A DNA stretch of 32,673 nucleotides from IMG/VR virus record IMGVR_UViG_3300033146_000930, positions 1 to 32,673 of that record. One strand, given 5' to 3'. This document shows, piece by piece, positions 1 to 32,673 of the stretch. The notes under the pieces are model-generated. The model searched no databases. It was not told where the DNA came from and saw nothing but the letters and a program-made list of their open reading frames with translations. Position 1 is the stretch's first letter. Every line of letters starts with the position of its first letter. The stretch is from a virus. Position numbers and translations under genes: made by a program.

Positions 1-1142
1 CCTACATACTCAGCCTCACTTTCAGATGCTTGCACTGTTCCATCAAGTATAAAATCGCTGGCAGTAACTGTCTTATTAAAAGTAGAATCTCCTGCGGATA
101 TAGTTGTAGTTCCGCCTGGATTAGTTAAACTTATAGATTGCCCTGTTATATTTGTATATTCTTGCTCTCCATTACATTTAATATTTAAAAGATTGTAACT
201 GACATTTAATCCATCTCTTGGATGTAATGGGTCTGGGTCTGGAAAGATAACACTCCCGTTAACTGTTGAATCACCATCAATTGTACCACCAGTTAAAGGT
301 AATACTCCAACCCAATCTTGAGGGTCTCCACCTCTACCATAAATAACACCATCATTAGGAGCTTCTGGAACTCCGCTTGGAATATCAATCCACTCCTTAC
401 CACTCAAATCTGATTTAGTTGCCCAAACTTGTCCTGCAGTTCCGACAGCTACAGTAGGTTCTTTTGTATTAATTGCTGTAGTGTTATTTCCAATTGCTGT
501 AGCATTATCCGCTATATCACTTGCATTTGTATTTATACCATCACTATTAGCTGTAATACTTCCTACATTAGTTGCTATATTAGCTGCATTTGTTGCTATA
601 TCAATTGCTACAGCAGCGCCAAGCGAATCTAACTGACCTTTTGTCGCAGCATCAGTTGCGGCTACGCCGTCAGCTATGTCTACTAATTTAAACCCACCAC
701 CCTCAAAATTAGCAGTAAGTGAATTACTACCATCTAATCTGTAATATTCATCTGGATTTAAACTTGCAGCATTTATAGTCCATCCTTGAGCACTATATAA
801 AATCTGATTACCATTGAATACTGTTTCATTTGTTAAATCCCCTCCAACAAAGGTATAACCTAAAGAAGGGTCAACACCTGCAATACTCCAAAATTTTCCA
901 AAATCAGTATCATCACCATTAAGAGGAGGATATTCATTACTTGCATCTGGTGTATGATCTCCCATAAATGTAAAAGCATCTGGGATTGCTATAAATGATG
1001 TAGGCTCAGACTTGAAAACAACTGCACCGTCAGCAACTTCAGCTACTAGAAAATATTCATCATTACCTAGATTGCCAAAATCCAACTTATGCAACTCTTC
1101 TATTTCTTCAAAACTTATTCTTAATATATTTGGATCGCTCAT
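1..1142 (-). CDS. Tail fibre-like protein, partial (3' end beyond window)
   Basis: The frame is open from the ATG at 1142 to the window edge, giving about 380 residues with no stop, so the C-terminus is missing. The start follows the stop of the 398-aa gene by 18 nt. Around residues 171-222 is an Asn/Ala/Thr/Ile-rich segment with a heptad-like pattern (IATNAANIATN, then further N-A-x-x-I steps), typical of trimeric fibre shafts. It is followed by PLTGGTIDGD, a short motif often seen in phage tail-fibre proteins before the receptor-binding part. The N-terminal 150 residues look beta-rich. It is the last gene of a tail block and probably encodes a fibre or spike that contacts the host surface. 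The shaft-like character is seen directly; the receptor-binding role is inferred from family behaviour and position. The missing C-terminus would hold the specificity domain. Confidence 0.75.
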   Translation of the reverse strand, partial: MSDPNILRISFEEIEELHKLDFGNLGNDEYFLVAEVADGAVVFKSEPTSFIAIPDAFTFMGDHTPDASNEYPPLNGDDTDFGKFWSIAGVDPSLGYTFVGGDLTNETVFNGNQILYSAQGWTINAASLNPDEYYRLDGSNSLTANFEGGGFKLVDIADGVAATDAATKGQLDSLGAAVAIDIATNAANIATNVGSITANSDGINTNASDIADNATAIGNNTTAINTKEPTVAVGTAGQVWATKSDLSGKEWIDIPSGVPEAPNDGVIYGRGGDPQDWVGVLPLTGGTIDGDSTVNGSVIFPDPDPLHPRDGLNVSYNLLNIKCNGEQEYTNITGQSISLTNPGGTTTISAGDSTFNKTVTASDFILDGTVQASESEAEYV

Positions 1143-1160
1143 TGTTATTTGTTTTATTTA

Positions 1161-2357
1161 TTAGTTAAGTATTAATTGGCCTACAAAGTCTATATTAAAC
1201 GTAAGTGTAATTTCATGTGTTCCTGTAAAGGCAGCCTCGGCGCTTACCAATTCTCCATTATTATCTATAACTGTTATAGAAGGAAGTTTGCTCATCACAT
1301 AAGTAAATGAAATTGGTGTAAATGCAGTAGCATTAATAAGGAATACTTCTGTCAAGTCATTTACAGTAGTAATACCCACTTCTATAGTTCCTGTAGTAGA
1401 AGTCTCATTTGACATACCATCAGCTATTACAAACAAAGTATAAGGAATAGAAACAGAATTTACGTCAAAGTTATGTATAACTTGGAAACTACCTGCGACA
1501 TCTGATCCATCTGACACTGAGCCTGAAGCCATAACTATATCCTTCTGAATATCTACAACTCTCCATTTATATCTAACATATTCTCCAGCCTCTACAAGAT
1601 AAGATATATCATGAATCTGTCCGTCAACAGGATTCATTATAGTACCCTCAGGAACAACATTAACATCAAGCGCTAATGGAAGTGGTTGGTCCATCACATA
1701 AGTTAATGTTTCTAGTATTTTTCCATCGACAAGTTCATCATCTTCCATCATATCATATGTAATAATCAATGTAAAATCAAGGTCTCTAGATGGATTCCCA
1801 GCAAACTCTTCTTGAGTAAGTTCCCAAGTCATGATTACAGATCCAGGATCTATACCTTTTCCTGACATTGGATTACCATTCGTATTCAGTAAAACTTCAT
1901 CTTCTCCAGCTCTATATATAGACCAAAAAATATTTCTACCAGCAAGTGGAGCAAGTTTGAAATCAAATGTAAGTATTCCAGCCCCTCCTCCAGAAGGTAC
2001 AACAGAGAAGAAATCTATAATAGGGTGGTTATTAGGATCCACATTAACTCTAGGCACATTGCTGTAACCAACTGCTACAGTTCTTCCATCAAGTATAATT
2101 CCATTAAATACTATTCTGTTTCCACTCTCATCGATAGAATAATTATCTCCTTCAGTTTGCATAACACCGTTTACCGTCACATATACTAAAGTATCAAGTC
2201 CATAGTCAAAGTTAAAGACAGTTTTATGTTCTCCACTAATATTTTGGTCAGTGAGTTTATTTGTATCAATTCCTTTTATAGCGCTCTCTTGTCTATATTT
2301 AAAGTTGTTTACTCTTGCGATCAACTCTCTATTTATAATGTCCCTAATTTTTGTCAT
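1161..2357 (-). CDS. Tail appendage protein with fibre-type N-terminal domain and Ig-like regions
   Basis: 398 residues, starting 2 nt after the stop of the 1832-aa tail gene. Residues about 48-100 contain the pattern VYVTVNGVMQ...YSI...RIVFNGIILDGRTVAVGY. This matches the small beta-domain (vYvNGv...dY...g..I.F...l..G..V.V.Y) common near the N-terminus of phage tail-fibre and baseplate proteins. The rest is beta-rich with repeated Ig-like spacing and ends in a strand-rich segment FVGQLILN. There is no signal peptide or membrane segment. Its place between the giant tail protein and the fibre-like protein suggests it attaches or forms part of a tail appendage. I do not recognise an exact family for the C-terminal two thirds. 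Confidence 0.65.
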   Translation of the reverse strand: MTKIRDIINRELIARVNNFKYRQESAIKGIDTNKLTDQNISGEHKTVFNFDYGLDTLVYVTVNGVMQTEGDNYSIDESGNRIVFNGIILDGRTVAVGYSNVPRVNVDPNNHPIIDFFSVVPSGGGAGILTFDFKLAPLAGRNIFWSIYRAGEDEVLLNTNGNPMSGKGIDPGSVIMTWELTQEEFAGNPSRDLDFTLIITYDMMEDDELVDGKILETLTYVMDQPLPLALDVNVVPEGTIMNPVDGQIHDISYLVEAGEYVRYKWRVVDIQKDIVMASGSVSDGSDVAGSFQVIHNFDVNSVSIPYTLFVIADGMSNETSTTGTIEVGITTVNDLTEVFLINATAFTPISFTYVMSKLPSITVIDNNGELVSAEAAFTGTHEITLTFNIDFVGQLILN

Positions 2358-2359
2358 TG

Positions 2360-5300
2360 TTAGTCAAAGTTTATGATAAACTGTGAAATCATAGCATAAA
2401 TATATGTATAATCTTCACCCGTATATGTTATTCGTATTTTAAAATATTTGTCTCTTATTCTTTTTGATGTTGAACTGAACCTACTAAACGAATTGGATTT
2501 GCCAACTTGTATAAAATACTTCCCATCTTTATAATAAGCATTCTCAGAGAAAATTCCAATACTCATGTCAGGTGAATCCATTCTTGTAAGTATTTTTTCA
2601 GTATATGACACTTCAGGCTTACTGTTAGTAGCGCTAGTGTTTCCAGTATAGTCAATATTGCCTTCTTCATTATAATAATTTACAATAGTATCTCTCAAAA
2701 CAGCGTCTGAGAAATCACCAGTTATAGTATATTTTATTTCATCAGGTTTTACTTTATTTGACAACATAATCAGATTCGTAAGTATCTTCTCACTACTAGG
2801 AGCCTCATGCATAACTACCTCTATCTCGAACTTATGCTGCTCTCCCATAAAGTTACAATAATTGGATGCTTTGTTAGTTTCCCAAGCTTTACTCTCAGTG
2901 ACATTCAAATCAAACACCATATTGTCATCATGTATGTGAATCTGAAACTTAGGGCTGAACGATAATCTAGATATCCATTTTCCTAGAACTTCATTGTAAT
3001 ACAAAGATAAATCTGAAGCAAAAAATCTTCCGCTAGATATAGGAACATTCCTAACAACATCTGGAGTAGTATTAAACAATTTAGAGAATAACATAGCTAC
3101 ATTTTTCTTTGTACCATCATAAGATAGATATATCTTTGGAATTCCCTTAATGACATTATTATCCTTATCTGTATACTTATTCAGTCCGTCTTTGGCTTCA
3201 AGCAGCAACTGCTCCACAGAGTAGTCTGAAATAACCATTATCTGCTTACCATTAAGTTTCCACACTTTATTAGTTTGTAAATCTACACCATAAATTGTGC
3301 TGTATGTTGTGGTTATAGATTCAGGATTTATAGATCCAACTGTAGTAGAAAGTAATTGAGCTTTAGGAGCCAGTGCCTGAATATCATCAACATAAATCTC
3401 ATTACTTTGATTTACAAGAGTTCTACCATCGACAGTTATAACTCCAACACCTTTCTCAAAAATTGCAAACAAAATATTATTGAATGTCTCTAGTTTTATT
3501 ATTTGCCCAAGTTCACTGTTGTAGTCTCTAAAGTTAAGCCCAGAAAAATCCCTATAGCCATTAACATACTCACTAGTAATATTCGGAGACGAAAGCATAA
3601 CTCTGTTAGGGTACATTTGATTATATATAGGATCTCTATAATCCAAACTTATATAAGACACGGCCCTTCTGGTTCCAGATAATCCATGGTTATAAGCTTT
3701 AGAATTACGTCTGTACTCTGCATACAATTTTGAAGGAGAAAATTTAGGATAAAATCCTTTGTCTGTTCCATGAACTGCTTTTTCAGCCTTCTCAACAGTT
3801 TCCAAGGATCTAACGTCAGTGTTATTATTATTCTGATGAACAAGTTCTATTATATATCCATTAGATACAAGTTTTCTTCCATCATCTTGGAACTCTGAAG
3901 AGTCTATCTCAGGATTATCACTTTCTATATCTCCAACAGCTCGTTCAACCATTGGTCCAGATCCGTAAGTGTAGTAGTCACCCATGTTGGCTAGGATAGC
4001 CTCCTCAATTCCTATAGGGTATGTCATTTGTTTATATGTACGAGTTATAAAGCAATCTCCACCTCCAAGTGTCAGAAAGTCTAATCCCTCGCTTAATTTG
4101 TGTCTTTGAGAAGTACTGTAATAACTAAGAGAAAATGATGATGCATACATAACTGCTAGTTCTCCAGAAGTCAGTTCTATATCAGAAGTTTTTATATCTG
4201 TCAAATGCATCTTGTTTGCGCCATAGTCATGCTCAAAAGGTTTCTCAAGGCCGGTTACAGGATCAAATAATTTACATCCAACATACTGCGAATAATTATT
4301 AACAACCGTAGCATAAGGGAATACATATATTTCTCCTGCCTGTTTCTCTGTTTTCCACGCTGCAGTTTTATTTATACCTAATGTTCCTGTATCCCATAGC
4401 TGCACACTAAGTCTATCATCTGTCGATGTTTTAGCGTGTCCCATAGCTTTCATTGTGTCAGGCTGCTCAATGATTTCTATAAATAGATATTCGTCTGGCG
4501 GTGTATGATAATGAAATCTAACATTCTGGTGTGACTCATCACTAAGTTCATTTCCTGCTCCAAAATCACGTACAGAACATGTACCGTGGTCATTGAAGTG
4601 ATCCTCAGTCTTAATATCTCTATCACCATCGTCACTAAACCACACTCTGTCACCCTTCATTAATCTTCTTACCCAGTCTTTTACATTTTCGCCATCATAT
4701 GTCGTATAATTTATAAACGCGTGCCCCTCACAATTTGAATTTTTGTCATAAGCTATACCTCCCCAACAGCCATCAGAAGAGCAGTCTGATGACACCTGCA
4801 ATGCAGACATTGTTCTATATCTGAACGTAGGAGATGACATAGAAAATGCAGACACAAGATAACTGAATGACCTGTCTATTTTTGAGGTAAATTCTCCATG
4901 TGCAAATGAAGTCATTCCCTCACTAAGAAAAGTCAAGTCAGCTTTAAAACTCTCTGGTGTTTTCATATTGGTCACTGTAGCATCTATGTATATTACTTCA
5001 TCTTCTCCTAGTGTAACATCCACCGCATCTAAATCTATTATAAGGTTTAATGTATTTGAGTCAAGTAATCCTGCTATGTTTGCACTATTTACTTCTATAT
5101 CACTGCTTACAAATGCTACTCTATTTGTTCTAGGAACTCTACCTACTGCAGACCAACCTTTAAACCCTTTAGGATGTACTAAAAGCATTCTGTCAAGTAA
5201 CTGTGGAACATGTACCATGTCAAGATCATACAAGTTTTTTGTCTTATTAGACCCTTTTTCCAATGGAATACCATTTACTCCTTCTCCGTTATCCCAGCCA

Positions 5301-7858
5301 AGATAAGTCTTTGTAGCGTCAGGAACCTCATCAGTTCCTACTACCACTGCAGTATTTCTGCGTAATCCAAGATAATCCAGATCATATACGATACTGTCAA
5401 CATTATACGCTGGTAACATAGCCGTAGGCATTATATATCCTTGAACTAAAGTATCCTTTTTTCTGTCTTTTCTTACTATAAAATACCCTTTAACATTTGA
5501 TTGTATGAATCCATACTCAGGATTATTAGTATCATTTAAAGGTGATAAATCTATTTTTAATTTTGTTACATTTACCTTTCCTGCAGTTATAAGTTCCTTC
5601 ACCTTTGCAGTTCTATATAACCCTCTGACATTTTCAAATTCATTTATTCCGGGGCAAGCTATCTTCTCTGCGTCACCGACTATACCGTTTGGTGAAATGA
5701 TTTCTATATCATCAGGACCACATCCAGACATGTCTCCGCTATATACACCGTCGTCACCATAATTATCTAATCCTCTCACTGGAAAAGCAGGAGTAACAAA
5801 CATATCATTTAGTATATAACATATCCCTAATTCATAAGTTTCTCCAGCCCAGTAGCCCAGGTTATTATAAACATTATCTGGATTACCATAGGAACCTTCC
5901 ATAGATTCAATAGTCTCTGAGATTCTCATCTTCTTTGATACACTTTCTAGAGCATCCATTAAATCAGCATCAAGTTCTGATGATATATTACCAAGTACAA
6001 GGCGATTGTTAATTTGTGTAAGTGTTTTTACTTTATCTACAGATGAGTACTGCGTGTTTAATTCGCTCTCTTGTATTGCCTCAACATTTTCAACTCCTAT
6101 ATGGATTATACTACATTTTCCGTCATCGTCTATGTCAAATGCTCTTAGTATTTTAAATGCGGTAATAGATTCATCTACATCACCATAGCCATGTGTAAAA
6201 AATACTTCTATGGTACCTGTAGATACTCCTATGTCAAGTAATTCAAATTTTACAAGTTTATCTGTCGAAGTAGACCCATCTACCCCAAGTGCTGTATCTT
6301 CAAATCCCTGGTGTATAGAAATCAAACTTGACTCTGCTATTATATCTGACAAATTACCATCAGCATTTCTATATTTAAAGTAGTAACGATATCCGCCTCC
6401 TTTAAGCACTCCTCCAGACTCAACGCCTATGAAGTTTAATACAGGCACATTATCCAATCTGACTATGAGTTCAGTTTGGTTAAAATACTTACTAGAGTAT
6501 GTACTTGTATCCTTATTTTGACGTCTATCTATTATACTTGCTGACCCATCTGGATTTATCTTAAATCTAGAGTTTATAAGTCTTACAGGGTTTCTTCCAT
6601 CTGTGAATATAAAGTTTATAGACTCATCGTACTCCTTTTGCAGTGTTAAATCTATAAAGTCCTCAAGTTGAAGCTTAAAGCTGTTAGTAGAAAAAGCCAT
6701 GGTATGCTTTGTGTCGTCATCCCAATCTTCTGGAGGTATAGAGTCGCCAAATTCATCAGTTAAGAAATTATACAACGGAGAATAGATCTTTCGCATAGGC
6801 ACGGTATCTTCAGGCCATGCGACATTTAGTGTTGACACTACTCTAATAAGTAACGCTCCATTTGAAAGGTCTGGAAACTCTGCAGGGTATTTTATTTTAA
6901 GTTCTATTATATATGAACCATAATACTCTTCAATAGAATAACCTGGAAAATTAGAAAGTACGTAACTTGCCTCATGAAAATGCATATAAAACTCTCTAAT
7001 GTCACTACTTAAAACTGGTTCACCAGAATTCATGTCTTTAATAGCCTTTTCAGCAATTTCATAATGATGCTCTGATATATTAACTCCAGCGTAAGTAACA
7101 AGCGTACTATTTAGCATATTACCATAATGCATAGAGCACGCAAGCAGTATTTTTTTCCCAAAGTCTTCTGTAGTAGAACTTCTTTTTGCTACAAAATACA
7201 CATAGTATTCATGTGATGCCAACTCCTCTATTGTTACTACAACAGGTTGTGCAGGATCAAGATCCTCATAAATTTTGTTAGTACTTATTTTCTTACATGG
7301 ACACTCAGCTCCGGTTGTCTCACAGAACTCACTTTTTAGCTCTCCTATATAAACATCCACCAAAGTGTCAGTACCATTAAGTTCAGTCAAGTCGAATGTT
7401 ATATCTATATGTCTTCCAAGAGCGTCATCATTAAATTTAAATTTCTGTAGCGAAGTCAAATAGGACATTGTCTCGTCGGTATAACTTCCAAGTAACTCCT
7501 CATTAAAATCTAAGTCTGCGTCAGTAGGAGGATTATATGCATCCCACACAGGACTAGGGTAAGTACCGACCTCTCCAAGTTCAAATGTACCATCATCTCC
7601 AAACTTACCACTTATGATATATGCTACATTATTGAATGTTTTTACTGCCAGGGGAATAAAACCGTCTGTAAGAGAAAATCCTTTCCCATTCCCTGTCTCA
7701 TTACCTGGAATATTTTTCATGACATACTGGTTCTCGCCGACAGTCATTATCTCAGCATTCAAAGCATCTACGTATTGGTTGTTCTGCACAACAAGTGGAT
7801 GAAGATCTGTATTCAATCCCCCATTAAATGTATTAGTTCCTTGACCTTTACTCTGCAT
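2360..7858 (-). CDS. Very large tail protein (tail stabilisation / tubular B-like, muzzle type)
   Basis: 1832 residues, the largest gene here. The N-terminus (GTNTFNGGLNTDLHPLVV, then a Y-V-D-A-L-N-A-E-I run) has the G-G-L-N-T-D / A-x-N pattern found at the start of T7 gp12-like and P22 gp10-like tail tube proteins and of the large crAss-like tail stabilisation proteins. Residues about 490-530 (YRYYFKYRNADGNLSD) look like a fibronectin-like beta-domain. Later segments such as FNNILFAIFEKGVGVI and YYNEVLGKWISRLSF resemble propeller blades. The size is far above that of gp12 or gp10, as known for crAss-like homologues. It follows the ring/adaptor-type genes and precedes the appendage genes, so a role in the tail barrel or its distal cap is likely. 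Its first codons overlap the 103-aa gene by 11 nt. Confidence 0.7.
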   Translation of the reverse strand: MQSKGQGTNTFNGGLNTDLHPLVVQNNQYVDALNAEIMTVGENQYVMKNIPGNETGNGKGFSLTDGFIPLAVKTFNNVAYIISGKFGDDGTFELGEVGTYPSPVWDAYNPPTDADLDFNEELLGSYTDETMSYLTSLQKFKFNDDALGRHIDITFDLTELNGTDTLVDVYIGELKSEFCETTGAECPCKKISTNKIYEDLDPAQPVVVTIEELASHEYYVYFVAKRSSTTEDFGKKILLACSMHYGNMLNSTLVTYAGVNISEHHYEIAEKAIKDMNSGEPVLSSDIREFYMHFHEASYVLSNFPGYSIEEYYGSYIIELKIKYPAEFPDLSNGALLIRVVSTLNVAWPEDTVPMRKIYSPLYNFLTDEFGDSIPPEDWDDDTKHTMAFSTNSFKLQLEDFIDLTLQKEYDESINFIFTDGRNPVRLINSRFKINPDGSASIIDRRQNKDTSTYSSKYFNQTELIVRLDNVPVLNFIGVESGGVLKGGGYRYYFKYRNADGNLSDIIAESSLISIHQGFEDTALGVDGSTSTDKLVKFELLDIGVSTGTIEVFFTHGYGDVDESITAFKILRAFDIDDDGKCSIIHIGVENVEAIQESELNTQYSSVDKVKTLTQINNRLVLGNISSELDADLMDALESVSKKMRISETIESMEGSYGNPDNVYNNLGYWAGETYELGICYILNDMFVTPAFPVRGLDNYGDDGVYSGDMSGCGPDDIEIISPNGIVGDAEKIACPGINEFENVRGLYRTAKVKELITAGKVNVTKLKIDLSPLNDTNNPEYGFIQSNVKGYFIVRKDRKKDTLVQGYIMPTAMLPAYNVDSIVYDLDYLGLRRNTAVVVGTDEVPDATKTYLGWDNGEGVNGIPLEKGSNKTKNLYDLDMVHVPQLLDRMLLVHPKGFKGWSAVGRVPRTNRVAFVSSDIEVNSANIAGLLDSNTLNLIIDLDAVDVTLGEDEVIYIDATVTNMKTPESFKADLTFLSEGMTSFAHGEFTSKIDRSFSYLVSAFSMSSPTFRYRTMSALQVSSDCSSDGCWGGIAYDKNSNCEGHAFINYTTYDGENVKDWVRRLMKGDRVWFSDDGDRDIKTEDHFNDHGTCSVRDFGAGNELSDESHQNVRFHYHTPPDEYLFIEIIEQPDTMKAMGHAKTSTDDRLSVQLWDTGTLGINKTAAWKTEKQAGEIYVFPYATVVNNYSQYVGCKLFDPVTGLEKPFEHDYGANKMHLTDIKTSDIELTSGELAVMYASSFSLSYYSTSQRHKLSEGLDFLTLGGGDCFITRTYKQMTYPIGIEEAILANMGDYYTYGSGPMVERAVGDIESDNPEIDSSEFQDDGRKLVSNGYIIELVHQNNNNTDVRSLETVEKAEKAVHGTDKGFYPKFSPSKLYAEYRRNSKAYNHGLSGTRRAVSYISLDYRDPIYNQMYPNRVMLSSPNITSEYVNGYRDFSGLNFRDYNSELGQIIKLETFNNILFAIFEKGVGVITVDGRTLVNQSNEIYVDDIQALAPKAQLLSTTVGSINPESITTTYSTIYGVDLQTNKVWKLNGKQIMVISDYSVEQLLLEAKDGLNKYTDKDNNVIKGIPKIYLSYDGTKKNVAMLFSKLFNTTPDVVRNVPISSGRFFASDLSLYYNEVLGKWISRLSFSPKFQIHIHDDNMVFDLNVTESKAWETNKASNYCNFMGEQHKFEIEVVMHEAPSSEKILTNLIMLSNKVKPDEIKYTITGDFSDAVLRDTIVNYYNEEGNIDYTGNTSATNSKPEVSYTEKILTRMDSPDMSIGIFSENAYYKDGKYFIQVGKSNSFSRFSSTSKRIRDKYFKIRITYTGEDYTYIYAMISQFIINFD

Positions 7859-8159
7859 CTCTTTTTTCCTTTAATTGTTTTGCATACTTTTCTTCTTTTG
7901 CTAAGTCAGAAAGTCTTTCTGCATACTTATAATAATTGTGTTTATAAACAAATCTAAATCTAAAAAATCTGTATATTCCTCTCACCTGTCTGTCTGCAGT
8001 CTCTGCATTTAATAACAGACTTGGATACTTCTTGGCTTTTGCTTCTTTAATTATAGTTACAAAGCCTTCTTTAATGGATTTCCTAATTACATCTGGATCA
8101 AGCCATTCATGCCAGTCAGACATTTTATCCATATAATCATCGACAGTTCTCCTTTTCAT
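7848..8159 (-). CDS. Small basic helical protein, tail region
   Basis: 103 residues, overlapping the upstream gene by 4 nt (ATGA type) and the downstream 1832-aa gene by 11 nt, so it is translationally coupled within the tail operon. The composition is Lys/Arg/Glu-rich and mostly helical, with an aromatic-basic patch RGIYRFFRFRF near residues 60-70 and a charged C-terminal tail of Lys and Glu. There are no cysteines, signal peptide or membrane segment. I do not recognise the family. Its position suggests a small tail or tail-assembly protein, such as a chaperone for the giant tail protein, but this is inference from context only. Confidence 0.6.
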   Translation of the reverse strand: MKRRTVDDYMDKMSDWHEWLDPDVIRKSIKEGFVTIIKEAKAKKYPSLLLNAETADRQVRGIYRFFRFRFVYKHNYYKYAERLSDLAKEEKYAKQLKEKRDAE

Positions 8160-8803
8160 TTTAAACTAACATATTTTACACCAGAGTTAGCAGCAGCATA
8201 CAACTTATCCCTGAATGTTTTAGGCAGCCTTATCATAACATCATCGTGCTTTGACTCAGGGCCAAAAGATATAGTAACCACTGGAACTTTAAATCCAGTT
8301 TTAATAACATCTAATCCTTGAAACAATACTGAATCTGTAGGATAACTTGAGAACTCTTGCATGGAAATCATTTTTACATAAAGTACAGGATAAAACTTAG
8401 TCCTACTCAAACTTATCAAATCTCCCTGCATAGCGTCCAGTATCATTAGATACAAAACATCTACCATGATTAACTCCACTATCTTTTCTTTACTAGAGTT
8501 CGTACCACTAACATTACTGAAGTAATAATCCCTTAACCTTCCCTTTGGTGCGTTATCACTTTTCTTAAACCATTTAGCAACCTTTCCTCTTTGCTTTAAT
8601 CTCTCTCTAAGACTTATATCACCATATTTATCAAAATTTGGAAGGTAAGGTTTGCCTTGTCTCCCATATGAATTCTTAAAATAAGCCTTTTTATCTTTTA
8701 TCTTATAATTATTCTTTATATATTTAAAGTCCTTAGGGTCATGATATTTCTCTAAGGCTTCATATCTATCAATAAGTGCTTGTATCTTAGTTCCTCCAAC
8801 CAT
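8156..8803 (-). CDS. Tail/adaptor region protein of unknown family
   Basis: I place the start at the ATG at 8803 (MVGGTKIQALIDRY), one base after the stop of the upstream gene. An in-frame ATG at 8848 would add 15 residues and overlap the upstream gene by 44 nt, which is unlike the tight 1-4 nt junctions nearby. The protein has 215 residues. The first third is rich in Lys and Tyr. The middle part (IVELIMVDVLYLMILDAM) is a hydrophobic helix, probably buried rather than transmembrane. The C-terminal part is beta-rich and ends in GVKYVSLK. It lies between the ring-type protein and the 103-aa protein. I do not recognise a family; a structural role at the head-tail junction or tail is inferred from synteny with crAss-like tail modules. 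Confidence 0.6.
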   Translation of the reverse strand: MVGGTKIQALIDRYEALEKYHDPKDFKYIKNNYKIKDKKAYFKNSYGRQGKPYLPNFDKYGDISLRERLKQRGKVAKWFKKSDNAPKGRLRDYYFSNVSGTNSSKEKIVELIMVDVLYLMILDAMQGDLISLSRTKFYPVLYVKMISMQEFSSYPTDSVLFQGLDVIKTGFKVPVVTISFGPESKHDDVMIRLPKTFRDKLYAAANSGVKYVSLK

Positions 8804-8804
8804 A

Positions 8805-9560
8805 CTAACGTCTAAACTTAAAACTTCTATTATATCTTTTTCTATCAAATCTCTTCATCTCATTCAACATTTCATCCAGTTGATTATCAGTAATCGCTTC
8901 TGGTATAGCAGCAGATTGTATCAATCTCGCTGACTCTTGTGTTATCCACGGCAATATCTGTGCTGCAGCAGGATCTCCTTTGAACATTTTCTTCTTAGTA
9001 ACCATTAAAGCTACTTTTGCTGCAATCGCATTGGCATGTTTTCTTGTAATTTTTGGAAGCCCCTTATCGTCGACCTCAATCCCTTCATATATCATATAGA
9101 TCTCTGTATCAAACAGATTCTCATCATACAACTTAAGTGCTGTCTCATCTATCCACTCATACTGTAGATATGTACCAAGCCCAACGTTAGGAGAATCATT
9201 AAAATGATATGTCTTCAGATCTGAGTTACCAAGAACTGTATTCATAAACTCTTTGTTGCTGTCAACTTCGTAGCGAGTGTATTTATAAGGTTCAAGATCA
9301 TCATAACCATCGTCATGTAATGGAGTTGTAGTAAGACTCAAAAGTTTATATAAATTACACGGAACATCAAGAATCATAGTATCTCCACTCTGGGGTTTTT
9401 GTACATACTTGTAGTATTTAACCGGAATAGAGTTAATATCCTTAAATGCTTGGTAGGCTTTCTCCAAAAAATCGTGTTCCTGAAGTTTTATCCCGTACTC
9501 ATCTTTAAGTATAGGATATGCGGCCATAATATTTAGTGTTGGTTCAAATGATGCGTCCAT
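8805..9560 (-). CDS. Ring/adaptor (tail tubular A / P22 gp4-like) protein candidate
   Basis: 251 residues. Residues about 30-75 contain FLEKAYQAFKDIN followed by a beta segment and MILDVPCNLYKLLSLT. This helix-then-(D/L)-P-C-N pattern resembles the connector-type proteins called tail tubular A or gp4-like in crAss-like and P22/T7-like phages. A C-terminal helical half includes KHANAIAAKVALMVTKKK, and the protein ends in a basic tail (DRKRYNRSFKFRR). It sits directly upstream of other tail genes and separates the DUF5856-like region from the giant tail protein, the usual place for dodecameric ring proteins below the portal. The assignment rests on recognised motif shape and synteny, not on a profile search. 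Confidence 0.55.
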   Translation of the reverse strand: MDASFEPTLNIMAAYPILKDEYGIKLQEHDFLEKAYQAFKDINSIPVKYYKYVQKPQSGDTMILDVPCNLYKLLSLTTTPLHDDGYDDLEPYKYTRYEVDSNKEFMNTVLGNSDLKTYHFNDSPNVGLGTYLQYEWIDETALKLYDENLFDTEIYMIYEGIEVDDKGLPKITRKHANAIAAKVALMVTKKKMFKGDPAAAQILPWITQESARLIQSAAIPEAITDNQLDEMLNEMKRFDRKRYNRSFKFRR

Positions 9561-9568
9561 ATCTTATT

Positions 9569-10252
9569 TTACATTTTTTCTTGTGTGTTCGGTTGAACTG
9601 GAGTGTTCAATTGTCTGTAGTATTGGATATACTTATTAGAGATATCAGTTATCACCTGATCCACTACTATATTTGGTGCATAAAACTCTGAAGTATAAAA
9701 TTGTTCAGCATAAGGCATATTCATCAAGTCATATGGATTCTCAAATACGGCGCTCAGTGACACAAACTTCAGGTTGTTGTAATTTCCCATATTGAATAGG
9801 TATACATCATAGGTTCCATCACCATTTCCAGCCATATTTACCCATGCGTATGGGACTTTAGAAGTAACTTGTTTGTATTGATTGTATATATAATCTGTAT
9901 CGTAGTATATTCTAAAATTAAGTGAATTGTCCATCGGCCCAAGATAGCTTATAGCTTTGTCGGTATTAACCAACTGTGCCAGTGAAGGAATCTTAAAATG
10001 AGGTGCTGAAGTAAGTGAATCTATATTACAGTTACCTGATATATCGTTGCACTCTATTTGTATTCCATCAATCCTTTGACTTACCCTTGAGGGATCTAAT
10101 AAACCCTGCTTTATCTGCTGGGCAATAATAGTATTTGTATGCAAAACAACCTCCTGCATTAACTGTTCTATGGAGAACGCCTCGTTCGTTACTCCTTTTA
10201 GACCGTCTACTATATGATTTCTTATAACCGAGGCTATTTGTTTTAGTTGCAT
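9569..10252 (-). CDS. Probable virion ring/connector protein, family not recognised
   Basis: 227 residues, starting 10 nt after the DUF5856-like gene stops and ending 8 nt before the next start. The N-terminal 60 residues are helical (IASVIRNHIVDGLKG, EVVLHTNTIIAQQIKQG). The middle is beta-rich with many Tyr and Asn, and a final helix (VITDISNKYIQYYRQL) is followed by a Pro/Gln-rich tail. It contains a close Cys pair around residues 68-74 (IECNDISGNC). Dense packing with the ring-type gene supports a role in the portal-tail interface, but I can see no diagnostic motif. An alternative is a tail hub component. Confidence 0.55.
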   Translation of the reverse strand: MQLKQIASVIRNHIVDGLKGVTNEAFSIEQLMQEVVLHTNTIIAQQIKQGLLDPSRVSQRIDGIQIECNDISGNCNIDSLTSAPHFKIPSLAQLVNTDKAISYLGPMDNSLNFRIYYDTDYIYNQYKQVTSKVPYAWVNMAGNGDGTYDVYLFNMGNYNNLKFVSLSAVFENPYDLMNMPYAEQFYTSEFYAPNIVVDQVITDISNKYIQYYRQLNTPVQPNTQEKM

Positions 10253-10262
10253 ATCTTAATGT

Positions 10263-10778
10263 TTATATTTTACCTCCTCCACAACGTCTGCCAGTCTTTC
10301 CACCACCACATTTGCTACGAATTAGTCTAGGTGAGTTTTTCTTATTTCTTTTGTAAAGTATACCACCACCTACAAGATCGTCGTCATCATCAGTATCATC
10401 CTCGTCATTGTCTCTATCGGCTAAGTTTTTTAATTTATAGAGTGAATGCATAGATATAGATTTTAACTCATCTATTTCAGCTCCAATATCATTAAATCCT
10501 TTGTCATCGGCGTGCTCCTTCATTTCATCAAGCATAGGAACAAAGTCTTCCTCTAGAAAACTCACAACATCTATATCGCCGTCTGAGTCTTCAACTACAA
10601 TGTCTACGCGACCTCTAGCTAACCTTAATTCTGCTATCTCATCAAATTCATCAAGTATCTCTTCATATAAATCCTGCAGTATTGTGTGCTCAGCCATATT
10701 TTTGGCTTTAAGATGCGCTATATGCAATATATCTCTTGTGCGTAATAATTCTCCTAAAAAGGCCCCGCATTTATTCAT
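10263..10778 (-). CDS. DUF5856-like helical (ferritin-like) protein with tagged basic C-terminus
   Basis: 171 residues. Residues 1-115 form an acidic four-helix pattern (LLRTRDILHIAHLKAKNMAEH, then DLYEEILDEFDEIAEL) like ferritin/Dps-type folds and the phage family annotated as DUF5856. Canonical ferroxidase ligands are not obvious, so iron binding is not claimed. After a run of Asp at 124-134 comes GGGILYKRNKK (137-147), the same tag found in four proteins near 26-30 kb, and then a basic tail with CGGGKTGRRC. It starts a new unit: a promoter-like motif lies 26 nt upstream and an intrinsic terminator lies beyond that. A packaged nucleoprotein or cargo role is plausible but inferred. Confidence 0.6.
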   Translation of the reverse strand: MNKCGAFLGELLRTRDILHIAHLKAKNMAEHTILQDLYEEILDEFDEIAELRLARGRVDIVVEDSDGDIDVVSFLEEDFVPMLDEMKEHADDKGFNDIGAEIDELKSISMHSLYKLKNLADRDNDEDDTDDDDDLVGGGILYKRNKKNSPRLIRSKCGGGKTGRRCGGGKI

Positions 10779-10803
10779 AATATTCAGTATTTAAAATTTA
10801 TTA

Positions 10804-10823
10804 TCTCTAACTTATAATAAGAA
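10804..10823 (-). promoter_or_regulatory. Candidate phage promoter motif (copy 5)
   Basis: In the minus-strand sense the gap reads TTCTTATTATAAGTTAGAGA, ending 26 nt before the ATG of the DUF5856-like gene. It matches five other intergenic copies in this window (TTCTTAT, AT-rich centre, TAG). It lies just downstream of the terminator closing the paralogue cluster, which is where a new transcription unit should start. Confidence 0.55.
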
Positions 10824-10834
10824 ATATCAACAAA

Positions 10835-10866
10835 CAAAAAAAGCCCCCGCTATGGGAGCTCTTTGT
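10835..10866 (-). terminator. Intrinsic terminator after the paralogue cluster
   Basis: In the minus-strand sense AGCTCCC pairs with GGGGGCT (7 bp, one G-U) around a 5-nt loop, ATAGC, followed directly by seven U residues. It lies 25-55 nt after the stop of the 293-aa paralogue and would end transcripts covering the three MFN.GYKEV genes. Confidence 0.85.
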
Positions 10867-10891
10867 TTTATAGTATAGATCTTGATGTCTA

Positions 10892-11773
10892 TTAAGGTAT
10901 CCAGCTATCAAGTATAGTCATAAGATTTGCATGGTTTTCATTAGCATAGATAACCATACGTACAGATTTACTAGACGTATCAGCATTCACATAAGAATGA
11001 TCTACATATTCATGAGATTCCCAACCATTTATATCTTCAAGGTCAATTTCAAAAGCAACCATTCTGTAAGTTCCTCTTACATCAATTCCTTGAGAGTTAC
11101 CTCCAATTTGTGCTTGATAAGGAGCACTGTTCAAGAATGTACCCATTCTACGAGACTCTTCCAAGAATTTACCTTGTCCATGTCCTGACGCAGACTTTAC
11201 AACCCCACCTTCAGTAAGTCTATAAGGAACTACGTCTCTAGTCTTTGTTGCTTGGATAACTTTAACTTCCATGTAGTCAATTTCAATAAATCCTGCGTAT
11301 GTCTGAACAGCCATAGCCTTAAGAGCGTATACAGGACTAGGGTGTGTAGTATATAATTCAATTACTTGCTCTTCTACTCCACTACGATTAAACATAGCGT
11401 CATATGCGGTCATAATAGCAGTAGCTGCATCAGCTGCAGTTACTTCTCCTGATGCGCCTGTGCCTACTATAGGAGCTGTAGAAAATGCAATCTTCTTACC
11501 GTCTTCTATATAGTTTCTAGCTTGAGAACTGATATTTCTCATAGATTTGTACGTTAATACAACTGATAGAGAGTCTCCGCTAGCTAGACCAGGGATTGTT
11601 CCAGTATCGAATTCTTTTTGCGATTTTGCAGGCGGCTGAGAAGGTTTATCTGTAATAGGGGCAGCTTTTGTTTTATCAAACGCTCCGTAACCTTTAATTT
11701 TTAAAACGTCTCCATCTAATGTAACTCCTTCATCAGAGTTTAATAATACTTCTTTGTATCCTAAGTTAAACAT
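10892..11773 (-). CDS. MFN.GYKEV paralogue 3, probable virion surface protein
   Basis: 293 residues, the last of three tandem paralogues downstream of the capsid and connector genes. All three start MFN(L/T)GYKEV(V/L)LN. Here residues 201-280 carry the shared C-terminal block: GKFLEESRRMGTFLNS, then Q-I-G-G-N-S-Q-G-I-D, then HEYVDHSYVNA and a VIYANE strand. The start at 11773 is set by that conserved N-terminus. A structured RNA element ends 19 nt before the ATG, and a terminator follows the stop. Beta-rich composition, lack of a signal peptide and location suggest a virion protein such as a capsid decoration or head/tail appendage. I do not recognise a characterised family. Confidence 0.7.
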   Translation of the reverse strand: MFNLGYKEVLLNSDEGVTLDGDVLKIKGYGAFDKTKAAPITDKPSQPPAKSQKEFDTGTIPGLASGDSLSVVLTYKSMRNISSQARNYIEDGKKIAFSTAPIVGTGASGEVTAADAATAIMTAYDAMFNRSGVEEQVIELYTTHPSPVYALKAMAVQTYAGFIEIDYMEVKVIQATKTRDVVPYRLTEGGVVKSASGHGQGKFLEESRRMGTFLNSAPYQAQIGGNSQGIDVRGTYRMVAFEIDLEDINGWESHEYVDHSYVNADTSSKSVRMVIYANENHANLMTILDSWIP

Positions 11774-11789
11774 ATTATTGTGTTTTTAG

Positions 11790-11858
11790 TTTGTCCGGCA
11801 TACCAGCTACGTCCGAACGGTTTATATTCAATATACGAAAGGAGCTGGAATCCCCTCC
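11790..11858 (-). ncRNA. Structured RNA element A (hairpin plus pseudoknot) before paralogue 3
   Basis: In the minus-strand sense GTTCGG (11818-11813) pairs with CCGGAC (11798-11793), a 6-bp stem with one G-U and a 14-nt loop. The loop holds AGCTGG (11808-11803), which is complementary to CCAGCT (11848-11843) upstream, so a pseudoknot can form. The hairpin ends 19 nt before the ATG. Element B before paralogue 2 has the same architecture with a different stem sequence. The element could control translation, RNA processing or protein stoichiometry; its mechanism is unknown. Confidence 0.65.
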
Positions 11859-11882
11859 GTTTTATTTTTATTCTTTATCTTG

Positions 11883-13106
11883 TTAAGATATAGTTATTGT
11901 AATTTCATTACTAGCTTCACTAGATTCTCCGGAATTTGATAAAGCATAAACAACCGCTGTAACCTCATCTCCACTAGCCAGTCCTGTCAAAGTATATGTT
12001 CTAGTTGTTGTATCGGCCCCAACAGTAGCTCCATCGTTAATATCCCATTCTATTCTATAAATGTCAGCGAAAGGAATTTCATCCCAAGTATATACTATAG
12101 CATCTACTCCACTCTGAACTCCTGCTAAAGTTGGTACCATAAGTGCTCCAAAGAAATTAGAGCCGTCATCTGCTCCAAGCGAACCATTAGCTAAATACAA
12201 CTCAATAATATTAGGATCTAATGAACCTAAAAAGTCAGGAAGTGTTGCTTCTATTGCTTTAAGTACTTTTTCGTTAATATAAATAACATATCTAGTAGGT
12301 CCTGTTGGAGTAGCAGCATTCACATACTGATGTTTCAAGTACTCATGCCCTGCCCAATCTCCAGAATCTTCAATATCAGCAACTACATAAAAAGTTGCAT
12401 ATTTACCTTCTACATCAATACCTTGGCTGTTACCACCACTTTGTTGTTTATATGGAAGAACATTAAGTCCTGTAGCCATGCGTCTAGATTCTTCTAACCA
12501 ATAGCCTAGTCCCATACCTGTTTGGTGGTCTTGTGAAACTGTAAGATTAAGCTCTACTTTTGCAGGTTTATACTGCAGTGGAGCGTAGGGATTTGTTGGA
12601 TCCGGAATCGATGGTAGTGGGTAAGCCTTCTGTGAAGTTATTTTCTCTACTATTAAGTCTTCACCTTCTAAGGTTATTACTACTGAAAATTTAGTTGGTT
12701 CAAATGAAACCACGTCAACAAACATTTCAGCAGAGTTATACTTTTCTTTAAAATTCTCAAAGCCTTTTGTTACAGCAATAACCATATCCTCAGGTGCTGT
12801 ACCATCTAAAGGAGTCGTTTGAAAAATAATGCGCTCCCCATCAACTATAAAATCTCTGGCGTAATCACTCCTATTTCCTTCTACAGTTTTTAGACTTATT
12901 ACTATATCATAAACAGCACCAGCCTCACCAGCAATAGCATCAACATCTACGATTTGACGTAAACGTGGCTGAGCCCTAAACCCTTTAAAATCTTTAATAG
13001 CCGTAGCGTCCAAAGATATATAGCCAGGAATAGTGATATTATCAGCAGTAATTTGAATTTGCTCTGCAGAATTGAGTACGACCTCTTTATATCCTGTATT
13101 AAACAT
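11883..13106 (-). CDS. MFN.GYKEV paralogue 2 with added C-terminal fibronectin type III-like domain
   Basis: I choose the ATG at 13106 (MFNTGYKEVVLNS), giving 407 residues, because both neighbours begin with the same sequence. The in-frame ATG at 13145 would translate through the structured RNA element. The shared block is at about residues 200-275: YWLEESRRMATGLN, then Q-S-G-G-N-S-Q-G-I-D, then HEYLKHQYVNA and RYVIYINE. Unlike its neighbours it continues past this point. Residues about 323-407 (VYTWDEIPFADIYRIEWDI, TYTLTGLASGDEVTAVVYA, then S-x-E-A-S-N-E-I-T-I) have the Trp, Tyr-Leu-x-x-Leu and strand spacing of fibronectin type III domains, often found on phage surfaces. A surface-exposed variant of the paralogue is likely. 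Confidence 0.7.
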   Translation of the reverse strand: MFNTGYKEVVLNSAEQIQITADNITIPGYISLDATAIKDFKGFRAQPRLRQIVDVDAIAGEAGAVYDIVISLKTVEGNRSDYARDFIVDGERIIFQTTPLDGTAPEDMVIAVTKGFENFKEKYNSAEMFVDVVSFEPTKFSVVITLEGEDLIVEKITSQKAYPLPSIPDPTNPYAPLQYKPAKVELNLTVSQDHQTGMGLGYWLEESRRMATGLNVLPYKQQSGGNSQGIDVEGKYATFYVVADIEDSGDWAGHEYLKHQYVNAATPTGPTRYVIYINEKVLKAIEATLPDFLGSLDPNIIELYLANGSLGADDGSNFFGALMVPTLAGVQSGVDAIVYTWDEIPFADIYRIEWDINDGATVGADTTTRTYTLTGLASGDEVTAVVYALSNSGESSEASNEITITIS

Positions 13107-13120
13107 ATTTTTAATTTTTT

Positions 13121-13186
13121 GCGTTATGCTTACCAGCTGCGGCATAACTCGGTTTATATATTACCGGAGGGCTGGATTCCCCCTTT
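13121..13186 (-). ncRNA. Structured RNA element B (hairpin plus pseudoknot) before paralogue 2
   Basis: In the minus-strand sense GTTATGC (13148-13142) pairs with GCATAAC (13129-13123), a perfect 7-bp stem with a 12-nt loop. The loop contains GCTGG (13137-13133), complementary to CCAGC (13175-13171) upstream. A small CGGT/ACCG hairpin can form between them (13166-13163 with 13153-13150). The hairpin ends 16 nt before the ATG. It shares a GGGG-A-TCCAGC core, TATAAACCG and CAGCTGGTA-like loop segments with element A, while the stem sequence differs. Confidence 0.65.
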
Positions 13187-13194
13187 TAAAATTT

Positions 13195-14040
13195 TTAAGG
13201 TACTGTTGTATCAAACACACTTTTAAAATCTGCATTGTTTGTTCCTGCTGCTAGTACATAAACAACAAACGAGAAATCATTACTAGCCGACGCCTGATTA
13301 ACACCCTTATGATCTACAAACTCATGGTTTAAGGTTTCATCATTTGCAACAGTAAAATAGAACGCATCATATACTCCATCTAATGCAACTCCTGTATCAT
13401 TACCTCCAGTCTGTGGAGCATATGGCCTACTGTTAGGTCCTGTTCCAATTTTTCTAGACTCCTCAATAAATTTTCCAGTAAGATAACCTTCTGATCCTTC
13501 TGTAGTTACTGTCTTTGTCAATCTTTCTAAATCAGAAACAGATGTATTTGTTCTTTCAATAGTTACAAGCTCAATAGATTCTATAATCCAACTTTCATGC
13601 CCAGGATTAATGGTTGTACTAAGTGTCCCTGTTGTAGTGTCTTGTGTAATAGTCAATATTATAGCCTCATCTTCCTTACGATATACTTTATTGTACTTTG
13701 CATATCCAGCAGGAATATCAGTTCCTATAGAATGAAAGTGAATAACTTCTGTAGCCTCTGTTCCAAGATTCCTCAATCTTATCTTTACGTTGTACGGAGA
13801 ACTTCCAAGAGTAGGAGATGACCATGTAGCCATTTCTCCAATAGGACCACTCCCATTTGATTCTGTGTATATGATAGACATATTAAATTCATAATACCCT
13901 TCAATAACTTTTCCAATAGGTATATCAGGATTTACTCCAGGGTCTATAGGGTCTGGCTTATATTGAATAAACACATTAGCATCCTCTCCTGACGTAATAA
14001 CTTTATTAAGTACAACTTCTTTATATCCTAAATTAAACAT
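13195..14040 (-). CDS. MFN.GYKEV paralogue 1, probable virion surface protein
   Basis: 281 residues starting MFNLGYKEVVLNK, 16 nt after the 234-aa connector-type gene. The C-terminal block (about 188-262) is the most diverged of the three: GKFIEESRKIGTGPNS, then P-Q-T-G-G-N-D-T-G-V, then HEFVDHKGVNQ and a FVVYVL strand. The protein ends FKSVFDTTVP, matching the end of paralogue 3 (LMTILDSWIP). The middle region is variable and beta-rich. No structured RNA element precedes this gene, since there is no room, so the element is specific to the junctions inside the cluster. The role is inferred as a virion component from position, relatedness and lack of enzymatic motifs. Confidence 0.7.
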   Translation of the reverse strand: MFNLGYKEVVLNKVITSGEDANVFIQYKPDPIDPGVNPDIPIGKVIEGYYEFNMSIIYTESNGSGPIGEMATWSSPTLGSSPYNVKIRLRNLGTEATEVIHFHSIGTDIPAGYAKYNKVYRKEDEAIILTITQDTTTGTLSTTINPGHESWIIESIELVTIERTNTSVSDLERLTKTVTTEGSEGYLTGKFIEESRKIGTGPNSRPYAPQTGGNDTGVALDGVYDAFYFTVANDETLNHEFVDHKGVNQASASNDFSFVVYVLAAGTNNADFKSVFDTTVP

Positions 14041-14056
14041 CTTTTATATTTTTAAA

Positions 14057-14761
14057 TTATTGTCCTTGCGGAGCTGGTCCTACAGTTCTATTAACCTGTG
14101 CGTTAGTAGATATTCTAGGATCACTTCCTTGCTCAAGAATAAGTGTAACTAAAGTGTTTTGTATTTCATAACATACATATTCTGGAAATTCTATACTGTC
14201 TGTATTATCTACAGGGTCAAGAAGATCAGCTTGAGTTAGTTTAAGAGACTGTGGCTCTTTCAAATACTCCACAGTAACTTTTGTTATGTTATATTTTCCT
14301 TCGTCTTTAGTTCCCACACTTAATATAAGACTATTACCAATTAAATCATAATAAGGTCTATAAAATCTAGGTTCTAAAAATGAATTATTAAGTATAGCTG
14401 CCTTTCTATCGGCAGTTAATCTTTTTGCCGGGTATTGTACAACTGATGTAACCTCTTGTTCACATTCTAACACAGGAGATGTCAATTCTACATTTACTAT
14501 ACAATTTAGCAAGTGTCTATACCCATGCTCAAGACCTTTTAAATTATCTAGAGCTTCAATATCTATTTCTTCAGGTTTGCTCCTAAGCACCCTAAGGTCA
14601 TCACTAAGTTGTTGCGAAGTGTCATGAAGATTATATCGAGTATTCACATAATTATTGACTGCTTTGTTTGCAAAATAGAGGAAGTCCTCTACATATAATG
14701 CAGAAGCTTCCTCTTTGTTTAACTCAATAAGAGTGTTTCTATACAGTTCTCTAACTGTCAT
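14057..14761 (-). CDS. Head-tail connector/adaptor-type protein
   Basis: 234 residues. The N-terminus TVRELYRNTLIELNKEEAS followed by YVEDFLYFANKAVNNYVN and later LSDDLRVLRSK is a pattern I associate with a conserved structural protein found next to the capsid gene in crAss-like and related Bacteroidota phages. The helical N-terminal third is followed by a beta-rich middle (LTADRKAAILNNSFLEPRFY) and a helical C-terminal segment (VCYEIQNTLVTLILEQG), which fits connector and head-completion proteins. It begins 12 nt after the 302-aa gene stops. No catalytic motif is present. The connector role is inferred from fold pattern and synteny. Confidence 0.55.
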   Translation of the reverse strand: MTVRELYRNTLIELNKEEASALYVEDFLYFANKAVNNYVNTRYNLHDTSQQLSDDLRVLRSKPEEIDIEALDNLKGLEHGYRHLLNCIVNVELTSPVLECEQEVTSVVQYPAKRLTADRKAAILNNSFLEPRFYRPYYDLIGNSLILSVGTKDEGKYNITKVTVEYLKEPQSLKLTQADLLDPVDNTDSIEFPEYVCYEIQNTLVTLILEQGSDPRISTNAQVNRTVGPAPQGQ

Positions 14762-14772
14762 AATAATTCGCT

Positions 14773-15681
14773 TTATTTTTTACCTCTAGCAGGTCGTTTT
14801 TTAGCCGGAGCTTTAGTTTCCTTTACTTCTTCTTTTTCAGTTTCTAATTCCTTGGTATCATCAAAATTAGGCTCATACATTTCAGAGTCTTTTACAGATA
14901 GTTGAATATCGGTAGTTTCAGTAGACGGATAAATAGCAGCTTCAATCTCTCTAACAACAGAAAGATTAATAGGATTAGTTAAATAATCCAAAGCTAAAGC
15001 TTCAGTAGTTCCAAGCATAATGTTATTGTATCTATATACAAATCCATCAAACTGTAGAATACCTTCATCTAGTCCGTGATAAAGCATAAGTTTAACAGAA
15101 ATATTCTCACTGTTATATACTTCCTCTACTTCATGTCTTCGTCTTTTATCTTCTACGGCAGATAGTAAATACCCTTTCACATCAGATATAGGTTGGTCAG
15201 ACATATCGATTCCAAGCAATCTAGCCCTATTGTACAGATTTGTTTCAGTGTCATTAAGAATCTTATTAATGAGCTTAGCTTTCATTTCTATTTCTGCTAC
15301 TCTCTTTCTTGACTCTGCACCAGGTCTGTGTACATAATACCAGGCTTCTTTATTTCTTTGAGCTTCCTCAAAGTCTTTTGCTACATGTGGTGAATGTTGT
15401 ATCCATTCCCAATCTGCAGCATCTTGCGGATCATTGAGGTTTAATTCATATCCATGTTTCAGGATAACAAATGAATTCTCATCTGGTAAATAACCTCTTT
15501 CCATTTTTTGGATATCTGATAGATTAGTTTCTATTCCAAGATATCTTCCAGTTCTAACACTTTTTGTAGGTTGAACTTTTAATTTAGCTTCTTTACTGAA
15601 GACTGACTTTATTATAATTCTTTTGTCTTCAGGGGTTCCGCCTTCTAGTTGAGACGTTTCTAACTTGTCAAATTTTCTCAT
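14773..15681 (-). CDS. Conserved virion protein downstream of capsid gene
   Basis: 302 residues, the first gene after the terminator that follows the major capsid gene. The N-terminal 100 residues include YLGIETNLSDIQKMERGYLP and a Trp-rich patch (DAADWEWIQHSP). The middle (RKRVAEIEMKAKLINKILND) is helical. The C-terminal 35 residues are charged and low in complexity (Glu/Lys then KAPAKKRPARGKK), a basic tail that could contact DNA or the capsid interior. I recognise the general type as a conserved crAss-like structural protein that follows the capsid gene, but I cannot name a function. A promoter-like motif lies 62 nt upstream. Confidence 0.6.
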   Translation of the reverse strand: MRKFDKLETSQLEGGTPEDKRIIIKSVFSKEAKLKVQPTKSVRTGRYLGIETNLSDIQKMERGYLPDENSFVILKHGYELNLNDPQDAADWEWIQHSPHVAKDFEEAQRNKEAWYYVHRPGAESRKRVAEIEMKAKLINKILNDTETNLYNRARLLGIDMSDQPISDVKGYLLSAVEDKRRRHEVEEVYNSENISVKLMLYHGLDEGILQFDGFVYRYNNIMLGTTEALALDYLTNPINLSVVREIEAAIYPSTETTDIQLSVKDSEMYEPNFDDTKELETEKEEVKETKAPAKKRPARGKK

Positions 15682-15710
15682 TTTCTTATTATCTTATTAT
15701 CATTAGCATT

Positions 15711-15750
15711 TAAAAAATATGCCCTCCCTAAAACAACCGAGAGGGCACAT
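15711..15750 (-). terminator. Intrinsic terminator after the major capsid gene
   Basis: In the minus-strand sense ATGTGCCCTC pairs with GAGGGCATAT (10 bp, one G-U) around a 14-nt loop, and the second arm runs into T6. It starts 22 nt after the capsid gene stop. It probably ends or attenuates the highly expressed scaffold-capsid transcript. Confidence 0.85.
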
Positions 15751-15762
15751 ATATTATAAGAA
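15743..15762 (-). promoter_or_regulatory. Candidate phage promoter motif (copy 6), overlapping terminator
   Basis: The minus-strand sense reads TTCTTATAATATATGTGCCC and overlaps the first arm of the capsid terminator. It matches the TTCTTAT plus AT-rich core of the other copies but lacks the final TAG, making it the weakest member. It lies 62 nt before the 302-aa gene. Confidence 0.4.
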
Positions 15763-15771
15763 CTTTATCTA

Positions 15772-17175
15772 TTAGTAAGAAATAGATTCAGTAATAATTG
15801 CAGCTTTATATGGATTAAATATTACAGCAGCAGAGTATCCAAGTAAGTGGTAAGAACTACCATGAACCGAAGTTGCAATAGCTCCAGACTCACGTCCAGT
15901 TTGTCCACCCATACCATTCAATGTTCCACTTAACATCTCAGCTCCGTCAAGAGTGAATGTAGCTAAGTTAGGTCTACCAGTTGAGATATCTGGGCTCATG
16001 TCAATACAGAATCCATAACCGTAGTCTGGGTATTCTTGAGATAATGAACGATCAACAACAAATGAAATAGTATTTCCTTGGAAAGTGTAAGAATCAAACT
16101 GAGCTCCAACTTTTACTTTAGAGTTAGCTTGCTTAGACCAGAAATAAGATCCATCTCCAGGAGATTGGAATCTAAGGTCATTCTTCATAATCTTACCAAT
16201 TTGGTTCCATAATCTCTCGTTTACAACGAAAGCATAAGTGTTTCCGATAGGGCTGTCAGACTTCTCAGTCAATGCAGCTATAATATCTTCTAACAAATCA
16301 GTAGAAAGGATTGAATAAGCGAACTTATCACAATATCTTTCAATCTGTGCGATCACACCATCCCCAATTGGAATATCACGACCTTTTTCATCTTGCATAG
16401 TACACTTACCGTTCACGTCAAAGTTTGACTGTCCGAATAAGATGTGCTGTTCACGAGATACTAAGTAAGAGTCCATACACTCTTTTTCCTTAGTGTTCAT
16501 TTTTGCATATTGATCAGAACCTTTTTTACCGTTTCCAAGATCAATAAATACATCCTCCATCAATGCGAAATCACCTGAGAAGTCAACAGAAGCTCTGTGT
16601 CTTGATAAGTAATTACGGTGAGTTTCAGTGTTAGATATATACTTGATATATCCTCTCTCAGAAAGCTCTGGGTGATAATTAGAACGATAACGTGTAATAC
16701 GTCCTTTAGCTACAAAAGTAGGATCAACCACTTTCGTTGAGTCACTAGATACAAGCATTACTTTATGAAGCCATTTGTTATCCATCTCCTTTTTAGGTGG
16801 AGCTACAACAAATAGTTGCTGTTTGTTTTCAAGCACCATAGTGTCGTTTTTATCGTAGTATTTCTCCTCAAGATAAAGGTTAAATATTCTATTTGTTGGG
16901 CTCTGAACATCAACAATTCTTACCTTCTTGATAAAGTTTACTTTTATGTTCCACTCAATTGTCATTGAGTTAATTGGCGTAAAAGAGTCTCCTCCTTTTT
17001 TCTTTGTATATACGTTACGTAACGCCTCTGTCAAATTTGAAATAGCTAGGTTTGGATACATAGTAACCACCTGCCCCATTTTGTGAGGTTTTCTACCTAA
17101 CAGTGTTCCAAAGTTTTGGACTGTTTTTGTACTAGAAACATTCTCCAAAACTGTGTTTCTGTCTACAATTCTCAT
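15772..17175 (-). CDS. Major capsid protein, crAss-like HK97 fold
   Basis: 467 residues, directly after the scaffold-like gene (29-nt gap) and before a strong terminator, the expected place and expression context for the capsid protein. The N-terminal arm (TVQNFGTLLGRKPHKMGQVV) is followed by a long extended region (MTIEWNIKVNFIKKVRIVD). A conserved middle has MNTKEKECMDSYLVSREQ and VVNERLWNQIGKI. The C-terminus (SSYHLLGYSAAVIFNPYKAA) is the strand-loop signature I recognise at the end of crAss-like capsid proteins. The length is close to the roughly 490 residues usual in the group. Many copies would form the icosahedral shell. The identification is from motif recognition plus synteny. Confidence 0.8.
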   Translation of the reverse strand: MRIVDRNTVLENVSSTKTVQNFGTLLGRKPHKMGQVVTMYPNLAISNLTEALRNVYTKKKGGDSFTPINSMTIEWNIKVNFIKKVRIVDVQSPTNRIFNLYLEEKYYDKNDTMVLENKQQLFVVAPPKKEMDNKWLHKVMLVSSDSTKVVDPTFVAKGRITRYRSNYHPELSERGYIKYISNTETHRNYLSRHRASVDFSGDFALMEDVFIDLGNGKKGSDQYAKMNTKEKECMDSYLVSREQHILFGQSNFDVNGKCTMQDEKGRDIPIGDGVIAQIERYCDKFAYSILSTDLLEDIIAALTEKSDSPIGNTYAFVVNERLWNQIGKIMKNDLRFQSPGDGSYFWSKQANSKVKVGAQFDSYTFQGNTISFVVDRSLSQEYPDYGYGFCIDMSPDISTGRPNLATFTLDGAEMLSGTLNGMGGQTGRESGAIATSVHGSSYHLLGYSAAVIFNPYKAAIITESISY

Positions 17176-17204
17176 TGTTTTATTACTGTTTTAGTTATTA
17201 TTAA

Positions 17205-18416
17205 TTATTCATCATCCCACAGAGAGTCTATATCTTTAGGTCTTAGTTTAGTTCCACCTTGACCGTTGTTACCGTCTTGGTGCATGTTTCTAGTATTCGG
17301 TAATCCAGAATTACCTGCCATACCGTCAGGTGTTCCCGGAGCACCATTCAACACGTCCTGTCTTCCTCTCTTATAGGCTTCAGATTCTTTTCTTCGCCAG
17401 TACTTATCTACATTATCGAGATAAGACTCGCCATATTTGGTAAACCACGCTGCCTTAAACAGTTGTTGCGGATCTCCAAAAATTTCTTCCATTATTAAAG
17501 GGTCGCCTTCATCATTGACTTCAAGTATACTTTCCAAAACTGTATTTTTCATACCATCTGTTACTTGTACTCCTCCAATATTATCTAAGTTTTCTACAGC
17601 TCTTACAATCTCATAACGATCCGCCTCAATTTGCTCGTCGCGTTTAGCTTGTTGTTCAGCATTTAACTTATTCTTCAGTGCTTCTTGATGCGAGATATAT
17701 TGTGATCTCAACACCTTCACTTGGTTTTCATAAACCTTAGGATTCTCTTTTTGCTTGTCGAGTGCCTCTAAAGCCTCCTCTTGTGTAGCATTCTCTGTAG
17801 AATCCATATACCATTTAATAAAAATACTATCATCTGGTACATTTTCGAAATCTACGGTTGCAGAATCTCTAACAGCTAGTATCTTTTGAACTTGTTCGTT
17901 AATAACCTCGTTCAAAAATTCATTAACTGGTTTCCCAGAATTTCTAACTGCATTCAAAAGTTCGATTTCAGTCTCTTCAAGATCATACTCTTCCTCAACT
18001 GAAGGTCTAGCTTCTGAAGCTAAAGATGACAATACATTGTACTGCTCTTCAGGTTCTAATTCTGAAAATGGTACCTTCTGCCCATCTTCAAATGTTATTT
18101 GACCGCCAACAATTCCATACTCTGAGAGATATCTTTCAATACCTGTAAGTTCTGGTCCGTCACCTTCTCCAGCTCCGTCACCATCACCTTCTCCTGATCC
18201 ATCGCCGTCTCCATCACCAGTTCCATCTCCATCACCAGTTCCATCTCCGTCACCAGCACCAGCTCCATCTCCAGCGTCTCCATCGTCGTCATCATCGTCG
18301 TTTCCGTCACCGTCTCCAGCGCCTTCTCCATCACTTCCAGCACCGTCTGCAGCACCTCTAGTAATTACGTCATTGTCGTCATCATCAAATAACGAGTCAA
18401 TATTTTCTACTTTCAT
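17205..18416 (-). CDS. Scaffolding-like protein with acidic Gly-Asp repeat region
   Basis: 403 residues immediately upstream of the capsid gene, where scaffolds usually lie. Residues about 20-95 are almost only Asp, Gly, Glu and Ala, with GDGDGT hexapeptides. The rest is charged and helical (YDLEETEIELLNAVRNSG, ALKNKLNAEQQAKRDEQIEA), typical of scaffolding proteins. The two ends carry the same short motif: ENIDSLFDDD at residues 3-12 and KDIDSLWDDE at the extreme C-terminus. No protease motif is visible. It could assemble the procapsid and leave before DNA packaging, or remain as an internal protein. A promoter-like motif lies 39 nt before the ATG, giving this gene and the capsid gene their own unit. 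Confidence 0.65.
   Translation of the reverse strand: MKVENIDSLFDDDDNDVITRGAADGAGSDGEGAGDGDGNDDDDDDGDAGDGAGAGDGDGTGDGDGTGDGDGDGSGEGDGDGAGEGDGPELTGIERYLSEYGIVGGQITFEDGQKVPFSELEPEEQYNVLSSLASEARPSVEEEYDLEETEIELLNAVRNSGKPVNEFLNEVINEQVQKILAVRDSATVDFENVPDDSIFIKWYMDSTENATQEEALEALDKQKENPKVYENQVKVLRSQYISHQEALKNKLNAEQQAKRDEQIEADRYEIVRAVENLDNIGGVQVTDGMKNTVLESILEVNDEGDPLIMEEIFGDPQQLFKAAWFTKYGESYLDNVDKYWRRKESEAYKRGRQDVLNGAPGTPDGMAGNSGLPNTRNMHQDGNNGQGGTKLRPKDIDSLWDDE
18154..18345 (-). repeat. Degenerate 18-bp coding repeats (GDGDGT)
   Basis: The scaffold-like gene contains direct repeats of a unit encoding GDGDGT, with the clearest 18-bp copies around 18205-18255, grading into degenerate GDG/GEG codons. 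Silent differences between copies suggest an old expansion under selection for the acidic protein sequence rather than recent slippage. Confidence 0.7.
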
Positions 18417-18454
18417 TTTAAAACATTTTACTTATTAATCATATAATCATTACT

Positions 18455-18475
18455 TCTCTAAATCTATTATAAGAA
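18455..18475 (-). promoter_or_regulatory. Candidate phage promoter motif (copy 4)
   Basis: The minus-strand sense starts TTCTTATAATAGATTTAGAG and ends 39 nt before the ATG of the scaffold-like gene. It is one of the two best matches to the shared pattern, with TAGAGA at its end. It would drive the scaffold and capsid genes. Confidence 0.6.
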
Positions 18476-18496
18476 AATTTTTCTATATAACAAACC

Positions 18497-18892
18497 TTAT
18501 CCCCTAGTATCCTGAGTTCCTCTACGCATAATTAACTTCAATATGCCGTCTTTTGGTACTGCAGCACAATAAAAATGTGCAGTTTTATTATAAGGTATTG
18601 TAACTACATTCAGCTCGTCATCTTCATCAAGCAATTCGTAAGTATTACTAAATTGTATAACTGCATCTGCTGTCTGAGTGTTATTCGTTATATAAATTTC
18701 ATGTGCAGAATTCTGAGCCAGTGACTCTCCTTTCCAAGTATGCACAGTCACCGATGCATTCGCCACAGTCCAAACTTGTAAAGTACTTCTAGATTTAAAG
18801 TCAGGAGTAAAATCTCCACCTATTATTTCTTTTACTTCTTCTCCAGTATCTTCTTTATCAGACAGATTGTCCATATATATTCCTAAAGCCAT
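18497..18892 (-). CDS. Small structural-module protein, beta-rich, unknown family
   Basis: 131 residues, overlapping the end of the 89-aa gene by 10 nt. After an acidic N-terminus (DNLSDKEDTGEEVKEIIGGD) it is a compact beta-rich domain (STLQVWTVANASVTVHTW, then AHEIYITNNTQ and NVVTIPYNKTAHFYCA). It ends in a basic IMRRGTQDTRG tail. The pattern would suit a small capsid decoration or cement protein, consistent with a place before scaffold and capsid genes, but I do not recognise the family. There is no signal peptide and only one cysteine. Confidence 0.6.
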   Translation of the reverse strand: MALGIYMDNLSDKEDTGEEVKEIIGGDFTPDFKSRSTLQVWTVANASVTVHTWKGESLAQNSAHEIYITNNTQTADAVIQFSNTYELLDEDDELNVVTIPYNKTAHFYCAAVPKDGILKLIMRRGTQDTRG

Positions 18893-19152
18893 AGTATTTT
18901 TGTTTTTGATATTATTTCTTTCAGTGAAAACACAGCATCTTCTATTCTACTGTTTTCCACAAATGATACATTAAGATTAAGAGAATTCAAATACTCCAAA
19001 TAAGCTATAATCTTTGTGCTTAATGTGTATGCTTTGTTAAACGTTTTTATATCACCACTAACGGGCTCGCGTATAGATACACTATACTGCAGTCCGGCCA
19101 AAGCCACATAAGCTTCATTAACTGTGTTCTGTATGTCATCTAAAAATATCAT
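18883..19152 (-). CDS. Small helical protein of unknown function
   Basis: 89 residues, starting 3 nt after the 343-aa gene stops and overlapping the next gene by 10 nt, so it is co-translated in the portal-to-scaffold operon. Predicted mainly helical (IQNTVNEAYVALAGLQY, TLSTKIIAYLEYLNSLN), with no cysteines, membrane segment or known motif. Tight coupling to genes on both sides supports it being real despite its size. Function unknown. Confidence 0.6.
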   Translation of the reverse strand: MIFLDDIQNTVNEAYVALAGLQYSVSIREPVSGDIKTFNKAYTLSTKIIAYLEYLNSLNLNVSFVENSRIEDAVFSLKEIISKTKILWL

Positions 19153-19155
19153 TGT

Positions 19156-20187
19156 TTAACATTTTTTATTTGTTGTTGCACAAAAGCGTCTAGCTGACTC
19201 CATGATTATTTGTGCTTTCCTAAAATCTCCTTCTCTGAAGTATATATGTGATCCCAACCTCTTTTGTTGAAGCTTCTGCCAATCACCTATGGTACATACA
19301 TCATCACAAGCTGGATCCAAAGAAATACTCTTAAGTTCTGCTATGATGGCATTATTTAACTCATCTGAAACCATTACTTGAGTATTTGCAAGTAAACCTC
19401 CTCCAGAGGAATTTATATCTGTGAAGTTGTTACTAGCTAAAATGAATTCTTCATATGTAATAGTTGCAAGTGGTTCTTCTATAATGTTTTGATCAGTATC
19501 TACTAGAACCAAATCTCCTCCAGAAGTGATTTCAAATCTTCCAGTAGCAACTGCTTTTCCAACAAATCCTTCATATGAGTATATCTCATTCTCAATAGCT
19601 TGACTACCATTACCAACATCCCTAAATACCACAAATGTTGAAGTATACCACCCATCAAAATAAGTTTTCTTATTTACTGATGCAGGTGTCAAGGTCATGT
19701 CAAAAGGATAGGAGTATTTATACACAGATTCCCACGGGCCATTATTTCCGCCAACTGGAACTCCCTTAAACTGAAGTATATTAGCTTCAGCAGTATAAAA
19801 ATTAATATCTAATATAACATCAGACGGTTTAGTGTTAACACTATACTGCAAATTATTAGGTTCATAAGTAAAGACTGGAGGGGATGTTACATCAAGCACT
19901 CCTTCTTCAGTTAGCACTACTTGTGAATAAAGTCCTGAGGATCTACCAAGTGTTCCATTGTATGCTAACACATACATATAGGTAGAATTATCTGGAATTA
20001 GTCCAGGCAAACTTACATAGTCAATATTACTATAACTAAGTACAAGTTTTGGTATATATGTTACAATGTCAAACCCTTCGATGTATTCAACCCTAGTATC
20101 TACAACAGATTCTTCAGGGTCTAGTTTAAAGATGTCTTTTATAAGAACACCGTGACTATCTACAGGATAAGCTAAAGGTATGTTCAT
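19156..20187 (-). CDS. Structural-module protein of unknown family, beta-rich with Cys-containing helical C-terminus
   Basis: 343 residues, starting 3 nt after the portal gene. The N-terminal three quarters are beta-rich with many Tyr, Ser and Asn. The final 55 residues switch to a helical segment with CDDVCTIGDWQKLQQKRLG and a terminal C-x-x-x-x-x-x-C, so four cysteines cluster at the C-terminus. These could bind metal or form disulphides in the mature virion. Genes between portal and scaffold in crAss-like phages are usually structural, and a head fibre or decoration role is possible. I do not recognise a named domain. Confidence 0.6.
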   Translation of the reverse strand: MNIPLAYPVDSHGVLIKDIFKLDPEESVVDTRVEYIEGFDIVTYIPKLVLSYSNIDYVSLPGLIPDNSTYMYVLAYNGTLGRSSGLYSQVVLTEEGVLDVTSPPVFTYEPNNLQYSVNTKPSDVILDINFYTAEANILQFKGVPVGGNNGPWESVYKYSYPFDMTLTPASVNKKTYFDGWYTSTFVVFRDVGNGSQAIENEIYSYEGFVGKAVATGRFEITSGGDLVLVDTDQNIIEEPLATITYEEFILASNNFTDINSSGGGLLANTQVMVSDELNNAIIAELKSISLDPACDDVCTIGDWQKLQQKRLGSHIYFREGDFRKAQIIMESARRFCATTNKKC

Positions 20188-20190
20188 TTC

Positions 20191-22497
20191 TTAAATTTTT
20201 GAGTTGTTAATTTCTTTATTATTTCCTCCAGAAGCAGGTGCTGTATATAGTTGTTCTCTCTCTAACTGTACAACATCTTTCTTAGTTTTAATCTCCTCAC
20301 GTTTATATTGAGCTTCATCATCAGCTTTCTTCTTATTTAAACCTAGTTCCTGCATCTTAACCTGCTTCTCGAATTCAAACTTCTCACGCTCAAACGCCAG
20401 ACTTTGTTCATCAGCTCCAGAAAGTTGTTTCTGTAGTTTTTCAGTTTCTGCAGCAGCAGCCTTAAGTTGCTCTTCATACTCTGCCATTTTCTGTTCAACT
20501 TGTTGCATTTGTTTTTGCTTCTCTTCGTCGCTCATCATGCCTTTACGTATAATCTGTTTAGCCTCAAATACGGTATTTGCAAATACAAGTTCTACAGCTG
20601 TTTCAGGTTTTATTACTCCAGCACCTATAAGTTCCATAACTATCTGCTCTAATTTCTTGAGCTTCATGGCATCTTTAGATGAATTTGTGACCTGTATGTT
20701 ATATTGTGTAAGTGAAAAGTGGTCTTGGTGTAATTTAAATATCACACTTGAAGGCCCTACTTTATAGGATCCCATTTTACCTTTTTTAAATGAGATTTTT
20801 GATAGATCTATCATTCTTGTCAAAGCTCTCTGTCGAGCTCCATCCATTAGATTGAATATATTAAGTGTTATCAAAGAAACCTGTCTTATACCAACCTTGA
20901 CATTTTCTACAGCCTCTCGCTGTTCTATTTGACCAAGCATTTGATCTGTAACCCCTGTCGTCAATACAACTTGACGTTCAAGTGTTCTAAGTATGGCGTC
21001 AATACCAGCAATGGCATTTCCATCTATACCACCTTGGAATTCCCCGTAGTGGTTAAAGAGTTGAGCGCCTTCTTCGGTAGGGTCTACTAGTTCTATACCC
21101 TGCTTTCTTAAAGCTACCCACTTCATTAGACGCTCCATAAATTTATTTCCAAGTATTTTTGGTATACCTGCTAGATTAACACGTGTACCACTTACTCCAG
21201 CCGTCGCCACTAAGTTATCTCTGTGGAATTGTGTTATATCATACATATCTTGAGTATCCTTCAAGTTCCAAACCATTGAGTAAGGTTCTCCTTGTCTCAA
21301 ATTGTACGACACACCATTATATGACAACGAAGCTTTATAAGGATTGTTTATATCCCTAACAACATTTTTAGAACGTCCAAGTCCTATGTAAATGTTACCC
21401 AAGATACGGATTCCTTCATATCTATGTTCTATCCACCCTGTCTTCTTCAAAGCCTCTTTTCTTTCTACAGGATTTCTATCTTGTGTAGACGCTTTATCAT
21501 ATCTACTAGAAGCTAACCACTCAACGTGCATTACTTCTACTACATCAATCAAATCTCCAGTGTACTGTCTAAAGTTAGAGAACTCCTCAACATACAAATC
21601 CTGATGATATAATTCTGGGTCTGTCATATTTCTATGATTACCATATCCTCCCCATCTACCGGAAAGTATCTTAACCTCTTGATCACTCATCATGTGACCA
21701 TACTTTTGAAGTATTTGGTGTCTGGTTAAAAATTCTCTATGTACTACAGCATCTGCAGAATCCAAATAAATATCATTTTTATTCTGACTAAAGAATAAAT
21801 TTTCAGGCTTTACAACCTCGAAAATAGGATCCTTTCCTTCTTCTTCTATATATTCTCTCCAGTATGACTCACCTGTTATTAATAAGTCATAGAGCATCTC
21901 AGCTGTCTTTCTTTGAAAGTCGAGTGTATTACTCTGCTCAAAGTAGTTTACAAGATGCTGTGCAGCTTTGGCATAAGTAGAAACAAAGTCAACGTCCAAA
22001 TACTCCTTTAAAGATTTTATGAATTCTTCCGTAAGTTTAGGAGATGGAGGTGCTGTTTCTACTCCTGCTGCTTTATTTTTTCTATACTTACTACCCTCAT
22101 CGACTGCCTTCTTTATATTACCAGCAATCTTTGTCATTAGGTAATTTTTCTTTTCTTCTTCCTCTAAATTAAGTGTGCGCTCATCTGATACAGATATTCT
22201 GTAGGAAAATGTTTCTTGCAAGAACATCCCAACTAGTGCATCTATACGTGGCTTTATTATAGGTGTAAATGTCAGGTCTATAGGATTTCCTATCCCATAA
22301 TTATTTGTCAAATACTCAAATTCAGCTTCTTCACGTTTTCCAGAGTAGTACTTACGGCACACAGGAATGTGTTTCTTGTCTATAACAAGTTTACCTATCC
22401 AGTAATCAATCATACCTTCAAGGTACTTTTTACTGTTCTTGGCACTCTCGGTTACAAATACCTCGTTTAATACTAAATCAGATCTTAAATTTGCCAT
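20191..22497 (-). CDS. Portal protein, crAss-like
   Basis: 768 residues. Position and sequence fit the crAss-like portal: an N-terminal region with RKYYSGKREEAEFEYLTNNY followed by the wing-like segment NPIDLTFTPIIKPRIDALVG. A middle part has long helices (RLMKWVALRKQGIELVDPTE; LRTLERQVVLTTGVTDQMLG). A helical crown and coiled-coil tail span about 650-750 and are rich in Glu, Lys and Gln (QKMAEYEEQLKAAAAETEKL). Twelve copies normally form the DNA entry ring that docks TerL. It starts 3 nt after the GroES-like gene and lies two genes after TerL. The length is in the usual range for this group. Confidence 0.8.
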   Translation of the reverse strand: MANLRSDLVLNEVFVTESAKNSKKYLEGMIDYWIGKLVIDKKHIPVCRKYYSGKREEAEFEYLTNNYGIGNPIDLTFTPIIKPRIDALVGMFLQETFSYRISVSDERTLNLEEEEKKNYLMTKIAGNIKKAVDEGSKYRKNKAAGVETAPPSPKLTEEFIKSLKEYLDVDFVSTYAKAAQHLVNYFEQSNTLDFQRKTAEMLYDLLITGESYWREYIEEEGKDPIFEVVKPENLFFSQNKNDIYLDSADAVVHREFLTRHQILQKYGHMMSDQEVKILSGRWGGYGNHRNMTDPELYHQDLYVEEFSNFRQYTGDLIDVVEVMHVEWLASSRYDKASTQDRNPVERKEALKKTGWIEHRYEGIRILGNIYIGLGRSKNVVRDINNPYKASLSYNGVSYNLRQGEPYSMVWNLKDTQDMYDITQFHRDNLVATAGVSGTRVNLAGIPKILGNKFMERLMKWVALRKQGIELVDPTEEGAQLFNHYGEFQGGIDGNAIAGIDAILRTLERQVVLTTGVTDQMLGQIEQREAVENVKVGIRQVSLITLNIFNLMDGARQRALTRMIDLSKISFKKGKMGSYKVGPSSVIFKLHQDHFSLTQYNIQVTNSSKDAMKLKKLEQIVMELIGAGVIKPETAVELVFANTVFEAKQIIRKGMMSDEEKQKQMQQVEQKMAEYEEQLKAAAAETEKLQKQLSGADEQSLAFEREKFEFEKQVKMQELGLNKKKADDEAQYKREEIKTKKDVVQLEREQLYTAPASGGNNKEINNSKI

Positions 22498-22500
22498 CTA

Positions 22501-23103
22501 TTATTTATCTATTTTTGCTATAATGTCCTGCCCGTAGCATACAACATATAGGTTTTTGTCGTTATCTAAGTAAAAGTCAGTCCCCATAAAGGCTTCTATA
22601 ATAACTCTGTCACCTACATTAGCAATTTTATTTTTGCTAGCTATTACCTCTCCATATCTTACATCTTGAGCCGTAGGGTCTTGTTTTAATAGTTCATCAG
22701 GAATGTAAATTCCACCTTTTGTTTTTACTTCTTTTTTATCAAGTTTTATAATAATACGGTCCATTCCAGGATCCATCTTTAACACATCACTCATAACTTT
22801 TAACTCTTTATCACTTTTCAATATAACTCCTGAAGCTGGTATTATTTTTATTTTTTCAGTTTTGTCTTTTGAAGGGACGTGCATTCCAAAATAAATTGAA
22901 ACTACTATTTTGTCTCCAACACTAAATTTAGCATTAGCAGAACTTCTTACTTCTGCATAATACAACTCTCTACCATTATCATACCTATTAGTTGCAGTGT
23001 CAGGCACTACAAGCTTTGAATCGGCGTATACGTTTGGCCAGTGTTTCATAACAATAACTAGGTGGTCATTCTCCGCCTTTAAATCATTTGCATTTATATA
23101 CAT
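22501..23103 (-). CDS. Tandem GroES-like (co-chaperonin fold) protein
   Basis: 200 residues made of two related halves. Residues about 113-200 align well with GroES by eye: MDRIIIKLDKKEVKTKGGIY with the mobile-loop GGI-(Y/V)-(I/L)-P, then YGEVIASKN, VGDRVIIEAFMGTDF and a final VVCYGQDIIAKID. Residues about 12-97 repeat the order more weakly (NDHLVIVMKHW, then LVVPD, AEVRSS, VGDKIVVSIYFG, GVILK). Phage co-chaperonins such as T4 gp31 help the host GroEL fold capsid protein, so this may do the same. A purely structural use of the fold is the alternative, given its place between terminase and portal. A promoter-like motif lies 21 nt upstream. Homology is judged by eye. Confidence 0.65.
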   Translation of the reverse strand: MYINANDLKAENDHLVIVMKHWPNVYADSKLVVPDTATNRYDNGRELYYAEVRSSANAKFSVGDKIVVSIYFGMHVPSKDKTEKIKIIPASGVILKSDKELKVMSDVLKMDPGMDRIIIKLDKKEVKTKGGIYIPDELLKQDPTAQDVRYGEVIASKNKIANVGDRVIIEAFMGTDFYLDNDKNLYVVCYGQDIIAKIDK

Positions 23104-23123
23104 ATCACATTAACATTTAAATT

Positions 23124-23144
23124 TCTACAATTTAATAATAAGAA
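23124..23144 (-). promoter_or_regulatory. Candidate phage promoter motif (copy 3)
   Basis: The minus-strand sense starts TTCTTATTATTAAATTGTAG and ends 21 nt before the ATG of the GroES-like gene, in a 50-nt gap after TerL. It matches the other intergenic copies in its first 7 bases, AT-rich centre and TAG. Confidence 0.5.
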
Positions 23145-23153
23145 CTAGAATTG

Positions 23154-25400
23154 TTATTTCCAACCTCTTCCACTTGAAGATTCAATCTTTAAGTCAAAGG
23201 TGTACTCTGAATTCATAGTCTGCTCTTCTCTACTTTGATTTGGCAATTCTCCATATACTTTTTTTCCAGTGACTGGATCTTTATAATAACCAAATAATTT
23301 GAAATCATCATAGGCTTCTTTAGGCTTAGCTAATTTACCCATTAAATCGTCATCCATAAGTTCACATAGTCCCATCGCAATTACAAGGTCAAATTTCGTA
23401 CGGTCATTTCTATCGTACTCAATGAGCTGTTCAAGAGCAGCCTGGAACCATAAATTCTGTGTGTTATCATCTAAATACTCTTTCAACTTACCATCTTGGT
23501 AATCAATATAGTGCGTAGATGCAGGAGTACCTATTAAGTTTGTTGTATTAGTTGTAGGTTTTCCATCCATATTAGAAGCAGTAGCAATACTAGGTCTTTT
23601 TATGAATCTATGATATTGGCCTCTATTTCTAAAATGCCCAACAATACCAATCTTTGTGTACTCCAGATTTATTTTAGCGTTAAAGAACATTGACAGCTTC
23701 AACACATTCTCATAGTCTTCACGAACATCATCAGATCTGTTATTGTAGAAAGCCACATACAGGTTCGTAGTGGTGCTAAATAATCCTCCGTCTGGTATTC
23801 TTTTCTTTACAGCTACTGCCAATTTAGATCCGTCTGTGCCTAGAGCAGAATCAGCATTACCTTGATCAATACTATCGACTCCCATTATATATAAATCGTT
23901 AAATACATTACCATGACTGTCTCTGTAAGGCATAAGTTCACTTTCTAGCATAAATATTTTACCCTCTAAGTGCTCTATAAATCTTGCTCCTATATGCTTT
24001 CCATCATCGTCATCAACATACTCAAGTGTACCTCTTAACCATTTTGGAGCATCATCCTCCTTCATGTCAATCTTAGTAAGCTGAGCAGCTAAAAGTTCTT
24101 TATTGAAGATGTTATTACCGTCTTTCTTAAATACTTCGTCTAATGTTATTGGGAATTCTTGTTTTTCTTTTAGATAAGCTTCAGGGTCATTTTCTATTGC
24201 TTTCCTTTCCTCAAGCATAGCCAATCTAGCTGTCTTTATATCAGGAGTTCCAGTCTTTTCCCACGTCGTCGCATACTTAAGATGAGATGGTATAAAGAGT
24301 CCAGTCTCACCTCCCCATTCGTTTATTGGGTATAGATTAAATGCCCTTGGATTTGTGAACATGTGCTTAGCGTGGTCATTATTTACTGACCCTCCAGTCC
24401 CTGTGTAAACAACAAATGCTTTTTTAATCTTACGCATAATAAGCCACGATCCCTTAGACTGACCTATAACTTCTTTTAAGGCCCCTGGCCCAGTTGACGG
24501 GAAAGCCGCAAATTCCTCTATATGCTGGAAGTTTGGACGTCGTCCTTTTGTTGCACCTGCACGGAAACCATATACGATCCTTTTTATATCATTCTGTGAT
24601 CCTCTCTTCTCTTTCTTTCCGGTTACAATATCAGTCACCTCTTTGAAAGCTGTTATATTGGTCTTGGAGTTAGTATCTCTTTCTTGCCAGAATCCAGGGT
24701 ATGCGTTCTCTATCTCATCTAGCGTCTCTATAACTTTGTCCCAAGCTTCAATTGCGTGGTCTTCTGAAGTTGCCGAAGATATAAGATCCTGTTTGTTACG
24801 GAATATATAAAACCAGAGCATGATTGCTGTTGTAAAATATGATTTACCAATACCACGCCCAGACATTAAAGCCACATACTCACGTCTCTTAAATGCAGCC
24901 CACATAATATCAAAGATATATCTGTCAATCGTTGAGTACATAGGATGTCCTATATCTGTGTCATCTTCTAAATAACCTCCCTCACCGTCTTCAACTGGTA
25001 TAGGAAATACATACACAACCATCCAAAATACAAAGAATGGATTATAATATTCACCTTCAACCATCACCCCGTTCTTACAAGCTTTGTCTATCTTTTGATA
25101 ATACTCAAGCATCTCTAAAGAGTCTTCATGCACTTCTGGTGGATTACGCATATTTATAAACCACTTAGGGAGAGGTCTGTATACGAGATAGTCCTTCATG
25201 CGAATTTCCTCATCTCCAGTTATTATACCTTTCAGTCTATAATTCACATCAGTTACTTCCCACTCATCATTGAAGACTTTTCCAGGATAACTTCTATCTA
25301 AATAAGGAGTTTTAGCCTCATCTAAAGGATCATAGTAATTTCTACTACCTATAATGTAAGGTTTAATCGATCCTGTCTTTTTTCCTTTGGTTGTAGCCAT
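23154..25400 (-). CDS. terL: Terminase large subunit (TerL), ATPase plus nuclease
   Basis: 748 residues. The ATPase half shows a Walker A, SGRGIGKS (180-187), a Walker B-type stretch FQHIEEF (291-297) with the catalytic Glu, and a coupling motif VVYTGTGG (330-337). The nuclease half begins with YIMGVDSIDQG (Asp509 first metal ligand). Later acidic positions lie in INLEYTKIG (Glu580 region) and IAMGLCELMDDD (670s-680s), consistent with the RNase H-like fold. The enzyme cuts concatemeric DNA and pumps it through the portal into the prohead. The long N-terminal 150 residues before Walker A are typical of crAss-like TerL. It follows a candidate small subunit by 4 nt. Confidence 0.9.
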   Translation of the reverse strand: MATTKGKKTGSIKPYIIGSRNYYDPLDEAKTPYLDRSYPGKVFNDEWEVTDVNYRLKGIITGDEEIRMKDYLVYRPLPKWFINMRNPPEVHEDSLEMLEYYQKIDKACKNGVMVEGEYYNPFFVFWMVVYVFPIPVEDGEGGYLEDDTDIGHPMYSTIDRYIFDIMWAAFKRREYVALMSGRGIGKSYFTTAIMLWFYIFRNKQDLISSATSEDHAIEAWDKVIETLDEIENAYPGFWQERDTNSKTNITAFKEVTDIVTGKKEKRGSQNDIKRIVYGFRAGATKGRRPNFQHIEEFAAFPSTGPGALKEVIGQSKGSWLIMRKIKKAFVVYTGTGGSVNNDHAKHMFTNPRAFNLYPINEWGGETGLFIPSHLKYATTWEKTGTPDIKTARLAMLEERKAIENDPEAYLKEKQEFPITLDEVFKKDGNNIFNKELLAAQLTKIDMKEDDAPKWLRGTLEYVDDDDGKHIGARFIEHLEGKIFMLESELMPYRDSHGNVFNDLYIMGVDSIDQGNADSALGTDGSKLAVAVKKRIPDGGLFSTTTNLYVAFYNNRSDDVREDYENVLKLSMFFNAKINLEYTKIGIVGHFRNRGQYHRFIKRPSIATASNMDGKPTTNTTNLIGTPASTHYIDYQDGKLKEYLDDNTQNLWFQAALEQLIEYDRNDRTKFDLVIAMGLCELMDDDLMGKLAKPKEAYDDFKLFGYYKDPVTGKKVYGELPNQSREEQTMNSEYTFDLKIESSSGRGWK

Positions 25401-25404
25401 AATC

Positions 25405-26004
25405 TTAATCTAAAAGTCCTCTTTCACGGAAGCTAGTTCTAGTTCTACCTCCTTTATTTCTAAGACTCATGCTCTGTCTTTTCATAGATGCTATAAGCTT
25501 TTCCTTCACTTCAAGCAATGTAGGCAGTTCTTTAATGGCCTTGTTTATTATATCTACATTAGATACAAATGAAGTTATGCCTGTATTTGGATTAGTCTGC
25601 TCCATTATCTTAGGTTTGGTATTTTTTATAGTATACCTTATCTGCTCCATCTTTCTATCTATCTCTTCTATAGTCCTTTCTTCCTCAGTTGTAGAAAAGA
25701 ATATATAAGCCTCGGCTGCATCTTCTATCAGCTTCATCTCTTCTTTGGTAACAGGGGGCTCCTCGAGCTTTTTCTTCCACACTCTGTAGATAACCTGCTC
25801 TTTTTTTACTCGGCTGTCTGTGTCTCTGAACACATTCTTCTCGTCTAAACTATACATAAAGAAGATATACAAAAACGCCTTGTCTAAAGCCACCTTCTGT
25901 TTACTCTTATTATAGTATTTCTTCACTTTCATAAACTCATCAATCATTATAAAATTGACATCTATGATCAATTTATCATCTTTAAAATCTAATCTTATTG
26001 GCAT
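25405..26004 (-). CDS. Candidate terminase small subunit / TerL-associated protein
   Basis: 199 residues, 4 nt upstream of TerL and overlapping the membrane-peptide gene by 10 nt. Mostly helical: VKKYYNKSKQKVALDKAFLY, an acidic helix EEMKLIEDAAEAYIFF, a coiled-coil stretch (EEIDRKMEQIRYTIKNT) and a basic, Arg/Lys-rich tail. Small terminase subunits are short helical DNA-recognition proteins encoded just before TerL, which fits length, fold pattern and place. I see no clear helix-turn-helix, so the call rests on context. Confidence 0.5.
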   Translation of the reverse strand: MPIRLDFKDDKLIIDVNFIMIDEFMKVKKYYNKSKQKVALDKAFLYIFFMYSLDEKNVFRDTDSRVKKEQVIYRVWKKKLEEPPVTKEEMKLIEDAAEAYIFFSTTEEERTIEEIDRKMEQIRYTIKNTKPKIMEQTNPNTGITSFVSNVDIINKAIKELPTLLEVKEKLIASMKRQSMSLRNKGGRTRTSFRERGLLD

Positions 26005-26144
26005 AATTCATCATCATTATCATTATTCATATTCCTATTCCTATTTAAAACTTCTGCTGTGTCACTAAATCGTATGTATACTCCTGCAAATAAAGAGCAT
26101 ATAAGTATACAAATGTATAATAGCACAGCAGTAAATTTTACCAT
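25995..26144 (-). CDS. 49-aa single-span membrane peptide
   Basis: A small gene filling the gap between the DUF2158-like gene and the candidate small terminase. ATG is at 26144 and TAA at 25997-25995, overlapping the next start by 10 nt (ATGCCAATAA read in two frames). The peptide starts MVKFTAVLLYICILICSLFA, an uninterrupted hydrophobic helix of about 20 residues with three nearby Cys or Ser. It then turns hydrophilic with an acidic, Asn/Asp-rich C-terminus ending DDELCQ. The topology would put a short charged tail on one side of the inner membrane. It could be a holin- or spanin-like helper or a superinfection factor; no lysis enzyme is seen beside it, so the role is open. Confidence 0.5.
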   Translation of the reverse strand: MVKFTAVLLYICILICSLFAGVYIRFSDTAEVLNRNRNMNNDNDDELCQ

Positions 26145-26145
26145 G

Positions 26146-26367
26146 TTATTGTTCTATTACTGAAAGGTCCTTAGAGTTAAATCTATGTTCCTGTAATTTT
26201 CCATCTTCACTAAACCATATACAACTAATCCCTAAAAATAAATTATCTGAATTCTTAGAAATCTGTAACTTTTTAATCTCACTAACCATCATCACTGGCG
26301 CATTAGGAAGCTTCTTATTAAGCTCTACTATCTGCCCAGGCTTAAAATAAACCTTTTCTCCTATCAT
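26146..26367 (-). CDS. DUF2158 (YodC)-like small protein
   Basis: 73 residues, overlapping the 480-aa gene by 4 nt (ATGA). The order VYFKPGQIVELNKKLPNAPV, MMVSEI, then GISCIWFSEDGKLQEHRF matches the small DUF2158/YodC family pattern: F-x-x-G-x-x-V-x-L, a P-x-M-x-V step, C-x-W-F, and E-x-x-F-x-x-x-x-L. The function of that family is unknown. In phages it appears as a small accessory protein. Its location between a virion-type protein and the packaging genes gives no clear hint. Domain recognition is by eye. Confidence 0.55.
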   Translation of the reverse strand: MIGEKVYFKPGQIVELNKKLPNAPVMMVSEIKKLQISKNSDNLFLGISCIWFSEDGKLQEHRFNSKDLSVIEQ

Positions 26368-27806
26368 CTTTTTCTAAATTTTGCTTTTTTAACATTCATA
26401 AGTGAACCAAACTTTCCACCAAACTTTTTCTTCTTCGTAGAGCTGCCTTGGTCTTGTGACTTAGTGGTTTTCTTAGTTTTATTGTCTTTTCCTCTGTATT
26501 CCTTGACACCTTGATTAGAGAATCCTTGATTTGCATCAGAATCACTAGTACCGCTCCTTTGTTGTGCTGCATTTACATCCTGTGTCTGACCTCCTTTACC
26601 CTTACCTTTTCTGGTAATATTTCCAGTAGCAAGATCAGGATTCCATGAATTAGGGTCAGCATTATAGATAGCACTTGCAATGTCATGAGTCAGCATATTA
26701 TCCATATCTGCTTGAGTTGCACCTGGCCCTATTCCTCCCCTAAATCTTTCTATCTGCATCTGTTTTAAGTAGGGTGAATTGGATATAAGTGCCTTTCTAG
26801 CTTCAGGGTCAGTCATAGCTTCTCTAAGTTTTCTAATACCACCTCGAGTGTAGTTACCCATTATACCATCAAGTCCTCCATTACCAAAACCTCCAAGATC
26901 TATATTAGCATTAAGCAGCACAGATTGCAGTTTCTTTATACTCTCTTTATCTCCTGCGTTTACACCTAAAGAATCTAGAAATTGTTGGTCTTCTTGAGTC
27001 CATTCATTTCGTTTAACAGGAGTAGTTTTTGTTCTGTCGAGATTCTGTCTTTGTATATATCCTCCTTGTGTTGGAGCCTCTTGTGTAGATTGTCCTCCAC
27101 CTTTTGTCATCTCAGCTGACTTTTCTCCCTCAGGTTTAGCTTCCATATAATCTCTGACAGCATTGTACCTTCCAAATCCTGCATTAATTAAAGCTCTTAC
27201 AGGAGCTCCAAAGAATCCACTCAACTTGCTTGATAGATCTTCGGCTTGATAAGGGTCACCATTAGGAGACCAGCCAGGGGTATTACTTCTATCTCTAGGT
27301 CCTCCTAGGTCATGGTATGTAGGTTGATGTGTAAGTAGGTCATATCTAAACCCCTCATTATACTCAGGCTTAGTGCCTGTATTCTGCCCAGTACCTGCTT
27401 GTTGTCCAGGATAAGGATTTTGTGTATAATCACTAGTCTTAGATTGTGTGTCATACTGTGGATCATTCATATTCCTCTGTATGTCTGCATAATGCTCATC
27501 CATGTGAGATAGAGCAGCACCTACAGGAAGAGCACCTAACATAGCACCAGCAGCTGGGGCCATACCACCGCCTGCAGCAGGAGTAACAGCTTGAGGTCTA
27601 CCTTTTAAGTATTGATAAGCTACTTGACCTGGTCCTGCAGCTGTTAAAGCAGCGGCAACTGGCCAGTATCCCCTAGTATCAGTATTTTTGGCAGGAGCTT
27701 GTTGTTGCCCAGGATTTGGGCCTTGTAGCATCAACGGAGTCTGACCTCCAGGCTGAAACTTACGCATCTTATTCTTATTGTATAATAAGCCTTTTAGTTT
27801 TTTCAT
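26364..27806 (-). CDS. Virion-type protein with N-terminal tag, hydrophobic stretch and peptidoglycan-binding-like domain
   Basis: 480 residues. It starts with the tag LLYNKNKMRKFQPGG (7-21). Residues 47-100 are rich in Ala, Gly and Pro and could interact with membrane. After a long low-complexity linker, residues about 286-330 read DKESIKKLQSVLLNANIDLG, then G-L-D-G-I-M-G-N-Y-T-R-G-G-I-R-K-L-R, matching the PG_binding_1 pattern (I-x-x-L-Q ... G-x-D-G-I-x-G-x-x-T ... a-V-r-x-f-Q). The C-terminus is strongly basic (KKKKFGGKFGSLMNVKKAKF). No catalytic lysozyme domain is seen. It may be an internal protein ejected with DNA that holds the cell wall during entry; lysis is the alternative. The start is supported by tag position. 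Confidence 0.6.
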   Translation of the reverse strand: MKKLKGLLYNKNKMRKFQPGGQTPLMLQGPNPGQQQAPAKNTDTRGYWPVAAALTAAGPGQVAYQYLKGRPQAVTPAAGGGMAPAAGAMLGALPVGAALSHMDEHYADIQRNMNDPQYDTQSKTSDYTQNPYPGQQAGTGQNTGTKPEYNEGFRYDLLTHQPTYHDLGGPRDRSNTPGWSPNGDPYQAEDLSSKLSGFFGAPVRALINAGFGRYNAVRDYMEAKPEGEKSAEMTKGGGQSTQEAPTQGGYIQRQNLDRTKTTPVKRNEWTQEDQQFLDSLGVNAGDKESIKKLQSVLLNANIDLGGFGNGGLDGIMGNYTRGGIRKLREAMTDPEARKALISNSPYLKQMQIERFRGGIGPGATQADMDNMLTHDIASAIYNADPNSWNPDLATGNITRKGKGKGGQTQDVNAAQQRSGTSDSDANQGFSNQGVKEYRGKDNKTKKTTKSQDQGSSTKKKKFGGKFGSLMNVKKAKFRKR

Positions 27807-27826
27807 AATTATTGTTATTACTATTA

Positions 27827-28666
27827 TTAATCGATTAATCTATATGGATTTTTGAGGTATTCTTTATCTCTAGAACTATCATACACTCCTTGTCCATTAG
27901 TTTTTTTATATTTCGCTTGTAGTATTCCTTTTTTATCAATCCATATTTCTATGGCGTATCCTTCTACAAGTTCAAAATTATCTTCAGTCATTACTACTAA
28001 AGATTTTTCTATTACATTTTCTTTTAATTTGCCCATAAGCATTCTATATATTTCCATCTGAATGCTGTAATGGTAGTAGTTACAATCCATCAAGTATTTA
28101 AATGGACCAAACATCATTTTGTATCCTCCGGCACGCTGGTTATAAAAGCTCTTTTTCTGTATAGGTTCTTTTAAAAACTTGTAGTCAAAGATACCAAACT
28201 TAGTCTTTCCATCGATTTTTTTGCGTAATAGTAAATCTACTTGACCAGCAAGTCTGTATTTTAAGTTATATACTAACAATTCAGTTTTTGCTAATTTCCA
28301 CCCTAAAGATGCAAGCTTTTTTAGAGCCTTTTCTGCATGTCTTGCCTGAGGTTCTTGCGGTACTTCGCCAAAATCCCAGCCGTCATAAATAGACTCGCAA
28401 TAAGCATGAAGTTTAGAACCACGATCACTTGCCACTTTAGCTTTCTCAGCCCACTCAGCACGGAGTTCTTCAGCTGATATTTCCAATCCATCCTTGAACC
28501 CAGCCAGAATTCCAGTCGGTGATCTAAATTTGAATTTAGTGACATTAAATGCGTTTACTTTATTGTTTGTTATATCTTTTATATGGTAATATTTATGTCC
28601 GCGTTCTAAGAAGAACACTTTACCATCAGGACTTATATTATCAACTTCTAACCTGCCTACATACAA
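27827..28666 (-). CDS. PD-(D/E)XK nuclease (RecB/Cas4-like), 5' end disrupted
   Basis: From the TTG at 28666 there are 279 residues. The RecB-like motif set is complete: GSKLHAYCE (G83, H87, E91), a strand with Glu129, LAGQVDLLL (Asp144), FDYK (Asp161, Lys163) and SIQMEIYR (Q203-x3-Y207). Such enzymes cut or resect DNA in phage recombination or genome processing. The original start is almost certainly the ATG at 28719, 12 nt after the upstream stop. A 26-bp tandem duplication at 28659-28710 shifts that frame, so it stops after about 14 codons (MYVPELKPKL...). The catalytic part is intact, so activity depends on initiation at TTG or on the duplication being an artefact. Confidence 0.75.
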   Translation of the reverse strand: MYVGRLEVDNISPDGKVFFLERGHKYYHIKDITNNKVNAFNVTKFKFRSPTGILAGFKDGLEISAEELRAEWAEKAKVASDRGSKLHAYCESIYDGWDFGEVPQEPQARHAEKALKKLASLGWKLAKTELLVYNLKYRLAGQVDLLLRKKIDGKTKFGIFDYKFLKEPIQKKSFYNQRAGGYKMMFGPFKYLMDCNYYHYSIQMEIYRMLMGKLKENVIEKSLVVMTEDNFELVEGYAIEIWIDKKGILQAKYKKTNGQGVYDSSRDKEYLKNPYRLID

Positions 28667-28710
28667 TTTAGGCTTTAACTCTGGACATACAATTTAGGCT
28701 TTAACTCTGG
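28659..28710. repeat. 26-bp exact tandem duplication at nuclease gene start
   Basis: Bases 28659-28684 are repeated exactly at 28685-28710. The period, 26, is not a multiple of three. Removing one copy restores a continuous frame from the ATG at 28719 into the nuclease. Confidence 0.95.
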
Positions 28711-28731
28711 AACGTACATAACTTCTAACTT

Positions 28732-29589
28732 TTATCTATACTTATTGTGCTCTGAGGCAAAAAATGTATTGTGTATCATTTTTCCTACTTCATGTGCCCA
28801 TGGGTCTATATAATTTTCACTAAACCTGTTCATAGAATTATCAATTTCTTTATAATGAGCGTCTCGCTCTGCATCAGTCATCGAAGCTAATTCTGCTTGA
28901 TTAGAAGCTTCTTCTACAGCAGCTCCAATGTATGGTAACTTTTTTAATATAGGTTTGGCTCGCTTTCCTAATTCTATTCCTTTTACAATATTTGATTTAA
29001 ATTTTGGAGTAGATTTATACTTAAGGGCACCTAATCCTCCTGTGGCTCCCAGCTCACCAGCTTCTATGCCTGCCTCTTTAGCATCAGGATCCTCAATTCC
29101 ATAGTAAGCGAGTTTTGGAAGTGATGCCAGCACTCTTCCTCCAAGATTAGCGGTATGTCCTGCTACTGCTGCAGGCCATTTCCACTTGCCAAAATCTTCT
29201 TTTGGTCTATTTAAAGTACCAAGTTCGTTTCCCCAACCTTCTTCAACTACTGTAAAAAGGTCATCTACAAAATTACCGCCATTTTGATACATTAAGATTC
29301 CTCCACGTCTAAAGCCGGGAGCATAATTTTTCCAGGCCCCTTCCCCAAATTCCTTTGACATAGCTTCTGTAGGAAATTCATACTCCTCATTTCTTTTTCT
29401 AGCAAAATTTCCTGGGTGTCCTAGATTGCTTCTAACTTGTTTATCATTAAAATCTGTCCACTTTCCAGTTTCAGAGTCTTGAAAAAGTGTGGGATAGGAT
29501 GTATAGTGCTTTCCAGTATCATTTCCACTTTCCAGTTTCAGAGTCTTGAAAAAGTGTGGGATAGGATGTATAGTGCTTTCCAGTATCAT
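28732..29589 (-). CDS. Downstream fragment of the broken virion-type gene
   Basis: 285 codons from an ATG at 29589. The first 22 codons (MILESTIHPIPHFFKTLKLE) are the duplicated segment read out of frame. Crossing into the second copy restores the ancestral frame (NDTGKHYTSYPTLFQDSETG). Residues 93-105 hold FRRGGILMYQNGG. The C-terminal half has Gly/Ala-rich helices (GIEAGELGATGGLGALKY; LKKLPYIGAAVEEASNQ) and ends at the stop 12 nt before the original nuclease start. It may be translated by restart, but the start is not conserved by design, so treat it as part of a damaged gene. Confidence 0.55.
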   Translation of the reverse strand: MILESTIHPIPHFFKTLKLESGNDTGKHYTSYPTLFQDSETGKWTDFNDKQVRSNLGHPGNFARKRNEEYEFPTEAMSKEFGEGAWKNYAPGFRRGGILMYQNGGNFVDDLFTVVEEGWGNELGTLNRPKEDFGKWKWPAAVAGHTANLGGRVLASLPKLAYYGIEDPDAKEAGIEAGELGATGGLGALKYKSTPKFKSNIVKGIELGKRAKPILKKLPYIGAAVEEASNQAELASMTDAERDAHYKEIDNSMNRFSENYIDPWAHEVGKMIHNTFFASEHNKYR

Positions 29590-29590
29590 T
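29457..29590. repeat. 67-bp exact tandem duplication with frameshift
   Basis: Bases 29457-29523 are repeated exactly at 29524-29590, with one further matching base. The 67-bp period shifts the frame by one. Both frames stay open across the two copies, which is why two overlapping open frames appear here. Confidence 0.95.
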
Positions 29591-29932
29591 TGTATAATGA
29601 CCTGACTCCATTAAATGTGTTGACACAGTTCCGTCTTTATTTGGTCTGACGCCATTTCTGGATCTTAGCATATGGTCTTTATAGTCTCTGAAGAGCTCAT
29701 ACCTAACAACATCCATTGCCTGCCTTTTCTTGTCTGGATCTACCTCATTCTCATCGGGATTCTCACCAAACATGTCAGCATAAAGTCCTTTCCAGTGTGT
29801 AGGATGTGTTGGTTGTTTTCCAGTAGATCCCCAGTGCATTTTTCCATCAACATTAGATATCTCTGGTTTTGACCCGGTCGCCCACTCACGCCTTGCATCG
29901 TAATATTTGACACTCTCAGGATTTCCAGCCAT
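29519..29932 (-). CDS. Upstream fragment of the broken virion-type gene
   Basis: 137 codons from the internal ATG at 29932 (MAGNPESVKYYDARREW) to a TGA created by the second copy of the 67-bp duplication (ends GKWK). The true start is probably the ATG at 30009 in another frame, joined through the CA-run break, because codons just upstream of 29932 in this frame read QFQQDFKSSG and look protein-coding. The region is rich in His, Lys and Asp with no recognised domain. It overlaps the downstream fragment by 71 nt. Confidence 0.5.
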   Translation of the reverse strand: MAGNPESVKYYDARREWATGSKPEISNVDGKMHWGSTGKQPTHPTHWKGLYADMFGENPDENEVDPDKKRQAMDVVRYELFRDYKDHMLRSRNGVRPNKDGTVSTHLMESGHYTNDTGKHYTSYPTLFQDSETGKWK

Positions 29933-30018
29933 CCCACTTGACTTAAAATCTTGCTGGAATTGCTGTGTGTAGCGCCTCCTCTTTGATATTTTTTATATAG
30001 TATACTCATTGATTATGT

Positions 30019-30228
30019 TTAATGTTTAAATTTCCTAGCATTCTGAGCAAATACAGCTCTTTTTCTTACAGTTGGACTTGCAGAATTCTTCCCACGTTGT
30101 ATACATTCGCCTGTTACTTTACCTCCACAGTACTCAGTAAATTTTCCACGGTTCTTTTTCTTTATATGTATCTTAGGCTTTCCTCCCTTTTTATATAAAA
30201 TGCCTGAAGATCTATCATTACTTCTCAT
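30019..30228 (-). CDS. Small basic Cys-pair protein with GILYKKGG tag
   Basis: 69 residues, strongly basic. The tag GILYKKGGK lies at 9-17, followed by a Lys-rich stretch, a Cys pair in FTEYCGGKVTGECIQRGKN, and a C-terminal KRAVFAQNARKFKH helix. The Cys pair with Gly-Gly-Lys resembles the end of the DUF5856-like protein (CGGGKTGRRC). Basic charge and the Cys motif suggest DNA or RNA contact, perhaps as a packaged protein. I have a sense that similar short proteins occur in other crAss-like phages but cannot name a family. A promoter-like motif ends 19 nt before its ATG and the broken virion-type gene starts 9 nt after its stop. Confidence 0.65.
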   Translation of the reverse strand: MRSNDRSSGILYKKGGKPKIHIKKKNRGKFTEYCGGKVTGECIQRGKNSASPTVRKRAVFAQNARKFKH

Positions 30229-30246
30229 AATTGTACTTATTATTCG

Positions 30247-30267
30247 TCCTACAATAATTTATAAGAA
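30247..30267 (-). promoter_or_regulatory. Candidate phage promoter motif (copy 2)
   Basis: The minus-strand sense starts TTCTTATAAATTATTGTAGG and ends 19 nt before the ATG at 30228. It shares the TTCTTAT head and TAG end with the other copies and lies in the only gap between the GIY-YIG-type gene and the small basic gene. Confidence 0.5.
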
Positions 30268-30291
30268 ATAATAAGCACTTTAACAAATTAA

Positions 30292-30972
30292 TTAGGTAAT
30301 GGCAATCAGCATATTTATCGTTGTTCCATCTTCTAGCTCCGATACTTTACGCATAAAAAGTTCTTTTCCAAACTGATTCTCAAGTTTATTAGTCATGGAT
30401 TCAGTATTATATGTCACTAAACTTACGTCTATCTTATTTAGTATTTCTATAATAACACTGTCTGATAAGAATATTTTAGATCCCTTTAATGCTATCCCTC
30501 TGTGGATTGTATCATAGCCTATTCCGGTGTAGTATATATAACCGAGTGCTAATAGTATTTTTCTTCCTATTATATACTGATAAAAATCCATCTTCTGAAG
30601 TTTCTTGCTTATTGTATTTGAAGTTATATGTAATCTTCCTGCCTCATTTAATCTATCATATAAATTATGTGGAGAGTAGAAGGCGATGGACTGTATCTCA
30701 AGACTATCGATGAATGGATTTAACTTCCCTCCCTTGGCAAACCATTCTGTGTGGCCGTCTTTATAGTCAGGGTTGGGATGACTTTTTAGTCTTTGAGCAT
30801 TAAATCGTCCGTGGAGTTCGCCTTCAATATCCTCATTAAAAACATGTATAGGAATTACTTTTCCTGGTCTGCATAATTTTCTAAAACGTGCACGTGGGTT
30901 TGTCGATTTTCCTATCTTGTATAAATCAGTTTCCTTATCGTGCAAAACATATGTATAAACTTTCTGTGTCAT
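30292..30972 (-). CDS. T5orf172 / GIY-YIG-superfamily protein
   Basis: 226 residues from the ATG at 30972 (MTQKVYTYVLHDKETD). A TTG three codons upstream is in frame but lies in the AAAAGTT repeat run and is less likely. Residues 5-80 match the T5orf172 group of the GIY-YIG superfamily: VYTYVL (first strand), LYKIGKSTNPRARFRKL (YIG-equivalent and conserved Arg), EDIEGELHGRF (catalytic Glu and His) and HTEWF. The C-terminal 140 residues are helical without a known domain and may recognise DNA. Members are predicted nucleases in phages and mobile elements. A homing, host-DNA attack or regulatory role is possible. It follows the winged-helix gene. Confidence 0.7.
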   Translation of the reverse strand: MTQKVYTYVLHDKETDLYKIGKSTNPRARFRKLCRPGKVIPIHVFNEDIEGELHGRFNAQRLKSHPNPDYKDGHTEWFAKGGKLNPFIDSLEIQSIAFYSPHNLYDRLNEAGRLHITSNTISKKLQKMDFYQYIIGRKILLALGYIYYTGIGYDTIHRGIALKGSKIFLSDSVIIEILNKIDVSLVTYNTESMTNKLENQFGKELFMRKVSELEDGTTINMLIAIT

Positions 30973-31001
30973 AACTTTCAACTTTTAACTTTTAACTTTT
31001 A
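30973..31001. repeat. AAAAGTT heptamer run immediately before the GIY-YIG-type start
   Basis: In the minus-strand sense three copies of AAAAGTT and one GAAAGTT lead directly into the ATG at 30972. A related leader, AAGTTAGAAGTT, precedes the original nuclease ATG at 28719, so the sequence may act in translation initiation and has expanded here. Confidence 0.8.
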
Positions 31002-31013
31002 ACATTTCTAACT

Positions 31014-31901
31014 TTAATCTTTATATTTCTCTTCTATTTTATCAAGTGTATTTTCTAATAATGACATTCTACCATCATTCATATACTTAACAAGTGTTTT
31101 ATATTTCTTCTCAGTGACGATCTTCTCATTTAATAATTGTTCCATTCTTGCAAGTGCAACTGCTCTACGCTCATTAACTTTAAGGATCTTCTTCTGTGTC
31201 ATCGGCACATTCTTTTTTTCAGGGACATAGACCTTAGGTTTAGAAGCTTCTTTAACCCTGTAATCTACTACTTCTTCGCTAAGGTCTGACGCAACAGCGA
31301 AATCTAATAGAGAATAGTCGACAAGAACCTCGCCATCTTCTAACATTATCCATTTAAGCGTGTCTTCTTTTTGTTTAAGCAGTATAGTATTTAGTGTTTT
31401 TCTTACTGCTTCTTTACTTACATTGAGTAAGGGCCCTAATTGATTGTTAGAAATTCTGTCTTCTTTTATAATACCTTCTCTTCTTAAAGCGTCAACTCTA
31501 AGTAAAAACGCTTTCTGTGATGTTGTTAATATCTTTGTTATCAAAAATGTTTTCTTTACCATGATATAGTCTCCCTTCAGTCTGGTTCCTATTATTTCAT
31601 ATCCGGTATAAACTTTCTTTAGCATCCCTTTCTTTATTAGCCCTTCGATTGACTCCTTTACTTTCGCCTTACTTATAGATAAAGCAACAGCAAGCCTATT
31701 TAATGGTCCTTTATATATAGTCCTCTTTGTTCTAAAATTATATGAAGTCATACCTATAAAAGCATAGATAACAATTTCTTGATCGGTTAGTACTCCAGAT
31801 TCACCAGTCTTCTTAGTAGTTATCAACTTATGGTTTTGAACCTTAGTATATTGAACATTAGTTTCCTTGGCATTCTCATTCATAGACCCACGTATTTTCA
31901 T
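31014..31901 (-). CDS. Tandem winged-helix DNA-binding protein, candidate replication initiator or regulator
   Basis: I take the ATG at 31901 (MKIRGSMNENAKE), giving 295 residues. The in-frame ATG at 31967 would place the candidate promoter inside the coding sequence and add an odd Ile/Leu/Lys-rich leader. MNEN at 31883 is also possible. Two winged-helix-type units are visible: LTDQEIVIYAFIG ... LAVALSISKAKVKESIEGLI, and LTTSQKAFLLRVDALRREG ... LGPLLNVSKEAVRKTLNTIL, each a helix-turn-helix with recognition helix starting SK. The C-terminal third is basic and helical. Two related winged helices, with iteron-like repeats about 100 nt upstream, is the layout of iteron-plasmid replication initiators. 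A transcription regulator is the alternative. Confidence 0.65.
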   Translation of the reverse strand: MKIRGSMNENAKETNVQYTKVQNHKLITTKKTGESGVLTDQEIVIYAFIGMTSYNFRTKRTIYKGPLNRLAVALSISKAKVKESIEGLIKKGMLKKVYTGYEIIGTRLKGDYIMVKKTFLITKILTTSQKAFLLRVDALRREGIIKEDRISNNQLGPLLNVSKEAVRKTLNTILLKQKEDTLKWIMLEDGEVLVDYSLLDFAVASDLSEEVVDYRVKEASKPKVYVPEKKNVPMTQKKILKVNERRAVALARMEQLLNEKIVTEKKYKTLVKYMNDGRMSLLENTLDKIEEKYKD

Positions 31902-31930
31902 TATATATTTGAATTTTAATATTAGTATCT

Positions 31931-31951
31931 TCTCTATATATAATATAAGAA
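31931..31951 (-). promoter_or_regulatory. Candidate phage promoter motif (copy 1)
   Basis: The minus-strand sense starts TTCTTATATTATATATAGAG and ends 30 nt before the ATG at 31901. It shares head and TAGAGA end with copies 4 and 5. It lies between the iteron-like repeats and the winged-helix gene. Confidence 0.55.
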
Positions 31952-32000
31952 TTTTTGTAGTTAACATGTAGCCATTAATTAAATTTTTTATATAAAATTA

Positions 32001-32087
32001 TGGCAACTTTCGTGACCGGGATTTGCAGTTTTGTGGCAACTTTCGCTCCCTTGTTTTGCAGTTAGTGGCAACTTTCGTGACCGTACT
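32001..32087. repeat. Iteron-like direct repeats (three copies)
   Basis: TGGCAACTTTCG occurs exactly at 32001, 32034 and 32066, with spacings of 33 and 32 bp. Copies 1 and 3 continue TGACCG. Copies 1 and 2 end with TTTGCAGTT. Near-constant spacing of about three helical turns suggests binding of one protein on one DNA face, most likely the winged-helix protein encoded next to it. Confidence 0.75.
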
Positions 32088-32376
32088 TTCTCACTACAAA
32101 TCGCCGAACCCCCAGTGTTTATTAGGGCTAACAACTTTGCAGTTTTTCCCTTAATATAGTACGATAATCTTAACGTGACGCTGTCTTTATAGATTAACGG
32201 CAGACTAGATCACCTACTATCATGTCGAACGCAATAAAAAAGTTTGTAGTTATGCAGTTAAGGTTGGCTCGCGAGGGTTGATTGACAAGGTTGGATGATT
32301 ATGTACCCCGGTACTTTTTGAAGGGCCCCGGGTCGATTATATAGTTGGGGTTGTATATAGTGAAGAGATGTTGGAG

Positions 32377-32467
32377 GTTTTTAGGTTTTAGGGTTTTAGG
32401 GTTTGAGATTTTAGATTTGAGGTTTGAGATTTTAGATTTGAGGTTTGATGTTTTGATGTTCTGAGGT
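32377..32467. repeat. GT-rich 21-bp tandem repeat
   Basis: A 21-bp unit (GTTTGAGATTTTAGA plus TTTGAG) is repeated exactly at 32401-32421 and 32422-32442, with decayed copies after it and GTTTTAGG-type units before it (32377-32400). Strand asymmetry is strong, with G and T on the plus strand. Confidence 0.85.
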
Positions 32468-32673
32468 TTCAGAAATATCAAAAATTTTCTAGCAAGTCAG
32501 AGAGGCGTTACCGCGTTGGAATTGATCCCCCATCAAAAATTTTTGGGAAAATGAAATAATATTTTAAATTAATTATTTAATATAAAAAATAAAAATTCTC
32601 TCCCAGCAGACATCATCACTATAGAATTAAAACATCATTAATGAAGTAGAAGTACGGGACACTGCCGAATAAC

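Follow-up and report, generated by a model that had tools for sequence, protein, structure and literature searches.

In an uncultured crAss-like phage, two short intergenic segments of the virion gene cluster share a layout, and the question raised by this locus is whether they are copies of one structured RNA and what such an RNA would do for the genes behind it. The stretch of DNA analysed here, referred to as the window, is a 32.7-kb fragment (record G000) that encodes portal, terminase, major capsid protein (MCP) and a CrAss_Ring_2 protein. Three tandem paralogues, all beginning MFN(L/T)GYKEV, lie downstream of the capsid gene. The second and third of these are preceded by an element, and the first (13195-14040) is without one.

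Several other features of the cluster are recorded here. The paralogue at 11883-13106 (minus strand) has an additional C-terminal stretch, seen in neither neighbour, which matches fn3 weakly (E 5.5e-4, below the Pfam cut-off). The gene at 22501-23103 (minus strand), between the portal and terminase genes, encodes a protein of 200 aa whose C-terminal half contains a Cpn10 (GroES) domain. A further gene (10263-10778, minus strand), with a DUF5856-like product (E 3e-7, just under the Pfam cut-off), separates the element gene from that of the ring 2 protein. 3′ of the capsid gene (15682-15771, minus strand) there is a terminator-like inverted repeat, GC-rich and with a T-run, and terminators of this type come after the capsid gene in many relatives.

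Architecture of the two elements

Both elements are present on the minus strand, at the positions and with the parts that a first-pass annotation had given them, i.e., a CCAGC segment, a link and a hairpin whose loop carries GCTGG (Table 1). The link sequence TATAAACCG has just two occurrences in the window. The pattern CCAGC-N15-45-AGCTGG is found in the window only at the two elements, a count reached in 0 of 100 shuffles. The shared architecture is thus upheld, but the upstream CCAGC segment is not free, as had been supposed. It is situated in the 7-nt loop of a second hairpin, P1 (GGGG/CUCC), an additional covarying hairpin that had been overlooked; the stem described in the annotation is termed P2 here.

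The element consists of two hairpins with complementary loops, CCAG and CUGG, and a linker between them that ends in a conserved UAUAAAC. Across copies, P1 has 4-10 bp and a 7-nt loop of the form A-N-N-CCAG, and P2 has 6-9 bp with CUGGU in its loop. The P2 loop is about 10-15 nt long, and no further conserved hairpin is found inside it in the 22 copies. The fold does not stand out when the window alone is considered: single-sequence folding z-scores of the two elements are modest, and a sequence-free descriptor gives 0-5 chance matches per shuffled window. Proof of the fold is comparative.

Table 1. Positions in the window of the virion genes and of the parts of the two elements
Feature	Position	Strand	Remarks
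Major capsid protein (MCP)	15772..17175	-	Anchor for finding relatives
Third paralogue (first of the tandem), without element	13195..14040	-	Start 16 nt past upstream gene
Paralogue under element 2, MFNTGYKEV..., 407 aa	11883..13106	-	Weak C-terminal fn3 match
Gene under element 1, MFNLGYKEV..., 293 aa	10892..11773	-	Probable auxiliary capsid protein family
Element 1, whole (P1 hairpin, linker, P2 hairpin)	11793..11858	-	CM R1 51 bits; 19 nt before ATG 11773
Element 1, P1 hairpin GGAGGGG(ATTCCAG)CTCCTTT	11838..11858	-	CCAG in loop 11851-11845; CCAGC 11848-11844; recovered de novo, covarying across homologues
Element 1, conserved linker TATAAACC	11819..11826	-	TATAAACCG 11826-11818
Element 1, P2 hairpin GTTCGG(ACGTAGCTGGTATG)CCGGAC	11793..11818	-	Stem GTTCGG 11818-11813/CCGGAC 11798-11793; GCTGG 11807-11803; CTGG 11806-11803 complementary to P1 loop
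Element 2, whole	13123..13183	-	CM R1 49.5 bits; 16 nt before ATG 13106
Element 2, P1 hairpin GGGGG(AATCCAG)CCCTC	13167..13183	-	CCAGC 13175-13171
Element 2, conserved linker TATAAACC	13151..13158	-	TATAAACCG 13158-13150
Element 2, P2 hairpin GTTATGC(CGCAGCTGGTAA)GCATAAC	13123..13148	-	Stem GTTATGC 13148-13142/GCATAAC 13129-13123; GCTGG 13137-13133

Copies in related phages

A search for relatives with the paralogue protein alone found none, and the MCP was used as anchor instead, which gave 8, then 11, then 39 loci in viral contigs. There are 22 distinct copies of the element, all in uncultured crAss-like phages that are represented by metagenomic contigs. Each copy is located 15-20 nt 5′ of the start codon of a gene from one family (MFNL/MFTL) downstream of the capsid gene. 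The 16-19 nt that had been noted between hairpin and ATG in the window agree with this (19 nt for element 1 and 16 nt for element 2). The covariance-model search that had been suggested as a check was run, and in related phages it shows homologous elements before homologous genes.

A search pattern made up of P1, the linker and the loop letters returned 11 contigs, and 11/11 were true copies before the same gene family; the list of copies found by pattern is still biased toward CCAG/CUGG. Ten sequences (L038, L041, L043, L044, L045, L047, L048, L050, L051 and L053) were reached by the capsid search and not by the motif, and thus the motif cannot be put down to the query. With a looser motif, the search returned 76 contigs. 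The covariance model (CM) strongly matches ten newly fetched loci from this search, and two more matches are the known elements of the L004/L005 contigs; the remaining ones have a P1 run of 0-1 bp and chance-level CM scores and serve as a natural negative control.

The model, CM R1, was built from 16 sequences and recovers held-out copies, those of L051 (E 4e-10), L053 (8e-9) and L014 (5e-8), and also L001 and both L002 copies. It finds one copy in each carrier contig, except that the window and L002 have two each; no further match at E<0.01 was found in the searched contigs, which are up to 245 kb long. The gut crAss phages MT835470, MT835492, cr4_1 and cr6_1 have no CM match. Two motif matches in cellular genomes were dismissed (no P1, CM E >= 0.6), and so were two matches to a first exact pattern in IMG/VR, which are situated in coding sequence of unrelated phages with no related gene after them and are attributed to chance.

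The element is absent in the relatives L055, L058, L070-L073 and L020. In L055, L058, L070, L071, L073 and the gut phage MT835470, the homologous gene follows its neighbour after about 10-50 nt; in L072, also without the element, the gap is 107 nt. The element is tied to one gene and not to late genes generally.

On the 5′ side, in the window and L003 groups, the element starts 0-24 nt past the stop codon of the upstream gene. P1 itself starts 0-4 nt past that stop codon in L003, L004 and L014, and a terminating ribosome would thus overlap P1. A promoter-like A/T-rich stretch is seen 20-60 nt upstream of the element or P1 in L034, L036, L037, L041, L043, L044 and L050, e.g., ACCCTGG...TTATATTAGTATCATCAC in L034. 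The window and L003 groups are without such a stretch, and their upstream gene ends directly before P1. Open reading frames with GIY-YIG-like starts, as judged by eye, adjoin the element gene in L053 (9169-9891 and 11099-11890) and are also found inside the major capsid gene of L070 (7067-7954), which suggests homing endonucleases or introns in the virion cluster.

Covariation of the stems

The two window elements differ in stem sequence and keep their pairing, which had been read as the mark of selection on RNA structure. The homologues bear this out, with significant covariation in both stems. P1 is found as GGGG/CUCC, as AAAGGGUUCG/CGGGCCCUUU (L041), AAAGGGCUCG/CGGGUCCUUU (L044), GGUUAGG/CUUAGCC (L045), AGGUUUGGG/CUCAGGCCU (L038) and AGGUUGCGG/CUGUGACCU (L050). 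Variants of P2 include GUUCGG/CCGGAC, GUUAUGC/GCAUAAC, GACGCAC/GUGUGUC, GAGUAGUCU/AGGCUAUUC, GUCCUA/UGGGAC and GAUUUUACU/AGUAAGAUC.

In alignment A8, which was aligned by hand to the proposed structure, 82.9% of the paired cells can pair, vs 65.5% when shuffled and at most 54% when slid, and the covariation score is 0.494, a value reached in 0/500 shuffles, vs 0.176 when shuffled and at most 0.258 when slid. Because A8 was fitted to the structure, a MAFFT alignment of 16 sequences was also folded with no structure supplied. RNAalifold recovers both P1 and P2 from this alignment, with both-sided changes in 11 of 13 pairs.

On the tree of the downstream protein there are at least 46 independent both-sided compensatory events, 14 in P1 and 32 in P2. 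A custom tree-based null, in the spirit of R-scape and simpler than it, places stem pairs in all of the top five positions among 2850 column pairs, four of them with E<0.05; when the null is restricted to the 22 proposed pairs, nine pass. G-U pairs in the stems number 53 and A-C mismatches 6, which points to the sense RNA as the constrained strand. Three P2 pairs are broken in the L004 element. On comparative sequence evidence, P1 and P2 are kept by compensatory change, and the element is a conserved structured RNA.

The probable loop-loop contact

The first-pass annotation had the GCTGG loop able to pair with CCAGC. The complementarity exists in all 22 copies; however, CCAG and CUGG are identical in 22/22, and thus covariation is shown for the two stems and not for the contact, where there is a hint at the flanking fifth pair only. 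This hint is the sixth-ranked column pair of the global test (columns 13 and 60, E 0.075), in which the bases preceding CCAG and CUGG are coupled. Copies extend the contact to either ACCAG/CUGGU or CCAGC/GCUGG; L014 shows the latter form in a clade that has the former. Column pair 13/60 and the exact complementarity of two invariant loops favour the pairing of CCAG with CUGG, which is likely to bring the element into a compact kissing-loop or pseudoknot fold. Invariant loops together with freely varying stems would suit an RNA that is recognised by a protein or that packs tightly into a tertiary core.

Identity of the downstream gene

No fitting Pfam or PHROG family was found for the downstream gene, and no RNA-binding domain is recognised in its protein. 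Its place in the virion cluster is that of gp36 of PhicrAss001 (order MCP, gp33, ring proteins, gp36). The gene after the MCP is a gp33 homologue (hhalign 93.6%, E 2e-7), and the next gene, for a ring-like protein, has gp35 and gp34 as its best, though weak, matches (E 0.002-0.004); the element gene follows. Aligned with the gp36 family over 230 columns, the downstream gene gives a weak profile-profile match (E 0.027, probability 1.8%). In PhicrAss001, gp36 is an auxiliary capsid protein present at one per major capsid protein (PMC10172136). Position and the weak profile match thus point to a probable auxiliary capsid (decoration) protein.

Comparison with known RNAs

The whole window and, at E up to 10, the elements alone were compared with Rfam 15. 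None of the matches reached the gathering score, and those to CrcZ, mir-7383 and similar low-score families are chance matches. The initial statement that the element matches no known riboswitch or ribozyme thus stands as far as Rfam is concerned, and no RNA of this kind was found described in the literature searched. The element is a previously uncatalogued RNA.

Closest in topology is the pistol ribozyme (RF02679), in which the loop of the P1 hairpin pairs with a strand enclosed by a second stem and whose anatomy includes P3 and a G-U junction between P2 and P3 (PMC6154101). The order of parts in pistol is P1-loop-P1-AUAAAUA-P2-pseudoknot strand-P3 hairpin-GGU-P2. That of the element is P1-loop-P1-spacer-UAUAAAC-P2-CUGG-P2, and the cutting part is missing. 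In the contigs searched, the pistol CM matches none of the elements; it passes only elsewhere, in the relatives G001/G029, with 74.3 bits against a gathering score of 34.5 (L150:1027-1089, plus strand, and L152; contigs IMGVR_UViG_3300034418_008897 and 3300034374_008812). The G001 pistol is located 21 nt before the AUG of a small open reading frame, about 29 kb from the element. It directly follows an open reading frame that by eye resembles a cytidine/deoxycytidylate deaminase.

Further points of likeness are the phage setting, the position just before an AUG in G001 as well, and the A-rich linker (AUAAAUA in the G001 pistol, UAUAAAC in the element), which is weak evidence in a linker that is A/U-rich. 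In contrast to pistol, the element has no P3 hairpin and no G-U cleavage junction, and its linker is longer and variable. With the cutting part missing, it is not classed as a pistol. That a pistol-type scaffold lost P3 and the cleavage junction and became a protein- or ribosome-sensing translational switch for a capsid auxiliary gene is conceivable but doubtful.

Guanidine-II (mini-ykkC, RF01068) has two kissing-loop hairpins in a translational leader, an arrangement that is probable for the element; its loops are ACGR with C-G contacts, its linker is anti-SD, and the example studied is upstream of sugE (PMC9094411). The element differs in its CCAG/CUGG loops (A-N-N-CCAG, CUGGU), its UAUAAAC linker and its virion gene, and the best matches of the RF01068 CM (E 1.5) cover fragments of 8-10 nt, none of them at the elements. 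A looser parallel is the leader of T4 gene 32, a simple pseudoknot before the gene for a single-strand DNA-binding protein. There too the fold is in a phage mRNA leader and precedes the start of a single abundant protein of the phage, and a structured leader upstream of its own gene's start, as in the T4 operator, is present here. However, the topology of the element differs from that of a simple pseudoknot, and an operator role here is putative.

Possible function of the element

The elements are probably copies of one conserved cis-acting mRNA leader that controls translation initiation of one virion gene. This reading, which draws on sequence comparison, follows from the constant AUG spacing, the linkage to one gene and the unpaired A/U-rich start region, and also from the lack of a terminator and the frequent absence of the element where the gene directly follows its neighbour on a polycistronic message. 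The folded leader would set translation initiation of the single gene downstream. In the simplest form, the fold would present an unstructured A/U-rich start region set apart from the upstream cistron; as a possible switch, it could be bound or opened by a protein, e.g., the gene product, or by a ribosome terminating upstream. Boosting of initiation, insulation from the upstream cistron and reading by a repressor protein may be regarded as alternatives.

The first-pass annotation had the elements setting the ratio of the three paralogues by translation control, RNA cleavage or mRNA stability. The role in a ratio is not supported: the majority of carriers have just one gene copy and one element, and the first paralogue is without an element in both the window and L002. 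Of the three routes, translational control is the best guess, and a pistol-type cleavage site is absent. Other roles were tried and rejected. Pairing of the linker UAUAAAC with an AUGUUUA start is broken in L002 (AUGUUC), L026 (AUGGCU) and L043 (AUGUAU), with the linker kept. TATAAAC as a promoter is ruled out by surrounding stems that covary as RNA, and a transcription terminator by the absence of a U-run after P2.

An autogenous operator, in which translation is repressed once assembly saturates because the leader is bound by the capsid-associated downstream protein or by some other protein of the phage, is rather unlikely. It would agree with a single element per gene, only before one gene family, and with loop letters (A..CCAG and CUGGU) that are invariant while the stems change, as for an RNA read by a protein, and it has a precedent in the T4 gp32 leader pseudoknot (PMC3014915). 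However, the element-free first paralogue, the homologues in other crAss-like phages that are without an element and the lack of a recognised RNA-binding domain count against it. An effect on mRNA processing or stability, in which the fold blocks or directs nucleases and the downstream cistron outlives its neighbours, is unlikely. The intercistronic position and the compact fold are what it would predict, and the constant AUG spacing could also reflect such a role. Yet a fixed distance of 15-20 nt is not needed for it, and P1 and P2 are shorter than the stems of typical RNase III substrates.

Very unlikely is a self-cleaving ribozyme, either a P3-less pistol relative or a new class, that cuts between the upstream and downstream cistrons. 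The pistol-like topology (a P1 loop complementary to a strand that the second stem encloses), the UAUAAA linker and the true pistol of the relative G001/G029 (74 bits), 21 nt from an AUG, point toward it, but the P3 hairpin and the junction with the scissile G-U are absent in 22/22 copies, and neither the pistol CM nor any Rfam ribozyme has a match at the elements. Two hairpins with loop-loop complementarity just 5′ of a start codon also recall a small-molecule riboswitch on kissing loops, like guanidine-II; with no ACGR loops, no significant RF01068 match and a location before a virion gene only and never before genes of metabolism or transport, this is highly improbable. A DNA site, or a chance likeness of duplicated intergenic sequences, is hardly credible. 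The descriptor is not rare if the window alone is judged, but the comparative data contradict this explanation, as the 22 sequences have compensatory changes with sense-strand G-U intermediates.

Implications

To our knowledge, very little has been described of post-transcriptional control in Crassvirales. In their Bacteroidota hosts, translation is initiated largely without Shine-Dalgarno pairing. A covarying leader before one virion gene is a testable handle on how such phages set the amount of a capsid-associated protein. In addition, the topology shared with pistol and the presence of a real pistol in a sister genome make the relation between ribozyme and regulatory leader directly testable. 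If the leader were indeed derived from a pistol, a ribozyme would have evolved into a regulatory leader, and a true pistol would persist elsewhere in a sister genome.
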